Below are positions 1-64,000 of a DNA stretch of 64,000 bases, piece after piece. The notes beneath the pieces were generated by a model. The model had not been told where the DNA came from and ran no database searches. It worked only from the letters and a program-made list of their open reading frames with translations. Every line of letters starts with the position of its first letter. Position 1 is the first letter of the stretch. A program made the translations under genes and the position numbers. Source of the stretch: Sporichthya polymorpha DSM 43042 (lineage in GTDB: Bacteria > Actinomycetota > Actinomycetes > Sporichthyales > Sporichthyaceae); assembly GCF_000384115.1 (NCBI RefSeq), contig NZ_KB913029.1, positions 2,765,057 through 2,829,056 of the forward strand, read 5' to 3'.

Positions 1-288
1 AAGACCCAGCCCGTCGGTGGCGTCCTCGTCAACGCCGCCCGGTCGGACCTGTACCAGGACGCGATCAACGAGACCGTCCTCATGCGTCCCGGCCAGTGGG
101 TCACCCGGTTCCTGGTCTGGCTCGACAACCGCGGCCTCGACAACGTCGTCAACGGCATCGCGGCCCTGCTCGGCGGTACGGCCGGGCGGGTCCGGCGGGT
201 GCAGGCCGGTTACGTGCGCTCCTACGCCTTGACGATCTTCGGAGGCGCGGGCCTCGTCGTCCTCGGTGTTCTGGTGGTGAGGCTCTGA
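1..288 (+). CDS. nuoL: NADH-quinone oxidoreductase subunit L, C-terminal fragment
   Basis: Partial gene: the window opens inside the reading frame, so only the last 95 codons are seen. NuoL is the distal proton-pumping subunit of the complex I membrane arm. The fragment is read in frame from base 1 and ends in a hydrophobic helix of the type found at the NuoL C-terminus (L-V-V-L-G-V-L-V-V). Its TGA overlaps the ATG of the next gene, an unmistakable nuoM, and nuoN follows, so the order nuoL-M-N supports the call more than the short sequence does. Confidence 0.85.
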   Translation, partial: KTQPVGGVLVNAARSDLYQDAINETVLMRPGQWVTRFLVWLDNRGLDNVVNGIAALLGGTAGRVRRVQAGYVRSYALTIFGGAGLVVLGVLVVRL

Positions 289-1877
289 TGGACGACTTCC
301 CCTTCATGACCGTGGCGATGGTCGTCCCCCTCGTGGGTGCGGCGATCGCCGGTCTGACGCCCCGTTCGCAGGGCGAGCTCGCGCGGCGCGTCGCGCTGAT
401 CGCGTCGCTCGTGACGCTCGGCGTCGTCATCGTCGCGGCCTTCCAGTTCGACCCGGACGGGTCGCGCTACCAGATGGTCGAGAACCACAACTGGATCCCC
501 GAGTTCGGCGTCAGCTACGCGCTCGGCGTCGACGGCATCGGCTTCACGATGGTGCTGCTCACCGCGGCCCTCATGCCGATCCTGCTGCTCGCCTCGTGGC
601 GCGACCTGGACGAGGGCGAGCACGCGCAGACCGGCCCGGGCGGCGGCACCCCGCAGCTGTACGTGTCGATGATGCTCGTGCTCGAGGCGATGGCCATCGG
701 TCAGTTCGCCGCCCTGGACGTGTTCCTCTTCTACGTCCTGTTCGAGGCGATGCTGATCCCGATGTACATCCTGATCGGGCGCTTCGGCGGCCCGCAGCGG
801 CAGTACGCGGCGGTCAAGTTCCTGCTCTACAACCTGTTCGGCGGCCTGCTCATGCTGGTCGCGGTCGTGTGGATCAACTTCGCCGGCCCGGGTGGGGAGA
901 AGGCCTACTACCTGCCGAACCTCATCGGCTACGACTTCGGCACCGAGACCGCCCGCTGGATGTTCCTCGGCTTCTTCGTCGCGTTCGCCATCAAGGCACC
1001 GCTGTGGCCGTTCCACACCTGGCTGCCCGACGCGATGGCCGAGGCGACGCCGTCCAACGGCGTGCTGCTCTCAGGCATCCTCGACAAGGTGGGCGTCTTC
1101 GCGATGCTGCACCTGTGCCTGCCGCTGTTCCCGGAGGCCGCGCGCTGGTTCGCGCCGACGATCGTCGTGCTCGCGCTGATCAGCATCCTGTACGGCGCGG
1201 TCGTTGCGATCGGTCAGGTCGACCTGAAGCGCCTGATCGCCTACGCGTCCGTGTCGCACTTCGGCTTCATCGTCCTGGGCATCTTCGTGATGACCAGTCA
1301 GGGCCAGACCGGCGCGACGCTGTACATGGTCAACCACGGCTTCGCGACCGCCGGCCTGCTGCTCGTCGCCGGCTTCCTGATGTCGCGTCGGGGCTCGCGC
1401 CTGATCTCGTCCTACGGCGGGGTGCAGAAGGTGGCGCCGGTCCTGGCCGGGACGTTCCTCTTCGCGGGTCTCGCGAACCTGTCGCTGCCCGGTCTCGCGC
1501 CGTTCGTCAGCGAGTTCATGGTCCTGCTCGGCACGTTCACGCGGTACCCGATCGCGGGCTACTTCGCGGTCCTGGGCGTCCTGCTCGCCGCGCTGTACGT
1601 CCTGATCGCCTACCAGCGGACAATGGCCGGTGAGCTCACCGAGGGCAACGAGGAGACTCCGGATCTGAAGACCCGTGAGTTGGTCGTCGTCACCCCGGTG
1701 ATCGTCGTCATCCTCGCGCTCGGGTTCTTCCCGAAGCCGCTGCTCGATGTCATCGACCCGGCCGTCGACCGCAAGCTCGCCCAAGTCGAACGGGTCGACC
1801 CCGCACCGGAACACCCGGCCGGCACGCCGGCCTCGGTCGCGCACTCGGCGGCCGGTAGCGCAGAGGAGTCCAAGTGA
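288..1877 (+). CDS. nuoM: NADH-quinone oxidoreductase subunit M
   Basis: Antiporter-like proton-pumping subunit of respiratory complex I (NDH-1), 529 residues and almost entirely transmembrane helices, the usual size. Visible family signatures are the glutamate helix around F-Y-V-L-F-E-A-M-L-I-P-M-Y, the lysine helix K-A-P-L-W-P-F-H-T-W-L-P-D-A-M, and the K-R-L-I-A-Y-A-S-V-S-H segment. The ATG at 288 overlaps the nuoL stop. An upstream in-frame extension from base 96 is only open frame inside nuoL. The C-terminal tail is hydrophilic. It is co-transcribed and coupled with nuoL and nuoN. Confidence 0.96.
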   Translation: MDDFPFMTVAMVVPLVGAAIAGLTPRSQGELARRVALIASLVTLGVVIVAAFQFDPDGSRYQMVENHNWIPEFGVSYALGVDGIGFTMVLLTAALMPILLLASWRDLDEGEHAQTGPGGGTPQLYVSMMLVLEAMAIGQFAALDVFLFYVLFEAMLIPMYILIGRFGGPQRQYAAVKFLLYNLFGGLLMLVAVVWINFAGPGGEKAYYLPNLIGYDFGTETARWMFLGFFVAFAIKAPLWPFHTWLPDAMAEATPSNGVLLSGILDKVGVFAMLHLCLPLFPEAARWFAPTIVVLALISILYGAVVAIGQVDLKRLIAYASVSHFGFIVLGIFVMTSQGQTGATLYMVNHGFATAGLLLVAGFLMSRRGSRLISSYGGVQKVAPVLAGTFLFAGLANLSLPGLAPFVSEFMVLLGTFTRYPIAGYFAVLGVLLAALYVLIAYQRTMAGELTEGNEETPDLKTRELVVVTPVIVVILALGFFPKPLLDVIDPAVDRKLAQVERVDPAPEHPAGTPASVAHSAAGSAEESK

Positions 1878-3448
1878 TCAGCCTGGCGGCGGCGGAGCCG
1901 CTCATCCCCGCCCCGAAGATCGAGTACTACCAGCTGTCGCCGATCCTCATCGTGTTCGCGGCGGGTGTGCTCGCGGTCGTCATCGAGGCGTTCGTGCCGC
2001 GGGCGCACCGTCGACTCCTGCAGATCGGGCTCTCCCTCACCGGTCTGATCGCCGCCTTCGTCGTGGTCTGCACGCTGACCGACGAGGCGCAGGAGAACGC
2101 TCGCGCCGTCCCGCAGCGCGCCGCCGCCGAAGGGTCGATCGCCGTCGACGGGATGACGCTGTTCCTGCAGGGCACGATCCTGCTGCTCGGCGTGATCGCG
2201 GTGCTGCTGCTGGCCGAGCGCCGCCTCGGCGGCGAGTTCGCCGCGTCGGCCGCGACCGTCCCGGGCTCGGCGGCGGAGAAGGAGGTCACGCGTCGCGGGT
2301 GGACGCAGACCGAGATCTACCCGCTGATGATGTTCTCGATCGGCGGCATGCTGATCTTCCCGGCGGCGAACGATCTGCTGCTGATGTTCGTCGCGCTCGA
2401 AGTCCTCTCGCTCCCGCTGTACCTGCTCTGCGGCCTGGCCCGTCGCCGACGCCTGCTCTCGCAGGAGGCCGCGCTCAAGTACTTCCTGCTCGGTGCATTC
2501 TCCTCCGCGTTCTTCCTCTACGGCATCGCGATGCTCTACGGCTACGCCGGGAGCGTCCGCCTGTCGGAGATCAACGCCGCGGTGTCCGGCAGCGAGTCCA
2601 ACGACGCGCTGCTGCTCATCGGCATGGCCCTGCTCGCCGTCGGTCTGCTGTTCAAGGTCGGCGCCGTCCCGTTCCACGCGTGGACCCCGGACGTCTACCA
2701 GGGCGCCCCGACCCCGATCACGGCCTTCATGGCCGCCGCGACCAAGGTCGCCGCGTTCGGCGCCCTGCTGCGGGTGTTCTACGTCGGCCTCGGTGGCGCG
2801 AAGTGGGACTGGCACCCGATGTTCTGGGGCGTCGCGATCGCGACGATGCTCTTCGGCTCGCTGGTCGCGCTCGTCCAGACCGACGTCAAGCGCATGCTGG
2901 CGTACTCGTCGATCGCTCACGCGGGCTTCATCCTCGTGGGCCTGGTCGCGACCAACGCCGAGGGCCTGTCGGCGACGATGTTCTACCTGCTCGCCTACGG
3001 GTTCTCGACGATCGCGGCCTTCGCGATCGTGTCGCTGGTCCGGGACGGGACCGGCGAGGCGACCCACCTCTCGCAGTGGGCCGGCCTCGGTCGCCGCTCG
3101 CCGGTGGTGGGTGGTCTGTTCGCCCTGCTGTTGCTGGCCTTCGCCGGGATCCCGCTCACCAGCGGGTTCACCGCCAAGTTCGCGGTGTTCTCGGCGTCGG
3201 TCTCCGCGGGGGCGACCCCGCTGGTCGTCGTCGGCGTGCTCTCCTCCGCGATCGCCGCGTTCTTCTACATCCGGGTCATCGTGCTGATGTTCTTCTCCGC
3301 GCCGGTGACGGACGGTCCGCGGGTCGTCGTGCCCTCCACGACGACCGCGCTGGCGGTCTGGATCGGCGTGGCGGTTACGGTGTTCCTCGGCGTGGCGCCG
3401 CAGCCGGTCCTGGACCTCGCGGACAACGCGTCGTTCCTGATCAGCTAG
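1874..3448 (+). CDS. nuoN: NADH-quinone oxidoreductase subunit N
   Basis: Third antiporter-like membrane subunit of complex I, 524 residues. The protein is polytopic, with the K-V-G-A-V-P-F-H-A-W-T-P-D-V-Y-Q-G-A-P-T-P motif and the K-R-M-L-A-Y-S-S-I-A-H-A-G helix typical of NuoN. It begins at a GTG whose last two bases lie in the nuoM stop (GTGA overlap), so translation is probably coupled. It is the last nuo gene here; a polyprenyl synthase follows after 35 bases, probably in the same operon. Confidence 0.96.
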   Translation: MISLAAAEPLIPAPKIEYYQLSPILIVFAAGVLAVVIEAFVPRAHRRLLQIGLSLTGLIAAFVVVCTLTDEAQENARAVPQRAAAEGSIAVDGMTLFLQGTILLLGVIAVLLLAERRLGGEFAASAATVPGSAAEKEVTRRGWTQTEIYPLMMFSIGGMLIFPAANDLLLMFVALEVLSLPLYLLCGLARRRRLLSQEAALKYFLLGAFSSAFFLYGIAMLYGYAGSVRLSEINAAVSGSESNDALLLIGMALLAVGLLFKVGAVPFHAWTPDVYQGAPTPITAFMAAATKVAAFGALLRVFYVGLGGAKWDWHPMFWGVAIATMLFGSLVALVQTDVKRMLAYSSIAHAGFILVGLVATNAEGLSATMFYLLAYGFSTIAAFAIVSLVRDGTGEATHLSQWAGLGRRSPVVGGLFALLLLAFAGIPLTSGFTAKFAVFSASVSAGATPLVVVGVLSSAIAAFFYIRVIVLMFFSAPVTDGPRVVVPSTTTALAVWIGVAVTVFLGVAPQPVLDLADNASFLIS

Positions 3449-3483
3449 TTCCTCGTTGCCGTAGCTCGCGGAAGAAGGCCGGC

Positions 3484-4482
3484 GTGTCCAACAGCCTGGG
3501 GCTGGATCTCGACCGGGTCGCCCCTGACCTGGTCGAGGACCTCCGTGCCGGCATGGACGCCGTCGAGGCCGCCCTCCGGGACGCGGTGAAGGGTGACTAC
3601 CCCTTCGTCACCGAGACCTCGCGGCACCTCGTCGACGCGGGCGGCAAGCGGTTCCGGCCCTTGGTCGTGCTGCTGGCCGCCCAGTTCGGCGACCCGCACG
3701 CCGCGGGGATCGTCCCGTCGGCCGTCGTCTGCGAGCTGACCCACCTCGGGACGCTGTACCACGACGACGTCATGGACGAGGCTTCCATGCGCCGCGGGGC
3801 CGAGAGCGCGAACTCCCGGTGGGGGAACACGGTCGCGATCCTGACCGGGGACTTCCTGTTCGCCCGGGCCTCCGACCTCCTGGCCGACCTGGGCCCCGAG
3901 TGCGTCCGGATCCAGGCGCGGTGCTTCGAGCGCCTGTGCACCGGCCAGATCCGCGAGACCGTCGGCCCGGGCGAGAACGACGACCCGATGCAGCACTACC
4001 TCTCGGTCGTCGCGGACAAGACCGCCTCGCTGATCGCCACCTGCGCCCGGTTCGGCTCTCTGCTGGCGGGCGCCCCGGAGCCGATCGTCGACGAGCTCAC
4101 CCGCTACGGCGAGCGCATCGGCGTCGCGTTCCAGCTCTCCGACGACCTGCTCGACATCACCTCGGAGTCCGAGGAGTCCGGCAAGACCCCGGGCACCGAC
4201 CTCCGCGAGGGCGTCCCGACCCTGCCGATGCTCCACGTCCTCGCGTCCGACGACCCCGCCGACGCCCGGCTCCAGGAGCTGCTCCGCTCCGACCTCACCG
4301 ACGACGCCCTCCACGCCGAGGCCCTCTCGCTCCTCCGCGCCAACCCCGCGATGGACCGCGCCCGCCAGGACCTCCAGCGCTGGGCCGACGACGCCCGCGC
4401 CACCCTCGCCCCCCTGCCCCCCGGCCCCGCCCGCGAGCTCCTCGAGTACCTCTGCGACGTCGTCGTCTCCCGCACCGGCTGA
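3484..4482 (+). CDS. Polyprenyl diphosphate synthase (menaquinone side chain type)
   Basis: Trans-isoprenyl diphosphate synthase of 332 residues, which condenses isopentenyl diphosphate units into a long prenyl chain. The first Asp-rich motif is within L-Y-H-D-D-V-M-D-E, preceded by G-G-K-R-F-R-P; the second is within F-Q-L-S-D-D-L-L-D. The start is a GTG (V-S-N-S-L-G) with a purine-rich ribosome site, GGAAGAAGG, just upstream; the much longer open frame upstream is a nuoN shadow. Placement behind nuoN, as in other actinobacteria, suggests it supplies the menaquinone tail used by complex I. Exact chain length (hepta- to nona-prenyl) cannot be read from sequence. Confidence 0.9.
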   Translation: MSNSLGLDLDRVAPDLVEDLRAGMDAVEAALRDAVKGDYPFVTETSRHLVDAGGKRFRPLVVLLAAQFGDPHAAGIVPSAVVCELTHLGTLYHDDVMDEASMRRGAESANSRWGNTVAILTGDFLFARASDLLADLGPECVRIQARCFERLCTGQIRETVGPGENDDPMQHYLSVVADKTASLIATCARFGSLLAGAPEPIVDELTRYGERIGVAFQLSDDLLDITSESEESGKTPGTDLREGVPTLPMLHVLASDDPADARLQELLRSDLTDDALHAEALSLLRANPAMDRARQDLQRWADDARATLAPLPPGPARELLEYLCDVVVSRTG

Positions 4483-4518
4483 TCCCCCGCCCCTGCCCGC
4501 CCCGCCGCCCCCCGCCCC

Positions 4519-4607
4519 GCTTCACCAGCCACCCCGACGTCTTCACCAGCTGAACCCTCGCTTCACCCGCCCGGCCGGGCCGGTGAAGATGGCCTCGGCT
4601 GGTGAAG
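4519..4607. repeat. 89-bp inverted repeat, left copy
   Basis: This segment reappears in reverse complement at 5714-5802 with 79 of 89 positions identical by hand alignment. The copy is itself a fold-back: it begins with GCTTCACCAGCC and closes at 4597-4608 with the exact reverse complement GGCTGGTGAAGC. A nonamer of the form TTCACCAGC recurs inside it. The two copies bracket the gene at 4701-5660. No direct target-site duplication is visible outside the copies. Confidence 0.85.
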
Positions 4608-4612
4608 CTGAC

Positions 4613-4648
4613 TCGTCCACAGGGCGCACACCCCTGAAGTTGTCCACA
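4613..4648 (+). other. Two DnaA-box-like nonamers
   Basis: TTGTCCACA at 4640-4648 matches the actinobacterial form of the DnaA box exactly, and TCGTCCACA at 4613-4621 differs from it at the second base. They are 27 bases apart between the left inverted repeat and the start of the next gene. No further cluster of boxes or AT-rich stretch is seen, so this is not called an origin. The sites may bind DnaA as a regulator or be chance matches. Confidence 0.3.
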
Positions 4649-4700
4649 GATCCGGGCCACGCCGATCCGCGACGGCTGAAGTGGGATCAGTCTTCGGGCC

Positions 4701-5660
4701 ATGGACACCCGGCATGCGCTGATTCTCGATCTGGCGGCGACCCAGCAGAACGTGATCTCGGCGGCGGACGCCGCCCTCTGCGGAGTGGACGACGCGGAGG
4801 TGGACCGGCTCTGCCGACGGGGGACCTGGACCCGACTGCGCCGCGGTCTCTACCACCCGTTGTCGCCGCCGAGCGATCCCGCGGTGCGGCTGCGCCTCGA
4901 CTGCGCGGCGGCGATCCGGGCCGTCGACATCAAGGACGCGGCAATCGCTCACCTCACGGCCGGTCGGCTGTGGGGGACGAAGTGGCGCACCGAGCCGACG
5001 GACGACCGGATCTGGGTGGCCTGCGATGTCCCGAAGAAGCCGCGGTACTACCCGGGCCTGCGGATCCTGCCGGCCGGACTGCCGGACGAGCACGTGACGC
5101 TGCTCGACGGGCTGCGCGTCAGCACCCCGGCTCGCACTGCGGTGGACCTCGCCCGACACCTGCAGTTCGAGCCGGGCCTCGTCGCGGTCGAGTCGCTGCG
5201 GTTCCAGCACAAGATCACCGACGCGGAGGTGCAGGCGGTACTCGACGCGTGCCGCGGATGGCCGCACATCGGACGGGCCCGGCGAACCATCGAGTTCTCC
5301 ACCGACCTGTCGGAGTCGCCGCTGGAGTCGGACACTCGCTTGGCGTTCCTGCGTGCGGTCGTGCCGGGATACCGACAGCAGGTGGAGGTGGTCGACGCCC
5401 TCGGCATCGTGCGGCGAATCGACTTCCTGTTCGGCCTCCGCGCCGGCGTCGAGACCGATGGCCGTATCAAATACGCCTCCGCCGAGGATCTCTGGAAGGA
5501 GAAGCGGCGCCAGGACGCCCTCGCCGAGGTCGGGATTCCGCTGCTTCGTCTCACGGCTGCCGACATCTACGGCGATCCCCGGATGCTCAACCGCCGGATC
5601 ATCGACCACATGATTCGAACCGGCGACTGGATCGAGGGCGTCGGACCGGTCCATCGCTGA
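4701..5660 (+). CDS. AbiEi-like winged-helix / DUF559-like nuclease-fold protein
   Basis: 319 residues. The N-terminal part (about 1-55) looks like the winged-helix domain annotated as type IV toxin-antitoxin AbiEi-like: an initial helix, a D-R-L-C-R-R-G-T-W-T-R-L-R-R-G-L-Y wing, then a region starting with the liability to read promoters or DNA. The C-terminal part (about 200-310) resembles DUF559/very-short-patch-repair-like endonuclease folds: E-S-P-L-E-S-D-T-R, R-R-I-D-F-L-F, G-V-E-T-D-G-R-I-K-Y and E-K-R-R-Q-D, a plausible PD-(D/E)XK-type core. No partner toxin is adjacent. It is bounded by the inverted repeats at 4519 and 5714. No clear ribosome site precedes the ATG. Function is unproven. 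Confidence 0.7.
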   Translation: MDTRHALILDLAATQQNVISAADAALCGVDDAEVDRLCRRGTWTRLRRGLYHPLSPPSDPAVRLRLDCAAAIRAVDIKDAAIAHLTAGRLWGTKWRTEPTDDRIWVACDVPKKPRYYPGLRILPAGLPDEHVTLLDGLRVSTPARTAVDLARHLQFEPGLVAVESLRFQHKITDAEVQAVLDACRGWPHIGRARRTIEFSTDLSESPLESDTRLAFLRAVVPGYRQQVEVVDALGIVRRIDFLFGLRAGVETDGRIKYASAEDLWKEKRRQDALAEVGIPLLRLTAADIYGDPRMLNRRIIDHMIRTGDWIEGVGPVHR

Positions 5661-5713
5661 CCCCGCCGCTGCACCGGTCGAGCCGGCCACGCGGCGGCCT
5701 GGTCGGGGTGTGC

Positions 5714-5802
5714 CTTCACCGGCTGAGGCGATCTTCACTGGCCCGGCGTGGCTGGTGAAGCGGGGGTTCAGCTGGTGAAGGCGGCGGGGTGGCTGGTGAA
5801 GC
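5714..5802. repeat. 89-bp inverted repeat, right copy
   Basis: Reverse-complement partner of 4519-4607 (79/89 identical). The last 35 bases of the cupin coding sequence lie inside it, so the repeat supplies the cupin C-terminal residues F-T-S-H-P-A-A-F-T-S and its stop codon. The left copy would encode the related string F-T-S-H-P-D-V-F-T-S in one frame, which underlines that both derive from one element. Confidence 0.85.
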
Positions 5803-6340
5803 CGGTCTCGGCGCCCTCGATCCAGCGGGACTCGACGCCCTGGGCCTCGGCGAGGAGGCCGGCGAGGTAGCGGAGGGCGACGGCGTCGAGGACGGAGTGG
5901 AAGGTCCCGTCGTCGTTGAAGTTGACGTTCGCGCCGGCGACGCGGATCAGGGCGACGGTGTCCTCGGTGTTGTCCGCCGGGGTGTGGAACTGGTGCACCG
6001 AGCCACTGGGCTCGTAGAGGTAGCTCCCCGCGACCTGCGGGCTGTTGGGGTACTCGCGGTAGTACCAGCGGCCGCTCAGCGTGAACACCTCGGCGGGACC
6101 GGTGTGGTAGTGGATCGGCAGTCCGACGCCGGGCGCGGCGCGCAGCAGCAGGACCCACTCGTTGCGCTCGAGGTCGATGCGCAGCGGCTTGATGTCGAGG
6201 CCTGGGCCCATGGCCGCGACCAACCACGGGGTTGCGGACTCGTCGATCCACAGCAGGTCGCCCTGCGGCACCGCGACGACGGGGAGCGGGGCGCCGGCGC
6301 CGGTGGTGGTCAGGCCGGGAGCGGTGAGCGTGGTGGTCAT
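5768..6340 (-). CDS. Cupin protein, 2,4'-dihydroxyacetophenone dioxygenase-like
   Basis: 190 residues with one double-stranded beta-helix. Candidate metal ligands are in H-Y-H-T-G-P-A-E-V-F and the later H-Q-F-H. The wording around P-L-R-I-D-L-E-R-N-E-W-V-L-L-L-R and the aromatic W-Y-Y-R-E-Y segment recalls the cupins annotated as 2,4'-dihydroxyacetophenone dioxygenases, which cleave a C-C bond next to a keto group; the actual substrate is unknown. The ATG at 6340 has a GGAAGGA ribosome site, so longer upstream frames are rejected. It is divergent from a TetR gene and very likely its target. Its 3' end runs into the right inverted repeat. Confidence 0.75.
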   Translation of the reverse strand: MTTTLTAPGLTTTGAGAPLPVVAVPQGDLLWIDESATPWLVAAMGPGLDIKPLRIDLERNEWVLLLRAAPGVGLPIHYHTGPAEVFTLSGRWYYREYPNSPQVAGSYLYEPSGSVHQFHTPADNTEDTVALIRVAGANVNFNDDGTFHSVLDAVALRYLAGLLAEAQGVESRWIEGAETGFTSHPAAFTS

Positions 6341-6369
6341 GGGAAACGGTCCTTCCGGGCGAGGAAAAG

Positions 6370-6412
6370 TTGCAGACACTGCAAGTATGCAGAAACTTGC
6401 AGGGACTGCAAG
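6370..6412. promoter_or_regulatory. Twin palindromic operators for the TetR/cupin pair
   Basis: Two perfect palindromes with 3-base centres: TTGCAGACACTGCAA at 6370-6384 and CTTGCAGGGACTGCAAG at 6396-6412, with centres 27 bases apart. They share the half-site TTGCAG. On the minus strand the second site contributes a TTGCAG that can act as a -35 element, with CATACT as -10 about 16 bases on, driving the cupin gene. Binding by the adjacent TetR protein is inferred. Confidence 0.75.
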
Positions 6413-6430
6413 AAAAATCTGCAGAACGTG

Positions 6431-6436
6431 TAAGAT
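6431..6436 (+). promoter_or_regulatory. -10 element, probable leaderless start of tetR
   Basis: TAAGAT lies so that a transcript starting seven bases after it would begin at 6443-6444, the GTG of the TetR gene. No ribosome site is present, consistent with a leaderless mRNA. The second operator overlaps the expected -35 region, implying autorepression. Confidence 0.4.
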
Positions 6437-6443
6437 TTGCGCC

Positions 6444-7085
6444 GTGAGTGCACCGCACGCAGCCCCGCTCGGTCGACGCCAGCGCAACAACGCCGAACGG
6501 CGGGCGCGGCTCCTGGCCGAGGCCCGGGCACTGTTCGACGCCCAAGGCATCGAGGCGACGACGATCGAGCAGATCGCCGCGGCCGCCGACCTGTCCACCC
6601 GGACGCTCTACAACTTCTTCCCGACCAAGACCGACCTCGTCGCCGCGTTGCTCAGTGACGAGATCCAGGACCGCCTCCGAACAGGCATTCCGAGCGGACG
6701 CAGCGCACACCGCTCGCCGGTGTCCGGGGTGTTCGCCGTGGTCGAGGCGATGGTGGAGGTCATGGGCTCGGCGTCGAAGGCCGAGCAGCAGATGGTGCTC
6801 GCCGGCGCGCTGCTGGCCGACGGCGACAACGAGGCCCGCCGCTACGTCAGGAGCATCGACGTGTTCCTGACCGACCTCCTCCGGGACCGCCTGGCCCAGC
6901 ACGCCGACGCCCTGCGCCCCGACCTCGACCCCGACGAGACCGCCGGCCTGATCTTCTCCCTCCTCAACGGCCTCTACATCGGCTGGCTCCGCGGGGAGGG
7001 CGAGCTCACCGAGATCCTCCCGACCGTCAGGCGGTATCTCCAGGTACTGCTAGGGCCGCCTGCATCCGCGTCACGATCTCGATGA
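6444..7085 (+). CDS. TetR family transcriptional regulator
   Basis: 213 residues. The N-terminal helix-turn-helix (about 20-65) reads A-T-T-I-E-Q-I-A-A-A-A-D-L-S-T-R-T-L-Y-N followed by F-F-P-T-K, the classic TetR pattern. The rest is an all-helical ligand and dimerisation domain without close recognisable relatives. GTG at 6444 is chosen because the frame upstream crosses the operators and has poor coding character. It is divergent from the cupin gene, with palindromic operators in the shared 103-base gap. The 3' end overlaps the convergent aminotransferase gene by 59 bases. Confidence 0.9.
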   Translation: MSAPHAAPLGRRQRNNAERRARLLAEARALFDAQGIEATTIEQIAAAADLSTRTLYNFFPTKTDLVAALLSDEIQDRLRTGIPSGRSAHRSPVSGVFAVVEAMVEVMGSASKAEQQMVLAGALLADGDNEARRYVRSIDVFLTDLLRDRLAQHADALRPDLDPDETAGLIFSLLNGLYIGWLRGEGELTEILPTVRRYLQVLLGPPASASRSR

Positions 7086-8214
7086 CGATGGCGCGGGAGG
7101 TACCGAAGTTCAGCCGCACGAACCCGTCGCCACCGGGGCCGAAGGCCGCCCCGTCGTTGAACGCGACGCGACCGCGGTCGAGGAACGTCTGCTGCGGCGA
7201 GGTCAGTCGCAGGGCGCGACAGTCGAGCCACGCGAGGTAGGTCCCCTCGTGGGGTGCCCAGGCGACTTCGGGCAGACGTTCCGTCAGCTCCGCGCGCAGG
7301 TGGTCGCGCACCGCCTGAAGGTGCGTCACCAGGGCAGCCAGCCAGGCGTCCCCGGCGTGGTACGCCGCCACCGACGCCTCGATCCCGAGGATTCCCGCCG
7401 GTCCGCGGTGTCGGTAGGAGATCTCGCGGAACCGCTTCGCGTCCTCCTCGTTCCCGATCACCGCCACCGCGGCGCCGAGGCCCGCGAGGTTGAAGGCCTT
7501 CGACGCCGAGTGCACGGTCATCGTCCGGCGCGCGACCTCCGGCCCGAGCGTCGCGAACGGGACGTGCACGGCGGGGGAGAAGACCAGCGGCGCGTGGATC
7601 TCGTCCGACACGACGCGGACGTCGTACCGCTCCGCGAGCTCGGCCACCGCCCGCAGCGTCGCCTCCGGGTACGCGCGCCCCACCGGGTTGTGCGGGTTGC
7701 AGAGCAGCAGCAGCCGGTGCCCGGCGCGGAACGCGCTCTCCAGTCCGTCGAGGTCGAGCTCCCAGCCGGCCGCACCGGCGAGCACCGGCACCGCCACGAC
7801 CCGCCGGCCGAGCCCGGAGATCGCGTGCAGGAACGGGTAGTACACCGGCGTCGTGACGACGACGCCGTCACCCGGCGCGGTGAAGGTCTCGATCCACAGC
7901 TCGATCCCGCGCATCGTGTCGCGCAGCAGATGCACCTGCGCCGCATCGACCTCCCACGACCAGTGCCGGGCCGCGAAGCCGCAGAACGCCTCGGTCAGGT
8001 CCGGCGCGACGAGGTCGACGGCGTAGCCGAGATCGCCGCGTTCGACGGCCGCCTCGATCGCGGCGGCCACCGGCGGGGCGGTCCCGAAGTCCATCTCCGC
8101 GACCCACGCGGGGAGCACGTCCGGCGGGTACGACCGCCACTTCGTGCTGTGCCGCTCGTGCAGCACCGCGAGGTCGAGGGCGTCGAAACCGTACGAATCG
8201 CCGGGGGAGATCAC
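7027..8214 (-). CDS. MalY/PatB-type PLP aminotransferase (cystathionine beta-lyase-like)
   Basis: 395 residues, fold type I PLP enzyme of the MalY/PatB branch. Visible landmarks are the N-terminal W-V-A-E-M-D-F, C-N-P-H-N-P-V-G-R for substrate and cofactor contacts, V-S-D-E-I-H-A-P with the Asp that pairs with the PLP pyridine nitrogen, S-A-S-K-A-F-N-L-A-G with the Schiff-base lysine, and R-L-N-F-G-T-S with the carboxylate-binding Arg. This branch usually has C-S beta-lyase activity on cystathionine or cysteine conjugates. It is the last gene of a long minus-strand run, 48 bases after the first S33 hydrolase, and overlaps the tetR tail. Confidence 0.9.
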   Translation of the reverse strand: MISPGDSYGFDALDLAVLHERHSTKWRSYPPDVLPAWVAEMDFGTAPPVAAAIEAAVERGDLGYAVDLVAPDLTEAFCGFAARHWSWEVDAAQVHLLRDTMRGIELWIETFTAPGDGVVVTTPVYYPFLHAISGLGRRVVAVPVLAGAAGWELDLDGLESAFRAGHRLLLLCNPHNPVGRAYPEATLRAVAELAERYDVRVVSDEIHAPLVFSPAVHVPFATLGPEVARRTMTVHSASKAFNLAGLGAAVAVIGNEEDAKRFREISYRHRGPAGILGIEASVAAYHAGDAWLAALVTHLQAVRDHLRAELTERLPEVAWAPHEGTYLAWLDCRALRLTSPQQTFLDRGRVAFNDGAAFGPGGDGFVRLNFGTSRAIVIEIVTRMQAALAVPGDTA

Positions 8215-8262
8215 CTCTCCGATTCTGCCTCGCCGGGCTCCGCGACCAAGACCTCGTCCACG

Positions 8263-9858
8263 CTACAGCGGGATCATGTTGAGGATCGCGGCGAGCTCCG
8301 GCGGGAGGCCGAGGAACGAGCCCAGTTGACCCTGCGGGAGCGAGCGGTTGATGACCGAAGGCTCGGGGAACGGGGTGCGGTCGCAGCTGACGTCCGCGTC
8401 GTTGCCCGCGGACCGGCTCGGCAGGGTGCCGTTCAGCAGGTATGCGGTGACGACGTCGTCGACGCACTTGTTGCCGCTGTAGACGGCCGCGTGGGTGGTC
8501 GCGCCGACCTCGAGGACCATCGCCGAGCTCGGGAACTCCTGCTTCACCGACTGTGCGCCCTCGTACGGGGTCGCGCCGTCGAGGCTCTGCTGCACGAGCA
8601 GGAACGGGATCGAGACCTTCGACCCGTCGACCGGCGGCACCTTGCCCGCCTTCGCCGGCCACCAGGTGCAGGGCGCCGAGAACCAGAAGCTGCTCCACGT
8701 GCTCTCCGGCGCGGTCTTCGACAGCTCGAACGCGTCCTTGCGGATGCGGTCGTAGCTGCGCGGGAACTTGCCGTCCGTGCACAGGGTGGCGTTGAAGGCC
8801 GCGTAGCCGTTGTCGTCGCCCGGGCTGCCGAGAATCTCGTACACCTGCGTGAGGAACGCGAAGTCACCCTCGTGCGCGTCCGCGACCGCAGCCGTGATCG
8901 GCACCCAGAGCTGCTCGGCGTACGCGCCGGTGAAGAACACGTCGGCGAGCTCGGACGGGCCGATCGTCCCGACCGGCGCCGCGGTCAGCTTCGCGCGCAT
9001 CTCCTGATACGTCTTCAGAACCTCGGCCCGCGTGGAGCCGAGGCCGTAGGTCGAGTTCCGCTGCGCGATCCAGTCGAACCAGATGTCGAGCACTTTCTGG
9101 AACGCCTCGGTCTGCGCCTTGCCGCCGTCGGCGTAACCGCCGTAGTTGTGCGGGTCGACCATGCCGGCAAGCACCATCTTCGCGACCCGGTCCGGGTACC
9201 GCGTCGAGTACGTCTGGCCGAGGAACGTGCCGTAGGAGAAGCCGAAGAAGTTGATCTTCTCCGCGCCGAGCGCCTGCCGCAGCGCCTCCATGTCCTTGAT
9301 GGTGTCGATCGTCTTGACGTGGTCGAGCAGCGCGCCGTTCTTCTCCTTGCACGCGGCGGCGTACGCCTTCGTCCGCGCGATCCAGGCCTGCTCGTTCGCC
9401 GCGCGGCGCGATTCGACCGGGGTGTACGCGGGGCGCGGGCCGGCGGCGTAGTCCTTGACGCAGGAGAGCGCCGGCTTGCTGGACCCGACGCCGCGGGGGT
9501 CGAAGCCGATGAGGTCGAACTGGGCCGAGACCTCCGCGGGCATCATCTGCTTGAGGTAGGCGGAGAAGCCGAGGCCGGAGCCGCCGGGACCACCCGGGTT
9601 GATCAGCATCGGGCCCTGCGACTTCCCGGTGGCCTTGACGCGGGAGACCGCGATCTGGATCTTCTCGCCGGTCGGCTTCGACCAGTCGAGCGGGACCGGG
9701 AGGAACCCGCACTCCGCGTTCGCGGACGCGAGGTTCGAGTCGGTGCAGGCGGACCAACTGATGGTCTCCGCCGCGGATGCGACGGGATTGCCGGCCGTGG
9801 TGGCGACGACACCGGCGACGAGACTTCCGGCGGCGAGGCTGGCGAGGAATGTGCGCAT
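8263..9858 (-). CDS. Secreted S33 alpha/beta-hydrolase, tripeptidyl-aminopeptidase-like (paralog 1)
   Basis: 531 residues with a cleavable signal peptide (about 1-29, ending A-S-A-A). The family hallmarks are E-C-G-F-L-P-V-P-L-D-W, N-P-G-G-P-G-G-S-G, I-G-F-D-P-R-G-V-G (oxyanion region) and the nucleophile elbow G-F-S-Y-G-T-F-L-G with Ser near 208. The acid is in L-D-G-A-T-P-Y (Asp near 427), and T-T-H has the catalytic His near 456. Such enzymes (Streptomyces Tap-like) remove short N-terminal peptides outside the cell. The long upstream in-frame extension is rejected because it crosses paralog 2. The C-terminus carries an extra tail of about 30 residues also seen in paralogs 2-4. Confidence 0.92.
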   Translation of the reverse strand: MRTFLASLAAGSLVAGVVATTAGNPVASAAETISWSACTDSNLASANAECGFLPVPLDWSKPTGEKIQIAVSRVKATGKSQGPMLINPGGPGGSGLGFSAYLKQMMPAEVSAQFDLIGFDPRGVGSSKPALSCVKDYAAGPRPAYTPVESRRAANEQAWIARTKAYAAACKEKNGALLDHVKTIDTIKDMEALRQALGAEKINFFGFSYGTFLGQTYSTRYPDRVAKMVLAGMVDPHNYGGYADGGKAQTEAFQKVLDIWFDWIAQRNSTYGLGSTRAEVLKTYQEMRAKLTAAPVGTIGPSELADVFFTGAYAEQLWVPITAAVADAHEGDFAFLTQVYEILGSPGDDNGYAAFNATLCTDGKFPRSYDRIRKDAFELSKTAPESTWSSFWFSAPCTWWPAKAGKVPPVDGSKVSIPFLLVQQSLDGATPYEGAQSVKQEFPSSAMVLEVGATTHAAVYSGNKCVDDVVTAYLLNGTLPSRSAGNDADVSCDRTPFPEPSVINRSLPQGQLGSFLGLPPELAAILNMIPL

Positions 9859-9884
9859 GAGGACCTCTGGTTTCGGGCGGCGAA

Positions 9885-11534
9885 TCAGCTGGCGCGGGAC
9901 GGAAGAAGACCGATGATCTTGTCGAACAGGGACTGGTCGCGGGGCTGGGGATCCGGGGCGGGCAGGGACGAGGTGGCGTCGAACGGCAGCAGCCCGGGCT
10001 CGGGGCCGGCGCCGCGCGGGCACACGACGTCCGCGGTGTCGGCCGCCGAACGGGCCGGCAGTTTGCCGGTCAGCAGGTAGTCGGCGATCCGCTTGTCGAT
10101 GCACGGGTTGCCGCCCAGCACCGCACCGGAGTGCGTGGTCGCGTCCTTCTCGGCGATCAGCACCGCCTTCGGGAACAGGCGGCGGACCTCGAGCGCTCCC
10201 GCGTACGGGGTCGCGCCGTCGAGCGTCGCGTTCAGCAGCAGGATCGGCGGGGCCTTCGAGCCGTCGACCTTGACGGCCTGCCCCGGCTTCGCCGGCCAGT
10301 ACAGGCAGGGCGTGTTGAACCAGACGTTGCTCCACGTCAGGATCGGCGCCTGCTTCGCGACCTGAAAGGCGTCCTTGCGCCAGGTCGCGTACTTGGTCGG
10401 CCAGGGGGTGTCCGTGCACTGCACGGCGTTGTAGACGGCGAAGAGGTTGTCGTCCGGGTCGAGCGAGGCCCGGAACGCCGCCTTCGCCGGCGCGATGTCG
10501 CGTTGCCGGACCCAGGAGGCGAGCGCGTGCGCGGCGTCGGCCCACAGCGACTCGGCGTACATCGCGCGGACGAACGCGTCGGTGAACTCGTTCGCGCCGA
10601 CGCCGTCGTGGCGGACGTCGCGCAATTCCTTGATGACGTTCAGGTACGTGGTGCGGACCGCGTCGCCGCTCGAGCCGAGCCGGTACGTCGAGTTGTTGCG
10701 GGCGACCCAGGCGAAGAACCGGTCGGCGACCTTCTCGAACGCGCGGTCCTGGTTGAGCTGCGAGCTGTACCAGATGCCCTTCGGGTTCACGTTGCCGTCG
10801 AAGATCATCCGACGCACCCGGTCCGGGTACATCGTCGCGTAGACCTGGCCGAGGTACGTGCCGTAGGAGAACCCGAGGTAGTTGATCCGGTCGGCGCCGA
10901 GCGCCTCGCGCAGGGCGTCCATGTCCCGCACCGTGTCCACGGTGCGCATGTGGTTCAGCAGATCGCCGTGCTTCTTCCCGCACGCCTGGGCGTAGCGCTT
11001 CGAGCGCTTCAGCCACGCCTTCTCGCTCGCTGTCGTCGCCTTGCCGGCCTTCGCCGGAACGTACGGCGGGCGCTTGCCCTCGGCGTAGTTGCTGATGCAG
11101 GACAGCGCGGGCTGGGAGTCCCCGACCCCGCGCGGGTCGAAGCCGATCCAGTCGTAGGCCTCGCCGCTACTGTTCGGCAGCATGTCCTTCAGGCCGGAGT
11201 ACGCGAGGCCGGAGCCGCCCGGGCCGCCGGGGTTGACCAGCATGACGCCCTGGTACTTCGCGGCCGGGACGCGCGACTTGGTCCGCGACACCGCGAGCTG
11301 AATCTTCTTGCCGCTCGGGTTCGACCAGTCCATCGGCACCGTCAGATAGCCGCACTCGGTGGCGCGGCCGCCCATACCCAGTTGCTCGCAGCTGACCCAG
11401 TCCAGCTTGCCCGCGGCGCGCGCGACCGGCGCCGCCTCGCTCGCGCCCGCGGTCCCGACCGGCAGGAGCGCGATCAGCGACGCCCCGACCAGCCCGGCGG
11501 CCCCGGCGACGCCGGGTACGACCGTGCGCTTCAT
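9885..11534 (-). CDS. Secreted S33 alpha/beta-hydrolase (paralog 2)
   Basis: 549 residues with a signal peptide of about 31 residues. It has the same architecture as its neighbour: E-C-G-Y-L-T-V-P-M-D-W, N-P-G-G-P-G-G-S-G, G-F-D-P-R-G-V-G-D, G-F-S-Y-G-T-Y-L-G nucleophile elbow, L-D-G-A-T-P-Y and T-T-H-S. Paired cysteines in the lid region (C-T-D-T-P, T-P-C-L-Y-W) suggest disulfides. It lies 26 bases upstream of paralog 1 on the same strand, so the two are probably one transcript. The Pro-rich tail ends in an amphipathic segment (S-L-F-D-K-I-I-G-L-L). Confidence 0.92.
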   Translation of the reverse strand: MKRTVVPGVAGAAGLVGASLIALLPVGTAGASEAAPVARAAGKLDWVSCEQLGMGGRATECGYLTVPMDWSNPSGKKIQLAVSRTKSRVPAAKYQGVMLVNPGGPGGSGLAYSGLKDMLPNSSGEAYDWIGFDPRGVGDSQPALSCISNYAEGKRPPYVPAKAGKATTASEKAWLKRSKRYAQACGKKHGDLLNHMRTVDTVRDMDALREALGADRINYLGFSYGTYLGQVYATMYPDRVRRMIFDGNVNPKGIWYSSQLNQDRAFEKVADRFFAWVARNNSTYRLGSSGDAVRTTYLNVIKELRDVRHDGVGANEFTDAFVRAMYAESLWADAAHALASWVRQRDIAPAKAAFRASLDPDDNLFAVYNAVQCTDTPWPTKYATWRKDAFQVAKQAPILTWSNVWFNTPCLYWPAKPGQAVKVDGSKAPPILLLNATLDGATPYAGALEVRRLFPKAVLIAEKDATTHSGAVLGGNPCIDKRIADYLLTGKLPARSAADTADVVCPRGAGPEPGLLPFDATSSLPAPDPQPRDQSLFDKIIGLLPSRAS

Positions 11535-11568
11535 TGCGACCCCCTGGAAGTGGTCCTCAGTTCCGGCG

Positions 11569-13203
11569 TCATCGGCGGTGCGCCACCGGGATCTGGAGGA
11601 GCAAACTGTTCAGCGGCTCCGGGGCGAACCCGTCGAGGAACGCCCCCGCCGCCTGGCCCCGGAACAACAGCGACGGCTCGGGCAGCGGTTTGCGGGCGCA
11701 CTCGGCGTCCGGGCCGTTGCCCGACGCGCGCGCCGGGAGCGTCCCGTCGCGCAGGTAGTCGGTGACGTACTTGGTGACGCACGCGTTGCCGTTGAGGCCG
11801 ACGCCGTGTGTCATGCCGCCGACGTCGGAGATCAGGACCGACGTCGGGAACTCCTGACGCACCCTCAGTGCGTTGGCGAACGGCGTCGGGGCGTCCTGGG
11901 TGGCGTTGAGCAGCAGGATCGGGACCGAGATCTTCGACCCGTCGACCACCGGGGGCTTCGCGGACTTCACCGGCCAGAACGCGCAGGGCCCGGAGAACCA
12001 GAAGCTGCCCCAGGTGCCGAAGCGGAACTCCTTCGCGAGAGTGATCGCGTCGTTGCGCATCTTCGTGTAGTTGCGCGGCCAGCGGCCGTCGGTGCACAGC
12101 GTGGAATTGAACGCCGCGAAGCTGTTGTCGTCACCGACACTGGAGAGCACCTCGTAGAGGAACTCCATGCGGGCGCGGTCGCCGGTCTCCCACAGCGCCC
12201 ACCCGTCGGCGAGCGTCGGCCACAGGCTCTCGGCGTAGCCGGTGACGAGGAAGACGTCCTGCCACTCCGCCGACCCGATCGTGCCGACCGGCGCCTTGCG
12301 CAGTTCGGCCAGGCGCGCGTAGTACGCCTCGGCCACCGCCTCCGCCGTCGTCCCGAGGTTGTACTGCACCGAGTGCGCGGCGACCCACCTGAAGAACTCG
12401 CCGGCGGTGTACTCGAAGCCCTCGATCTGGCCGCGGCCCGCGTCGCCGTAGCCGGGGTAGTCCGGCGGGACGTTGCTGTCGAGCACCATCCGGCGGACCC
12501 GGTCCGGGAACGTCGACGCGTATGCCTGCCCGAGGAAGGTGCCGTAGGAGATGCCGTAGTAGTTGATCTGCTGCTCGCCGAGCGCCTGCCGGATCGCGTC
12601 CATGTCGCGCACGGTGTCCATCGAGCGCATGTGGGAGAGAATCTCGCCGTTCTGGTCGGCGCAGGCCTGGGCGTACTGCTTCGTGCGGGCGACCCAGGCG
12701 GCTTCGTTGCCCGTGACCTTCGTCAGGTCCGCCGGCTCGTACGCCGGTCGCGGTCCCTGAAAGAACGAGGCGTCGCAGGAGACGGCCGGCTTGCTCGACC
12801 CGACGCCGCGGGGGTCGAAGCCGATCCAGTCGTACTGCCGGCCGACGCCGTCGGGCACGCGTTCGGGGTAGATCGCCGGGAACTCCAGGCCGGAGCCGCC
12901 GGGGCCGCCGGGGTTGATCAGCAGAACGCCCTGGCGCTGCTCGGTGGCGCGCAGTCGGGAGACCGCGATCTCGATCTTCTGTCCGTTCGGCTTCGACCAG
13001 TCCAGGGGGACCGGGACGAATCCGCACTCGGCGCCGACGCCGGTGAGGGCGGCCGACTCGCAGGCGCCCCAGGCGATCGCGGCGGCCGGGCGGGCGATGC
13101 CAGCGGTGTCGGCGCGGGCGGCCGGGGAGGTGGCCACGCCGAGCGCGGCCGCGCCGCTGACGGCGACCATCCCGGCGGTCGCGACCGCCACCAGAGCCCG
13201 CAC
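11569..13203 (-). CDS. Secreted S33 alpha/beta-hydrolase (paralog 3)
   Basis: 544 residues from a GTG at 13203, preceded by a GAGGTGG ribosome site and giving a good signal peptide (hydrophobic core, then S-P-A-A-R-A). The longer open frame to 13338 would run into paralog 4 and is rejected. The catalytic landmarks are conserved: G-F-D-P-R-G-V-G, G-I-S-Y-G-T-F-L-G, an acid motif written Q-D-A-P-T-P instead of L-D-G-A-T-P but keeping the Asp, and M-T-H-G. It ends 34 bases before paralog 2, so 3-2-1 look like one operon, with a small hairpin upstream at 13243. Confidence 0.9.
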   Translation of the reverse strand: MRALVAVATAGMVAVSGAAALGVATSPAARADTAGIARPAAAIAWGACESAALTGVGAECGFVPVPLDWSKPNGQKIEIAVSRLRATEQRQGVLLINPGGPGGSGLEFPAIYPERVPDGVGRQYDWIGFDPRGVGSSKPAVSCDASFFQGPRPAYEPADLTKVTGNEAAWVARTKQYAQACADQNGEILSHMRSMDTVRDMDAIRQALGEQQINYYGISYGTFLGQAYASTFPDRVRRMVLDSNVPPDYPGYGDAGRGQIEGFEYTAGEFFRWVAAHSVQYNLGTTAEAVAEAYYARLAELRKAPVGTIGSAEWQDVFLVTGYAESLWPTLADGWALWETGDRARMEFLYEVLSSVGDDNSFAAFNSTLCTDGRWPRNYTKMRNDAITLAKEFRFGTWGSFWFSGPCAFWPVKSAKPPVVDGSKISVPILLLNATQDAPTPFANALRVRQEFPTSVLISDVGGMTHGVGLNGNACVTKYVTDYLRDGTLPARASGNGPDAECARKPLPEPSLLFRGQAAGAFLDGFAPEPLNSLLLQIPVAHRR

Positions 13204-13242
13204 GGGCAACCACCTCGCTAGCCCGGACCGGGGGCCGGGATT

Positions 13243-13261
13243 GCCGCATCCTAAATGCGGC
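13243..13261. other. Small perfect hairpin upstream of S33 paralog 3
   Basis: GCCGCAT and ATGCGGC form a 7-bp perfect stem around a 5-base loop, 40 bases upstream of the GTG of paralog 3 in a 115-base gap. It could be an operator in front of the 3-2-1 operon or a weak terminator for paralog 4. There is no T-run. Confidence 0.3.
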
Positions 13262-13318
13262 ACCTTTGAGCGGTCCGGGACATGACCGAAAACTGTGGAC
13301 AACGCGTCGAAGTGCTGG

Positions 13319-14905
13319 TCAGAGGCGGTTTTGTGCACCCGCCTCGGCCAGGACTTCCCCGATCAGCCCCAGCGCAACCTCCGGCAGGCCGGGCTCGGGC
13401 AGCCGGGCGCACCGCAGGTCCGGCCCGGCTCCCGGGGCGCGGGTCGGGAGTTCCCCGGTCAGCAGGTACCGCTCGGCCGCGGCCTGGGCGCAGGGGTTGC
13501 CCCAGAGGGAGGCGCCCGCGTGGTTGACGGCGTCGGTGACCTCGATCAGCGCCGAGCGGGGGAAGGCCCGCCGCGCCGCGACCGCGTCGGCCAACGGCGT
13601 CGGCCCGTCGTAGGTGGCGTTGACGAGCAGGAGCGACGGCGTGGCCGCCCCGACCGGCACCGTCTCGCCCCGGACCGGCCACAGCGAGCAGAGCACCGCG
13701 AGGTCCCAGTGCAGCGCCCACGCGATGAACGGGGCGTCGACGGCGTTGCGCACCGTGTCCGCCCGCAGGTCCGCGTACCGGCGGGGCCAGGCGCCGTCGG
13801 AGCAGGCGATGCTGAGGAAGGACGCGGTGAAGTCGTCGTCGGCCTCCCGGTCCTCGCTACCGAACGCACCCTCGACCAGCGCGGTCCGGCCCGCCACCCA
13901 GCCCGACCAGGCCTGGGCGAGCACGCCCCAGGAGTCGTCGGAGTAGACCGCCGCCCCGAACAGCTGCGTCCACTCCGCCGGGCCGATGCCGGCCCGTGGC
14001 TGCGCGCGCAGGGCGTCGAGGTCGGCGAACCAGCGCGTCCGCACCGCCGCCGCGTCCGTGCCCAGGCCGTACACGAGGTGGTGCTCGGCGACCCAGGCGA
14101 AGAACGCGTCGACGTTGCGCTGGTAGCTGCGCAACACCTCCGGTCGCGTGATGTCCCCGGCGTACCCGGCGCCGTTCGGCGGGACGACGCCGGCGAGCAG
14201 CATCCGCGTCACCCGCGTCGGGAACAGCGTCGCGTACACCTGGCCGAGGTAGGTGCCCCACGAGTTGCCGTGGTAACTCAGCGTCGATGCGCCGAGGGCC
14301 GCGCGGATGAGATCGAGATCGCGCGCGATGTCGACGGTGCGCTGGTGGCGCAGGGCCGCGCCGCCGTGCTCCGCGCAGGCGCGCACGTACGCCCGCGCCT
14401 TCTCCAGCCGCTCCCGCTCGCTGCCGGTGACCCGTTCGGCGTCGGGCGGTGAGTAGTCGAGCGCGGGCCGGGTGAAGTAGTTCGGGTCGCAGCGCAGGTC
14501 GGACCCGCTCTCCCCGACGCCGCGGGGGTCGAACCCGATGAGGTCGAAGCGGCCGGCGACGGCAGGGGTGAGCAGCGCCGCGAGCACGACCGAGCCCGAC
14601 AGGCCCGACACCCCGGGGCCGCCCGGGTTGTAGACCAGCGGCCCGAGGTGGTCCGAGCCGGTGGTGGTCGCGCGGATGCGCGAGATCGCGATCGAGGTCG
14701 TGGCGCCCCGCGGCTTCGCGTGGTCGGCCGGCACCGCCACCGTGGTGCACTCCGCGCCGCTCTCGGCCAGCGCGGCGTCGGCGCACCGGCCCCAGGTGAG
14801 CTCAGCCGGGCGGGCGGCCGCGGCCGTACCGCCGACCACCGGCTGCGCGGCGACGAGCGTGAGCGCCGCGAGGGCGCTGACCGTTCCCCGCCGCAGCTTG
14901 GTCAC
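13319..14905 (-). CDS. Secreted S33 alpha/beta-hydrolase, divergent (paralog 4)
   Basis: 528 residues. It starts at a GTG overlapping the stop of paralog 5 (GTGA), which indicates translational coupling. A signal peptide (about 1-32) is present. It is the most divergent of the six: the nucleophile elbow is G-N-S-W-G-T-Y-L-G instead of G-F-S-Y-G, the first glycine-rich motif is N-P-G-G-P-G-V-S-G, and the acid segment is Y-D-G-P-T-P. Ser, Asp and His (N-H-A-G) all appear present, so it is probably active, possibly with a shifted substrate range. Confidence 0.9.
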   Translation of the reverse strand: MTKLRRGTVSALAALTLVAAQPVVGGTAAAARPAELTWGRCADAALAESGAECTTVAVPADHAKPRGATTSIAISRIRATTTGSDHLGPLVYNPGGPGVSGLSGSVVLAALLTPAVAGRFDLIGFDPRGVGESGSDLRCDPNYFTRPALDYSPPDAERVTGSERERLEKARAYVRACAEHGGAALRHQRTVDIARDLDLIRAALGASTLSYHGNSWGTYLGQVYATLFPTRVTRMLLAGVVPPNGAGYAGDITRPEVLRSYQRNVDAFFAWVAEHHLVYGLGTDAAAVRTRWFADLDALRAQPRAGIGPAEWTQLFGAAVYSDDSWGVLAQAWSGWVAGRTALVEGAFGSEDREADDDFTASFLSIACSDGAWPRRYADLRADTVRNAVDAPFIAWALHWDLAVLCSLWPVRGETVPVGAATPSLLLVNATYDGPTPLADAVAARRAFPRSALIEVTDAVNHAGASLWGNPCAQAAAERYLLTGELPTRAPGAGPDLRCARLPEPGLPEVALGLIGEVLAEAGAQNRL

Positions 14906-16443
14906 GGGCGGGGGAGCGGGGTCCGGGCGCAACGGACGTCGGCGCCCGACCCGCTCGTCCGGCGGGGGAGCGTCCCGTCGCGCAGGTAGCGGATCACGCG
15001 CCGGTCGACGCAGTCGTTGCCGCCCAGGCTGTCCGAGTGGGTCGTGCTGCCGACCTGCGCGACGAGCGCGGAACGGGGGAACATCCGCCGCGCGTACAGC
15101 GCGCCCGAGTACGGCGTCGCACCGTCGAGCGTCGTGGAGACGATCAGCAGCGACGGGGTGCGTGAGCCGTCGATCGGAACCGGCACCCCGGGCGGGGCCT
15201 TCCAGTACAGGCAGGGCGCGTTGAACCAGACGTTGCCCCACGTCTCGAACTTCGCCTTCTTCGCGGTCGCGAACGCGTCCCTGCGCCAGCGGGCGTAACC
15301 CTCCGGCCAGGCGACGTCCGTGCACTGCACCGCGAGGTACATGCCGTAGCCGTTGTCGAAGTCGGCGAGATCCGCGCTGTAGCGGGAGCGGATCGCCGCG
15401 GTGCTCCCGCGTTCCCAGGACGCCCACGCGCCCGCGATCGCGCGCCACGTGTACTGCGAGTAGCCGGCGGTGAGGAAGACGTCGTTCCACTCGGCCGGCC
15501 CGATCGGCCCCTTCTGGCGTCGCGTCAGGGCGCGCTCCTCGCGGTAGTACCGCGTCCGGACCTGCTTCGTCGTCGACCCGAGCCGGTACGTGCGGTGGTG
15601 CTTCGCCACCCACGCCCAGAAGCGGTTCATCGCCTTCTCGAACGCGCGGTCCTGGGCGAGCTGGCCGGCGTACCAGACGTTGCGGGGGTCGACGACGCCG
15701 TCGAAGACCAGGCGCCGAGTGCGGGTCGGGAACAACGTCGCGTAGACCTGGCCGAGGTAGGTCCCGTAGGAGAAGCCGTAGTAGTTGATGCGCTGCGCGC
15801 CCAGAGCCCGCCGGAGCAGGTCGAGGTCACGGGCGACGTCCTCGGTCCGCAGGAACGGCAGCAGCTTCGGGTAGCGATCCGCGCACGCCTCGGCGTAGGC
15901 CTTCGACCGCTTCAGCCACTTGCGCTCGTTCGCACTCGGCGGCTTCGCCGGGCCGCTCGACGGCCGGTACGCCGGACGCGGTCCCTTCGCGTAGTTCGCC
16001 TTGCACCGCAGCGACGGCGAGCTCGCGCCGACCCCGCGCGGGTCGAAGCCGACGATGTCGTAGGTGCTGCGCACCGAGCGCGGCAGGTCGCGGTAGAGGG
16101 AGGCCGACCAGTGCAGTCCGCGCCCGCCCGGCCCGCCCGGGTTCACCAGCAGCGGGCCCTGCCGCTTCGACGACGGCGCAGTGGCACGGATGCGAGAGAC
16201 GGCGATCTTGATCTGCCGGCCGCCCGGGTCCGCGTGGTTCAGCGGGACGGCGAGCATCCCGCACTGCGCCCCGACCGCCCGCAGCCGGGCCTGGCCGCAC
16301 CGCTTCCAGGAGATCGACGGCGCCGCGGCCACCGCGGCGTCCGACTCCGGCGTGGGTCCCGCGTCGGCCGGGCCCGGCACCGCCAACCCGGTGGCGACCA
16401 GCGCGAGCAGCGGGACGGCGACGAACGCGGCGCGGCGGCTCAT
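14902..16443 (-). CDS. Secreted S33 alpha/beta-hydrolase (paralog 5)
   Basis: 513 residues with a signal peptide ending near G-P-A-D-A. It has an intact set of motifs: Q-C-G-M-L-A-V-P-L-N-H, N-P-G-G-P-G-G-R-G, G-F-D-P-R-G-V-G, G-F-S-Y-G-T-Y-L-G, L-D-G-A-T-P-Y and T-T-H-S. The mature part is rich in Lys and Arg. Unlike paralogs 1-4 it stops soon after the last cysteine block (R-T-P-L-P-R-P), as paralog 6 does. It is coupled to paralog 4 by a 4-base overlap and lies 48 bases behind the RarD-like gene. Confidence 0.92.
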   Translation of the reverse strand: MSRRAAFVAVPLLALVATGLAVPGPADAGPTPESDAAVAAAPSISWKRCGQARLRAVGAQCGMLAVPLNHADPGGRQIKIAVSRIRATAPSSKRQGPLLVNPGGPGGRGLHWSASLYRDLPRSVRSTYDIVGFDPRGVGASSPSLRCKANYAKGPRPAYRPSSGPAKPPSANERKWLKRSKAYAEACADRYPKLLPFLRTEDVARDLDLLRRALGAQRINYYGFSYGTYLGQVYATLFPTRTRRLVFDGVVDPRNVWYAGQLAQDRAFEKAMNRFWAWVAKHHRTYRLGSTTKQVRTRYYREERALTRRQKGPIGPAEWNDVFLTAGYSQYTWRAIAGAWASWERGSTAAIRSRYSADLADFDNGYGMYLAVQCTDVAWPEGYARWRRDAFATAKKAKFETWGNVWFNAPCLYWKAPPGVPVPIDGSRTPSLLIVSTTLDGATPYSGALYARRMFPRSALVAQVGSTTHSDSLGGNDCVDRRVIRYLRDGTLPRRTSGSGADVRCARTPLPRP

Positions 16444-16491
16444 GCGTCCGGAGTCTCGCAGACGGAGCCGCTGCGCCCCAGTGCGCCGGCC

Positions 16492-17415
16492 TCAGACGGC
16501 GGGCTCGGTGGTCAGCCGGAGCATCCGCCGACGCTGGTTGTGCACGCCGTCGACGGTGAGCACGACGAGCGCGACCCACACCAGCACGAACCCGGCGAGG
16601 CGCTCGGGCGGCAGCGGTTCGCCGTTGATCAGGACGCCGATCCCGAACTGCAGCGTCGGCGCGAGGTACTGGAGCATCCCGAGCGTCGTGAGCGGGACAC
16701 GGCTCGCGGCGCCGGCGAAGAGCAGCAGCGGCGCGAGCGTCGCGATGCCGGCGCAGGCCATCAGCAGGGCGTGGCCGGACCCGGCGTGCCCGAACTCGGC
16801 GTCGCCGGTGGAGGTGATCACCGCGAGGAACACCAGCGCCGGCGGGAGCAGCACGACGGTCTCGACGGTGAGTCCCTCGACGGCCCCGACCGAGACCGTC
16901 TTCTTGATCAGCGAGTACGCGGCGAAGGACGAGGCCAGGATCAGCCCGATCCACGGCAGCCGGCCGTAGCCGACGGTCAGGACGACGAGGCCCGCCGCGG
17001 CGATGCCGATCGCCACCCACTGCGGCGGCCGTAGCCGCTCGCCGAGGATGAGGACCGCGAGCGTGATCGTCATCAGCGGGTTGATGTAGTACCCGAGCGC
17101 GGTCTCGACGACGTGGTCGGAGTTGACGGCCCAGATGTAGACGAGCCAGTTCCCGCCGATCAGGATCCCCGCGATCGCGAGCAGGCGCAGGCGGCGGCCG
17201 TTCCGCATCAGCCCGCGCAGGTTCCGCCAGGCCGCGCCCCCGCGGCGGGCCAGGATCCAGATCAGCAAGGCCGAGAACACGACCGACCAGACCACCCGGT
17301 GGGCCAGGACCTCGAGCGCCCCGGACGGCTCCAGATGCGGCCAGTACAGGGGCAGCAGCCCCCAGAGGATGTAGGCCCACACGCCGAAGATCAGGCCTCG
17401 GCGGTCGACGGTCAC
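16492..17415 (-). CDS. RarD/EamA-family permease
   Basis: 307 residues with about ten transmembrane helices in two EamA repeats, characteristic of the RarD branch of drug/metabolite transporters. Signatures include G-L-I-F-G-V-W-A-Y-I-L-W-G-L-L-P-L-Y-W at the N-terminus and the G-Y-Y-I-N-P-L segment near the end of the first half. Members export or import small metabolites such as chloramphenicol or amino acids; the substrate here is unknown. GTG at 17415 is selected because it directly precedes the first conserved helix, while longer frames add a non-conserved Arg-rich stretch. It sits between the surface-protein operon and hydrolase 5 on the same strand. Confidence 0.85.
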   Translation of the reverse strand: MTVDRRGLIFGVWAYILWGLLPLYWPHLEPSGALEVLAHRVVWSVVFSALLIWILARRGGAAWRNLRGLMRNGRRLRLLAIAGILIGGNWLVYIWAVNSDHVVETALGYYINPLMTITLAVLILGERLRPPQWVAIGIAAAGLVVLTVGYGRLPWIGLILASSFAAYSLIKKTVSVGAVEGLTVETVVLLPPALVFLAVITSTGDAEFGHAGSGHALLMACAGIATLAPLLLFAGAASRVPLTTLGMLQYLAPTLQFGIGVLINGEPLPPERLAGFVLVWVALVVLTVDGVHNQRRRMLRLTTEPAV

Positions 17416-17512
17416 GGTGCCGAGGCTACGTGCGACCGCCCGGGCGGGCGAACCGATTCCTCGGTCCACCCGCCCGGGCGGGGTGTGATCTGCCGCGCAG
17501 TCAGCTGAGAAG

Positions 17513-18301
17513 TCAGTCTGCGGTCGGCAGATCCTCCGGGGTGACCTCCGCCTCCGTGGCGGGCACGGAGTCCTCCGCCGGGGCCGCCACCGGGGGTTCC
17601 GGCTCCACGACCGGCGCCGGCGGAGCCTCAGGGGAGGGCTCCGGCGTCGGGGTCGGGGTCGGGGTCGGGGTGGGCGTCGGCTCCGGCGTCGGGGTCGGCG
17701 TCGGCTCCGGGGTGGGGGTCGGCTCCGGGGTGGGGGTCGGCTCCGGGGTGGGGGTCGGCTCCGGGGTGGGGGTCGGGGTGGGAGAAGGGGTGGGTGCCGC
17801 CATCCGCGGCGCGACCGGGGCCGGCGTGGAGGTGAACATCGAGCAGTTCACCGACGTGGGGGCGAGGACGTTCTGCGAGTTCTGGAAGTCGCAGATGCCG
17901 TCGGAGGACTTCCAGAACGTCCCGGCCGTCGCGAAGACGCGGTAGTGCTGGTTGCCGTTGTTCTCGCTGTCGGTGGAGGTGCAGGTCTGGTCGACGGGCA
18001 CGTTCGTGCAACCGGCGAGCGGGGCGTACCCGCCGCTGTTGCCCTGGCGGGAAACGCTGAACGTCGTCGGCAGCTGGCCCGGCGTCGGCACGACCCGGAA
18101 GTGCACCTTGATCGTGTTGCCCTGGCCGGTGCGGTCGACCTGGATGACCGGCGCGGCGAGCGTGCCCGCGCCGGCGCCACCCGTGGACTCCGGGTGGGAC
18201 GTCAGGGTCCAGTACGCGAACGCCGGCGCGACGGTGCCGAGGAGAACGGTCGCGGCGACGCCCGCGACGGTGCCTCCGACGGTGAGAGAGCGGCGGTTCA
18301 C
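17513..18301 (-). CDS. Exported A-Y-W signal protein with Pro-Thr-Glu repeat tail
   Basis: 262 residues from a GTG overlapping the preceding stop (GTGA). The signal peptide runs to A-P-A-F-A and is followed at once by Y-W-T-L-T-S, the same A-Y-W junction as two siblings upstream. Residues about 35-165 form a Cys-containing domain (C-T-N-V-P, Q-T-C-T-S, G-I-C-D-F, N-C-S-M-F). The tail from about 170 is a long run of P-T-P-T-P-E units then an acidic Pro-rich end, as in wall-spanning spacers. No LPXTG or final membrane anchor is present. The function is not recognised; the signal resembles the SipW-cognate class used by TasA-like fibre proteins. Confidence 0.65.
   Translation of the reverse strand: MNRRSLTVGGTVAGVAATVLLGTVAPAFAYWTLTSHPESTGGAGAGTLAAPVIQVDRTGQGNTIKVHFRVVPTPGQLPTTFSVSRQGNSGGYAPLAGCTNVPVDQTCTSTDSENNGNQHYRVFATAGTFWKSSDGICDFQNSQNVLAPTSVNCSMFTSTPAPVAPRMAAPTPSPTPTPTPEPTPTPEPTPTPEPTPTPEPTPTPTPEPTPTPTPTPTPTPEPSPEAPPAPVVEPEPPVAAPAEDSVPATEAEVTPEDLPTAD
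17705..17776. repeat. Four perfect 18-bp tandem repeats encoding P-T-P-T-P-E
   Basis: The unit CTCCGGGGTGGGGGTCGG is repeated exactly four times, with degenerate copies on both sides. On the minus strand each unit encodes six residues of the Pro-Thr-Glu spacer of the gene at 17513-18301. Identity at the base level suggests recent expansion by slippage, so copy number may vary among strains. Confidence 0.9.
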
Positions 18302-18789
18302 GGCGCCTCCTGCGTGGTCAGCACGACGGGGATCGTGAAGGTGGCGCCCTGGCAGTTCGCCGGGGTGTCCATCAACAGGCGGACCCGGTTCGGCAGTGTC
18401 GTCACCGGGGACGGACCCGGCGCCGTCACGGAGATGTTGAGTCCGGTGATGGCCGGCATCTCGAGGAAGACCGCGCAGCCGGCGACGCTGCTGACCACCG
18501 GGCGGGCGGGGTCCTTCGCGATGCCGGTGACGATCGCATTCACCGGGGTGGTGAACGTCAGCGCCAGGCTGCCGTTGGGCGTCGTGCTCGGGAAGAGCAG
18601 ACCCGTCGCCGGCGTGACCGCGGTCGAGCGGATGGTCTGGCCGACGCCGACCTTCGCCGTCCCGCTGCCGGAGCCGGTGGTCTTCCAGTACGCGAAGGCG
18701 GAGCCGCCCGAGAGCAGGGCGATGACGGTGACGGCGGCGACGGCGGCGACGACCGCGGTGCGGCCCGCGCCGATGCGAATGCGCGTCAT
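18298..18789 (-). CDS. Small exported protein with A-Y-W signal junction
   Basis: 163 residues. It has a signal peptide with a long hydrophobic core ending G-G-S-A-F-A, immediately followed by Y-W-K-T-T-G-S-G-S-G-T-A-K-V-G. The remainder is predicted beta-rich with two cysteines (A-G-C-A-V-F and A-N-C-Q-G) that could form a disulfide. The A-Y-W-x-T-x-G-S-G pattern matches the protein at 19572, so they are siblings. Its ATG overlaps the stop of the LPGTG gene (ATGA) and its stop overlaps the start of the Pro-Thr-Glu gene, so the three are tightly coupled. No known function. Confidence 0.7.
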   Translation of the reverse strand: MTRIRIGAGRTAVVAAVAAVTVIALLSGGSAFAYWKTTGSGSGTAKVGVGQTIRSTAVTPATGLLFPSTTPNGSLALTFTTPVNAIVTGIAKDPARPVVSSVAGCAVFLEMPAITGLNISVTAPGPSPVTTLPNRVRLLMDTPANCQGATFTIPVVLTTQEAP

Positions 18790-19484
18790 CGCACGGCCCC
18801 CGTGGTGCGGCGGGTCAGCACGACCGAGCCACCGCCGAGGACGACGAGGCCGAGGCCGGCGAGCGCGGTCCAGAACGTCATGGGGTTCCCACCGGTGCCC
18901 GGGAGGGTGACACCGCCGACGGTGTTGTCGTCGTCCGGCTCCTCCGTGGGCGTCTCGACCGGCGTCTCCACCGGCGGGGCGGGCGTCGGGTCCGGCGGGA
19001 CGGAGACTCCACCGACCTCGGCGGCCCGGCCGGCGAACGCGAGGTTCACCGTCGAGTTCTTGCAGCCGTCCTGGTTGACGGCGGTGTTGGTCATCCAGAC
19101 GCGCGGCAGATCGGCCGGCGCAACCCCGAGCTGGGTCAGCGTGCGCGTCGCCCCGGCGGGGAGCGTGAACTCCCGCGTGGCGTCGAGCTGCTCGACGACG
19201 AAGTCGGAGGTCAGGCACGGCGCCGCGGTCCGCGTGGTGACGCCGACGACGGACACGGTGATCTCACCCACCGTCAGTTCCGTCGACCCGATGTTGGTCA
19301 GGCTCAGGTCCAGCGCACCGGACCCGCCCGGGTAAAGCGTGCTGTCGAGCGTGCCGCTGATCGTGAACGCGTCGCCCGGCGCGGCGTTCGCCGCCCCGGC
19401 TCCGCCGAGGACGACGGCCCCCGCCCCCAGGACGAGTGCCGCCGTGCGCAACGCTTGCGCGCCGCGCGTACTGCTGGCCTTCAA
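18786..19484 (-). CDS. LPGTG-anchored surface protein
   Basis: 232 residues. The TTG at 19484 is chosen because a strong GGGGGGA-type ribosome site lies about five bases upstream; an ATG further up would place that site inside the gene. There is a signal peptide ending A-N-A-A, a beta-rich domain (about 35-160) containing N-Q-D-G-C-K-N-S, a motif shared with the protein at 19572, and a Pro/Thr/Glu spacer. A sorting signal L-P-G-T-G-G, a hydrophobic helix and R-R-T-T follow, so sortase anchoring to peptidoglycan is expected. No sortase gene is in the window. Confidence 0.8.
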   Translation of the reverse strand: MKASSTRGAQALRTAALVLGAGAVVLGGAGAANAAPGDAFTISGTLDSTLYPGGSGALDLSLTNIGSTELTVGEITVSVVGVTTRTAAPCLTSDFVVEQLDATREFTLPAGATRTLTQLGVAPADLPRVWMTNTAVNQDGCKNSTVNLAFAGRAAEVGGVSVPPDPTPAPPVETPVETPTEEPDDDNTVGGVTLPGTGGNPMTFWTALAGLGLVVLGGGSVVLTRRTTGAVR

Positions 19485-19526
19485 CGTGGTCCCCCCACCG
19501 CAGAACATCTGACTTCCCGGAACTGG

Positions 19527-19565
19527 CGGTGGTGGCGGGTCCCACCCCAGGACCCGCCACCACCG
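19527..19565 (-). terminator. Strong hairpin after the first A-Y-W gene (attenuator or stability element)
   Basis: A perfect 16-bp stem, CGGTGGTGGCGGGTCC at 19527-19542 against 19550-19565, closes a 7-base loop. It starts seven bases after the stop of the gene at 19572 and lies 43 bases before the TTG of the next gene. There is no T-run, so it may attenuate read-through or protect the upstream mRNA, making the first protein more abundant than the three downstream. This role is inferred. Confidence 0.6.
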
Positions 19566-19571
19566 GCGTGA

Positions 19572-20015
19572 TCAGTTCGAGGTGAACGTCAGCTCGATCG
19601 CGCTGTTCTTGCAGGCGTCCTGGTTCGTCGCGGCCTCGTTGCGCAGCTTGAGGGAGGCGCCGGAGAAGGTCACCGAGGCGCCACCGGCGATGTCCTGGGC
19701 GGTTACCGTCGCCGGCGTGACGTCGAACCACGCCTTGTTGCAGCCCGCGTTGGTCGGCTGGAAGTCCCACGACAGGCCGGACAGGCGCTGCGGGAACGTG
19801 GCGGGGTTGGTGACCGTGATGTCGAAGCTCTCGACCGCGTCGAGCACCAGGGCGTCCGTGATGTCGCCCGCGATGGTGAAGTTCGTCGTGGTGCCGACCG
19901 CAGCGGTGCCGTCGCCGGAGCCGCCGGTGGTCCAGTACGCGAAGGCGGTGCCCGCGCCGAGGGCGACGACGGCGGAGACAGCGACGGTGCCGGCGAGCTT
20001 CTTGGTGATGCGCAT
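19572..20015 (-). CDS. Small exported A-Y-W protein, first gene of surface operon
   Basis: 147 residues. The start is an ATG with a GGGGGGA ribosome site, and the signal peptide ends A-G-T-A-F-A, followed by Y-W-T-T-G-G-S-G-D-G-T-A-A-V-G. The mature part is about 120 residues, beta-rich, with C-N-K-A-W and N-Q-D-A-C-K-N-S; the latter recurs in the LPGTG protein, so the two share a domain. The layout (short signal, aromatic +1/+2 residues, compact beta domain) resembles camelysin/TasA-type secreted fibre subunits, but true homology cannot be shown here. It is first in a four-gene operon, followed by the hairpin at 19527, and could be the major subunit. Confidence 0.7.
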   Translation of the reverse strand: MRITKKLAGTVAVSAVVALGAGTAFAYWTTGGSGDGTAAVGTTTNFTIAGDITDALVLDAVESFDITVTNPATFPQRLSGLSWDFQPTNAGCNKAWFDVTPATVTAQDIAGGASVTFSGASLKLRNEAATNQDACKNSAIELTFTSN

Positions 20016-20388
20016 GAGCGAGTTCCCCCCAGGGATCTTCGTGGTGACGGCGGCCGTTCGCTCGACCGCTCGACACCGAGATTGCCGTCCAGCAAGGCTC
20101 CAGAGAGCCGATTGGGGCTGCGGATCTCCCGACACCCGTGGTGACGAATGCACGTCAGGAATGGGCAAAGTTGCGAGAGCCGGAACCGGCAGGGGGAAGG
20201 GGACGTCTAAGCGGCCCGGGCGGAACGAACTACCCCTCAGATGGGCGCAACCGCCAAAGCGGACAGCACAACGTTGACACGTCCACTCACGCAGCGCAGC
20301 GGGCGGGAACGGTCGTGATCGGAAACCTTTGCCGCCCGAAGATTCAGCTGACGACCAGTCAGCTCACTATGTGGAACGTTGTTCTGCA
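20016..20388. other. Intergenic region upstream of the surface-protein operon
   Basis: 373 bases without a credible gene. It should hold the minus-strand promoter of the A-Y-W operon and a leader of some length. Near hydrolase 6, AGCTGAC (20346-20352) and GTCAGCT (20358-20364) form a 7-bp stem with a 5-base loop, a possible weak terminator for that gene. I looked for riboswitch signatures (c-di-GMP, cobalamin, ydaO) and found none. Confidence 0.5.
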
Positions 20389-21936
20389 TCAGGGCTCGGG
20401 GTGCGGTGAACGGCTGCAGGTGACATCGGCGCCGTTGCCCGATTTGCGCGCCGGGAGCTTGCCGTCGCGCAGGTACCGGATCACCTTGCTGTCGACGCAC
20501 CGGTTGCCGTTCAGCGTGTTCGCGTGGGTGCTGTTGCCGACCTCCGCGACGAGCACCGCGCGGCGGAACAGGCGCCGCGCCTCGAGTGCCCCGGCGTACG
20601 GCGTCGCGCCGTCGAGGGTGGTGTTGATCAACAGGACCTTGGGCGCGCGGTTGCCGTTGACCGTCACCGGCCTGCCCGAGGCGGCCGGCCAGTACAGGCA
20701 GGGCGTGTTGAACCAGACGTTGTTCCAGGTCAGGAATCGCGCGGAGCGTGCGGTGGCGAACGCGTCCTCGCGCCAGGTGGCGTAGTCCTTCGGCCACGGC
20801 GCGTCGATGCACTGGACCGCGAGGTACATCGCGTAGCTGTTGTCCCCGCCGGACGCGGACTCGCGGTAGAGCACCTTCATCAGCGCGTCGTTGCCTCCGA
20901 CGTAGGAGGAGAAGGCGGACGCCACGTCCGGCCAGCCGCCCTGGTAGTACGCGGCGCCGACGAAGACGTCGTTGAACTCCGCCGGCCCGAGCTCGCCGTC
21001 CGGGTTGGCCGCCAACTTCGCCTGCTCGGAGTAGAAGCGGTCCTCGACCGCCTTCGCGGTCTCGCCGAGGCGGTAGGTCTTGTGATGCCGGGCGACCCAC
21101 TTCCAGAACTCGGCGATCGCACCCTCGAACGCCCTGTCCTGGTTGAGCTGCCCGCGGTACCAGACCTCGGCGGGGTCGACGACGCCGTCCCACACCATGC
21201 GCCGGACCTTCTTCGGGTACAGCGTCGCGTAGACCTGGCCGAGGTAGGTGCCGTACGAGAAGCCGTAGTAGTTGATCTTCTGAACCTTCAGCGCCCGGCG
21301 CAGGGTCTCGATGTCCCGGACCGTGTTCAGGGTCGACAGGTGCGGCAGGACGCCGCCGTGCTTGGCGGCGCACGCCTCCGCGTAGCGCTTCGACCGCTCC
21401 AGCCAGGCCGTCTCGTTCGGGCTCTGGAGGGGCAGCTGCCCCAGCATCGGCTCGTACGCCGGCCGCGGTCCGCGGGCGTAGCTCGGCTGGCACGAGACCG
21501 CCGGCTTGCTGCGCCCGACGCCGCGGGGGTCGAACCCGATGAGGTCGTAGGTGGACGCGACACCCGACGGCAGCGCCTGCGCCAGGTAGGAGCTGAGGCC
21601 GAGCCCCGAGCCGCCCGGCCCGCCCGGGTTCGCGATGAGGACGCCCTGGCGCTTCTGCTTCGGCGCGGTCGCCTTCACCCGGGAGACGGCGACCTGGATC
21701 GTCCGCCCGGTGGGCTTTGCGTAGTCCAGCGGAACGGTCAGGAAGCCGCACTGCGCCCCGCCGGCCTGCAGCGAACCGGTCGAACAGCGGCCCCACCTGA
21801 TCGGCCTCGGCTTGAACGCGGTCACCGCCGCTGCGGTCGTCCCGCCGGCAGGCTCGGGCCCACGTGCGTGCGCAGCCGGGGCCACGGGGCCGAGCGTGCT
21901 GGCGACCAGCGCGACGGCCCCGAGGCGGGCGATCAA
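20389..21936 (-). CDS. Secreted S33 alpha/beta-hydrolase (paralog 6)
   Basis: 515 residues from a TTG at 21936, which gives a clean signal peptide (I-A-R-L-G-A-V-A-L-V-A, cleavage after A-A-H-A). No better start exists between it and the korB stop 11 bases upstream, and no convincing ribosome site is visible, so the start is tentative. All family motifs are intact: Q-C-G-F-L-T-V-P-L-D-Y, N-P-G-G-P-G-G-S-G, G-F-D-P-R-G-V-G, G-F-S-Y-G-T-Y-L-G, L-D-G-A-T-P-Y and S-T-H-A. Its sequence and short C-terminus are closest to paralog 5. It may be co-transcribed with korAB. Confidence 0.88.
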   Translation of the reverse strand: MIARLGAVALVASTLGPVAPAAHARGPEPAGGTTAAAVTAFKPRPIRWGRCSTGSLQAGGAQCGFLTVPLDYAKPTGRTIQVAVSRVKATAPKQKRQGVLIANPGGPGGSGLGLSSYLAQALPSGVASTYDLIGFDPRGVGRSKPAVSCQPSYARGPRPAYEPMLGQLPLQSPNETAWLERSKRYAEACAAKHGGVLPHLSTLNTVRDIETLRRALKVQKINYYGFSYGTYLGQVYATLYPKKVRRMVWDGVVDPAEVWYRGQLNQDRAFEGAIAEFWKWVARHHKTYRLGETAKAVEDRFYSEQAKLAANPDGELGPAEFNDVFVGAAYYQGGWPDVASAFSSYVGGNDALMKVLYRESASGGDNSYAMYLAVQCIDAPWPKDYATWREDAFATARSARFLTWNNVWFNTPCLYWPAASGRPVTVNGNRAPKVLLINTTLDGATPYAGALEARRLFRRAVLVAEVGNSTHANTLNGNRCVDSKVIRYLRDGKLPARKSGNGADVTCSRSPHPEP

Positions 21937-21947
21937 GCCGGTGGCAG

Positions 21948-23018
21948 CTATGCGACGGTCCAGGTGTCGGTGCCGCGGAGCAGACGTTGCAGGTCGCCGG
22001 CCTTGACCGAGTTCTGGCGGAGCTGGGCGGCCATCTGCGCGTCGTAGGTCGGACGCTCGACGTCCCGGAAGACACCGATCGGCGTCTTGTCGAGGGTCAG
22101 GTCGGGCAGCCGCGAGAGCGCGAAGGCGACGCCCGGGTCCTCGGCGTTCGCGTTGTGGACCAGGATCTGCGACTCGTTCTCCGGCGTCACGTCGACGACC
22201 TGGATCGTCCCGTCCGACATGCGCATGACGCCGCGCTCGCCCTCGGTGCCGAAGCGGATCGGCTGGCCGTGCTGGAGCCGGATGAGGTGCGTCTTGGCGC
22301 CCTCCGGGTCCTTGAGGATGTCCCACGCACCGTCGTTGAAGATGTTGCAGTTCTGGTAGATCTCGATCAGCGCGGTGCCGGAGTGCTCGGCCGCGGCGCG
22401 CAGCACCTCCTGCAGGTGCTTGCGGTCCGAGTCGATGGTCCGGGCGACGAAGGTCGCCTCGGCGCCGAGGGCCAGCGACACCGGGTTGAACGGCGCGTCC
22501 AGCGAGCCGAGCGGCGTCGACTTGGTGACCTTGCCGACCTCGGAGGTCGGCGAGTACTGACCCTTCGTCAGACCGTAGATCCGGTTGTTGAACAGCAGGA
22601 TCTTCAGGTTGATGTTGCGGCGCAGCGCGTGGATCAGGTGGTTGCCACCGATGGAGAGCGCGTCACCGTCACCGGTGACGACCCACACCGACAGGTCCTG
22701 GCGCGAGGCAGCCAGACCGGTCGCGATCGCCGGCGCGCGGCCGTGGATCGAGTGCATCCCGTAGGTGTCCATGTAGTACGGGAAGCGGGAGGAGCACCCG
22801 ATGCCCGACACCCAGACGATGTTCTCCTTGCGGAGCCCGAGGTCCGGCATGAAGGACTGCACCGCAGCGAGGATCGCGTAGTCGCCGCAACCGGGGCACC
22901 AGCGCACCTCCTGGTCGGACTTGAAGTCCTTGGTGCTCTGGCTGACCTCGGTCTTCGGGACCAGCGACAGGCTCTTGTAGGCGAGCCCGGGGGGCGGAGT
23001 GTCGTCGCGGGGCGGCAT
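21948..23018 (-). CDS. korB: 2-oxoacid:ferredoxin oxidoreductase beta subunit
   Basis: 356 residues. This is the thiamine-diphosphate-binding subunit that, with KorA, oxidatively decarboxylates a 2-oxoacid (2-oxoglutarate in the mycobacterial homologue) to acyl-CoA while reducing ferredoxin. Seen in the sequence are W-C-P-G-C-G-D-Y-A-I-L near the N-terminus, V-S-G-I-G-C-S-S-R-F-P, the ThDP motif G-D-G-D-A-L-S-I-G-G-N-H, and Y-G-L-T-K-G-Q-Y-S-P-T-S. The ATG is one base after the korA stop, so the two are coupled. Its presence suggests an alternative, CoA-dependent ferredoxin-linked TCA step. Confidence 0.93.
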   Translation of the reverse strand: MPPRDDTPPPGLAYKSLSLVPKTEVSQSTKDFKSDQEVRWCPGCGDYAILAAVQSFMPDLGLRKENIVWVSGIGCSSRFPYYMDTYGMHSIHGRAPAIATGLAASRQDLSVWVVTGDGDALSIGGNHLIHALRRNINLKILLFNNRIYGLTKGQYSPTSEVGKVTKSTPLGSLDAPFNPVSLALGAEATFVARTIDSDRKHLQEVLRAAAEHSGTALIEIYQNCNIFNDGAWDILKDPEGAKTHLIRLQHGQPIRFGTEGERGVMRMSDGTIQVVDVTPENESQILVHNANAEDPGVAFALSRLPDLTLDKTPIGVFRDVERPTYDAQMAAQLRQNSVKAGDLQRLLRGTDTWTVA

Positions 23019-23019
23019 C

Positions 23020-24924
23020 TCAGTTCTCTCCAACGTTGCGACGGGTGCGGGGCTTGGGGGCGTGAACGGTGGCGATGACGTCGGTGATCGCCGTCTCGAG
23101 CTCGCCGACGGAGAACGGCATGCCCTGGACCTTGTTGAAGCCCATGACATCGACGAGATACTTCGCGCGGAGCAGCATCGTCAGCTGGCCGAGGTTCATC
23201 TCGGGGACGATGACGCGCTCGTAGCTGCGCAGGACCTCGCCCGTGTTCTCCGGGAACGGGTTCAGGTGACGCAGGTGCGCGACCGCGACCTCGCCGCCGG
23301 ACTGCCGGACGCGGCGCACCGCGGCGCCGATCGGCCCGTAGGTCGAACCCCAGCCGAGGATGAGGACCTTCGCCTTGCCCGTCGGGTCGTCGACCGCGAG
23401 CTTCGGGATGTCGTAGGCCATCCCGTCGATCTTGGCCTGCCGCGTGCGGGTCATCAGGTCGTGGTTGACCGGGTCGTAGGAGATGTTCCCGTGCCCGTCG
23501 GCCTTCTCGATGCCACCGACGCGGTGCTCGAGGCCCGGGGTGCCCGGGATCGCCCACGGCCGGGCGAGGGTCTTCGGGTCACGCTTGTACGGCCAGAAGA
23601 CGCGCTCGCCGGACTCGGTCTCGTGGTTCGGCGTCGTCGCGAAGTGGACGGTGAGGTCCGGCAGCTTCGTCACGTCGGGGACCAGCCACGGCTCGGAGCC
23701 GTTGGCGATGTATCCGTCGGAGAGGAGCATGACCGGCGTCCGGTACTTCGTCGCCAGGCGCACGGCCTCGACGGCGGCATCGAAGCAGTCGCCCGGCGAC
23801 TGCGGCGCGACGATCGCGACGGGGCACTCACCGTTGCGGCCGAACATCGCCATCAGCAGGTCGGACTGCTCGGTCTTGGTCGGCAGACCGGTGGACGGGC
23901 CACCGCGCTGGACGTCGACGACGACCAGGGGGAGCTCCAGGCTGACCGCGAGACCGATCGTCTCGGCCTTGAGGACCACGCCGGGGCCCGACGTCGTCGT
24001 GACGCCGAGCGCACCGCCGAAGGACGCGCCGAGCGCGGCGCCGACGGCCGCGATCTCGTCCTCGGCCTGGAACGTCCGCACGCCCATGCCCTTGTGCTTG
24101 GACAGCTCGTGAAGGATGTCCGAGGCCGGGGTGATCGGGTACGCGCCGAGGAACAGCGGCAGCTTCGAGAGGAACGACCCGGCGATCAGGCCGTAGGACA
24201 GCGCGAGGTTGCCGGTGATGTTCCGGTACTCGCCGCTGGGCATCTTGGCCGGCTTGACCTCGTACGAGACCGCGAAGTCCTCGGTCGTCTCGCCGTAGTT
24301 CCAGCCCGCCCGGAAGGCGGCGATGTTCGCGTCGCGAATCTCCGGCTTGCGCGCGAACTTGTCGCGCAGGAACTTCTCGGTGCCCTCCTTGGGGCGGGCG
24401 TACAGCCACGAGAGCAGGCCGAGCGCGAACATGTTCTTCGCGCGCTCGGCGTCCTTGCGGGTGAGCTCGAAGGCGGCGAGGGCCTCGACGGTCAGCGAGG
24501 TCAGCGCGAGCGCGTGGACGTGGTACGCCTCGAGGCTGTTGTCCTCGAGCGGGCTGGTCTTGTAGCCGACCTTCTGCAGGTTCCGCTTGGTGAACTCGTC
24601 GGTGTCGACGATGACCGTCGCGCCGCGGGGGAGGTCGGCCAGGTTCGCCTTCAGCGCCGCCGGGTTCATCGCCACGAGGACGTTCGGGGCGTCGCCCGGC
24701 GTCATGATGTCGTGATCGGCGAAATGCAGCTGGAAGCTGGAGACGCCCGCCAGTGTCCCGGCTGGTGCTCGGATCTCCGCCGGGAAGTTGGGCCAGGTGG
24801 CGAGGTCGTTACCGAAGTTCGCGGTCTCCGCCGTGAACCGGTCCCCGGTGAGCTGCATGCCGTCGCCGGAGTCGCCGGCGAAACGGATGATCACGCGGTC
24901 GAGTTGCTGGACTTGCTTGTCCAC
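23020..24924 (-). CDS. korA: 2-oxoacid:ferredoxin oxidoreductase alpha subunit (gamma-alpha fusion)
   Basis: 634 residues, combining the gamma domain (about 1-190, R-F-A-G-D-S-G-D-G-M-Q) with the alpha pyrimidine-binding domain (about 200 onward, G-A-Y-P-I-T-P-A-S-D-I-L), as in mycobacterial KorA. A-E-D-E-I-A-A-V-G-A-A-L-G-A-S marks the cofactor interface, and T-S-G-P-G is characteristic. The GTG at 24924 is preceded by GGAG at suitable spacing; an upstream ATG is in another frame. A 13-base palindrome at 24995 lies about 70 bases upstream and may control the operon. Together with KorB it forms the cytoplasmic enzyme. Confidence 0.93.
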   Translation of the reverse strand: MDKQVQQLDRVIIRFAGDSGDGMQLTGDRFTAETANFGNDLATWPNFPAEIRAPAGTLAGVSSFQLHFADHDIMTPGDAPNVLVAMNPAALKANLADLPRGATVIVDTDEFTKRNLQKVGYKTSPLEDNSLEAYHVHALALTSLTVEALAAFELTRKDAERAKNMFALGLLSWLYARPKEGTEKFLRDKFARKPEIRDANIAAFRAGWNYGETTEDFAVSYEVKPAKMPSGEYRNITGNLALSYGLIAGSFLSKLPLFLGAYPITPASDILHELSKHKGMGVRTFQAEDEIAAVGAALGASFGGALGVTTTSGPGVVLKAETIGLAVSLELPLVVVDVQRGGPSTGLPTKTEQSDLLMAMFGRNGECPVAIVAPQSPGDCFDAAVEAVRLATKYRTPVMLLSDGYIANGSEPWLVPDVTKLPDLTVHFATTPNHETESGERVFWPYKRDPKTLARPWAIPGTPGLEHRVGGIEKADGHGNISYDPVNHDLMTRTRQAKIDGMAYDIPKLAVDDPTGKAKVLILGWGSTYGPIGAAVRRVRQSGGEVAVAHLRHLNPFPENTGEVLRSYERVIVPEMNLGQLTMLLRAKYLVDVMGFNKVQGMPFSVGELETAITDVIATVHAPKPRTRRNVGEN

Positions 24925-24994
24925 GCTGAGACTCCATGGTGGGGGCCTGTGCAGGGTCGGGCGGTCGTGCCTGCCCGCCTGATCGTCATCAAAT

Positions 24995-25007
24995 CTACAG
25001 CCTGTAG
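24995..25007. promoter_or_regulatory. Palindrome CTACAG-C-CTGTAG upstream of korAB
   Basis: Perfect 6-base arms around a single central base, in the 119-base gap between bioA and korA and 71 bases from the korA start. It sits in the only AT-richer patch of the gap, where a promoter would be expected. It is probably an operator for korAB; the regulator is not identified. Confidence 0.4.
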
Positions 25008-25043
25008 GTAGGGCTGGCTGCGCTGTGCAGGATACCTCCGGCT

Positions 25044-26354
25044 TCAAACCCGGGCGTTGGCGCGTGCACCGGACACCATCGCCTCGGCGATGCGCGTCAC
25101 GTCCGCGGCCCCGGTCACGTAGGGGGGCATCGTGTAGATGAGATTCGAGAACGGCCGCAGCCACACGCCGGAGGCCAGCGCGGCCTCGGTGACGGCCCGG
25201 ACGTCGACCGGTCCGACGGTCTCGATGACGCCGATCGCGCCGAGGACGCGGACGTCCGCGACCTTCGGCAGACCCTCCGCCGCGGCCAGCCCGGCGCGCA
25301 GCCCGGCCTCGATCCCGGTGACCTGCTCGCGCCAGGCGCCGGTGGCGAGCAGGTCGAGGTTCGCGCAGGCCACGGCGGCCGCGAGCGGGTTCGCCATGTA
25401 GGTCGGGCCGTGCATGAGCAGCCCCGCCCCGCCGCCGCAGACGCCGCGGGCGACCTCGGGCGTGCACAGCGTCGCCGCCATCGTCAGGTACCCGGCGGTC
25501 ATCGCCTTCCCGACGCAGAGGATGTCGGGGACGACATCGGCCGCGAGGTGGGCGAACATCGCCCCGGTCCGGCCGAACCCGGTCCCGATCTCGTCGAGGA
25601 TCAGCAGGATCCCGAACTCGGTCGTCAGCTTGCGCAGCGCCGTGACGTAGGCCGGGGAGTGGAACCGCATGCCGCCGGCGTTCTGGACGATCGGCTCGAC
25701 GACGACCGCGGCGACCTCGCCCCGGTGCCGCTCCAGCAGCTGACGGGTCTCGGCGAGCCAGCCCGGGTCGAGGTCCTCGCCGCCGGGCGGCCGGGGCGCG
25801 AAGACGTGCTGCGGCAGGGCGTCGGCCCACAGGGAGTGCATCCCGCCGACGGGGTCGCAGACGGCCATCGTCGCGAACGTGTCGCCGTGGTACCCGCCGC
25901 GGATCGTGAACAGCCGCGTCCGGGACTCGCCCCGGCCCTGCCAGTACTGCATCGCCATCTTGATCGCGACCTCGACGCTCACCGAGCCCGAATCGGAGAA
26001 GAAGACGTGCTCCAGGCCCTCGCCGGTGATCGCGACCAGCCGCTGGGCGAGCCCGATCGCGCCGGGGTGGGTGAGCCCGCCGAACATGACGTGGGACATG
26101 CGGTCGAGCTGGTCCCGCGCCGCGGCGTCGAGCACCGGGTGCCGGTAGCCGTGGATCGCGGCCCACCAGGACGACATGCCGTCGACGACCTCGCGCCCGT
26201 CGGCGAACTGCAGCCGCACGCCCTGCGCGCCCACGACCGGGTACGCCGGGGCGGGGTCGGTCATCGACGCGTACGGGTGCCAGACGTGCGCCCGGTCGAG
26301 CGCGATCAGCTCAGCCGCGTCGGCGGGGACCCCAGGGGTGACGAAGTCGGACAC
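25044..26354 (-). CDS. bioA: Adenosylmethionine-8-amino-7-oxononanoate aminotransferase
   Basis: 436 residues, class III PLP aminotransferase that makes 7,8-diaminopelargonate from KAPA with S-adenosylmethionine as amino donor (biotin synthesis). BioA-specific text includes H-V-W-H-P-Y-A-S-M near the N-terminus, [36 protein letters not shown] and C-V-G-K-A-M-T-A-G with the Schiff-base lysine. H-G-P-T-Y-M-A-N-P also fits. No other biotin genes are in the window. It is on the same strand as the deacetylase-like gene 37 bases upstream. Confidence 0.95.
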
Positions 26355-26391
26355 CCCTCGGAGTCTGTCACTGCGCTCTTCTGGGGGAGCG

Positions 26392-27462
26392 TCAGTACCC
26401 CATCGACTGCGTCGGCCGGGCCTGGAGCTTGGCGAGCACGGACGCCGGCTGGCTCTCCATCCAGTCGATCAGCTCGACGAAGGAGACGCAGCGTGTGTTC
26501 GGCTTCGTGCAGGTCTCGGCGACGAAGTCGTACAGAGCGTTGGCGTAGATGCCGCCGTTCCAGGTGTTGAAGTGCGCGCCGAAGATCAACGGAGCCCGGT
26601 TGCCGTTGTAGGTCGCCTTGTAGGCGTTGCGGTAGGTGTTGAGCACCTGGGAGTACCAGGCAGGCCGGCGCGAGGTCGCGCCGTTGGCGGCGCCGCTCTG
26701 CCGCTCGAAGAAGTTGTAGTCCATCGAGAGCACCGAGGTGCCGGTGCCGGCCATCCGCAGCGACTGCTGGGGGATGTCCCACATGCCGTTGGCCATCTTC
26801 CGCGGCCAGCGCAGCGAGCCCGAGTTGCTGGTGTCGTAGCGGTAGCCGTGGGCGACCATCGCCGGGTACATCGCGGAGCGGTTGCCCTCGAGGCACGGCG
26901 TGCGGCCGCCCTGAACGACACCGGAGTCCCAGCCGAGCGGCCGGACGTCGGTCGCGTTGTTGTTGACCCGCCAGTTGTCGACGAAGGAGTTGAACTGGCG
27001 GATCTCGCTCAGCCAGTCCGCGGTCGACCAGCGCTGGACGCCGGTGCTGCCGCAGAAGTGACCGTTGTAGTGGGTGCCGATCTCGTGGCCCTCGGCCCGG
27101 GCGGCCCGGATCTGCTCCATCCGCGGACGGACGTTCTCCGCCGCGGCGAAGCCGACCTCCGACGAGCCCTGCCGCTTGCCCGGGGGCCGGTACAGGTACG
27201 CCTTCTGCTCCGGCACGAGGTAGGTGCCGGTGAGGAAGAACGTCATCGACGCGTCCACCTTGGACGCGAGCGTGCGCCAGCGCTGCCACGCGGGGATGCT
27301 GCCGCCGCCGTCGAACGAGACCACGATGAACTGCGGCGGCTCCCCTCCGGTCGCCGTCGTGGACCCGGTCGCCGTCGGCGACAGCATCGCCACTCCGGCG
27401 AACAAGGAGGAGGCCAGCGCCACGAGGGCGCCGGTCCGCAACTTCTGCCGGATTCTGCGCAT
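26392..27462 (-). CDS. Secreted polysaccharide-deacetylase-like protein
   Basis: 356 residues from the ATG at 27462, giving a twin-basic N-terminus and a signal peptide (about 1-37). The body has [20 protein letters not shown] and [13 protein letters not shown], which mirror the NodB-fold motifs (T-F-D-D-G, F-F, H-E-I-G-N-H). The first Asp of the usual T-F-D-D pair is kept while the second is replaced by Gly, so hydrolytic activity on N-acetyl sugars is uncertain. It is probably cell-wall associated. The start is divergent from the crotonase gene 68 bases away. Confidence 0.7.
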
Positions 27463-27530
27463 GACGGCACGGTAAGAACGATGTGTCAGAAAAACGGGCG
27501 GTTTGCCGGATTTGAGTGAGGGATTCACAC

Positions 27531-28340
27531 GTGGACGCTGCGCACCGCGAAGCCGAGGGGCCCCGGCAGTACGTGCGCTACGCGCTCGAGGGCCACGTCG
27601 CGACGATCACCTACGACCGGCCCGAGCGACTGAACGCGATCGACGGCGCGATGCGTACCCAGATCAACGCCGCCTTCGCGCGGTTCCGGGACGACGAGGA
27701 CGCCTGGGTCGCGATCGTCACCGGCGCCGGCCGGGCGTTCTGCGCCGGGGCGGACCTGCGCTCGGAGACCGGCAACCCGGCGGGCGACTTCCCCGGCACG
27801 TTCTGGGAGAAGCCGACGGTCAACTCGTTCGAGAGTGGCTGGGAGATCTTCAAGCCCGTCATCGCCGCGGTGAACGGGCACTGTCTCGGCTACGGCCTGA
27901 CGCTGGTGACCTGGTGCGACTTCGTCCTCGCCTCCGACCGTGCGACCTTCGGCTATCCCGAGGTGACCGTCGGCATCCCGACCATCGTCGGCGCCCTGCG
28001 GCTTCCGCAGCGGATGCGCTGGCACGACGCGATGGAGCTGCTGCTGACGGGGGAGCGGATCGACGCTGAGCGTGCCCTTCAGATCGGCCTCGCCGGCCGG
28101 GTCGTCCCGCACGACGACCTGATGACCGAGGCCCGCGCCCTCGCCGACCGCCTCTGCCGCGCCGCCCCGCTCGCCGTCCGCGCGACGAAGGAGATGGCCG
28201 TCCGCGGCGCGGACCTGCCGCGGACCGAAGCGATCCGGTTCGGGGAGACCATGCGCAAGGTCGTCCAGGCCACCGAGGACGCCGCCGAGGGCGCCGCCGC
28301 TGCCGCGGAACGCCGACCCCCGGTCTGGCGGGGACGCTGA
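27531..28340 (+). CDS. Enoyl-CoA hydratase/isomerase family protein
   Basis: 269 residues from GTG 27531, which has a GAGGG site 8-9 bases upstream; GTG at 27516 is an alternative adding five residues. It has the crotonase fold: R-P-E-R-L-N-A-I-D, G-A-G-R-A-F-C-A-G-A-D-L (oxyanion loop) and F-G-Y-P-E-V-T-V-G-I with one conserved Glu. The other hydratase Glu position in G-Y-G-L-T-L-V is Thr, so a plain hydratase role is doubtful; isomerase or other CoA-thioester chemistry is possible. It is divergent from the deacetylase-like gene. Confidence 0.85.
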   Translation: MDAAHREAEGPRQYVRYALEGHVATITYDRPERLNAIDGAMRTQINAAFARFRDDEDAWVAIVTGAGRAFCAGADLRSETGNPAGDFPGTFWEKPTVNSFESGWEIFKPVIAAVNGHCLGYGLTLVTWCDFVLASDRATFGYPEVTVGIPTIVGALRLPQRMRWHDAMELLLTGERIDAERALQIGLAGRVVPHDDLMTEARALADRLCRAAPLAVRATKEMAVRGADLPRTEAIRFGETMRKVVQATEDAAEGAAAAAERRPPVWRGR

Positions 28341-28357
28341 ACCGCCCCGGCCGTCGG

Positions 28358-28989
28358 GGTGCTGGGGTGCGCTTTCGGGGCTCGGCAGCACCGGGGATCG
28401 GGCGGTCGGGGTGCTGGGGTGCGCTTTCGGGGGTCGGCAGCACCGGGGATCGGGCGGTCGGGGTGCTGGAGTGCGCTTTCGGGGGAGACAAGCACCCGCG
28501 GGATGTGGCCGCGGCGAGGGATCGGGCTGACGTGCGCTGAGTGCGCAGGTGAGCACGGGTTCCCGCGACTGGGCCGGGGCTGATCTGCGCACTCGGTGGA
28601 GGTGGGCACCCGGTCCCGGGGTGCACGGTGCTGGAGTGCGCTTTCGGGGGTCGGCAGCACCGGGGATCGGGCGGTCGGGGTGCTGGAGTGCGCTTTTCGG
28701 GAGAGAGAAGTACCCCGGGGGCTGTGGCCGCGGCGAGGGATCGGGCTGACGTGCGCTGAGTGCGCAGTTGAGCACGGGTTCCCGCGACTGGGCCGGGGCT
28801 GATCTGCGCACTCGGTGGAGGTCGGCACCCGGTCCCGGGCGTGCGGGTGCTGGAGTGCGCTTTCGGGGGAGACAAGCACCCGCGGGATGTGGCCGCGGCG
28901 AGGGATCGGGCTGAGGTGCGCTGAGTGCGCAGTTGAGCACGGGTTCCCGCGACTGGGCCGGGGCTGATCTGCGCACTCGGTGGAGGTCG
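28358..28989. repeat. Composite tandem repeat region
   Basis: The phrase GGTGCTGG(G/A)GTGCGCTTT opens units at 28358, 28410, 28462, 28627, 28679 and 28846. Two unit types alternate: a 52-bp unit (28358, 28410, 28627) and a longer one of 165-167 bp (28462, 28679, 28846), giving the order short-short-long-short-long-long. The short unit has inverted ends (GGTGCTG...CAGCACC), and the long unit contains TGCGC-TGAGT-GCGCA. Open frames cross the array on the minus strand but have no start context or family resemblance, so I treat it as non-coding. It fills the gap between the crotonase and the next gene. Confidence 0.85.
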
Positions 28990-29018
28990 GCACCCCGGCG
29001 GGGTGGAGGCGCGCCCCG

Positions 29019-29378
29019 CTAGGTCGCGGCGAACTCGGTGACGTGGGTGATCCGGACGGCGAACCAGAGGGTGGCCACGGTGGCGGCGACGAAGCCGACG
29101 CCGAGCCCGGTGAACGTGGGGTCGCCGTCGGCGGCGCCCTGGGCGAGGTACATGAACGACATCAGGGCGAGGACGCACGAGGTCAGCGTCAGGCAGTACG
29201 AGTACAGGCGCAGGCGGGACAGCTTCGCCTCGTAGGCGACCCGGGCGCGGCGGAGACGTTCCCGCTCGGCGCGGAGGGCGGCCGATTCCAGAACGGGGGA
29301 CTCCAGGGCGGGCGCCGGAGCAGGGGCGGGCGACACCGTGGCCGGCGGCGCGTACTCCGCCTCGATCTGCTCGGTCAT
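29019..29378 (-). CDS. Small two-helix membrane protein
   Basis: 119 residues, not recognised. The ATG at 29378 follows a GGGGAG ribosome site; the longer frame upstream is rejected. It has an N-terminal Ala/Pro/Glu-rich cytoplasmic segment, a basic helix (R-A-E-R-E-R-L-R-R-A-R), then two transmembrane helices (about 60-82 and 92-112). Architecture alone suggests a membrane-associated regulator or scaffold. It is divergent from the secreted metallopeptidase and ends at the edge of the repeat array. Confidence 0.6.
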   Translation of the reverse strand: MTEQIEAEYAPPATVSPAPAPAPALESPVLESAALRAERERLRRARVAYEAKLSRLRLYSYCLTLTSCVLALMSFMYLAQGAADGDPTFTGLGVGFVAATVATLWFAVRITHVTEFAAT

Positions 29379-29634
29379 TGCTCCCCTGAATGCCGGGACG
29401 GGAGTGTTCGAACGGGGATCAGCGGGGCGGATGGTGTCAATCCGGGTATCCGCCCCCTGTTCGACACTGTGCCAGCGGAAGCAGATCGGCAAACCTGCTG
29501 CGGTCCCGAAATCGGCAAAACGCTCCACGGCGTACCAAGGTCGGATGCTTACACTGCGCCGAAAGTCCCGCTCGTGCGCTTCGCCCCACCCGGCGTGCGC
29601 CGAGCTTGTGCGTCAGATCGAAGGGGTCGTCCGG

Positions 29635-31542
29635 ATGTCTCGTACCCGCAGGCCGGGAACTCGTTCGATCGCCGCGCTGAGCGCGCTCGGCCTCGCGGTG
29701 GGCCTCGCGGCCGGCCTGTCGGGCGCGACCGCGAAGGCCGACGTGCCGCTGATCGACCAGGCGCTCGCGGACCCGTTCTCCGCGGCCTCGCACGCCCTCG
29801 ACCCGGGCGTCGTTGCGCACTTCCCGCACGACGCGGTCTTCAGCCTCTCGCCGGAGCTCGCCGCCCTGGTCGGCAAGGCGACGGTCAGCGCGGACGAGGC
29901 GGCAAAGCTTCTCTCGCAGCGGAACGCGAGCAGCAACCTCGCGGCGCGTCCGGGCGTCCTCCCGGCGGACACCCCCGAGGTCGGCACCAAGCGGTTGTGG
30001 CCCGCGCTCGACATGGTCGGCAAGACCAGCAGCTCGGTTCCGCCGTTCGGGTTGTACCTGAAGGAGTACACCCTCCAGGCCAAGCGCGAGAACATCGAGA
30101 TCTGGGTCGCCAGCGGCACCGACGACATCTCGACCGGCACCCAGTTCCCGGCCGGGGACTGCCGTTCCGTCCAGGCCGACCCGACGGTCGTGACGCCGGC
30201 TCAGGCCCAGGCGCTGGCCGACGAGTTCCAGGACAAGCAGCTACCGATCTCGTCGAAGTACTTCTCGACCGCTCCGCCGCGGGACGGCACGAAGGGCGTC
30301 GGCCAGCTCGGCCTCCTCGGCGGGCCGGACTTCACCGGCAACGGGAACTCGGTCGTCACCCTCGTCGACAACGTGCGGGACCCGAACTTCTACGACTTCG
30401 TCAACAACCGCACCTACATCGCCGGGTTCTTCGCGCCGATCTTCAACCTCATCACCGACCGCAACGTGATGACGATCGACGCCTTCGACTGGCAGCACCG
30501 CACCGGGCCGAACCCGAAGAACGAGCCGGACGAGGACATCTGCAAGTCGCGCCCGGCGCGCCCGCGGACGTACGAGAGCGTCTTCATCCACGAGTACCAG
30601 CACCTGCTGCACAGCTACACGAACCCGAACCCCTCGCCGGTCGGCCTGCCGTTCCGCAGCGAGGACCTCTGGATCAACGAGGGCCTGTCGGACATGGCCC
30701 CGATGTTCGCCGGCTACGCGGACCCGAGCATCACGGTCGACCGGATCGGGGCCGAGTCGCACATCTTCTGCTTCCAGGGCTACGGCGAGAAGAAGGGGAA
30801 GGGCAACGCCAACCCCAACTACTGCGGTGGTCCGGAGAACTCCTTGACGTTGTGGGAGGACCAGGGCGGCAATTCCGACATCCTGGCCGACTACGGCAAC
30901 GCCTGGTCGTTCATGATCTTCCTCCACGACCGGTACGGCCCGGAGATGATCTCGGCGCTGCACCGTGACCCCGAGTTCGGTCTGGTCAGCCTGCAGAACC
31001 TGCTGAACGAGTTCGGCGAGGGCGTGGACGCCTACGACGTCCTGCACGACTTCCAGCTGATGAACCTGCTCGACAACATCGTCAGCGCGAAGGGCGTGAA
31101 ACTGACCGGCGCCGACAAGGCGCGGATCACCTCGACGCGGCTCAAGGCGCAGCTCAACTACCGCTACAAGGCCGCCTACGCGGCGCCTGGCGCCGCCCCG
31201 AACGGCGCGGACTACGTCGAGCTCCTCGGCCCGAACGGTGCGCTGGCCGGCAAGGACCTCAAGTCGCTGGCCTTCGTCGGCCCGGCGACGGGGCCCGGCG
31301 ACGTGCCGGTCGAGAACTGGGTGGTCCGCCTGGTCGGCATCGACGCCAAGGGCAAGCGGGTCCTGGTCCGGTCCTTCGACAACGCGACCAACCTGACCCT
31401 GGGCGCCGCGGACCTGAAGGAGTTCGCTCCGTTCAAGACGGTGATCGCCGTGGTCAGCGTTGACGACCTGGTCGGCGCCCACTCCGGCTACGTGCCCTAC
31501 ACCCTGACCGTCAACGACCAGCTCCAGCCCGGCGGCGCCTGA
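29635..31542 (+). CDS. Secreted HEXXH zinc metallopeptidase (M30/hyicolysin-like)
   Basis: 635 residues. The ATG at 29635 with an AAGGGG site gives a signal peptide (about 1-35, ending A-T-A-K-A). The catalytic motif H-E-Y-Q-H-L-L-H lies near residue 320 and is followed by E-D-L-W-I-N-E-G-L-S-D, whose Glu is a likely third zinc ligand; this arrangement is seen in M30-type peptidases. A C-terminal domain of about 150 residues after the catalytic part is beta-rich. It acts outside the cell on an unknown protein substrate. It stands alone, downstream of a 256-base gap holding its promoter. Confidence 0.75.
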   Translation: MSRTRRPGTRSIAALSALGLAVGLAAGLSGATAKADVPLIDQALADPFSAASHALDPGVVAHFPHDAVFSLSPELAALVGKATVSADEAAKLLSQRNASSNLAARPGVLPADTPEVGTKRLWPALDMVGKTSSSVPPFGLYLKEYTLQAKRENIEIWVASGTDDISTGTQFPAGDCRSVQADPTVVTPAQAQALADEFQDKQLPISSKYFSTAPPRDGTKGVGQLGLLGGPDFTGNGNSVVTLVDNVRDPNFYDFVNNRTYIAGFFAPIFNLITDRNVMTIDAFDWQHRTGPNPKNEPDEDICKSRPARPRTYESVFIHEYQHLLHSYTNPNPSPVGLPFRSEDLWINEGLSDMAPMFAGYADPSITVDRIGAESHIFCFQGYGEKKGKGNANPNYCGGPENSLTLWEDQGGNSDILADYGNAWSFMIFLHDRYGPEMISALHRDPEFGLVSLQNLLNEFGEGVDAYDVLHDFQLMNLLDNIVSAKGVKLTGADKARITSTRLKAQLNYRYKAAYAAPGAAPNGADYVELLGPNGALAGKDLKSLAFVGPATGPGDVPVENWVVRLVGIDAKGKRVLVRSFDNATNLTLGAADLKEFAPFKTVIAVVSVDDLVGAHSGYVPYTLTVNDQLQPGGA

Positions 31543-31681
31543 GCCGGTCCTCCCCCCGGCGGGGCTCCCGCGGTAGAACTGTGCAGCTCGCGGAACGTCG
31601 GCCAGGTTCTGTGCGTTGTGCCTGGCAGAGACGCTTTCGGGTAGAGCGGCAGCGCTCCACCACGGGATGGGAGAAACGTCG

Positions 31682-32545
31682 ATGCACGGCCACCGGCACT
31701 ACAACGGGTTGAAGACGGCCGCCCTCCTCGGGCTGCTCTCGGCCATGTTCATCGGGGCCGGGGGGCTCCTGGCGGGCACCACCGGTCTGGTCCTGGGCGG
31801 TCTGCTCGCCCTGGCGATGAACGGCTACGCGTACTTCAACAGCGCGAAGCTCGCGCTCCGCTCGATGCACGCGCGTCCGGTCAGCGAGGCCGAGTTCCCC
31901 GCGCTGTACCGGATCGTCCGCGAGCTCTCGACGCAGGCGAAGCAGCCGATGCCCGCCCTGTACATCTCCCCGACCCAGGCCCCGAACGCGTTCGCGACCG
32001 GGCGCAACCCGCGCAACGCCGCGGTCTGCTGCACCGAGGGCATCCTCGGCCTGCTCGACGAGCGGGAGTTGCGCGGCGTGCTCGGCCACGAGCTCGCCCA
32101 CGTCTACAACCGCGACATCCTGATCTCCTCGGTCGCGGCCACGATCGCCGGCGGCATCGTGATGATCGCCAACCTCGCGTTCTTCCTCCCGACCGGCGGC
32201 GACGACGACCGTCCGAACCCGCTCGTCGCGCTGCTGATCATGTTCCTCGGCCCGCTCGCGGCCGGCGTCATCCAGATGGCGATCAGCCGCTCCCGCGAGT
32301 ACCAGGCCGACGCGTCCGGCGCGGAGCTGACCGGTGACCCGCTCGCCCTCGCGAGCGCCCTGCGCAAGCTGGAGCACGGCACCCAGGCCGCGCCGCTCCC
32401 GCCGCAGCCGTCGCTGCAGACGACGAGTTCGCTGATGATCGCCAACCCGTTCCGGGGCGGCGGCATCTCCAGCCTGTTCTCCACCCACCCGCCGATGGCC
32501 GAGCGGGTCCGCCGGCTGGAGGGCATGGCCGGCTACCGGCGCTAG
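31682..32545 (+). CDS. htpX: HtpX-like zinc membrane metalloprotease
   Basis: 287 residues, membrane-integrated M48 protease involved in quality control of membrane proteins. There are four hydrophobic segments (two N-terminal, two after the active site). The zinc site is [10 protein letters not shown] with a downstream Glu in S-R-E-Y-Q-A-D. The ATG at 31682 follows GGGAG; an upstream ATG at 31667 is possible but worse spaced. The size is normal for actinobacterial HtpX. The next gene starts 15 bases after its stop. Confidence 0.93.
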
Positions 32546-32560
32546 CCCTCGGCCTCGCAG

Positions 32561-34018
32561 GTGCCCTGGCCGCGTCTGGACGACGCCCTTTTCGCCCGCT
32601 GGCACCGGACCGAGACGCCGCGTCTCGACCGGGTCCTGCCGCCCCTGTCCCGGGCGGCCGACCACGGGGTGCTCTGGCTCGGCGTCGCCGGTGTCCTGTG
32701 GGCGTCGGGGCGGCCCGAGCTGCGGCGGGCCGCGCTGCGCGGGCTCGGCGGGCTGGCGCTCGCGAGCGCCGCGACCAACGGCCCCGGCAAGTGGCTGACG
32801 GCGCGGCCGCGGCCGGCCGGGGACGTCGTCACCGTCGCCCGGCGGCTGGTGCGGCCGCCCCGGACCTCGTCGTTCCCGTCCGGGCACTCGGCCTCGGCGG
32901 CCGCCTTCGCGACCGGCGTCGCGCTGGAGCAGCCCGGAGTCGCGGTCGGGGTCGGGGTCCTTGCCGCCGGCGTGGCGGCCTCCCGCGTCCACACCGGGGC
33001 GCACTACCCCGGTGACGTCCTCGCCGGCCTGGCCGTCGGTGCGCTCGCAACCTACGGGCTGGCGCGTGTCTGGCCGCCGCGGTCCCCGGCCGACCCGGTC
33101 GAGCGGGCCCCGGCCGCGGATGTGCCGGCGGCGCCGGACGGGTCCGGCGTCGCGTTCGTCGTCAACGCCTCGGCGGGCGACGGCGAGGGGGAGATCGCGG
33201 CCGAGATCCGGAAGGCGCTGCCGTCGGCGACCGTGCGCGAGCTCGGGCCGGACGAGGACGTCCCGGCCGTGCTCGCCGAGGAGGCGCGGAAGGCGCGGGT
33301 CCTCGGCGTCGCCGGCGGGGACGGGACGATCAACGCTGCGGCCGCGGTGGCGCTCGAGGCCGACCTGCCCCTGCTGGTGATCCCGGGCGGGACGCTCAAC
33401 CACTTCGCACGTGACCTCGGCCTGAGTTCGGTGGAGGACGCGCTGGAGGCGCTCCGCACCGGGGAGGCCGGCTGGGTCGACGTCGGGGGAGTCGAGGTCG
33501 ACGGGCAGTGTCAGGTCTTCCTCAACACCGCAAGCCTCGGTGGCTACTCGGAGATGGTGCGCGCCCGCGAGCGGATGGAGCAGCGGCTCGGGAAGTGGCC
33601 GGCGATGGTCGTGGCGCTCGGCCGCGTGCTGCGGCGCTCCGATCCCGTCGAGCTCCGGATCGACGGCCGGGACCGGCGGGTGTGGCTGCTGTTCGCCGGC
33701 AACTGCGTCTACTCCCCGCCCGGGTCGGCGCCGTCGTGGCGGGACCGGCTCGACGACGGGCTGCTCGACGTCCGGTTGGTCGACGCGACCCAGCCGATGG
33801 CGCGCACCCGGCTCGTGACCGCCGTCCTCACCGGCCGGCTCGAGCGGTGCCCGGCGTTCGAGGCGTGGACGGCCGAGTCCCTCGACGTCGAGGCCCGGTC
33901 CGGACCCCTGCGGCTGGCCCGCGACGGCGAGGTCGGCGACCCCGCCCGGACGTTCCGGCTGGGCAAGGCGGGGCGGCTGCGGGTGTACCGCGGCGGGTCG
34001 GAGTCGGGGCTGTTCTAG
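32561..34018 (+). CDS. PAP2 phosphatase - diacylglycerol kinase fusion protein
   Basis: 485 residues in two parts. The N-terminal domain (about 1-170) is a membrane phosphatidic-acid-phosphatase type 2: K-W-L-T-A-R-P-R-P, P-S-G-H-S-A-S and S-R-V-H-T-G-A-H-Y-P-G-D, the three PAP2 signatures with catalytic His residues. The C-terminal domain (about 195-480) is a lipid kinase of the DagK/LCB5 family with G-V-A-G-G-D-G-T-I-N and I-P-G-G-T-L-N-H-F-A. The protein could both remove and add phosphate on lipid substrates. It starts with GTG, 15 bases after htpX, and its stop overlaps the convergent padR stop. Confidence 0.9.
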   Translation: MPWPRLDDALFARWHRTETPRLDRVLPPLSRAADHGVLWLGVAGVLWASGRPELRRAALRGLGGLALASAATNGPGKWLTARPRPAGDVVTVARRLVRPPRTSSFPSGHSASAAAFATGVALEQPGVAVGVGVLAAGVAASRVHTGAHYPGDVLAGLAVGALATYGLARVWPPRSPADPVERAPAADVPAAPDGSGVAFVVNASAGDGEGEIAAEIRKALPSATVRELGPDEDVPAVLAEEARKARVLGVAGGDGTINAAAAVALEADLPLLVIPGGTLNHFARDLGLSSVEDALEALRTGEAGWVDVGGVEVDGQCQVFLNTASLGGYSEMVRARERMEQRLGKWPAMVVALGRVLRRSDPVELRIDGRDRRVWLLFAGNCVYSPPGSAPSWRDRLDDGLLDVRLVDATQPMARTRLVTAVLTGRLERCPAFEAWTAESLDVEARSGPLRLARDGEVGDPARTFRLGKAGRLRVYRGGSESGLF

Positions 34019-34641
34019 CGGCCGTAGGTCCGCACGACGCGTTCCATCCGCGCGCGGGTGGCGTCGTCGACCCCGATTCGGGTCGTGGACTTCCAGTCCT
34101 CGACCTCCGCGGCCAGGGCGGTGCAGCGCTCGTCGAGCAGGCCGAACAGGTCGGCGAGCAGTTCCCCGACCATCGCGTTGAGGTGGGCGCGCTCGGGGAA
34201 GGCGCCGGTGTCGTCGAGGTAGTGCGCGAAGACCTCGACGACCCGGTCGACCGCGGCGCGGGCCTCGTCGGCGGCGGTGCGCAGCGTCCGCGTCAGCTGC
34301 TCGGGGGTGCCGGCGTCGGCGAACCAGACCCGCAGCAGCGCCTCGGACTCGAGGTTGGTCGCCCCGGGCGGCTGGTCGAGCCAGGCGCGCAGGGCAGCCC
34401 GGCCGTCGGCGGTGATCGTGTAGCGGTTGCGCGTGCGCTGGGGCCCGGCCGGTTCGGCGGTGACGTCGGCCCAGCCGAGGCGGACCAGGCGCTGCTGCTC
34501 GCGGTAGAGGTTCGCGGCCGACGCGGGCCACACGTGGGACAGGCTGTGCTGGACCTGCTGGGTGAGTTCGTAGCCCGTCCAGGACCGCACGGAGAGCAGG
34601 CCGAGCAGGGCGTACGTCATGGCGTTGACCGGGCGGCTCAT
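34015..34641 (-). CDS. PadR family transcriptional regulator
   Basis: 208 residues. An N-terminal winged helix (about 8-80) has A-L-L-G-L-L-S-V-R-S-W-T-G-Y-E-L and A-N-L-Y-R-E-Q-Q-R-L, then a C-terminal coiled-coil-like dimerisation domain as in VirR-type PadR proteins. The ATG at 34641 is chosen; the frame extends upstream through the divergent promoter. It is divergent from the HD-like gene with 43 bases between starts, so it probably represses that gene and itself through the palindrome at 34656. It ends with a 3-base overlap of the convergent fusion gene. Confidence 0.88.
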   Translation of the reverse strand: MSRPVNAMTYALLGLLSVRSWTGYELTQQVQHSLSHVWPASAANLYREQQRLVRLGWADVTAEPAGPQRTRNRYTITADGRAALRAWLDQPPGATNLESEALLRVWFADAGTPEQLTRTLRTAADEARAAVDRVVEVFAHYLDDTGAFPERAHLNAMVGELLADLFGLLDERCTALAAEVEDWKSTTRIGVDDATRARMERVVRTYGR

Positions 34642-34655
34642 CACCCTCACACTAC

Positions 34656-34666
34656 TCTCATTGAGA
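34656..34666. promoter_or_regulatory. Small palindrome in padR/HD-like divergent promoter
   Basis: TCTCA-T-TGAGA, 5-base arms around one base, midway between the two divergent starts. It is the only symmetric sequence in the 43-base gap. A role as PadR operator is inferred from position only. Confidence 0.35.
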
Positions 34667-34684
34667 CCAAATCCGGAGGCTGGG

Positions 34685-35266
34685 ATGGAACCGGCGACGT
34701 TCGGCAAGATCAGCGAGACCCGCACCGGCGTCGTTCACGACCTGCCGTTGCTCGACGAGATCCTCGACCCCTACCGGGAGGGTCTCGGCATGGGCTACTG
34801 GGGCTACCGGGCGCACTGCTACCGGATGGTCAACTGGGCCCGCTTCGTCACCCGGCCCGAGCCGTACCGCGAGGAGAAGCTCGCGATCATGACCGTGCTG
34901 CACGACGTCCCGTTCTTCCTGACCCAGGACCTCGACTACCTGCCGGCCGCGTGCGACCTCGCCACCGACTACCTGGCCTCGATCGACCGGGTGGAGTGGA
35001 CCGAGGAGATCCACCTGATGATCAACAACCACCACAAGATGCGGACCTATCACGGCCCGTACGCGACCCTCGTCGAGGCCTGCCGCAAGGCGGACTGGAT
35101 CGACGTCACCTTCACCAAGGTCCGCTTCGGCATCCCGCGCCGGTTCGTGGTCGAGGTCCGCGCGACGTTCCCGATGAACGAGGCCTACAAGGCGGTCGCG
35201 ATGCCGGCAATCGCGAAGTACGCGGCCGGTCACCTGAGCCGGCCGTTGCCGATGATGCGCTGGTGA
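34685..35266 (+). CDS. HD-domain-like hydrolase, PadR-controlled
   Basis: 193 residues, not firmly recognised. A pattern of His and Asp residues fits an HD phosphohydrolase-like helical bundle: A-H-C-Y-R-M-V-N-W, M-T-V-L-H-D-V-P-F-F, D-L-A-T-D-Y-L and I-N-N-H-H-K-M. The ATG follows GGAGG at five bases, an excellent site. It is divergent from padR and probably its target. Substrate unknown; the small size and absence of fused domains argue against a signalling phosphodiesterase. Confidence 0.55.
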   Translation: MEPATFGKISETRTGVVHDLPLLDEILDPYREGLGMGYWGYRAHCYRMVNWARFVTRPEPYREEKLAIMTVLHDVPFFLTQDLDYLPAACDLATDYLASIDRVEWTEEIHLMINNHHKMRTYHGPYATLVEACRKADWIDVTFTKVRFGIPRRFVVEVRATFPMNEAYKAVAMPAIAKYAAGHLSRPLPMMRW

Positions 35267-35302
35267 TCCGCGGCCCGGCTCAGGCCCGGCCGCGGGTCAG
35301 GC

Positions 35303-35704
35303 TCAGAGCCGCGGGCAGAGGTCCTTGCGCAGCGTCCGGACGATGTCCTTCGCGGTGGCCTCGTCGACCTTCACCGAGCCGGTGCTGAAGCGCTTGCGGG
35401 CCTCGGCCGCGGCCTGATTGGCGGTCTGATTCTCGATCGCGGCGCAGACCGCGCGGGCCTGGACCAGCGCGCGGCCGGGGTCGCGGGCGAGGTCTGGGTC
35501 GATCGCGGCCAGGGCGGCGACGGCGACCGCCTCGACCGCCTTCTGCTGGGCCTGCGCCCCCGCGTTGCGGGCGGCGTCCTGGGCCCGCGAGATCGGGTCG
35601 TCGTCGTCCCCGCACCCGGGCAGGACGCAGAGGGCGGCGGCGATCAGCGTGACCGCGGAGCGGCGTGGGACGGAGCGGCGTGAGGTGGTGCGTCGGGTGC
35701 GCAT
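35303..35704 (-). CDS. Putative lipoprotein, paralog of its neighbour
   Basis: 133 residues. A basic N-terminus and short hydrophobic core lead to the lipobox L-P-G-C followed by G-D-D-D-D, so lipid attachment at Cys 31 is likely. The mature part is helical with two later cysteines (A-V-C-A-A-I, D-L-C-P). It shares V-C-xx-I, E-A-R-K-R-F-S and the final L-C-P-R/L pattern with the gene upstream, showing a tandem duplication. No known function. Confidence 0.75.
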   Translation of the reverse strand: MRTRRTTSRRSVPRRSAVTLIAAALCVLPGCGDDDDPISRAQDAARNAGAQAQQKAVEAVAVAALAAIDPDLARDPGRALVQARAVCAAIENQTANQAAAEARKRFSTGSVKVDEATAKDIVRTLRKDLCPRL

Positions 35705-35713
35705 AGCCGCGAC

Positions 35714-36178
35714 CTAGGCCGGTTCCGGTGCCGCGGTGGGGGTCAGCAGCGGACAGATCTTCAACCGGAGGATGCGCACGGCGTCCTCGGCGACCTGGCC
35801 CTCGGCCTTGAAGTTCTCGTTGCTGAACCGCTTGCGGACCTCGGCCTTGGCCGCTTCCTCGTCCTTGCGGTTGATCTGGACGCAGACCGCGCGGGCGTCC
35901 TCGGTCGCCTGCTTCGGGTCTGCCGCGAGATCCTCGTTGATCCCGCCGCAGGTGAACCGGATCGTGCAGAGGGCGCCGAAGAGGGCGTCGACGGTCGCGC
36001 GCTCGATCGACTCCTGCTGCAGCTGCTCGCTCTGCTCGCGCGCGATCTCCTGCGCCGACTTCTCGGGCTCGTCGTCGCCGCAGCCGGCGAGGGCGAACGC
36101 GGTGAGGGCCGCGGCGAGGGTCAGCGCGGCGCGGCGGCGCGTGGTGCGGCGGCGCGGGGGGCGTGAGGACGTGGGCAT
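35714..36178 (-). CDS. Putative lipoprotein, paralog of its neighbour
   Basis: 154 residues. Lipobox L-A-G-C then G-D-D-E-P. The mature part has a Gln/Glu-rich helix, an extra Cys pair (A-L-C-T-I-R-F-T-C-G-G) absent in the sibling, then A-V-C-V-Q-I, A-E-V-R-K-R-F-S and K-I-C-P-L-L matching the downstream copy. The genes are nine bases apart, suggesting one transcript. Likely attached to the outer face of the cytoplasmic membrane; role unknown. Confidence 0.75.
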   Translation of the reverse strand: MPTSSRPPRRRTTRRRAALTLAAALTAFALAGCGDDEPEKSAQEIAREQSEQLQQESIERATVDALFGALCTIRFTCGGINEDLAADPKQATEDARAVCVQINRKDEEAAKAEVRKRFSNENFKAEGQVAEDAVRILRLKICPLLTPTAAPEPA

Positions 36179-36188
36179 AGGGCGAAAC

Positions 36189-36623
36189 CTAACTCGGCCG
36201 GGTGATGATCATGGTGGCGGTTCCGTGGCCGATGACGCGCCCGTCGGGGTCCGTCACCGTCGCCGCCGAGCTCCCGACGCGGCGGGTGACGCTCAGCGAG
36301 CGTCCTTCCGCCCGCAGCAGGGTCCCGGCCGCGACGGGGCGGATCATCTTCACGGCCAGGTCGAGCGTCACGCAGTCGACGCCCTGCTCCAGGTGGCTCG
36401 CGATCGCGCTTCCGGTCACCGAGTCCAGGAACGCGGCCAGGTAGCCCCCGTGCACCGCCCCGCGGGAGCTGAGGTGCCGCTCGTCCGGTCGGCCCTCCCA
36501 GACCACCCGCCCGACCTCGGCCTCGACCGGCCAGAAGCTGAGCGTGTTCGCCATCGAGTGCTCGTAGTCGCCGTCGATCCAGTCCAGCAGGACCTGCAGA
36601 CCCGACCGGCTGCCGAAGCTCAC
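36189..36623 (-). CDS. PaaI-like hotdog-fold thioesterase
   Basis: 144 residues from a GTG overlapping the yajQ stop (GTGA). The hotdog fold is indicated by [17 protein letters not shown], the helix that lines the CoA-binding site, and by [11 protein letters not shown] in the third strand. Such proteins hydrolyse acyl- or aryl-CoA thioesters. It is coupled to yajQ upstream and lies ten bases before the lipoprotein pair. Confidence 0.85.
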
Positions 36624-37108
36624 CGGTAGTTGACGAACTGCAGCGCGAAGTCGAAGTCCTGCTCCTTGAGCAGGGCGATGACGGTCTGGAGGTCGTCGCG
36701 CTTCTTGGAGGTGACCCGAAGCTGGTCGCCCTGGATCTGCGCCTGCACGCCCTTCGGGCCCTGGTCGCGGATGACCTTGGAGACCTTCTTCGCGTTGTCC
36801 TGGGAGATGCCTTCCTGGATCGTGGCGAAGATCTTGTACTCCTTGCCCGAGAGCTGCGGCTCCCCGGCGTCGAGGGCCTTCAGGGAGATCTGACGCTTAA
36901 TCAGCTTCTCCTTGAAGACGTCGAGGATCGCCTTGACACGGTCCTCGGACTCGGCCTTCATCTCGATCTTCTCGCCGGACCACTTGATCTCGGCGCCGGT
37001 GTTCTTGAAGTCGAACCGTTGGGTCAGCTCACGGCTCGCCTGGTTGAGGGCGTTGTCGACCTCCTGGCGGTCGACCTTGCTGACGACGTCGAACGACGAG
37101 TCGGCCAC
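36620..37108 (-). CDS. yajQ: YajQ family nucleotide-binding protein
   Basis: 162 residues, the family norm. It has the typical start [12 protein letters not shown], then Q-R-F-D-F-K-N-T and the end [12 protein letters not shown]. Members bind nucleotides (c-di-GMP in Xanthomonas) and RNA-like ligands; the physiological role in actinobacteria is unknown. The GTG at 37108 has an AGAGG site and begins the conserved block, so the longer open frame is rejected. It is the first gene of a run with the thioesterase. Confidence 0.95.
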
Positions 37109-37240
37109 GGCGGTACCTCTTTCGTGTTGCTCCGGCGGCGGGACGGGCGGGGTATCTGGCTGGTCAGGCCCCGCACGCCCTGAGGTATCCTTCCAAACCG
37201 CCGCGGGGGCCCGGTTCACCGGACCGGCAGTCGCGGCACT

Positions 37241-37324
37241 GGCAGATTGCCCGAGCGGCCAATGGGAGCGGACTGTAAATCCGTCGCGAAAGCTACCCAG
37301 GTTCGAATCCTGGATCTGCCACCA
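37241..37324 (+). tRNA. tRNA-Tyr (GTA)
   Basis: Acceptor stem GGCAGAT pairs with ATCTGCC, discriminator A and an encoded CCA at 37322-37324. The anticodon loop CTGTAAA gives anticodon GTA. A long variable arm marks a class II tRNA, as expected for bacterial tRNA-Tyr. The T-arm reads GGTTCGAATCC. Two toxin-antitoxin pairs lie directly downstream. Confidence 0.97.
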
Positions 37325-37400
37325 GCAAGACCGATGAGCCCCTGGCCTGCACGATTGGGTCGGGGGCTCGCTCGTGCGAGGCTCCTGGGCCCCGCCCGCT

Positions 37401-37799
37401 TCAGCGCAGCCATTCCCCGTCGGTCCGGGGCAGGTCAGCGGCGAGCCAGTTCCGCAGGGCGTGGTGCAGCGGGGTGGGGTTGCGCCGGGAGCGGGGGAAG
37501 CGGCGGGCGCTGGTGAACAGCACGCGGAGCGCAGCTTCTCGGTCCGTCTGCTGTCGCACGAGCGGAGCGAAGTCGCGGACGTTCTCGGTCACGATCCGCC
37601 GGTTGTTCTCGCTCGCCCAGCGCGCGAGCTCCGGATCGGAGGCGCTCGCCAGCGACGCATGTGCCACGACGGCGAGGACGTCGAACCCGTCGTTCGTCAG
37701 GGCCTCCGCCAGCGTGGGGGCGAACATCTCGTCCAGCAGCAGCGCTTCCGGAACGTGCTTCTTCGCGGGGCGGCGCGGCCTACCGGAGGTGGCGCTCAC
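37401..37799 (-). CDS. DUF5615-like PIN-fold toxin (pair 1)
   Basis: 132 residues from a GTG overlapping the antitoxin stop (GTGA). The PIN-like core is [11 protein letters not shown] near residue 20, a central D-P-E-L, and I-V-T-E-N-V-R-D-F, giving the acidic residues expected for a metal-dependent RNase of the VapC45/Mut7-C-like class. It is related to the toxin at 38736 (L-I-D-E-M-F-P-A, L-V-T-E-N-V-Q-D-F). It has a C-terminal extension relative to that copy. An RNA target is inferred from the family only. Confidence 0.78.
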
Positions 37800-38218
37800 G
37801 CGAGCAGGGCCTGGCGACGTTCCCATTCCTGCTCGGCGGCGAGTGAAGCGGCCTCAGCGTCAGTGATCCAAGCGGCGATCTCGTCGGGGTAAGCGCTCCA
37901 GTAGCCGATCCCGGCCTGCACGGCGTTCGCCGGGATCGCGAAGGTCTCGGCGGCGGCGCTGACCGCGGCGGCTCCGCGTTCATCGATCTCCTGGAGGAAC
38001 TTCACCAGCTCCCACACGTCCGGGCCGACGAGGAGCGCCGGACGCCGTCCGGCCGGCCCGTCGCGGAACACGATGCCCGGGTGCTCGGCCATCCGCAGGC
38101 CCTCATCGACGAGTCGCTGGGCCAGACCGGAGGGGGTCGCGCCGGGGATCGCGGCGGCGTGCCGGCGCAGGGCGGCCAGCACCTCAGCGTCGAACCGGAT
38201 CGACAGGGGCGTCGCCAT
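37796..38218 (-). CDS. RHH / DUF433-like antitoxin (pair 1)
   Basis: 140 residues. The N-terminal segment (about 3-45) reads like a ribbon-helix-helix DNA-binding domain (L-S-I-R-F-D-A-E-V-L-A-A-L). The second half, G-I-V-F-R-D-G-P-A-G-R-R-P-A-L then D-V-W-E-L-V and a final helix pair with Y-P-D-E-I, resembles DUF433-type VapB45 antitoxins. The ATG at 38218 starts the conserved domain; a TTG 21 bases earlier is possible. It is coupled to the toxin downstream and divergent from its paralog, with 83 bases between starts. Confidence 0.75.
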   Translation of the reverse strand: MATPLSIRFDAEVLAALRRHAAAIPGATPSGLAQRLVDEGLRMAEHPGIVFRDGPAGRRPALLVGPDVWELVKFLQEIDERGAAAVSAAAETFAIPANAVQAGIGYWSAYPDEIAAWITDAEAASLAAEQEWERRQALLA

Positions 38219-38301
38219 GTAGTCAATGTAGCGCAACACCTACGACCGATTCGGCGACGGCGTACTACACTTGCGGTACGTTGCGATCGCAAGGAGTTGC
38301 C

Positions 38302-38730
38302 GTGCCCCCGTCCCGCGCCACGTCCTACCGGTTGGACCCGCAGGTGAAGGACGCGCTTGAGGCGCAGGCCCGCGCGGAGGGCATCAGCGAGCGTGCTCTG
38401 TTGGAGCGGCTGGTCCGAGAGGGTCTGGCCACGCTCCGGCATCCCGGCATCGTCTACCGCGACGGACCGAGCGGTCGGCGTGCGGCGCTGGCTGCCGGCG
38501 CGGACGTGTGGGAGATCGTCTCGGCGCTGCGGCACACCAAAGGTCGCGAGGCCCAGCGGATAGCGCAACTCGCCGAGCAGTTCGGCGTGCACCCCACCCA
38601 GATCCGGATCGCCCTGGACTTCGCAGCAATGCACCGGGACGAGATCGACGAGCGGGTTGCGGCCAACGACGCCGCGGCCGAGCAGGTCCGCCTGCTCAGT
38701 GAGGGGCGCGCCAAACTCATGGCGTCCTGA
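38302..38730 (+). CDS. RHH / DUF433-like antitoxin (pair 2)
   Basis: 142 residues. The GTG at 38302 follows AAGGAG at six bases, preferred over the upstream TTG. It has the same layout as pair 1: Y-R-L-D-P-Q-V-K-D-A-L for the DNA-binding start, G-I-V-Y-R-D-G-P-S-G-R-R-A-A-L, A-D-V-W-E-I-V, and H-R-D-E-I-D near the C-terminus. Clear paralog of 37796-38218 in opposite orientation. Likely neutralises the toxin at 38736 and represses the shared promoter region. Confidence 0.75.
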   Translation: MPPSRATSYRLDPQVKDALEAQARAEGISERALLERLVREGLATLRHPGIVYRDGPSGRRAALAAGADVWEIVSALRHTKGREAQRIAQLAEQFGVHPTQIRIALDFAAMHRDEIDERVAANDAAAEQVRLLSEGRAKLMAS

Positions 38731-38735
38731 GCGTC

Positions 38736-39071
38736 GTGCGTTTCCTCATCGACGAGATGTTCCCCGCCGCCACCGTGGAACTGCTGACGTCGAAAGGCCA
38801 TGACGCCGTGCACGTCATCGAGCGTGGCCTGGGTGCGCGCCCGGACGCGGAACTCGTGGCGTTGGCCAAGGCCGAATCGCGAGTGCTGGTGACGGAGAAC
38901 GTTCAGGACTTCGCGCTGGCCCCGCAGATCGCGGTCGCATGTGTCCTGAAGTCTCGCCTGCGCGTCAAGGCCATGGCTGTCGACCTCGCCGAACTCCTGG
39001 ACAGCTGGGCCGCCGGGGACCCCGAGCCTCTGCCGGGGCTGTACTGGCCGCCGGTCACTCCCCAGGGCTGA
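38736..39071 (+). CDS. DUF5615-like PIN-fold toxin (pair 2)
   Basis: 111 residues from a GTG five bases after the antitoxin stop. It begins R-F-L-I-D-E-M-F-P-A-A-T-V and has H-D-A-V-H-V, R-P-D-A-E-L-V and V-L-V-T-E-N-V-Q-D-F, matching the PIN-like toxins annotated as DUF5615. It is shorter than its paralog in pair 1. The 3' end overlaps the convergent response-regulator gene by 17 bases. Confidence 0.8.
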   Translation: MRFLIDEMFPAATVELLTSKGHDAVHVIERGLGARPDAELVALAKAESRVLVTENVQDFALAPQIAVACVLKSRLRVKAMAVDLAELLDSWAAGDPEPLPGLYWPPVTPQG

Positions 39072-39732
39072 CGAGTCCGGTCTCGTAGCCGATGATCACG
39101 AGCTGGGCGCGGTCGCGGGCGTTCAGTTTGCCGAGAATGCGGCTGACATGGGTCTTCGCGGTGAGCGGGGACATGTAGAGCGTCTCGCCGATCTCGGAGT
39201 TCGTCCTGCCGCGGGCGACCTCGGCGAGCACCTCGCGCTCGCGCTCGCTCAGGACGTCGAGGGGGCCGGCCTCCCCGGGCCGGCTGGTCGGCCGGCGGAC
39301 GAGGTCGGCGACCAGCCGCTTGGTCATCGCCGGGGAGATGAGGACGTCGCCCTCGGCCGCGGCGGCGATCGCCTCGAGCAGCAGCCGGGGCGGGGTGTCC
39401 TTGAGCAGGAACCCGGAGGCACCGGCCTTCAGCGCCTCGTAGACGTAGTCGTCGAGGGCGAAGGTGGTGAGGACGAGCACCTTCGTGCCGCTGAGCCGTT
39501 GGTCACCGCAGATCGCGCGCGTCGCCTCGAGCCCGTCCATGCGCGGCATGCGAATGTCCATCAGCACGACGTCGGGACGGGTGCGCCGGGTCTCGGCGAT
39601 CGCCTCCGAGCCGTCGGCGGCCTCACCAACGATCTCGATGCCGGGCTCGTTCGCGAGCAGCGACGCGAACCCCCGCCGCACCAACTCCTGGTCGTCGGCG
39701 AGCAGTACCCGAATGTCGCGCCGCCCGGTCAT
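39055..39732 (-). CDS. NarL/LuxR-type response regulator
   Basis: 225 residues. The receiver domain (about 8-125) has the acidic pair D-D-Q-E and phospho-acceptor Asp in V-V-L-M-D-I-R-M-P; K-A-G-A-S-G-F-L-L-K-D carries the switch Lys. The LuxR-type helix-turn-helix at about 155-215 contains L-S-E-R-E-R-E-V-L-A-E-V-A-R-G and T-A-K-T-H-V-S-R-I-L. Its ATG overlaps the kinase stop (ATGA). It presumably binds the palindromes at 44341 and 40890 in its own operon. Confidence 0.95.
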   Translation of the reverse strand: MTGRRDIRVLLADDQELVRRGFASLLANEPGIEIVGEAADGSEAIAETRRTRPDVVLMDIRMPRMDGLEATRAICGDQRLSGTKVLVLTTFALDDYVYEALKAGASGFLLKDTPPRLLLEAIAAAAEGDVLISPAMTKRLVADLVRRPTSRPGEAGPLDVLSEREREVLAEVARGRTNSEIGETLYMSPLTAKTHVSRILGKLNARDRAQLVIIGYETGLVSPGE

Positions 39733-40913
39733 GACTGCCCCCCGTCCGGCCGGGAGTAGGGCACGAACGCCTGCACCGTGAACCCGCCCGCGGTGGGTCC
39801 GGCCGAAACGGTGCCCCCGAGGAGCTCCGCGCGCTCGCGGATCGCGATCAGACCGATCCCGGTGCCCCGCGACGGCACGCGTGCGGTGGCCGGGGCGTCG
39901 TTCGTGACGGTGACGTGGACGCCGTCGGCCGCGTGCTGGAGCCGGACGACCGCGGGGACGTCACCGGCGTGCCGGGCGACGTTGACCAGGCACTCGTGCA
40001 CGATGCGGTTCACCGTCACCACGGTGCTCTCCGCGATCCCCGCCGGGTAGTGCCCGTCCTCGACCACCTCGATCCCCGTCGAGCGTCCGGCCGCCGTGGC
40101 GACGACCTCGCGCAGGTCGGCGTCGGCGGGCACCGGGCGGAGCGGCACGGCGTCGTCCGACCGGAGCAGCCCGAGCAGGGATCGCAGCTCGTCGAGCGAT
40201 CGCCGGCCGGTGTCGTTGATGTCGACGAGCGCGGCGTGAGCGGCGGCGGGGTCGCGCTCGAACACGTGGGCGGCCATGCCCGACTGCACGGTGATCGCCG
40301 ACAGCGAGTGGGCGACGATGTCGTGCAGGTCGTACGCGATGCGCAGGCGTTCGGCCTGCAGCCGCTCGGCGACCTCGCGCTCCACGGCGTCGGCCCGGCG
40401 CCGCTGGTTGGACCGATGGGCGTCGGCGGCGGCGATCGGGAGCAGGAGAACCGCGGCGTCCGTGGCCCAGTCGAACCAGAACGGGTCGTCCCCGACCGCC
40501 GCCCCGCAGCCGGCGACGACGACCGCGACGGCCGATCCGAACCAGAGCACCGAGCGGTCGTCGCTGCGACGCACCAGACCGAACAGCGCCACGGCCAGCA
40601 GCGGCCGCAGCGCGATGGGGCCGGCCGTCCACGCCAGCGTGACGACGTCCAGCGCGCCGACCGTCACCACCGCGGCCCGCCCGAACGGCCCGCGGAGGGC
40701 GAGCAGCAGCCCCGCGGCGCCGGCCGTGATCGCGACGCCGCCGACCTCGGCCTCGACGTCCGGATCGCCGACCAACGCGAGGATCGACACCGCCGCCGCG
40801 GCGAGGAGCGCAACGAGCTCGCCGCGACCGATGCGGTGCTCCGTCGACGTCACGGCTCGATTGTCGTCGGGACCGAGGGCGGGCGCGTACTCCCGCGGGA
40901 GGTGTCTGCGCAT
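39729..40913 (-). CDS. Two-component sensor histidine kinase (HisKA_3)
   Basis: 394 residues. The N-terminal half has four or five membrane helices with very short loops, so it probably senses a membrane signal rather than a large external ligand. The H-box Y-D-L-H-D-I-V-A-H-S-L-S is near residue 200, followed by an HATPase domain with H-E-C-L-V-N-V-A-R-H-A and G-T-G-I-G-L. The ATG at 40913 shares one base with the permease stop (TGATG). Partner of the response regulator that follows. Antibiotic- or lipid-stress sensing with the adjacent ABC exporter is a common arrangement, inferred here. Confidence 0.93.
   Translation of the reverse strand: MRRHLPREYAPALGPDDNRAVTSTEHRIGRGELVALLAAAAVSILALVGDPDVEAEVGGVAITAGAAGLLLALRGPFGRAAVVTVGALDVVTLAWTAGPIALRPLLAVALFGLVRRSDDRSVLWFGSAVAVVVAGCGAAVGDDPFWFDWATDAAVLLLPIAAADAHRSNQRRRADAVEREVAERLQAERLRIAYDLHDIVAHSLSAITVQSGMAAHVFERDPAAAHAALVDINDTGRRSLDELRSLLGLLRSDDAVPLRPVPADADLREVVATAAGRSTGIEVVEDGHYPAGIAESTVVTVNRIVHECLVNVARHAGDVPAVVRLQHAADGVHVTVTNDAPATARVPSRGTGIGLIAIRERAELLGGTVSAGPTAGGFTVQAFVPYSRPDGGQS
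40890..40901. promoter_or_regulatory. Internal palindrome CTCCCGCGGGAG at histidine-kinase start
   Basis: A perfect 12-base palindrome lying 13 bases inside the kinase gene. Extended to the left it reads TACTCCCGCGGGAG, nearly the same as the palindrome upstream of the operon at 44341. It may be a second response-regulator site controlling an internal promoter, or a coincidence in GC-rich coding DNA. Confidence 0.35.
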
Positions 40914-43471
40914 CAGCGGGCCCGGCTGACCAGCTCCAGGGTGGGCACCCGGGAGACGCGGAACGCGGGCCACGCCGCCGCGGCGACGCTGGCGGCGACC
41001 GCGACCACGAGCGTCCCGACGAGCTGGGTCCACGGCACGACGACGGACGGGATGTCCGCCCCGCCGACGACGTCGAGCAGTGCCCAGCCGAAACCGACCG
41101 CGACCGCGATGCCGATCGTTGCCGCGACGAACGACAGCAGGGCCACCTCCAGCCGCACGATGCGCCGCAGCTCCCGGCGGGTCGCGCCCACCGCTCGCAA
41201 CAGCCCGATCTCCCCGGCCCGTTCGCTGATCGCGAGCGCCGTGGTGTTCGCGACCCCGAGCAGGGCGATGACGCTCGCCAGCAGGAGCATCCCGTTGATG
41301 AAATTGCGGAACGCGTCGATCTCGCCGCCGCTGTTGGCGATGTGTTCCGCCCGGGTCTCGAGGAACGACCCGGGGGTGGCCCGGACCAGCGTCCGCACGT
41401 TCTCCGCCGCCTGCGCCCCGTCCGCGAGGTCGACGAACACCAGCGCGTCGAGCAGGCCACCGACCGCGGCGTCGAGCGTCGCCGCGTCGACGAAGTAGGC
41501 CGGGGCGTCGAAGCCGCCGGTGCTCCGCGCGAGCACAGCGACGATCGGCGCCTCCAGCGTCGAGCGTTCGAACTCGATGACCACGGTGTCGCCGAGCCGC
41601 GTGGGGTCGCCGCTGACCACGGCCACGCCACCCACGCCACCGCGCTCGGCCGCGCCACCCGGCGTGCGCAGGGCGGCGAGGTCGCCGGCGATCGGGTCGA
41701 GGTCGAACAGGGTGGGCAGCGCCTCCGGGTCGATGCCGCCGACCGCCTCGGGTTCTCCGGCGACGATCCCCTCCGCGATCGAGAGCGCGGCGACGGCGTC
41801 GACGTCGGGTTCCTCGGCGATCCGGCCGGCCAGGGTGGGGTCGATCGTCGGGAAGTCGGCGGTCGCCGACGTGACGACCAGGTCGGCCCGCAGCCCCTCC
41901 CGCACGTCCGTCCCGAGCGCGCTCGTCAGCGAGCTCGCGACGATCGCGAACATCGTCACCATCGCGGTGCCGAGCATGAGCGCGAGCGCCGTCGACGCCG
42001 ATCGACGGGGGCTCGCAGCCAGGTTGCCGGCGGCGATCGACCCGCACACACCGGCGGTGCGTCGCGCCACCGGAGCGCTCCAGCGCGCGGCGGCGGTGAC
42101 GATCGCCGGGCCGCACAGGACGAGCGCCGGGACGATGGCAGCGGCGAGCACGAGCCACAGCGCGCTCGTCCGTGCCACCGCGACCGCTCCGCCGGCGATC
42201 GAAGCGGTGGCGAGCACGAGTCCGATCGCCGTCCGCGGGCGGCTCACGCCCCGGGCCTCCGCCGCGCTCTCACGCAGCGCCTCGATCGGCGGCGTCGCCG
42301 CCGCGCGGCGAGCCGGGATCCACGCCGAGACCAGCGTCGCGCCCACCCCGACCGCCGCGGCGATCGCGATCGAGGCCGGGCTCACGACCGCCGGCCCGGT
42401 GAGCAGGCTGACTCCGGACAGGCCGACGAGCCACCGCAGCAGGCTCACGCCGGCGATGCCGCCCGCCAGGCCGACCAGCGTGGCGACGGTGCCGATCAGC
42501 GCTGCCTCGACCACCACGCCACCGAGCACCTGACGTCGGTGCGCACCGATCGCCCGCAGCAGCCCCGATTCCCGCCGGCGGCGGGCGACGGTGAGCGCGA
42601 ACGTGTTGAAGATGATCGTGACGCCGATCAGCACGGCGACCACGGCGAAGGCCAGCAGGACCACGTTCAGGAACTGCAGCGGTGAGGTCGCGGCGTCCTG
42701 CATCGTCCGGACGTACTCCGGTGCGTCCGCGACCTCGGCGTCGGGCAGGGCGGCCAGCCGGTCGAGCACCGCGGCCCGGTCGGTGTCGTCCGCGACGTCG
42801 ACCAGGACCTCGGTCGGTGCGTCGAGGCCGAGCCACTCGGACGCCGCGCCGTCCGGCAGCAGCACCGTGCGCTGCAGCGGTGCCGCGTCCGCGGCGGCGA
42901 ACGTCGCGATACCGGTGACGGTCGCGTCGTGCATCCCGGTCGCGGTCAGGACCTGCACCACGTCGCCGGGCGTCACGCCGGCGTCGCGGGCGAGCGCGCG
43001 GTCGATCGCGATCTCGCCGACCTCGGTCGGTGCCCGTCCGTCCGCGAGCCGGAACGGATTGAGCGCCGACACGGAAACCCAACTGCGGCCGACGTCGCTC
43101 GCGGTGCCGGTTCCGACGGACGACCCGTCGACGACGAGCTTCGCGAAGCCGGTCCACTGCGGGGCGGCTTCGGCGACGCCGTCGACGGCGTCCACCTGGC
43201 CGGTGATGTCGGGACTCAGCGATCGCCGGAGCGACCCCCCGAGTTCTCCGGTCCCTCCGTCGGACTCGCCGAGGACGACGCCCTGCACCACGGCGTCCGT
43301 ACCGGCGAACGCATCGGCGATGTCGCTCGCCGCTCGGCCACGCATCGAGTCGGACAGCACCAGCGTCGCGAGGAGGAACGCCACCGACAGCGCGATCGCC
43401 GTGCCCGTGAGCACGAACCGGCTCCGGCTCGCGAGCACGCTGCGGGCCGCGCTGCGCGCCATCCGGATCAT
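40913..43471 (-). CDS. FtsX/MacB-type ABC transporter permease
   Basis: 852 residues, a double-length FtsX-like permease: an N-terminal helix, a large extracellular domain, three helices, then a second extracellular domain and final helices. The repeated motif F-N-T-F-A-L-T-V-A-R-R-R-R-E-S-G-L-L-R-A-I-G (first half) and A-L-A-I-S-E-R-A-G-E-I-G-L-L-R-A-V-G (second half) identifies both FtsX units. It works with the ATPase just upstream (4-base overlap) in export or in mechanically coupling ATP hydrolysis across the membrane. Control by the downstream kinase/regulator pair is inferred. Confidence 0.92.
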   Translation of the reverse strand: MIRMARSAARSVLASRSRFVLTGTAIALSVAFLLATLVLSDSMRGRAASDIADAFAGTDAVVQGVVLGESDGGTGELGGSLRRSLSPDITGQVDAVDGVAEAAPQWTGFAKLVVDGSSVGTGTASDVGRSWVSVSALNPFRLADGRAPTEVGEIAIDRALARDAGVTPGDVVQVLTATGMHDATVTGIATFAAADAAPLQRTVLLPDGAASEWLGLDAPTEVLVDVADDTDRAAVLDRLAALPDAEVADAPEYVRTMQDAATSPLQFLNVVLLAFAVVAVLIGVTIIFNTFALTVARRRRESGLLRAIGAHRRQVLGGVVVEAALIGTVATLVGLAGGIAGVSLLRWLVGLSGVSLLTGPAVVSPASIAIAAAVGVGATLVSAWIPARRAAATPPIEALRESAAEARGVSRPRTAIGLVLATASIAGGAVAVARTSALWLVLAAAIVPALVLCGPAIVTAAARWSAPVARRTAGVCGSIAAGNLAASPRRSASTALALMLGTAMVTMFAIVASSLTSALGTDVREGLRADLVVTSATADFPTIDPTLAGRIAEEPDVDAVAALSIAEGIVAGEPEAVGGIDPEALPTLFDLDPIAGDLAALRTPGGAAERGGVGGVAVVSGDPTRLGDTVVIEFERSTLEAPIVAVLARSTGGFDAPAYFVDAATLDAAVGGLLDALVFVDLADGAQAAENVRTLVRATPGSFLETRAEHIANSGGEIDAFRNFINGMLLLASVIALLGVANTTALAISERAGEIGLLRAVGATRRELRRIVRLEVALLSFVAATIGIAVAVGFGWALLDVVGGADIPSVVVPWTQLVGTLVVAVAASVAAAAWPAFRVSRVPTLELVSRAR

Positions 43472-44178
43472 CGGCCCAGGCCCTTCATCACGTCGAGCAC
43501 CGCGTCGGCCGACGGGCGATCCACCACGTCGTGCACCCGGCCGTCGACGACGAGCACGACGTGGTCCGCCCAGGCCGCGGCGTTGGGGTCGTGAGTGACC
43601 ATCACGATCGACTGGTGATGCTGATCGACCGCTGACCGGAGGAAGCCGAGGATCTCCTGGCCGGTCCGCGTGTCGAGGTTGCCGGTGGGTTCGTCGGCGA
43701 AGACCACCTGCGGCTGGGCGACCAGCGCGCGGGCGACGGCGACGCGCTGCTGCTGCCCGCCCGAGAGCTCCATCGGCCGGTGGTGCAGCCGATCGCCGAG
43801 ACGCAGCAGCGACACCACCTGATCGAGCACAGCGGGGTTCGGCCGGATGCCCGACAGCGTCATCGGCAGGCAGATGTTGTCTCTGGCCGTGAGCGTCGGG
43901 ACCAGGTTGAACGACTGGAACACGAACCCGATCCGCTCACGCCGTAGGACGGTCAGCTCGCGGTCGTTGAGCGTCGAGAGATCGGTGTCGCCGATGAACG
44001 CGCGGCCCGACGTCAGCCGATCCAGCCCGGCGGCGCAGTGCATCATCGTCGACTTGCCCGAGCCGGACGGGCCCATCACCGCCGTGAACTTCCCCGCGGG
44101 GAACGCGAGAGTGACGTCGTCGAGCGCGGCGACAGTCGCGGGTCCGGACCCGTAGTGCTTGGTGGCGCCGACGAGCAT
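43468..44178 (-). CDS. ABC transporter ATPase, LolD/MacB type
   Basis: 236 residues from ATG 44178 (a GTG at 44292 would add 38 residues of Pro/Ala-rich sequence and is a real alternative). The nucleotide-binding domain is complete: Walker [11 protein letters not shown]-loop in [10 protein letters not shown], signature L-S-G-G-Q-Q-Q-R-V, Walker [13 protein letters not shown] and H-loop M-V-T-H-D. It is the first gene of the four-gene operon ATPase-permease-kinase-regulator. A perfect palindrome lies upstream at 44341. Confidence 0.92.
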
Positions 44179-44340
44179 GGCGGCAGCGCCGTCAGTGGTG
44201 GGGGACGGCGCTGTCCCGAACGATCGGTCGAGGGCGGCGGAAGGTGGCGGTGGGTACACGACGGCTCCGATGAGTGGGTGGTGTCCCACCACGGTGGCGT
44301 CGGCCGGCGGCGGCCGCGTCCACCCTCAAGAGGCGCCGTG

Positions 44341-44356
44341 TACTCCTGCGGGAGTA
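44341..44356. promoter_or_regulatory. Palindrome TACTCC-TGCG-GGAGTA upstream of ABC/two-component operon
   Basis: Perfect 6-base arms around four bases, in the 214-base gap ahead of the ABC ATPase. A nearly identical sequence recurs inside the kinase gene at 40888. The location and symmetry fit an operator for the LuxR-type regulator encoded at the end of the operon (autoregulation), which is inferred. Confidence 0.5.
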
Positions 44357-44392
44357 GATGAGCGACCGAACGAACGAGCCGGGGCGACCCGG

Positions 44393-44746
44393 CTAATCCG
44401 TCGGAGCGGCGACGCAGAACTCGTTCCCGGCGGGGTCGGCGAGGACGGTCCACGCGAACCCGGGGAACTCGTGCTCGCCGAGGACGGTCGCCCCGAGCCC
44501 GACGAGTCGCTCCACCTCCGCGGCCCGGTCGGTGCAGTGGAAATCGAGGTGGACGCGGTTCTTCCCCGTCCGCGGCTCCGCGACCCGCTGGAGACCGAGG
44601 TACGTCCCCCCGCCGGCGGGCTGGAGCGACACGAACTCCCCGTCGTAGTCCTGGCCGATTTCGTAGTCCAGCGCCGCGGTCCAGAAGGTCGCGAGGGCGC
44701 GGGGGTCCGGGCAGTCGATCGTGACACCGGCGGTCGAAAGGCTCAT
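44393..44746 (-). CDS. VOC (glyoxalase/bleomycin-resistance) family protein
   Basis: 117 residues with two beta-alpha-beta-beta-beta modules of the vicinal-oxygen-chelate fold. It begins V-T-I-D-C-P-D-P-R-A-L-A-T-F-W, characteristic of the Glyoxalase_6-like subgroup, and has R-V-H-L-D-F-H-C-T-D in the second half with a possible metal-binding His. It ends with W-T-V-L-A-D-P-A-G-N-E-F-C. Its ATG overlaps the MFS pseudogene stop, so the two were one operon. Ligand unknown. Confidence 0.88.
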   Translation of the reverse strand: MSLSTAGVTIDCPDPRALATFWTAALDYEIGQDYDGEFVSLQPAGGGTYLGLQRVAEPRTGKNRVHLDFHCTDRAAEVERLVGLGATVLGEHEFPGFAWTVLADPAGNEFCVAAPTD

Positions 44747-45928
44747 GACCGCACGCTAGTCCGGTGCAAGGCGAGCAGGATCGCCGCGGCGAGGGTGGCG
44801 GCGCCGAGAAACCCGGTGGTGAGGGAGGTCCGGTCGGAGATCGGGCCGAGGAGCAGGGGCGAGGCGAACTGCCCGAGGAAGACGGCGGTGCCGCTCAGTG
44901 CGGTCAGGGTGCCGCGGAGCTCCGGGGGAGAGGCGTCGCCGATGAGCACTGTCAGGGTCGGCATCGACATACCCATCCCGACGCCGAAAAGAGCGGACGC
45001 GACGACGACGAACGCGACGTGGTCGGTGCCGGCGAGGAGCAGGAACGAGGCGGTCCAGATCGCGAACGTCGACCGCAGGACCTGACGGTGGGTGAGCTGC
45101 TGCCGGATCCGGCCGTAGACGAACCCCATTGCGATCATCGTGACCGAGACTCCGAGGCCCAGGACGGCGATGGAGAAGCTGTCGGAGACGCCGAGCTCGT
45201 CGATCCGCAGCGGCAGGAACACCACTTGCGCGTAGAGCAGGACACTTGTGCTCGCGAACAGCCCCTAGTAGCCGAGCAGTGCCCGGTGGCGGCGGGCGAC
45301 GCCCAGCGCCGTGCGGATCCCGGCGGCGGGGCGGTGAGCGGGGCGGTCGTCCGGCAGTGCGCGGAGCGCGGCGGCGCCGACGCCCACGCCGACCAGGTAC
45401 ACCCCGAACGGGGCGTGCCACGACAGCGTGCCGAGGGCGCCGCCGATCAGCGGCCAGCTCAGCGCCCCGACCGCGGTGGCGCTGGTGCGCCAGCCCATGA
45501 CCCGGTCCTGGGCCGCGCCGCGGAAGAGGTTGAGCAGACCGACCGTGCTGCCGGTGAACACCAGTGCGGCCCCGAGCCCGAACAGCACCCGCGACGCCAG
45601 CAGCGCGGGGTAGCTGTCGGTGAACAGACCAGCGCCTCCGGCGAGGCCGTAGACCGCGAGGCCGATCGCCAAGGGTCCGCCGCACTCCGTGCCGGTCGAT
45701 GAGTGCGCCCGCCACCGGGCTCACGAGCGCGATCACCAGACAGTGCGCGGTGAGCAGCAGGCCGGCCTGCGTCCCGCTCAGGCCGAGGTCGTCACGGATG
45801 ACCGCGATCACCGGCGAGATCACGGTTGTCGCCATCACCGTCAGCGTCGAGGCGAGGAGCAGGACGGTCAGCGCGCTCCGCTGACCGATCGTCAGGGTGG
45901 CCGGCTCAGTGGCCGTCGCCGCCCTCAT
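44743..45928 (-). pseudogene. MFS transporter, broken by a frameshift and an in-frame stop
   Basis: The pieces together form a 12-helix major facilitator protein. The 5' part starts with ATG 45928 (M-R-A-A-T-A-T-E-P) and contains the first helices to L-I-D-R-H-G-V-R-R. The frame then shifts near 45675 and continues as L-A-I-G-L-A-V-Y-G-L. A TAG at 45265-45267, after H-R-A-L-L-G-Y, interrupts the same frame that resumes with G-L-F-A-S-T-S-V-L-L-Y-A-Q-V-V-F-L-P to the end at 44743. Two separate lesions suggest genuine decay, though an assembly error could explain either. The intact promoter at 46044 and coupled small ORF are described separately. Confidence 0.8.
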
Positions 45929-46035
45929 GCCGCGCTCGCGCCCGCGAAGCTGACGGTCTCCCAATGCGCGACGGTGGGGCCGAACCGGCCCTCGCGAGTG
46001 TTGCCGCCGACGACAGCCGGACGAAATCTCTCCAT
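45925..46035 (-). CDS. Small ORF (36 codons) ahead of the MFS gene
   Basis: Begins M-E-R-F-R-P-A-V-V-G-G-N-T and ends G-A-S-A-A. Its stop overlaps the MFS start (ATGA), implying coupling. The ATG lies one or two bases inside the transcript expected from the MerR-type promoter at 46044, so it would be translated leaderless. GC at third positions is about 80 percent by hand count, consistent with coding. No family recognised; it could be a leader peptide or a decayed N-terminal fragment. Confidence 0.45.
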   Translation of the reverse strand: MERFRPAVVGGNTREGRFGPTVAHWETVSFAGASAA

Positions 46036-46043
46036 GTGTCGCG

Positions 46044-46074
46044 ACGGTAGAAGCTGAAGTGAACTTCAAGTCAA
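46044..46074 (-). promoter_or_regulatory. MerR-type promoter with 19-bp spacer and palindromic operator
   Basis: On the minus strand -35 TTGACT (46069-46074) and -10 TACCGT (46044-46049) are separated by exactly 19 bases, the overlong spacing typical of MerR-family-activated promoters. The spacer holds the dyad TGAAGT-TC-ACTTCA (46055-46068). It drives the small ORF, the MFS pseudogene and the VOC gene. No merR-like gene is within the window. Confidence 0.65.
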
Positions 46075-46086
46075 GCGCGTCGCGAA

Positions 46087-46128
46087 CGTCCGAAGATGTG
46101 GCTGCTATTGCAGCCACATCTTCGGACG
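46087..46128 (-). terminator. 18-bp perfect hairpin downstream of FAD monooxygenase
   Basis: CGTCCGAAGATGTGGCTG (46087-46104) pairs completely with 46111-46128 around a 6-base loop. It begins seven bases after the monooxygenase stop and ends just before the MerR-type promoter. It has no clear T-run on the minus strand but is likely to stop or insulate transcription between the two units. Confidence 0.7.
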
Positions 46129-46134
46129 CAAGGG

Positions 46135-47493
46135 TCAGAGCGAGGTGGCGCGGTTTCTCGCGGAGGCGGTACGCCGACGCTCGAAGAGTGCCAGCTCCTT
46201 GCGCCGCGCCACCTCGCGGCCGATGTCGCGACGCAAGGTGCGCGCGACCCCACCCCGGGACGTGGTGGGGTCACGCAACGCGATCGCGATCCAGCGGGCG
46301 AGCCGCGACGGCGTGAAGACTTCGTCGGCGTTCCGTTTGCGGGAGAAGACGTCGAGCACCTCGCTGGGGCCGCCGGGGCGGTCGGCGAACCAGGCGTAGG
46401 CGGCGTGCTCGATGGGGGAGACGTGGTCCGGAAGCCCGAGCCCGTTGGCCCACTGGTACATCGGCAGGCACTGCTGGTCACGGTCGTGCTCCCAGGCCTG
46501 CAGGGCCGAGGCCAGCTGCACCGGGTGGTCGAGCACCGGGGCGACGCGCTCGCCGAGCAGGCGCCCGAACCGCAGGGCGTCGCGGATGCCCTGGGCGGTG
46601 ACGGGATCCTTGAAGTGCCCGGCGTCGCCGGCCAGGGCCCAGCCCGGGCCGGTCGAGTGGCGGAAGTAGGACGGGTGCTCGAACGAGCAGCGGACGTTGC
46701 TCTCGCGCTCGCAGCCGACCAGCCGCTCGCGCAGCTGCTCGATGCTCGCCACCGTCTTCTCGTAGGTCTCGACGGACCGCTCACGGAACTCCTGCGCCCG
46801 GGACGTGGGCGGCATGAGCAGTACGACCGACTGCCCGCCGTCGCAGGGGAAAACCGTGACCAGGTCGTCGTCCTGCCGCCACTGCATCGCGCGGTCGCGC
46901 AACTCGGTGCGCGGGTCGCGGTAGTAGGCGTAGGCCATCATCCGGCCGTTGGGCCACTGGTGGTGCTCGGTCGTGCCCACCAGTCGCCCGACCGTGGAGC
47001 GCCGGCCGTCGGCGCCGATCACGAGCTGAGCCTCGATGGTGCCGGTGCGTCCGTCGTGGTCGGTCCACTCGACGCCGGTCACGCGGCCGGTCCCGTCGCG
47101 CAGGAGGCCCGTCACGCGGGTGCGCTCGCGCACCTCGGCGCCGGCCTCGCGGGCGGTCTCGATCAGCGCCAGATCCAGGCCCGGCCGTCGCACGCAGGAC
47201 CCGAAGGCGAAGCCCTCGTAGTCGGTGTACGGGCCGAGGACCTCGGTGCGCGCCGTGCCGATGCCCGCGATCGGGTGCAGCGGGGGATCGAGCGCCATCA
47301 CGCGGTCGAGCGCGCCGAGCGCCGCGACCTCGGCCCAGTGGTTCGGGAAGAACAGGTGCGTCGACAGCGTGTCGGACGGGAACGCCGCGACGTCCAGCGC
47401 GATCACCGACCGGCCCCGACGGGCGAGGGCGATCGACGCGGCCGACCCGGCGCAGCGGGCGCCGACGACCACGACCTCGGTGCGTTCGCTCAT
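46135..47493 (-). CDS. FAD-dependent monooxygenase (group A, PHBH-like)
   Basis: 452 residues. The N-terminal Rossmann dinucleotide motif reads V-V-V-V-G-A-R-C-A-G-S-A-A-S, the D-G motif is V-I-G-A-D-G-R-R-S-T-V, and the FAD ribityl motif is A-L-A-G-D-A-G-H-F-K-D-P-V-T-A-Q-G-I, all typical of single-component flavoprotein hydroxylases. The substrate is unknown. It is divergent from a TetR gene with 84 bases between; the inverted repeat at 47552 there probably controls both. The C-terminus is Arg-rich. Confidence 0.9.
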   Translation of the reverse strand: MSERTEVVVVGARCAGSAASIALARRGRSVIALDVAAFPSDTLSTHLFFPNHWAEVAALGALDRVMALDPPLHPIAGIGTARTEVLGPYTDYEGFAFGSCVRRPGLDLALIETAREAGAEVRERTRVTGLLRDGTGRVTGVEWTDHDGRTGTIEAQLVIGADGRRSTVGRLVGTTEHHQWPNGRMMAYAYYRDPRTELRDRAMQWRQDDDLVTVFPCDGGQSVVLLMPPTSRAQEFRERSVETYEKTVASIEQLRERLVGCERESNVRCSFEHPSYFRHSTGPGWALAGDAGHFKDPVTAQGIRDALRFGRLLGERVAPVLDHPVQLASALQAWEHDRDQQCLPMYQWANGLGLPDHVSPIEHAAYAWFADRPGGPSEVLDVFSRKRNADEVFTPSRLARWIAIALRDPTTSRGGVARTLRRDIGREVARRKELALFERRRTASARNRATSL

Positions 47494-47551
47494 GGGCGAC
47501 AGACTGCCCGGTCCGGGGAGTGTTTTGCAAGACCGTTCAGTGAATGAATCT

Positions 47552-47570
47552 GTCTAAAAATCACTTAGAC
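47552..47570. promoter_or_regulatory. Operator/promoter between FAD monooxygenase and tetR
   Basis: GTCTAA and TTAGAC form perfect 6-base arms separated by seven bases. The right arm TTAGAC also serves as a plausible -10 for the tetR gene, whose ATG is seven bases downstream (leaderless start). The TetR protein would therefore block its own promoter and likely that of the monooxygenase. Inferred from symmetry and position. Confidence 0.55.
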
Positions 47571-47577
47571 TTCCGGG

Positions 47578-48303
47578 ATGACCGCCGAGCCCGTCGTGCG
47601 CGACACCAGCGCCGCCGCCCGTGGTGAGCGGCGCCGGGCCCGCACGCGGACGGCGATCCTCGACGCGGCGGAGGAGGTCTTCCGGGGCCGCGGGTACGAC
47701 GCCGCCCGCGTGGAGGAGATCGCCGAGCGGGCCGACATGTCCGTCGGCTCGATCTACCAGCACTTCGAGGGCAAGCGCGGGCTCTACCTGACACTGGTCG
47801 ACCGGGCGCTGGAGCTCTTCACCGCCTACATGGCGCGCAGCGAGGACCCGGCCTTCACACCGTTGCAGCGCGTCCTCGCCGGCGGGGACGCCTACCTGCG
47901 CTTCCACCGCGACCACCCCGGCGCGTTCCAGTTCCTCGCCTACCGCGCGCCGGGCGACGACGCGCTCGCCGAGGACGACGCCCTCGAGGCGCGCGTGCGC
48001 GACCGCGTCGGGCTCCTGCTCGACCGCTTCGCCCAGCAGATCGACGCCGCGATCGAGGCCGGGGAGGCCCGCCCCGTCGACAGCGTCCGGATGACCCGCT
48101 TCCTCTGGGGCGCCTGGAACGGCGTCATCAGCCTCGGGTTGCAGCCCGACGGGCTCCGCCTGTCCGAGGACGAGATCACCGAGACCCTGGAGCTCGCCCG
48201 CTGGCTGCTCCGGGAGGGCATCGCGGCCCCGACTTTGCGGGACTCCTCCGGCGAGGTCGGCGACCGGGTCCCGTTGCCGTACATCGCCGCTGCCGAGGAG
48301 TGA
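47578..48303 (+). CDS. TetR family transcriptional regulator
   Basis: 241 residues. The helix-turn-helix at about 20-65 has T-A-I-L-D-A-A-E-E-V-F, Y-D-A-A-R-V-E-E-I-A-E-R-A-D-M-S and S-I-Y-Q-H-F. The C-terminal ligand domain includes R-F-H-R-D-H-P-G-A-F and a final disordered tail. Divergent from the monooxygenase, so probably its repressor. No ribosome site is present, in line with the leaderless promoter at 47565. Confidence 0.92.
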   Translation: MTAEPVVRDTSAAARGERRRARTRTAILDAAEEVFRGRGYDAARVEEIAERADMSVGSIYQHFEGKRGLYLTLVDRALELFTAYMARSEDPAFTPLQRVLAGGDAYLRFHRDHPGAFQFLAYRAPGDDALAEDDALEARVRDRVGLLLDRFAQQIDAAIEAGEARPVDSVRMTRFLWGAWNGVISLGLQPDGLRLSEDEITETLELARWLLREGIAAPTLRDSSGEVGDRVPLPYIAAAEE

Positions 48304-48349
48304 ACGAACCGCGGCGCTCGTCCGTCCTCTCCCTGACGAAGGGGAGGAC

Positions 48350-49243
48350 ATGAAGCGCCGTACCGCGATCGCCGCCGGGCTGAGCCTGGCTCTCGCCGTC
48401 CTGGCCGGCTGTGCCGGCGACGACGACACCGTGGCCGAGGAGCCCGGGGCGACGTCGTCGCCACCCGCCGCGGCCGAGGTTCTCCCCTCCCAGCTGGTCG
48501 GGACGTGGGAGGTCGAGGGCGCCGGCGTCGAGCCGGGGACGATGCTGATGTTCACCGCCTCCGAGGTCCGCGTCTTCGTGGAGTGCGGGCTGCTCGACGG
48601 GTCGTGGAAGGCCCTCGTCGGCGGGGCGTTCCTCGCCGATGCCTACAGCGCGTCCGGCGGCTGCCGGCCGACGAACAACAACTTCACCCCGGCCTGGCTG
48701 GAGGGCGCGACCGAGTTCGCCCTCGACGGCGACGACCGGGAGCTCCGCGACTCCGCGGGCGCGCTGCTCGCCTCCCTCGAGCCCGCCAGCCGGCGCCCGA
48801 ACGTCCCGAGCAACGTTATTGAGAGTCATGGCGACCCGCCGGTGCTCACCGACGCCGAGCGAGCGAAGCTCGACCGGATGCCGCCCGCGTTCCCGGCCGG
48901 AATCCGTCCCGCTGAACGGTCCGAGCTGCTCGGCACCTGGGTTCGGCCGGGGGAGTCGGCCGACGGCGACAACTGGCCGTTCGTCACCTTCCAGGCCGAC
49001 GGCCGGTGGACCGGCTCCGACGGGTGCAACGGGCTCGGCTCGCGCTGGGCGTTCGCCGACGGCGCTCTGCTGCTCGTCGACTTCGCGCAGACGCTGATCG
49101 GCTGCGAGAACGTCAACCTGCTCGGCGACGCCGTCCTCGCCGGGTTCGACGGCTCGACCCTCGTCCTCCTCGACGAGAACGGGACCGAGACCCACCGCGC
49201 CGTCTCGGGCCCGGCCCCGAAACGCCCTACGTCCCGGGGTTAG
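48350..49243 (+). CDS. META-domain-like lipoprotein
   Basis: 297 residues. The lipobox is L-A-G-C (Cys 21), followed by A-G-D-D-D. There are two similar beta-rich halves: the first (about 45-150) starts L-V-G-T-W-E-V, the second (about 195-285) starts L-L-G-T-W-V-R-P and contains G-S-D-G-C-N-G-L-G-S-R-W, close to the META/HslJ-type motif. Paired cysteines may bond. An AT-neutral linker joins them. Membrane-anchored, outer face; biochemical role unknown. Confidence 0.7.
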   Translation: MKRRTAIAAGLSLALAVLAGCAGDDDTVAEEPGATSSPPAAAEVLPSQLVGTWEVEGAGVEPGTMLMFTASEVRVFVECGLLDGSWKALVGGAFLADAYSASGGCRPTNNNFTPAWLEGATEFALDGDDRELRDSAGALLASLEPASRRPNVPSNVIESHGDPPVLTDAERAKLDRMPPAFPAGIRPAERSELLGTWVRPGESADGDNWPFVTFQADGRWTGSDGCNGLGSRWAFADGALLLVDFAQTLIGCENVNLLGDAVLAGFDGSTLVLLDENGTETHRAVSGPAPKRPTSRG

Positions 49244-49281
49244 CGGCCGGCCTGCCTCCAGAAGGGGTGTCACCCCCACTG

Positions 49282-49812
49282 TTACGGAAGGGATTTGACC
49301 AGGACCGCGAAGGCGAGGTCGTCGCGGCGGGGGAGGCCGAATCGCTCGTCGCCGTAGGGAAACGGGCGGGTCTCGCCGGTCGGGGTGTAGCCGCGGCGGG
49401 CGTACCAGGCGATCAGGTCCGAACGCTGGGCGACGACCGTGAGCTCCATCCGCGTCGCGCCGAGACCGCGGGCGTGGGACTCGGCGTGGCGGAGCAGGGC
49501 GTCGCCGAGGCCAGCCCCCTGCGCGGTGGGACGGACGGCGAAGGTGCCGAAGTACGCGGTCCCGTCCCCGCGGTCGGTGACGACGCAGCAGCCGAGCGGG
49601 CCGGCGTCGTCCTCGGTGAGGAACAGCGTCGTCCCCGGATCGGCGAGTTCGGCGCGGAGCATGTCCTCGTCGATGCGGTTGCCGTCGAGCAGGTCCGCCT
49701 CGTGGGTCCAGCCGGCGCGGCTGTCCTCGCCCCGGTACGCGGAGTGGATCAGACGCTGGAGGCCCGGGACGTCCGCGGCGGTCGCGACGCGGATCGGCGG
49801 TGGGGTCGGCAC
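49282..49812 (-). CDS. GNAT family N-acetyltransferase
   Basis: 176 residues from GTG 49812 (the upstream frame overlaps the next divergent gene). The acetyl-CoA binding loop is V-R-P-T-A-Q-G-A-G-L-G-D-A-L-L, preceded by Y-F-G-T-F-A-V, and the C-terminal strand is Y-A-R-R-G-Y-T-P-T-G. The first half is acidic with Y-R-G-E-D-S-R-A-G-W-T-H. The acceptor substrate cannot be predicted. Confidence 0.88.
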   Translation of the reverse strand: MPTPPPIRVATAADVPGLQRLIHSAYRGEDSRAGWTHEADLLDGNRIDEDMLRAELADPGTTLFLTEDDAGPLGCCVVTDRGDGTAYFGTFAVRPTAQGAGLGDALLRHAESHARGLGATRMELTVVAQRSDLIAWYARRGYTPTGETRPFPYGDERFGLPRRDDLAFAVLVKSLP

Positions 49813-49918
49813 GCCGACAGTCCTATCAGGGGCCGATGAGGGGTGATTTCCGCCCGATTTCGTCCCCACTTGGGCGGGAGGCGGCGAATGAGTGAGACTT
49901 CCGAGAGACACTGGAGTC

Positions 49919-50146
49919 ATGAAGCCTCGTCGCGCCGCCGCACCCCGGTCGTTCTCCAGCCCGCTCGACCGGGCCCCGGAGGTCGCCCCCGAGCCTCAGG
50001 TCTTCGAGCTCGACGACCAGGTCTCGCACGACCAGCACGGGCTCGGTGTCGTCTCCGCCGTGGAACCCACCAGCGTCGTCGTCACCTTCCGCGAGGGGGA
50101 GCGGCGCCGCTTCCAGCTTCCGTGCGCGAAGCTCTACCGCCTCTGA
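49919..50146 (+). CDS. Stand-alone Tudor-like peptide resembling the UvrD/PcrA C-terminus
   Basis: 75 residues. After a basic N-terminus, V-S-H-D-Q-H-G-L-G-V-V-S-A-V followed by a V-V-V-T-F strand is the SH3/Tudor-like pattern found at the C-terminus of UvrD/PcrA helicases, which touches RNA polymerase, and in CarD-like proteins. Here it is a separate gene. The ATG at 49919 is preceded closely by GGAG. It lies between the divergent GNAT gene and a winged-helix regulator. A role in binding RNA polymerase is only a guess. Confidence 0.65.
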   Translation: MKPRRAAAPRSFSSPLDRAPEVAPEPQVFELDDQVSHDQHGLGVVSAVEPTSVVVTFREGERRRFQLPCAKLYRL

Positions 50147-50223
50147 ACCCCGGATCGGGGCCCGATCGCCGCGTTTGTGACGCCCGACATACCGCGCAAA
50201 TGGTCGTGCGGCAAAATACCCGG

Positions 50224-50856
50224 ATGGACACTTCCTCCCCCCGCCTGCTCGTCCTGCACGCACTGCGTCTCTCCGGCTTTCTGTCGGTGGAGAAGCTCGT
50301 TCACCGCACCGGTCTCACCGAGGACCAGGTCACCGAGGTCCTGACGGCGGCGGCCGCCGCCGAGGAGGTCAAGGAGCGCACCGGTCGCATCAGCGGCTGG
50401 ATGCTGATGCCCGCCGGCCGTGAGGCGCACGCCGCGCTGCTGGCCGAGGAGCTCGCCGCCTCCGGGGCCAAGGCCGAGATCGAGCGGCTCGACGAGAAGT
50501 TCGTCGCGCTCAACGAGCCGTTCAAAACCCTGTGCACGCGGTGGCAGATCATCGGCGACCCCGAGACCGGGACGCCGAACGACCACTCCGACGCCGCCTA
50601 CGACCAGGCCGTCATCGCCGACCTCGCCGCCGCCCACCCCGGCGTGATCGAGCTGTGCGGCGAGCTCACCGCGGCGCTGCCCCGCTTCGGCCGCTACGCC
50701 CGGGACTTCGACGCGGCGCTCGCGCGCGTCCAGGCCGGGGAGCTCAAGGCGTTCGCCGCTCCGATGAACGAGAGCTACCACGACGCCTGGATGGAGCTGC
50801 ACCAGGACCTGCTCAGCACGCTCGCCCGTGAGCGCACCGCTGCTGACGGTCACTAG
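50224..50856 (+). CDS. Winged-helix transcriptional regulator near ppdK
   Basis: 210 residues. N-terminal winged helix (about 8-75): L-V-L-H-A-L-R-L-S-G-F-L-S-V, then T-G-L-T-E-D-Q-V-T-E-V-L and a wing G-R-I-S-G-W-M-L. The C-terminal helical part has a cluster of acidic and His residues that could form an effector pocket. It has no ribosome site; AAATAC about ten bases upstream suggests a leaderless start. Located directly upstream of ppdK, so likely its regulator, acting at the palindrome at 50883. Confidence 0.75.
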   Translation: MDTSSPRLLVLHALRLSGFLSVEKLVHRTGLTEDQVTEVLTAAAAAEEVKERTGRISGWMLMPAGREAHAALLAEELAASGAKAEIERLDEKFVALNEPFKTLCTRWQIIGDPETGTPNDHSDAAYDQAVIADLAAAHPGVIELCGELTAALPRFGRYARDFDAALARVQAGELKAFAAPMNESYHDAWMELHQDLLSTLARERTAADGH

Positions 50857-50893
50857 TTGCTCGATCGTTCTGTCTGGACATACTGTCTGACAG
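50857..50893 (+). promoter_or_regulatory. ppdK promoter with palindromic operator
   Basis: TTGCTC (50857-50862) and CATACT (50879-50884), 16 bases apart, form a plausible promoter. The palindrome CTGTC-T-GACAG (50883-50893) overlaps the -10 end and the start site, a position suited to repression, probably by the winged-helix protein just upstream. The ppdK ATG follows 61 bases later. Confidence 0.5.
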
Positions 50894-50954
50894 ATTGAGC
50901 CGGCCGTCTGCCGACGGCACGTCCACGTTTCTCTTCCTTGACAGGAGTTTCCGC

Positions 50955-52589
50955 ATGGCCGCAGCGCCGGAGGTCTACGCGTTCGACCACCCGCACGAGG
51001 CCCCGCCGCGCACGCTCAAGGACCTGCTCGGCGGCAAGGGTGCGGGCCTGGCGGAGATGACGTCGGTGCTGAAGATGCCGGTGCCGCCCGGGTTCACCAT
51101 CGCGGTGCCGGTCTGCCGGGCGTACCGCGCCGGCGGCTGGCCCGACGGGCTGACCGACGCGATCGCCGAGCACCTGGCGAAGCTGGAGGCGACGCTGGGC
51201 CGCACGTTCGGCGACCCGGCCGACCCGCTGCTGCTCGCCGTCCGCTCCGGCGCGGCGTTCTCGATGCCCGGGATGATGGACACCGTCCTGAACCTGGGCC
51301 TGAACGACGAGACCGTCGCCGGCCTCGCGGCGGCCTCGGGCGACTCCGAGTTCGCCTTCGACTCCTACCGCCGCTTCCTGATGAGCTACGCGAACACCGT
51401 CCTCGGCGCCGAGCTCAAGGAGCCGGCCGAGGCCCACGACGCGAACGCCTCGGCCGCGGCGAAGCTCGACGCGGTCAAGGCGCTGCTGGCCGGCGCGAAC
51501 GTGCTCGTCCCGTCCGACCCGCGCGAGCAGCTGCGCGGCGCGGTCGAGGCCGTGTTCAAGTCCTGGGACTCACCGCGGGCCAAGGCCTACCGGGCCCGGG
51601 AGAACATCGACGAGAACCTCGGCACCGGCGTCAACGTGCAGGCGATGGTGTTCGGCAACTACGGCGACACCTCCGGCACCGGCGTGGTGTTCACCCGCAA
51701 CCCGAACACCGGCGAGAACAAGGCCTACGGCGACTTCCTCCCGCGTGCGCAGGGCGAGGACGTCGTCGCCGGCATCGCCCGTACCCTCGACATCTCCGAG
51801 CTCGGCACCCACCTGCCCGGCACCGACACCGTGCTCGCGCAGCACCTCGCCGAGCTCGAGAAGCACTACCGCGACATGTGCGACGTCGAGTTCACGATCG
51901 AGCGCGGGAACGTCTGGATCCTGCAGACCCGCGTCGCCAAGCGCGGCGCCGTCGCGGCCGTCCGCGCCGCGGTGCAGATGGTCGACGACCCGGTCATCGC
52001 GCTGACGAAGGCCGAGGCCGTCGCCCGCGTCACCCCTGAGCAGCGCGAGGCCGCTCGCGCCGAGATCCTCGCGGGCGTCGCCGCCGGCGCCTCCGGCGGT
52101 CCGCCCGTCGCGACCGGCCTGGGCGCTTCCCCGGGGTGTGTGCACGGCAAGGCGATCTTCAGCGCGGACGAGGCCGCGGACGCCGCCGACGCCTCCGACG
52201 AGCCGATCATCCTCGTCCGCGAGGAGACCAGCCCCGAGGACGTCCACGGCATGGGCGTCTCCGCCGGCATCCTCACCAGCCACGGCGGTCTGGTCTCCCA
52301 CGCCGCCGTCGTCGCCCGCGGCTGGGGCATCCCCGCCGTCGTCGGCGCCGGCGACCTGACCGTCACCGAGGACGCCGCGCTCGGCCCCGACGGCAACGTC
52401 CTGTTCCGCGCCGGCGACGTCATCACCATCGACGGCAAGACCGGCGAGGTCTGGCTCGGCCGCCACACCGACACGGATTCCTGCGCCGACGGTGACGCCG
52501 ACGGTGACGCCGCGGCCGCGGGCGAGGCCGCCCTCGCCCGCGAACTCCCCGAGCTCGCGATCCTGGAGTCCTGGGCCGCGGAGGCCTGA
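50955..52589 (+). CDS. ppdK: Short pyruvate, phosphate dikinase (lacks C-terminal barrel)
   Basis: 544 residues. The ATG follows AGGAG at eight bases. Present are the ATP-grasp N-terminal domain (L-L-G-G-K-G-A-G-L-A-E-M, R-S-G-A-A-F-S-M-P-G-M-M-D-T, V-F-T-R-N-P-N-T-G-E) and the central phosphohistidine domain (T-S-H-G-G-L-V-S-H-A-A-V-V-A-R). Full-length PPDK is about 880 residues; the PEP/pyruvate-binding TIM barrel is absent. A similar truncation occurs in mycobacterial PpdK, so this is a natural short form, not a broken gene. It may phosphorylate its own His and pass the group to a separate partner. A strong terminator follows. Confidence 0.9.
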   Translation: MAAAPEVYAFDHPHEAPPRTLKDLLGGKGAGLAEMTSVLKMPVPPGFTIAVPVCRAYRAGGWPDGLTDAIAEHLAKLEATLGRTFGDPADPLLLAVRSGAAFSMPGMMDTVLNLGLNDETVAGLAAASGDSEFAFDSYRRFLMSYANTVLGAELKEPAEAHDANASAAAKLDAVKALLAGANVLVPSDPREQLRGAVEAVFKSWDSPRAKAYRARENIDENLGTGVNVQAMVFGNYGDTSGTGVVFTRNPNTGENKAYGDFLPRAQGEDVVAGIARTLDISELGTHLPGTDTVLAQHLAELEKHYRDMCDVEFTIERGNVWILQTRVAKRGAVAAVRAAVQMVDDPVIALTKAEAVARVTPEQREAARAEILAGVAAGASGGPPVATGLGASPGCVHGKAIFSADEAADAADASDEPIILVREETSPEDVHGMGVSAGILTSHGGLVSHAAVVARGWGIPAVVGAGDLTVTEDAALGPDGNVLFRAGDVITIDGKTGEVWLGRHTDTDSCADGDADGDAAAAGEAALARELPELAILESWAAEA

Positions 52590-52618
52590 TCTCCGGGTCG
52601 GCCCGGGCCGACGTCAAG

Positions 52619-52665
52619 AAAGGGTGACACCCCTTACTGCGGAGTAAGGGGTGTCACCCTTTTTT
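52619..52665. terminator. Bidirectional intrinsic terminator
   Basis: A 19-bp perfect stem, AAAGGGTGACACCCCTTAC against its complement, around a 6-base loop TGCGGA, followed by six T on the plus strand. It ends ppdK and lies between convergent genes, so it probably also stops the amphi-Trp gene on the other strand. Confidence 0.92.
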
Positions 52666-52691
52666 GACAGGGGTCGACGGGGCGGGTGAGG

Positions 52692-52940
52692 TCAGACGGC
52701 GTCGTCGGAGTCGGGTTCCTCGACGTCGGCGAGCTTCCACTTCAGCTGGAACTCGACCTCCTCCTCGTCACCCTCCCGCTCATGCTCGACGCTGATCTCC
52801 GCGGAGCGGGGGACGGTGAACCGTTCGCCCGCGACCTGGATGCGGAAGGGCTTGCCCGACTCCAGCGCGTCCGCCAGGCGGCGGAGCTTCGCCGCGAACT
52901 CCGGGACCGTGTAGTTGCGTTCGACATCGCGATCAGCCAT
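52692..52940 (-). CDS. amphi-Trp domain protein
   Basis: 82 residues from ATG 52940 (another ATG two codons earlier is possible). The text E-F-A-A-K-L-R-R-L-A-D-A-L-E-S-G-K-P-F then a strand-rich part with E-V-E-F-Q-L-K-W-K matches the small amphi-Trp family, named for its amphipathic strand ending in Trp. Function unknown. The C-terminus is acidic. Confidence 0.8.
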   Translation of the reverse strand: MADRDVERNYTVPEFAAKLRRLADALESGKPFRIQVAGERFTVPRSAEISVEHEREGDEEEVEFQLKWKLADVEEPDSDDAV

Positions 52941-52975
52941 GGCCACATCCTGGCGTACGCCCCGGCCTTAAAGGG

Positions 52976-53041
52976 GACGGCCCGCTCGCACGGGGAGCGA
53001 GCGGGCCGTCCAGGGCGGCTTCACACTGAAGGAAGCCGCCC
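52976..53041 (-). terminator. Two adjacent hairpins downstream of LPDTG surface protein
   Basis: A 10-bp stem (53013-53022 with 53032-53041, GGGCGGCTTC) and a 14-bp stem (52976-52989 with 52997-53010, GACGGCCCGCTCGC), both perfect. They lie 66 to 132 bases after the surface-protein stop on the minus strand. No T-run, but the tandem arrangement suggests a terminator pair as is common in GC-rich actinobacteria. Confidence 0.65.
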
Positions 53042-53107
53042 GGGCCGCGGACACCTTCGCGGCCGTATCGGGGTGAAGCAGGTGGTGCTGGCGGTGTCGG
53101 TCTCTCC

Positions 53108-54787
53108 CTAGCGGCGGGCGTGCCGTCCCCCACCGCTGCGGGCACGACCGCGCGGGGCGGCGTGCGCACCGGCGGTGCGGGTGCCCATCCGGTTCGACCC
53201 GGCGGTGGCGGCCGCGCCGGCGAGCAGCAGGCCGAGGCCGGCCGCCGCGAGCGGGGCGGAGTCACCGGCGCCGGTGTCCGGCAGCGGCGTGCCGTCGCCG
53301 GTCGAGTCGCCGTCGTCCTCGTCCTCGGTCTCCTCGCCGGCCACGACGCCGGAGCCGGGGCCGACCGTCGCCGAGGCGAGGTTGACCGTGGCCAGGCCGT
53401 CGCCCGCCGCCGCCTTGGTGATGCCGGCGCCGTCGGGGAGCACACGGATCTGCAGCGCGCGCTGCGTGAACGCGCCGCCCGACTTGCTCTGCACGTTGAC
53501 CCGGATCGAGAGGACGTCCTCGAGGACGTCGAAGATCGGGTCGAGCAGCGTGCCGCCGACCTGGGTCAGCAGCTGCTGCACCGGCTGCAGGACGGTGGAG
53601 AGCACCTGGTTGAGCGTCGGACGCAGGGCCGCGAGCAGGTCGTCGACCGGCAGCGCCTCGGTCAGGCCGCCGAGCAGCGACGCCTCACCGGTGATCGAGA
53701 TGTCCTCGAACGCCGCGGTGATGTCGTCGAGGAGGTCGTCGACGACGCCCTGGACGAGGTTGCCGACGTTCTCGACGACCGCGTTGAGGATCAGACGGAC
53801 GAGCTCGGTGTTCGGTGGCAGGTTGTTCAGGTCCAGGCCGAGCTGCTTGAGCAGCGCCTCGACGTCGACGGTGATCTTGCCGTTCGACAGATCGATCGCG
53901 ATCGCGCCCTTGGCGACCGTGAGGTCCTGGCCGGAGACGATGTCGGAGAGCACCGGCAGGTTGGCGACGTCCAGGTCGACCCCGGTCAGGTCGCCGAGCA
54001 GACCTCCGAGCAGGCCGTCGAGCAGGTCGCTGAGCAGCGTCGTCAGGTTCAGCCCGTTCAGCACGCCGTCCAGACCGGCGAGCGCGCTCTGGCTGTCCGA
54101 CAGGTCCAGACCACCGAGCAGACCGGAGAGGATCGGGCTCTGGAGGGTGAGCTTGAGGTCGGCGATGTTGTAGTCGCCGGTCTGCTTGCCCTTCTCGCCC
54201 TTGCCCTGGGTGGCGCTGGCGGAGATCGCGCCGACGGAGAGGTCGAGGTCGACGAGGCCGCCGATGAGGTCCTCACCGAGGGTGGAGCCGAGCAGGGCGC
54301 CGAGGTCGAGGTCGGCGTTGGAGGCCGGGACGTCGTCCTTGCCGGACACCGCGATCGCACCGGAGTCGGTGACCGCGCCGGAGGCGCCGACGGCGCTGCC
54401 GTCCTTCTTGGCGATGGCGGCCTGGTTCACGGCGCCGAGCTTGAGCAGCCCGTTGCCCTTGAGCAGGTTGATCGGCCCGAGCGGGACGTCGAGCGAGTTC
54501 AGCAGGCTCACGCCGAGCGGGTTGAGCGCCTTGACGACGTTCTGGTCGCCCTTGTTGGACGCCGCGGCGTTGTCCAGCTTGACCAGCTGGTCCAGGTTGA
54601 TGCCCAGGGCGGACCCGGACAGGAAGACGCCCTTCGACTGCGAAACGGGCTTCTCGGCGGCGGAAGCGACGCCGGAACCGGCGACCACGGCGCCGGCCGA
54701 CATGACCGTGGTGACGCCGAGGGCAACGCCCTGGCGGGTGCGGCTCGGGATCTGCCGCTTGTGACGGGGCTTGCTCTTAGCGGGCAC
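53108..54787 (-). CDS. LPDTG-anchored surface protein, choice-of-anchor G type
   Basis: 559 residues. GTG at 54787 follows GAGGAG at six bases. The signal peptide ends A-S-A-A (about 1-43). The mature region is Leu/Asp/Gly-rich and repetitive (S-D-L-L-D-G-L-L-G-G-L-L-G-D-L), resembling actinobacterial proteins annotated as choice-of-anchor G, probably long beta-solenoid or helical surface rods. The end has L-P-D-T-G, a hydrophobic helix and an unusually long basic tail of about 28 residues. Sortase anchoring is likely, though the extended tail is atypical. Confidence 0.8.
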   Translation of the reverse strand: MPAKSKPRHKRQIPSRTRQGVALGVTTVMSAGAVVAGSGVASAAEKPVSQSKGVFLSGSALGINLDQLVKLDNAAASNKGDQNVVKALNPLGVSLLNSLDVPLGPINLLKGNGLLKLGAVNQAAIAKKDGSAVGASGAVTDSGAIAVSGKDDVPASNADLDLGALLGSTLGEDLIGGLVDLDLSVGAISASATQGKGEKGKQTGDYNIADLKLTLQSPILSGLLGGLDLSDSQSALAGLDGVLNGLNLTTLLSDLLDGLLGGLLGDLTGVDLDVANLPVLSDIVSGQDLTVAKGAIAIDLSNGKITVDVEALLKQLGLDLNNLPPNTELVRLILNAVVENVGNLVQGVVDDLLDDITAAFEDISITGEASLLGGLTEALPVDDLLAALRPTLNQVLSTVLQPVQQLLTQVGGTLLDPIFDVLEDVLSIRVNVQSKSGGAFTQRALQIRVLPDGAGITKAAAGDGLATVNLASATVGPGSGVVAGEETEDEDDGDSTGDGTPLPDTGAGDSAPLAAAGLGLLLAGAAATAGSNRMGTRTAGAHAAPRGRARSGGGRHARR

Positions 54788-54887
54788 GCGAACTCCTCAG
54801 GTGTCTCGAACTGGCTGAGGTGTCGGAGCGTCAGGTGCTCGGCTTGAGGGCCCGAGCGGCCGGAATTTCCTTGCGGGGCAAGGCAAA

Positions 54888-54920
54888 CGGCCCCAGTGCC
54901 CGATTTGGGAACTGGGGCCG
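54888..54920 (-). terminator. Hairpin downstream of the duplicated lipoprotein
   Basis: CGGCCCCAGT (54888-54897) pairs with ACTGGGGCCG (54911-54920), a 10-bp perfect stem around 13 bases, 47 bases after the lipoprotein stop and followed on the minus strand by TTTG. Probable terminator separating it from the LPDTG gene. Confidence 0.55.
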
Positions 54921-54967
54921 CGTCACCTTGTCCGGATTGGTCCGGACGGGCGGAGTTTGTGCGTGAG

Positions 54968-56254
54968 CTACTTGACCAGAGCGGCCTTGAGGGAGTCGAT
55001 CACACCGGCGACGGTCTCGATGTGCATCTTCAGTTCCTCCTCGACGGCGGAGGAGGGAATCGTCCCGTTCGTGATGGTCTCGAAGAACGCGCCCGCCGAG
55101 CTGCGGTAGGCGTTCAGGTTCGCGAGGGCGGAGTCCATCTTGGCCTGGTCCGAACCCGCGGCCGCGACGGCGTAGTCGACGAAGTCGGACACGTGCTTGC
55201 TCCACGAGTCGTAGAACGCGTCGCCCTTGTCCTTGCCGGCGATGCTGCCGACGGCCTTGGAGATGTCCTTCGAGTTGCTGTCGAGGGCGGCCGCGGCGGC
55301 GGTGAAGGCCGCGCTGTCCGCGCCCGCGGTGTACGCGGTGAAGACGGCGACGCCCGCGAGGTACACGTGCGAGGTCAGATAGTCCGTCAGATTCGCCCGG
55401 AGGGTGGACGCCTCGTCGTTCGGGTCGCCCTCGCCCTTGGTCGCCTTGTCGACGCCGTCGGCCAGGTACTCGGCCATCATCGGCATGTGCCCGGCGGCGG
55501 ACTTGAGCAGCTTGTACGCCTTGGTCTCGCCGGCGGCGAAGGCGTCGACGGCCACGGCCAGCATGCCGATGTGCTCGTTGAAGGCGGACTCGACGTCGGC
55601 GGCCTTCATCGTCCCGCCGGAGATCTTGGCGAAGAACGTGCCGGAGGACTTCGCGTAGGCGCCGAGGTTCGCGACGGCCTTCTTCTTGCCGGCCTCGTCC
55701 TTCGTCTTGGCGGCCACGGCGTAGTTCACGAAGTCGGTGACGTGGCTGCGCCACCGGGTGAGGAAGCCTTCCTCCTCGTCGGGGGCGACCGAACCGATCG
55801 CCTTGGCGACGCGCTGGGAGTTGTCGTCGACGGCCTCGGCGGCGAGCTTGAACTCGGGGGAGTCGGCGCCGGCGTGGTACGCCGTCGCGACCGCCATGCC
55901 GGCCAGGTACACGTGCTCGGTGAGCAGGTGCGTGAGACCGGCGCGCAGCTCGGCGGCGGGGGACTCGGCGGAGCCCTTCATCTTCGTGGCGGTGGCGATG
56001 CCGCCGGCCAGGGCCTTGGCGGTCATCGGCATGTGGCCCGCGGCGGTGATCGCGTCGGCGAACGGGTTGCCCGTCCCCTGCGCGGTGAGCGCCGCGGTGG
56101 TCGTGCCGCCGCTGGTGCCCTCGGAGCCCTGTGAGTTCTGCTGGTCGCCGGTCGCGCTCGCGGTGTCGTCGTCGCTGCCGCAGGCGGCGAGGCCGCCGCC
56201 GAGGAGCGCCGCGGACAACGCGGCCGCGACGAGGGAACGTGCTGGTGTGCGCAT
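54968..56254 (-). CDS. Lipoprotein with internal duplication and conserved His/Met positions
   Basis: 428 residues. Lipobox L-A-A-C (Cys 25) and a Ser/Thr/Gly-rich linker. Two homologous helical repeats of about 185 residues follow: A-A-G-H-M-P-M then L-T-H-L-L-T-E-H-V-Y-L-A-G in the first, A-A-G-H-M-P-M-M then L-T-D-Y-L-T-S-H-V-Y-L-A-G in the second, each later having S-H-V-x-D-F-V-x-Y-A. The repeated His and Met residues could be metal ligands. Family not recognised; the all-helical layout suggests a ferritin-like bundle, unproven. Confidence 0.65.
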   Translation of the reverse strand: MRTPARSLVAAALSAALLGGGLAACGSDDDTASATGDQQNSQGSEGTSGGTTTAALTAQGTGNPFADAITAAGHMPMTAKALAGGIATATKMKGSAESPAAELRAGLTHLLTEHVYLAGMAVATAYHAGADSPEFKLAAEAVDDNSQRVAKAIGSVAPDEEEGFLTRWRSHVTDFVNYAVAAKTKDEAGKKKAVANLGAYAKSSGTFFAKISGGTMKAADVESAFNEHIGMLAVAVDAFAAGETKAYKLLKSAAGHMPMMAEYLADGVDKATKGEGDPNDEASTLRANLTDYLTSHVYLAGVAVFTAYTAGADSAAFTAAAAALDSNSKDISKAVGSIAGKDKGDAFYDSWSKHVSDFVDYAVAAAGSDQAKMDSALANLNAYRSSAGAFFETITNGTIPSSAVEEELKMHIETVAGVIDSLKAALVK

Positions 56255-56472
56255 GGGAGTGTCCCGGGGTGTGAGGGGGCTGGGCCGGACGCCGGATCGA
56301 CGTCTTGCGTCCTCTTCGGGACCGCCGCGCCGGCGGATTGGCGTGGGTTCCCGGCGGGCTGGGTGGGCATCATCACCCTGTTCAGGGAATGAACCACCGG
56401 CCCGCACGGTTTACCGTGGATGTACGGGCCAGGCACGCGCCGCGGGGATGTCAGGACCTCGGCGCTGTTGCC

Positions 56473-56551
56473 GGTGACCGGCCTCACCGGGACGGAGGCC
56501 AGGTCACCTGCCTGTGAAGATCGCCCCCGGTGGTTTCCACCGGGGGCGATC
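56473..56551. other. Two strong hairpins in the gap before the crotonase gene
   Basis: In the 314-base gap 56255-56568. The first hairpin has outer arms GGTGACC/GGTCACC (56473-56479, 56502-56508) and inner arms GGCCTC/GAGGCC with one bulged base. The second is a perfect 15-bp stem GATCGCCCCCGGTGG (56519-56533 with 56537-56551) around TTT. The flanking genes diverge, so neither obviously needs a terminator there; a small RNA or a structured 5' leader for the crotonase is possible. The rest of the gap shows nothing I can name. Confidence 0.45.
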
Positions 56552-56568
56552 GCTCTTAGCGTGGGGGT

Positions 56569-57342
56569 ATGGACGCCTACCAGCACATTTCGGTGAAGCG
56601 GGACGCGGAGACGGTCCGCATCACGATGAACCGGCCGAGCCGCCGGAACTCGCTGTCGGAGGACCACCTCCGCGAGCTCACCGCCGCCTTTTCCGAGGCG
56701 GGGGAGAGTGACGCCACCGGCATCGTCCTGGGCGCCAACGGGCCGGTGTTCAGCGCCGGGCACGACTTCGGCGACGTGGCCGCCCGCGACGTCAACGGCG
56801 TGCGAGACCTGCTCAACATCTGCACGAACCTGATGCAGACCATCCAGTCCGTGCCCCAGGTCGTGATCGCGCGCGTCCACGCCCTCGCGACGGCGGCCGG
56901 CTGTCAACTCGTGGCGACCTGCGACCTCGCGGTGGCCGCCGAGTCCGCCGGCTTCGCGCTCCCCGGCGGCAAGGGCGGCTGGTTCTGCCACACCCCGGCC
57001 GTCCCGGTGGCGCGCAACATCGGCCGCAAGCGGCTGATGGAACTCGCCCTGACGGGTGACATCGTGGACGCCACCACCGCCGCCGAGTGGGGCCTGATCA
57101 ACTACGCCGTCCCGGACGACCAGCTCGACCGGGCCGTCGACGACCTGCTCGCGCGCGCCACGCGCGGCAGCCGCTCCGGCAAGGGCATCGGCAAGCAGAC
57201 CCTCTACGCCCAGCTCGACCGGCCCGAGGCGGATGCCTACAACATCGCGATCCCGGTCATGGCCGCCCTGTCGCAGTCGGCCGCCGCGAAGGAAGGCATG
57301 GCCGCGTTCCTGGAGAAGCGGCACGCGGTGTGGCCTGATTAG
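56569..57342 (+). CDS. Crotonase-fold protein (ECHDC3-like)
   Basis: 257 residues. Crotonase signatures are N-R-P-S-R-R-N-S-L-S, P-V-F-S-A-G-H-D-F for the oxyanion hole and C-D-L-A-V-A-A. The two glutamates needed for enoyl-CoA hydration are not found: the first site reads A-A-G-C-Q-L-V and the second L-P-G-G-K-G-G. It is therefore probably not a hydratase; similarity is to the ECHDC3-like branch. No ribosome site precedes the ATG. The next gene starts four bases after its stop. Confidence 0.85.
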   Translation: MDAYQHISVKRDAETVRITMNRPSRRNSLSEDHLRELTAAFSEAGESDATGIVLGANGPVFSAGHDFGDVAARDVNGVRDLLNICTNLMQTIQSVPQVVIARVHALATAAGCQLVATCDLAVAAESAGFALPGGKGGWFCHTPAVPVARNIGRKRLMELALTGDIVDATTAAEWGLINYAVPDDQLDRAVDDLLARATRGSRSGKGIGKQTLYAQLDRPEADAYNIAIPVMAALSQSAAAKEGMAAFLEKRHAVWPD

Positions 57343-57345
57343 TCC

Positions 57346-57969
57346 GTGGACCTCGAGCGCACGACTCTGCTGCGCGAGCTGCTGGCCGGAACGGACTGGA
57401 CGCGGCGGACCACGGAGTTCGCCCGGTCGCTGCGCCGGGCCAAGCACCCGCCCGGTGGGCTGCTCCTCGTCGGGACCCCGACGGCGGAGCCCTGGCACCT
57501 CGCCGCGCACCTGGACACCGAGGCCGAGCTCGCCGGTCTGGCGGAGCTCGCGCCGGTGCTCGTCCGCCACGCGGTGCCGGCCGGTGCGCCGCCGCACCTC
57601 GCGGTCGACCTGCGGCGCCTGGAGGCCGTGCGCCGCGGGGAGACCCTCCTCGTCGCGGCCTCCGACACCCCGGGCGAGGCGACGCTGGAGCGGGTCGCCG
57701 ACGCCCGCCGCGCCGGGGCGACGGTCTTCGCGCTCGACGCCGGGGACCGCGACCTCGCCGGGCTCGCGCACGACCGGCTCAGCATCGGCCCGGACGGGCT
57801 GGTCGCGGACGGGCTGATCGTGCCCGTCGGGGACGGGTTCGAGGTCGCCTCGCACCTGGTGAGCGCGGCGGCGGGACAGCCGCTGCCCCGGCGCGGGCTC
57901 CGGGGCCGGCTCGCCTCCGCCCTCGACGCGATCAGCGGCCCCGCCCCACGGCCCCAGCGATCTTTGTAG
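57346..57969 (+). CDS. Uncharacterised Rossmann-like protein
   Basis: 207 residues from GTG 57346, not recognised. Alternating strands and helices (G-L-L-L-V-G-T-P-T-A-E-P-W-H, T-L-L-V-A-A-S-D-T, G-A-T-V-F-A-L-D-A-G-D) suggest an alpha/beta fold of the SIS or Rossmann kind, with no transmembrane segment. The C-terminus is Arg/Pro-rich. It lies between the crotonase and the ABC cluster and is probably co-transcribed with both, so a link to the transporter is possible. Confidence 0.6.
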   Translation: MDLERTTLLRELLAGTDWTRRTTEFARSLRRAKHPPGGLLLVGTPTAEPWHLAAHLDTEAELAGLAELAPVLVRHAVPAGAPPHLAVDLRRLEAVRRGETLLVAASDTPGEATLERVADARRAGATVFALDAGDRDLAGLAHDRLSIGPDGLVADGLIVPVGDGFEVASHLVSAAAGQPLPRRGLRGRLASALDAISGPAPRPQRSL

Positions 57970-57978
57970 GCTCGGCCG

Positions 57979-58890
57979 GTGATGATCACGACGGCCGCCC
58001 TCACGCGGCGGTTCGGAACGTCGGTCACGGCGGTCGCGGACCTCTCGGTCGACATCCCCCCGGGCATCACCGGGCTGATCGGCGCCAACGGCGCGGGCAA
58101 GTCGACGCTGATCAAGATGCTCCTCGGTCTGCTCCCACCCTCGGCCGGCACCGCGAAGGTGCTCGGGCACGACATCCGCACCGAGGGGGTCGCGATCCGG
58201 GAGCGGGTCGGCTACATGCCGGAGCACGACTGCCTGCCGCCGGACATGTCTGCGACCGAACTCGTGGTGCACATGGCGCGCATGTCCGGCCTGCCGCGCG
58301 CGGCCGCCCGCGAGCGCACGGCCGACACGCTCCGGCACGTGGGTCTCTACGAGGAGCGCTACCGCCCGATCGGTGGCTACTCCACCGGCATGAAGCAGCG
58401 GGTCAAGCTGGCCCAGGCGCTCGTGCACGACCCGCAGCTGGTCTTCCTCGACGAGCCGACCAACGGCCTCGACCCGACCGGGCGCGACGAGATGCTCGCC
58501 CTGATCCGCCGGGTCGGCACGGAGTTCGGCATCTCCGTCCTGGTCTCCTCGCACCTGCTCGGTGAACTCGAGCGCACCTGCGACCACGTCGTCGTGATCG
58601 ACGGCGGGAAGCTGCTGCGCTCGTCGTCGACGGCGGAGATCACCGCGAAGGGGGCCGTGCTGGTGGTGGAGGTGACCGAGCGCGGCGAGGAGGTCGCCGG
58701 GGCGCTGCGGGCGCAGGGCCTGGAGGCGACCGCGAACGGCGACGTCGTCCAGATCGGGCTCGTCGACGACAGCACCTACGACGCCGTGCTCTCGGTCGTG
58801 ACGGGCCTCGACCTCGGCCTGGTCCGCCTCGAGCGGCCGCGGCACCGGATGGCCGAACTGTTCGCGACGCCCGCGGGCGGTGCCGCATGA
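57979..58890 (+). CDS. ABC transporter ATPase (pair 1)
   Basis: 303 residues. Nucleotide-binding domain: Walker A G-A-N-G-A-G-K-S-T-L, signature Y-S-T-G-M-K-Q-R-V (Y-S-T-G variant of the usual L-S-G-G), Walker B L-V-F-L-D-E-P-T-N-G-L-D and switch His in V-S-S-H-L. A C-terminal domain of about 80 residues follows. Start GTG 57979. The stop overlaps the permease start by four bases. Type is the CcmA/NatA-like export group, so efflux of a lipid or drug is more likely than import. Confidence 0.92.
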   Translation: MMITTAALTRRFGTSVTAVADLSVDIPPGITGLIGANGAGKSTLIKMLLGLLPPSAGTAKVLGHDIRTEGVAIRERVGYMPEHDCLPPDMSATELVVHMARMSGLPRAAARERTADTLRHVGLYEERYRPIGGYSTGMKQRVKLAQALVHDPQLVFLDEPTNGLDPTGRDEMLALIRRVGTEFGISVLVSSHLLGELERTCDHVVVIDGGKLLRSSSTAEITAKGAVLVVEVTERGEEVAGALRAQGLEATANGDVVQIGLVDDSTYDAVLSVVTGLDLGLVRLERPRHRMAELFATPAGGAA

Positions 58891-59780
58891 GCGTCCCCAC
58901 CCAAGGGCCCCGCGGCGGGGTCATCCACGATCTCGGGTTCCGCCATTACGAGGGCCCGCGTGCGGGTTCGCGCGCGATCGCGCTCGCCCTCTACGTCGAC
59001 ACCCTGCGCGGCGCGTTCGGCCTCGGCCGGACGGCGAAGTCGAAGATTCTGCCCGCGATCCTGCTGTTCGCGCTGGTGCTGCCGGCGGTGATCATGGCGC
59101 TGATCGTCGGCATCGACAACCGCCTGACGATGCCCGCGGACTACACCGAGTACGTCCTCGCGACCTCAGCGCTGACGAGCCTGTTCATCGCCGGCGCCGC
59201 GCCCGCGAACGTCTCGCGCGACCTGCGGTTCCGGGTCGTCGCCCTGTACTTCTCGCGGCCGCTGCAGCGGGTCGAGTACGTCCTCGCGAAGTACGCCGCG
59301 CTCGCGAGTGCACTGTTCCTGATGATGGCGATCCCGCTGATCGTCATGTACGCCGGCGCCCTGCTCGCCAAGCTCTCGATCGGTTCGCAGACCCCGAACT
59401 TCCTGCGCGGTCTGGGCGGCGCGGCCGTGACGGCCGTCCTCGTCGCCGGCATCGCGGTGACGATCGCCGCGATGACCCCGCGCCGCGGTGTCGGCGTCGC
59501 GGCGATCATCGTGTCGCTGATCGTCCTGGCCGGCGTCAGCGGCACCGTCACCGGTGTCGCGGACGAGAACGGCGCCGAGACCACCGCCGCCTACGGCGAA
59601 CTGATCTCGCCCTACGCGCTCGCCCACGGGGTCCAGCACTCGGTGTTCGGCGGGCCCAGCGAGGCGACCGTCCCGCCGCCGGGCGCGACCGGGGGTGCGA
59701 TCTTCGTGCTGGTCGCGGTCGCCCTCGTCGCCGCGTGCCTCGCGCTGCTGATGGCGCGGTACCGGAAGGTGTCGATCTGA
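58887..59780 (+). CDS. ABC transporter permease (pair 1)
   Basis: 297 residues, six predicted helices of the ABC-2 type. It begins after a short N-terminal block (G-V-I-H-D-L-G-F-R-H-Y-E-G-P-R) typical of such permeases in actinobacteria. The ATG overlaps the ATPase stop (ATGA). Its own stop shares one base with the next ATPase start, so the two transporter pairs are one coupled unit. Confidence 0.9.
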   Translation: MSVPTQGPRGGVIHDLGFRHYEGPRAGSRAIALALYVDTLRGAFGLGRTAKSKILPAILLFALVLPAVIMALIVGIDNRLTMPADYTEYVLATSALTSLFIAGAAPANVSRDLRFRVVALYFSRPLQRVEYVLAKYAALASALFLMMAIPLIVMYAGALLAKLSIGSQTPNFLRGLGGAAVTAVLVAGIAVTIAAMTPRRGVGVAAIIVSLIVLAGVSGTVTGVADENGAETTAAYGELISPYALAHGVQHSVFGGPSEATVPPPGATGGAIFVLVAVALVAACLALLMARYRKVSI

Positions 59781-60730
59781 TGGCGACCCTGCGCATCGAC
59801 GGCGTCTCCCGCTGGTTCGGCAACGTCGTCGCCGTCAACGACGTGACGATGGAGTTCGGCCCGGGGGTCACCGGTCTGCTCGGCCCGAACGGAGCGGGCA
59901 AGTCGACGCTGATCAACATGATGGGCGGCTTCCTGCCGCCCTCCTCGGGTGCGGTCACCCTCGACGGGCAGTCGGTGTGGCGGAACGAGGGCATCTACCG
60001 CCGCCTCGGCCTCGTCCCCGAGCGCGAGGCGATGTACGACGTCGTCAGCGGTTACGACTTCGTGCTCGCGAACGCCCGGCTGCACGGCCTGCCGGACCCC
60101 GCGGCCGCGACGCGACGGGCGATCGAGATCGTCGACCTCGTCGACGCCCAGACCCGGCCGATCTCCACGTACTCCAAGGGCATGCGCCAGCGCGCGAAAC
60201 TCGCGACCGCGCTGGTCCACGACCCTCAGGTGCTGCTGCTCGACGAGCCGTTCAACGGGCTCGACCCGCGCCAGCGGCTCCACCTGATGGACCTGCTCAA
60301 GCGGATGGCGTCCGACGGCCGCACGGTCATCGTCAGCTCGCACATCCTCGAGGAGGTGGAGGAGCTCGCCGACCGGATCGAGGTCATGGTCTCCGGCCGT
60401 CACGCCGCCTCCGGTGGCTTCCGCGAGATCCGCCGCCTGATGACCGAGCGCCCGCACCGGTACACGATCCGGTCCGGCGACGACCGCGCCCTCGCGGCGG
60501 CGATCATCGCCGAGCGGTGCGCGTCCGCCGTCGAGCTCGTGGTCCCGAACAACGCGCGGGTCGCCCCGGGTGTGAACGCCGACGCGAACCTGCAGGTCCA
60601 GGCCACCGACGTGGGGGAGTTCGTACGCGTGCTGCCACGGATCGCGCATCAACGGGGGATCCGCCTCTACGAGGTCAGCCCCGCCGACGAGTCGCTGGAG
60701 TCGGTGTTCGCGTACCTGGTGAACCGATGA
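59780..60730 (+). CDS. ABC transporter ATPase (pair 2)
   Basis: 316 residues, paralogous to the ATPase at 57979. Walker A G-P-N-G-A-G-K-S-T-L, signature Y-S-K-G-M-R-Q-R-A, Walker B L-L-L-D-E-P-F-N-G-L-D (Phe in place of Thr in the D-E-P-T) and V-S-S-H-I. ATG 59780 overlaps the permease stop (TGATG), rejecting the long upstream frame. It has a C-terminal domain (about 220-316) that may regulate activity. Coupled to the following permease. Confidence 0.92.
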   Translation: MATLRIDGVSRWFGNVVAVNDVTMEFGPGVTGLLGPNGAGKSTLINMMGGFLPPSSGAVTLDGQSVWRNEGIYRRLGLVPEREAMYDVVSGYDFVLANARLHGLPDPAAATRRAIEIVDLVDAQTRPISTYSKGMRQRAKLATALVHDPQVLLLDEPFNGLDPRQRLHLMDLLKRMASDGRTVIVSSHILEEVEELADRIEVMVSGRHAASGGFREIRRLMTERPHRYTIRSGDDRALAAAIIAERCASAVELVVPNNARVAPGVNADANLQVQATDVGEFVRVLPRIAHQRGIRLYEVSPADESLESVFAYLVNR

Positions 60731-61500
60731 GCACGCACACCGGACACGCGCCCACCATCGGCGGGCCGTTCAACATGACGGTCGCTCAGCTGACCATGCG
60801 TGGCCTGCTCGGCCGCCGTCGCATCATCTTCCTGCTTGCGCTGCCGGCGCTGCTGCTCAGCCTTGCGATCCTGATCCGTGCGCTCGCCGGTCAGGACGAC
60901 GAGGTGACCGCCGGCGTCGCCGGGGGCCTCGGCCTCGCGGTCTTCGTCCCGCTGATGGGCGTCATCGCCGGCACCGGTGCGATCGCGCCCGAGATCGACG
61001 ACGGCTCGATCGTCTACCTGCTCGCGAAACCGCTTTCGCGCCACACGATGGCGACAACGAAGGCGATCGTCGCGATGGGAACGATCGTGCTCTTCTCCGG
61101 CGTCCCCGCGGGCCTCGCGGCCTTCCTGATGTCGGGCACCGACAACGACCTCGCGCTCGGGTTCCTGGTCGGGGGCAGTGTCGCCGGGATCGCCTACGGG
61201 GCCGTGTTTCTGCTGCTGGGAGTTCTCACCCGCAGCGCGGTGCTCGTGGGTCTGCTCTACGCGCTGGTGTGGGAGACGCTGGTCGGCAGCTTCATCCCCG
61301 GCGCGCGGACGCTGAGCATCTCGCAGTGGGCGAGCTCGATCACCGAGGAGATCGTCGGGCCGGACGTCGCCGACAGCCTCGGCCTCGAGTCCGCGGTCAG
61401 CCTGGGTGTCGGCATCCCGATGCTCGTGATCGTCACCATCGGGGCCACCTGGTACGCCGGCCACCGCCTGCGCACGATCCGCTTGTCGGGGGAGGAGTGA
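60727..61500 (+). CDS. ABC transporter permease (pair 2)
   Basis: 257 residues, six helices, ABC-2 type. Residues A-P-E-I-D-D-G-S-I-V-Y-L-L-A-K-P-L-S-R form the family motif between helices two and three, the elbow that contacts the ATPase. ATG 60727 overlaps the ATPase stop (ATGA). Shorter than the pair 1 permease. The two ATPase/permease pairs probably assemble as one heteromeric exporter or two related ones. Confidence 0.9.
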   Translation: MSTHTGHAPTIGGPFNMTVAQLTMRGLLGRRRIIFLLALPALLLSLAILIRALAGQDDEVTAGVAGGLGLAVFVPLMGVIAGTGAIAPEIDDGSIVYLLAKPLSRHTMATTKAIVAMGTIVLFSGVPAGLAAFLMSGTDNDLALGFLVGGSVAGIAYGAVFLLLGVLTRSAVLVGLLYALVWETLVGSFIPGARTLSISQWASSITEEIVGPDVADSLGLESAVSLGVGIPMLVIVTIGATWYAGHRLRTIRLSGEE

Positions 61501-61502
61501 AC

Positions 61503-62522
61503 GTGGCGGAGCCGATCGCCCCGGCCGCGGTGCGCAACCGCGCCGCGGGGGCCCTGCTCGGCACGGCGGCCGGTGACGCCCTCGGCGCCGGCTACGAGTT
61601 CGGCGAGCCGATGGCGGCCGACGCCCCCGTCGAGATGCGCGGGGGCGGCGGCTTTGGTTGGGCGCCGGGGGAATGGACCGACGACACCGCGATGGCGCTC
61701 GTGATCGCCGACGCCGCGGCGACCGGCGACCTGCGCGACGAGGCGGTCCAGGACCGCATCGCCGCCGGGTGGGCCGAGTGGGCGCGCGACGCGACCGACG
61801 TCGGCGTCCAGACGAAGAAGGTCCTCACCGCCGCGGCCGCGGCTGCCGGCGGCGTCCCGACCGCGAAGCACCTCCGCGCGGCCGCGACGGAGCTGCACGC
61901 CGGCACCTCGCGCACCGCGGGCAACGGGTCGCTGATGCGTACGGCGCCGGTGGCGCTGGCCTACCTCGGGGACGCCGAGGCGTGTGCGGAGGCGGCGTTC
62001 GGCCTGAGCAGCCTGACCCATGCCGACCCCGAGGCCGGCGAGGCGTGCGTGCTGTGGTCGCTCGCGATCCGGCACACCGTCCTGACCGGCGAGCTCGACG
62101 CCCGCGTGGGGCTGCTCGGGCTGCCCGTCGAGGCGCGGGAGAAGTGGCTGCGGCGGCTGAACGAGGCCGAGCGCGAGCCGGCGACCACCTTCCGCGACAA
62201 CGGTTGGGTCGTCCACGCGCTGCAGGCGGCCTGGGCGTGCATTCTGCAGACGCCGGTGCTGCCCTACGACCCCGACCAGCACCTCGTCGACGCCCTGGAG
62301 AACTGCGTCCGGGCGGGCGGGGACACCGACACGGTCGCCGCGATCGCCGGGGGCCTGCTCGGCGCCTGCCACGGGATGGGTGCGATCCCCCAGGACTGGG
62401 CCGACGTCCTGCACGGGTGGCCGGGCCGGTCGACCGACGACCTGGTCCACCAGGCCCGCGAGCTCGCCGCCGCGAGCTGGGCCGAGGACCCGGACGCCGA
62501 ACTGTTCGACCTTCCGGAGTGA
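61503..62522 (+). CDS. ADP-ribosylglycohydrolase family protein
   Basis: 339 residues. The GTG at 61503 is favoured because the GGGGGAGGA ribosome site stands just upstream; a GTG at 61497 overlaps the site. Binuclear-metal site residues are G-D-A-L-G near 25, W-T-D-D-T-A-M-A near 60 and G-G-D-T-D-T-V-A-A-I near 285, the DraG/ARH pattern. It removes ADP-ribose from proteins or small molecules; N-G-S-L-M-R-T-A-P also fits. Coupled to the permease upstream and to the MaoC-like gene downstream. Confidence 0.93.
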   Translation: MAEPIAPAAVRNRAAGALLGTAAGDALGAGYEFGEPMAADAPVEMRGGGGFGWAPGEWTDDTAMALVIADAAATGDLRDEAVQDRIAAGWAEWARDATDVGVQTKKVLTAAAAAAGGVPTAKHLRAAATELHAGTSRTAGNGSLMRTAPVALAYLGDAEACAEAAFGLSSLTHADPEAGEACVLWSLAIRHTVLTGELDARVGLLGLPVEAREKWLRRLNEAEREPATTFRDNGWVVHALQAAWACILQTPVLPYDPDQHLVDALENCVRAGGDTDTVAAIAGGLLGACHGMGAIPQDWADVLHGWPGRSTDDLVHQARELAAASWAEDPDAELFDLPE

Positions 62523-62524
62523 GT

Positions 62525-62968
62525 GTGCGTTACGCCGAGGACTTCGTCGTGGGGACGGAGTACCGGTTCGGCCGCTGGCCGATGACCGAGGACGACATCG
62601 TCGCGTTCGCGAAGACCTTCGACCCGCAGCCGATGCACACCGATCCTGAGGCGGCGTCAGCCGGGCAGTGGGGCGGCGTCATCGCGAGTGGCCTGCACAC
62701 GATGGCGGTGTACCAGGCGCTGGTCGTCGAGGCGGTCTGGGCCGATGTCGTCGGCAAGGCCGGCCGCAACGTCAACGCACGGCTGCGCCGGCCCGTCCGT
62801 CCCGGCATGGTGCTGACCGGCAAGGCGATGATCACCGAGGTGACCCTGCGCCCCGAGAAGGGTGACGGGATCCTGGCGTGGCGGGCCGAGCTGGTCGACG
62901 AGGCGTCCGGCGAGGTCGTGCTGATCGTCGACGCGGACGCCGTGCTGTATCTGCGCCCGGCGGCCTGA
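62525..62968 (+). CDS. MaoC-like (R)-hydratase / hotdog protein
   Basis: 147 residues from GTG 62525 with GGAG five bases upstream; GTG 62519, overlapping the previous stop, is an alternative. It begins R-Y-A-E-D-F-V-V-G and has the MaoC hydratase hotdog helix: A-F-A-K-T-F-D-P-Q-P-M-H-T-D-P-E-A-A with the catalytic Asp and His, then G-V-I-A-S-G-L-H-T. Acts on an enoyl-CoA-type substrate, cytoplasmic. Last gene of the run that starts with the crotonase. Confidence 0.88.
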   Translation: MRYAEDFVVGTEYRFGRWPMTEDDIVAFAKTFDPQPMHTDPEAASAGQWGGVIASGLHTMAVYQALVVEAVWADVVGKAGRNVNARLRRPVRPGMVLTGKAMITEVTLRPEKGDGILAWRAELVDEASGEVVLIVDADAVLYLRPAA

Positions 62969-63064
62969 CCCTCACGGGCCACCCCTGGCACACGCGTCCG
63001 GTTCTCAGGCTCCTCTCACCCGGGGAACTCTGCGGAGTACAGCCCCCGGACCAGAGGAGAGACC

Positions 63065-64000
63065 GTGTCCAGAAGGAGCAGGCGTCCGCGGTTCGCCGTC
63101 CTGCCGATCGCCGTCAGCGCGGCTTTGGTGCTGACCGCGTGCGGTGGTGGCAGCGACAGCGGGGACGCGACGGCGCAGACGGACCCGGCCGCGGTCGCCG
63201 ACGCGGCCGGGGCGCCCGCGGGTGCGGCGGCCGCCCCGGTCGAGGGTGCGGCCCCGGTGGGAGCGCCCGGAGAGGCACCGGCCGGAACCGCTCCGGTGGG
63301 TGCCGCCCCGGTGGACGGCGCGGCCCCGGTCGCCGGGGGAGCCGCGGCGCCGACGGCGAAGAAGGGCAAGGCAGCGAAGGGCGCCGGCGGGGCGGCTGCG
63401 GTCGGCAAGGCCTCGACCGTCTCCGGCGTCACGAGCATCGACAACGCCGCCCAGGCCGCGGAGAACGAGCGAATCGCGGCGGCCAAGAACGGCGCGACCG
63501 ACATCGGCGTCACGAAGGACTCGATCAAGCTCGGCACGGTCTCCGCGCACGGCATCGCGCTCGGGAACCTGCTCGTCACCCCGATGGTGAACGGCATCAA
63601 GGCCGCCTTCGCCTCGATCAACGACCGCGGGGGCGTCCTCGGCCGGCGGCTCTCGCTCGTCGACTGCGACGACGGCCCCGGTGAGGTCTCACGGTCGAAG
63701 GCGTGTCTGAAGAAGCTCGCCGGCCAGGACAAGATCTTCGCGCTGCTCAGCTACTCGAGCTGGGCGTCGGCGTCGATCCACTCGGACCTCGCGCAGTACA
63801 AGCTGCCGGCCGTCGGGACGTGGGCCTACTCGCAGACCGAGTGGCAGGACCCGTACATGTTCCCGACCCACATGTCGATGATTCACGAGGCGATGGCGAA
63901 CGCCCACTGGGTGAAGAACGTCATTCAGCCGAAGACGTACGGCCTGGTGTGTCTGACCAGCCCGGAGATGCAGCTCTCCTGCAACGAGGTGCAGCGCGTC
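63065..64000 (+). CDS. Branched-chain-amino-acid-type ABC substrate-binding lipoprotein (partial)
   Basis: Cut by the window end after 312 codons. GTG 63065 follows GGAGAG. Lipobox L-T-A-C (Cys 23) then G-G-G-S. A low-complexity Ala/Gly/Pro/Val linker of about 70 residues precedes the type 1 periplasmic-binding fold, which opens S-I-K-L-G-T-V-S-A-H-G and continues with F-A-S-I-N-D-R-G-G-V-L-G-R-R-L-S-L-V. It binds a small ligand (amino acid, amide, aromatic acid) for uptake. Permease and ATPase genes are expected beyond the window. Confidence 0.85.
   Translation, partial: MSRRSRRPRFAVLPIAVSAALVLTACGGGSDSGDATAQTDPAAVADAAGAPAGAAAAPVEGAAPVGAPGEAPAGTAPVGAAPVDGAAPVAGGAAAPTAKKGKAAKGAGGAAAVGKASTVSGVTSIDNAAQAAENERIAAAKNGATDIGVTKDSIKLGTVSAHGIALGNLLVTPMVNGIKAAFASINDRGGVLGRRLSLVDCDDGPGEVSRSKACLKKLAGQDKIFALLSYSSWASASIHSDLAQYKLPAVGTWAYSQTEWQDPYMFPTHMSMIHEAMANAHWVKNVIQPKTYGLVCLTSPEMQLSCNEVQRV

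Follow-up and report, generated by a model that had tools for sequence, protein, structure and literature searches.

A four-gene cassette for secreted beta-sandwich proteins in Sporichthya polymorpha: a candidate donor-strand surface fibre with remote kinship to TasA/camelysin

The chaperone-usher pili of Gram-negative bacteria are built from shaft subunits that have a strand plus a groove, together with special subunits at the ends. The TasA/TapA/SipW matrix fibre of Bacillus subtilis, of the type that gives Bacillus biofilms their cohesion, has a secreted beta-sandwich subunit whose N-terminal strand lies just after an aromatic cleavage junction. In the available parts of two accounts, the donor strand of both TasA and TapA is located at the mature N-terminus, with F29, I32 and F39 as the hydrophobic residues of the TasA strand (PMC9674648, PMC10151520). 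In the TasA-CalY-CapP system of Bacillus cereus, two related subunits share one filament with an accessory protein and assembly is independent of sortase; no wall-anchored subunit is mentioned in the available part of this account (PMC13082335). The TIGR04089/TIGR04088 proteins of Actinobacteria are exported by SipW and have a signal peptide followed by an AYWT mature start. Here, a cassette of four genes (A, B, C and D) is described, and it is proposed, with about an even chance of being right, that its products form a cell-surface fibre built by strand donation, like TasA. Among the literature matches listed, no title or abstract opening describes such a fibre.

The window is a stretch of 64,000 nucleotides of the S. 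polymorpha genome, and the four minus-strand open reading frames predicted by the first-pass annotation were confirmed at 17513-20015, with the features ascribed to them. Gene A (19572-20015, 147 aa), the candidate major fibre subunit, comprises a signal peptide (residues 1-26), an aromatic, glycine-rich mature N-terminus (27-41) and a beta-sandwich domain (42-147) with Cys92 and NQDxC135. Gene B (18786-19484), the candidate base subunit, has a frame open to 19508 and a likely TTG start at 19484, which by eye is preceded by a GGGGGGA ribosome site. Gene C (18298-18789, 163 aa), a candidate minor subunit, has the putative donor-strand segment and a divergent A-type domain, and gene D (17513-18301, 262 aa), the candidate tip, has a looser form of the segment, an FN3 domain and a P/T/E-rich tail. 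B and C share 4 nt, as do C and D, and the frames of these three genes overlap or directly adjoin one another. The signal end F-A followed by Y-W, claimed for three of the four proteins, is present as AFA/YW in A, C and D; the signal end of B is ordinary-looking and lacks this junction.

The cassette recurs across Actinomycetota, with A profile matches in 27 of 393 genomes of the class and 19 of 296 genomes of the phylum (own genome counted in each), and S. polymorpha has a second copy at C1:4083389-4086710. In the counts below, n is 27 for B, 28 for D and 30 A genes for the stem-loop, and close relatives are counted separately (L046 and the window, L016 and L047, L084 and L085, L034 and L036). 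Eleven of 16 new genomes supplied the held-out loci, the other five being left out for weak N-terminal matches (E >= 1.3e-4), and L126, a duplicate of L034, is omitted from the held-out counts.

On sequence evidence, A, B and C contain one homologous secreted domain, predicted to be a beta-sandwich. The first-pass annotation had noted an NQDxCKNS domain in A and B; the motif reads NQDACKNS in A and NQDGCKNS in B, the domain profile of the A family matches B at 4e-19, and a domain of this type is also found in C. A C-family profile built with the window's C left out matched C at 3e-12 (44.1 bits; best of 300 shuffles of C, 9.1 bits) and B at 7e-9. AlphaFold predicts an Ig-like sandwich for A (pLDDT 78.7), and the best PDB structure alignments of this model (Z 7.0) lie inside the range of common arrangements. 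Foldseek with this model gave no match in the PDB at E < 0.001, and TasA was absent among the best 50 matches of each structure search, which excludes nothing. Sequence searches of the PDB gave nothing credible with A, the A1 profile or one A relative, and nothing with the TIGR04089 profile; PHROGs gave no match at E <= 0.1.

The A/B/C domain has a remote but detectable kinship with camelysin/TasA. With the signal region included, hhalign aligned the A family with actinobacterial camelysins (94% probability, E 9.8e-8); the aligned stretch takes in the junction of the signal peptide, the putative donor strand and the LxPGD...N motif that is also found in TasA/camelysin (PF12389). Without the signal region the probabilities were low (25% for mature A, 2.8% for the A domain and 16% for the C domain). 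Against the camelysin domains, with signal and strand removed, the A domain scored 18.6 and the C domain 24.5, versus maxima of 14.6 and 18.1 in 200 column shuffles of each and 9.8 for an FN3 control, the shuffles and this FN3 set being the only controls. The camelysin alignment holds 11 of the 17 proteins found, two of these below the cut-off (L151 and L152), plus two added by hand; six loci were left out. A1 against a single TasA sequence gave a weak hhalign result (P 0.036; rank 2-5 among 2000 shuffles). PF12389 matches five of the 18 A members (best E 1.2e-4), with no match to the window's A and none at E <= 1e-3 across the S. polymorpha genome; curated camelysin membership of the A family was rejected because the best member, at 22.4 bits, scores below the curated cut-off of 22.5 bits. 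The comparison with TasA/camelysin drawn in the first-pass annotation finds its backing in the family alignment and in these sub-cut-off matches. Unlike the 234-residue TasA chain 8aur, the cassette domain has about 105 residues and a conserved Cys pair.

The second element of the TasA likeness is the mature N-terminal segment, which in A and C has a conserved aromatic pair followed by alternating glycines. In A the putative donor strand spans residues 27-41 (YWTTGGSGDGTAAVG; minus strand, 19893-19937). It is common to C and looser in D, which keeps the aromatic junction, and the segment is absent from B. At E <= 0.01 the N-terminal module has six matches in the S. polymorpha genome, namely A, C, D, A', C' and D'; four of these (A, A', C and D) had served as rows in building the model, whereas C' and D' had not. 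Five weaker matches begin at E 0.015, of which three span only model positions <=28. The module is absent from all 27 assigned B proteins and from the B proteins of 8/8 held-out loci. An A-only N-terminal profile reached D at E <= 1e-3 in 6/28 proteins, not including the window's D, and in 1/11 held-out ones, and it did not match the C of L091; in the other D proteins the segment was judged by eye from the aromatic junction, an aromatic residue being the first or second of the mature protein in 27/28 D proteins, the exception being L099. The candidate strand of A is rich in Gly, Ser and Thr, lacks the spaced hydrophobic residues of the TasA strand, and is modelled by AlphaFold with low confidence. 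The Gly/Ser/Thr richness, with the looseness of the segment in D, also suits a set of adhesins that do not polymerise, in which A, C and D would be secreted monomers, B an anchored receptor and the conserved N-terminus an element for export or signal-peptidase recognition only. The alignment of the module with the TIGR04089 proteins (hhalign E 9.4e-7) points the same way, as it covers the signal peptide and roughly 12 residues of the mature start with nothing aligned beyond, as expected of an export element. Such an adhesin set is regarded as rather unlikely: the module occurs at E <= 0.01 nowhere else in the genome, and the A/B/C domain itself is akin to a polymerising family.

The LPGTG motif reported for one of the proteins was read directly in B (minus strand, 18891-18905), where a hydrophobic stretch and then RR come after it, so that B has the LPXTG, hydrophobic stretch and basic tail of a sortase-anchored protein; the NCBIfam sorting-signal models match B below cut-off only. 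Among B-type proteins 4/27 have an LPXTG signal, and nearly all the others have instead an N-terminal segment of strong hydrophobicity. The motif on B, and the presence of seven sortase matches in the genome, could suggest a pilus polymerised by sortase, of the SpaA kind. This is disfavoured and considered very improbable, with LPXTG in just four of the B proteins and no sortase adjoining the cassette, as the first-pass annotation had stated (the nearest of the seven is about 565 kb away). It was rejected because the sorting signal is confined to B and lacking in the window's A, C and D.

D carries the wall spacer noted earlier as P-T-P-T-P-E, in the form of a PTPEPT-type array encoded by a DNA tandem array (minus strand, 17637-17794). 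In Foldseek the D model matched FN3 domains best (prob 1.00, E 7.1e-4), some C2 domains also appearing within the best 50, and Pfam fn3 was reached below cut-off only, in two homologues. An FN3 domain with no match to the A/C domain was found in 28/28 assigned D proteins (15 of which trained the FN3 model) and in 11/11 held-out ones; roles B and D were assigned partly by the pattern under test, and the held-out loci and the anchoring of B are the more independent tests. D parallels TapA, a second protein of different Ig-type fold and related N-terminus. While the window's D has FN3 and the P/T/E spacer, half of the scanned D relatives have Ig or lectin domains, and such adhesin-like domains would fit the non-polymerising set as well as a fibre tip.

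Under the fibre reading, A would polymerise by strand insertion, the N-terminal strand of each copy filling the groove of the subunit before it. The chain would begin on B, which would offer a groove only and be tethered to wall or membrane, with sortase fixing it to the wall; it would grow with A and C, each having strand plus groove, and terminate with D, which would have a strand only and display binding domains. A more specific and more tentative version, less likely than not, is a donor-strand pilus widespread in Actinobacteria that takes its polarity from the gene set (B base, A/C shaft, D tip adhesin) and needs no chaperone-usher, dedicated SipW or polymerising sortase. The logic of shaft and end subunits would be that of chaperone-usher pili, unlike which there is no chaperone or usher among the four genes. 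Two related subunits and an accessory protein recall B. cereus TasA-CalY-CapP, whose gene order and accessory protein differ; unlike the B. subtilis system, the cassette has a dedicated tethered subunit and, in relatives, a multi-domain D. If correct, the model would give Actinomycetota a class of surface fibre not described before, extend TasA/camelysin-type assembly beyond SipW systems and show how a Gram-positive envelope can tether and cap a donor-strand fibre. It predicts that loss of B would give shed fibres and loss of D non-adhesive fibres.

The layout for expression agrees with the roles of major subunit, anchor and accessory proteins supposed in the first-pass annotation, given the stem-loop after A, the tethered B and the adhesin-like domains that some D proteins have. 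The stem-loop between A and B (minus strand, 19527-19565; 17 bp, 5-nt loop) is a candidate transcript stabiliser or partial terminator favouring A, which would be made in excess. A stem of at least 12 bp follows A in 19/30 loci, versus 20/200 other genes and 3/23 genes with a near downstream gene, and in 6/7 held-out loci; 11 of the 30 A genes, which were listed by hand without the A-like genes of L085, L098 and L099, have no stem-loop. Marking A for higher expression argues against a set of secreted monomers.

Similarly to sortase, no SipW-type peptidase adjoins the cassette, in line with the first-pass annotation: the sole one over cut-off lies 1.93 Mb away, at C1:850852. Processing in trans by this enzyme would make the cassette a SipW-dependent system, which is judged improbable. 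It would accord with the presence of the peptidase, with L033 (a Nocardioides MAG), where two SipW-type peptidases are followed by A and C homologues, and with TIGR02228 being over cut-off, as judged from the E-values, in 15/27 A-positive versus 95/366 other genomes (Fisher p 0.003, kinship uncorrected). Against it, the SipW locus of S. polymorpha itself encodes two exported proteins, and two genomes of the same family (G003 and G004, drafts estimated 100% complete) have cassettes with no TIGR02228 match at E <= 1e-3. Because of these two genomes, SipW is, as far as detection by sequence goes, not essential for the cassette, and the dependence on it implied by the SipW comparison is not supported. 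The SipW-signal model TIGR04088 (cut-off 19 bits) gave no match to the window's proteins and one below cut-off among the 18 A members (E 0.079). Unlike the B. subtilis system, the cassette has an ordinary AFA cleavage site, and export by signal peptidase I could be sufficient. When three SipW-type peptidases and seven ORFs of sortase loci from S. polymorpha were used as BLAST queries against the loci of the first comparison, no sortase was found (some sortase queries being possibly wrong frames). Relatives were present only in L033 and L044, besides a weak signal-peptidase-like ORF in L035 (34.8%, E 2.8e-5), and a SipW-type peptidase adjoins cassette genes in L033 only.

Incomplete loci are also found, with A alone or A and one partner, and L091 and L096 have an additional domain protein without the N-terminal segment. 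More domain-only proteins, left out of the role assignment, are present in L093, L100 and L101.

Reading of the DNA placed the four exported proteins reported by the first-pass annotation on the minus strand of the window (17513-20015), as A, B, C and D, candidates for the major subunit, anchored base, minor subunit and tip, respectively, of a putative TasA-like fibre. The features described for them are present as well, including AFA/YW junctions on A, C and D, a terminal LPGTG on B, a PTPEPT array on D and NQDxCKNS common to A and B, and B probably starts with the TTG at 19484. In the Pfam and NCBIfam scan, all four remained under cut-off. On either side of the cassette are mutually paralogous secreted hydrolases, S33 tripeptidyl-aminopeptidase-like by eye (window 13319-16443 and 20389-22326).

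With profiles built from A alone, B matches the A-type beta-sandwich domain at 4e-19 and does not match the N-terminal segment, and C matches the N-terminal segment (candidate donor strand, A residues 27-41, after the junction) at 7e-10. The window's C was not found by the A-domain profile; it is tied to B and A because a C-family profile built without it matches C (3e-12), B (7e-9) and A (0.003), and because the A and C domain families align in hhalign at E 3.7e-15. Profile search gave zero A-type domain matches in D, whose predicted structure (mean pLDDT 65, best at residues 60-140) has structural matches mostly to FN3 domains. Big_13, He_PIG, Laminin_G_3 or similar domains were above the Pfam cut-off in 7 of 13 D relatives scanned, and none of them in the window's D, its L046 orthologue or D' of the second cassette in this genome.

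The proposed likeness to TasA/camelysin holds in profile alignment and not at the level of Pfam membership. PF12389 matches 5/18 A proteins, all below cut-off; in a detailed rescan of 10 of the 18, four matched, including A' (7.1e-4), all below cut-off, with alignments in one common register that extend from the signal peptide as far as residue 64-97. Above-cut-off camelysins, many adjoining SipW-type peptidases, were found in 14/118 genomes of the class. Eleven camelysins, two of them (L151, L152) below cut-off, plus two hand-picked SipW-locus proteins (L044:6182-6781, L033:3020-3640) formed the camelysin alignment. Against it, A gave E 9.8e-8 in hhalign, partly from the signal peptide, without which mature A gave P 7.6e-4 (probability 25%). 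The domains alone scored 18.6 for A (probability 2.8%) and 24.5 over 95 columns for C (probability 16%), each above the best of its 200 column shuffles (14.6 for A, 18.1 for C), with an FN3 control at 9.8. This is read as remote homology of the A and C domains to camelysins, not membership.

The sheet of one TasA subunit is completed by an N-terminal strand from the subunit before it (excerpts of PMC9674648); TapA has another fold and is also a donor, through a similar N-terminus (excerpts of PMC10151520). Here, A and C carry the strand-like segment and D a loose form of it; the groove-type domain is found in A, B and C. B would thus be a groove-only, tethered protein and D a strand-only, adhesin-like one, as a fibre with two distinct ends would require; we infer such a fibre from this distribution. 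Two features weigh most against this proposal: the segment is Gly-rich, and in D it is loose, the latter being where the strand-only reading of D is least secure. A model from 17 N-termini finds six places in this genome at E <= 0.01, namely A, C, D, A', C' and D', of which A, A', C and D were among its rows and C' (2e-7) and D' (0.009) were not. In A, the segment averages 2.35 bits per residue vs 1.75 for the domain, whose best 15-residue stretch (2.56) is above the segment mean. The A-only segment profile reaches D in 6/28 loci at E <= 1e-3, the window's D not among them; by eye, 27/28 have an aromatic first or second mature residue. Among 11 loci obtained after profile building (12 taken, one duplicate removed), B-type proteins lack the segment in 8/8 and D-type proteins have FN3 and the aromatic junction without the A domain in 11/11, with a segment match at E <= 1e-3 in only 1/11. 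B was not seen in three of these loci (L127, L129, L135).

LPXTG is present in 4/27 assigned B proteins, whose N-terminal segments are the lowest of all in hydrophobicity (peak mean hydropathy 1.49-1.78); the 23 others are membrane-segment-like (1.91-2.85), two with a lipobox-like motif. Among held-out loci, the B of L133 has both LPFTG and a hydrophobic N-terminus, and in that of L131 a clear one was not seen, perhaps from a wrong start.

A 17 bp stem-loop follows the A stop (z -2.1 over the whole 87-nt gap, -3.1 over its first 70 nt). Stems of at least 12 bp are downstream of A in 19/30 vs 20/200 other genes in the loci (Fisher 5e-10) and vs 3/23 genes with a close downstream gene (Fisher 3e-4), relatives not being independent in either value; held-out A genes have them in 6/7. 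The nearest possible start is at -4 to +7 nt for B/C in 13/13 four-gene cassettes and at -4 to +1 for C/D in 11/13. Stem-loop and spacing fit A being made in excess of the other three, with B, C and D coupled.

A search with the A protein found the second cassette (A'B'C'D', C1:4083389-4086710), beside which no S33-like hydrolase was seen. A profile from 18 A proteins is matched in 27/393 genomes of the class and 19/296 of the phylum, own included in both, five of the 19 being weak N-terminal matches only. Carriers include Nocardioides, Nocardioidaceae, Frankiaceae, Acidimicrobiaceae, Solirubrobacterales and Actinomycetota MAGs, one Paenarthrobacter and a megaplasmid of Arthrobacter sp. StoSoilB13. 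The order is A-B-C-D in 13 loci, including L054, whose D runs off the contig end, and A-C-D-B in L052 and L048 (G002:C7), the latter being the third cassette of the second species of the genus, with LPXTG on B. The remaining loci lack C or have A with a single partner or alone. An additional domain protein without the N-terminal segment lies upstream of A at L091:9506-10000 and L096:7366-7830. In the StoSoilB13 plasmid (L102:6368-7730), the D N-terminus and FN3/Ig part are out of frame with each other; either the gene is broken or the sequence contains an error.

This genome has one SipW-type peptidase above cut-off, with two exported proteins of its own locus upstream. In that separate locus (L044:6182-7817; C1:849681-851316), the exported pair has WAAW/WGAW junctions, and one protein is camelysin-like, with LLPGD...TNTGS and NQNSTLTL. 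In the L033 MAG, two SipW-type peptidases and TIGR04089/TIGR04088 proteins precede A and C; neither G003 nor G004, both genomes with cassettes, shows a TIGR02228 match (SipW-type peptidase) at E <= 1e-3. Above-cut-off SipW is commoner in A-positive genomes (15/27 vs 95/366, E-values read by the author), and therefore a historical or optional link with the cassette is possible. Three consecutive signal-peptidase-like matches below the TIGR02228 cut-off (C1:3785747-3787953 of this genome) are probably ordinary signal peptidase I copies.
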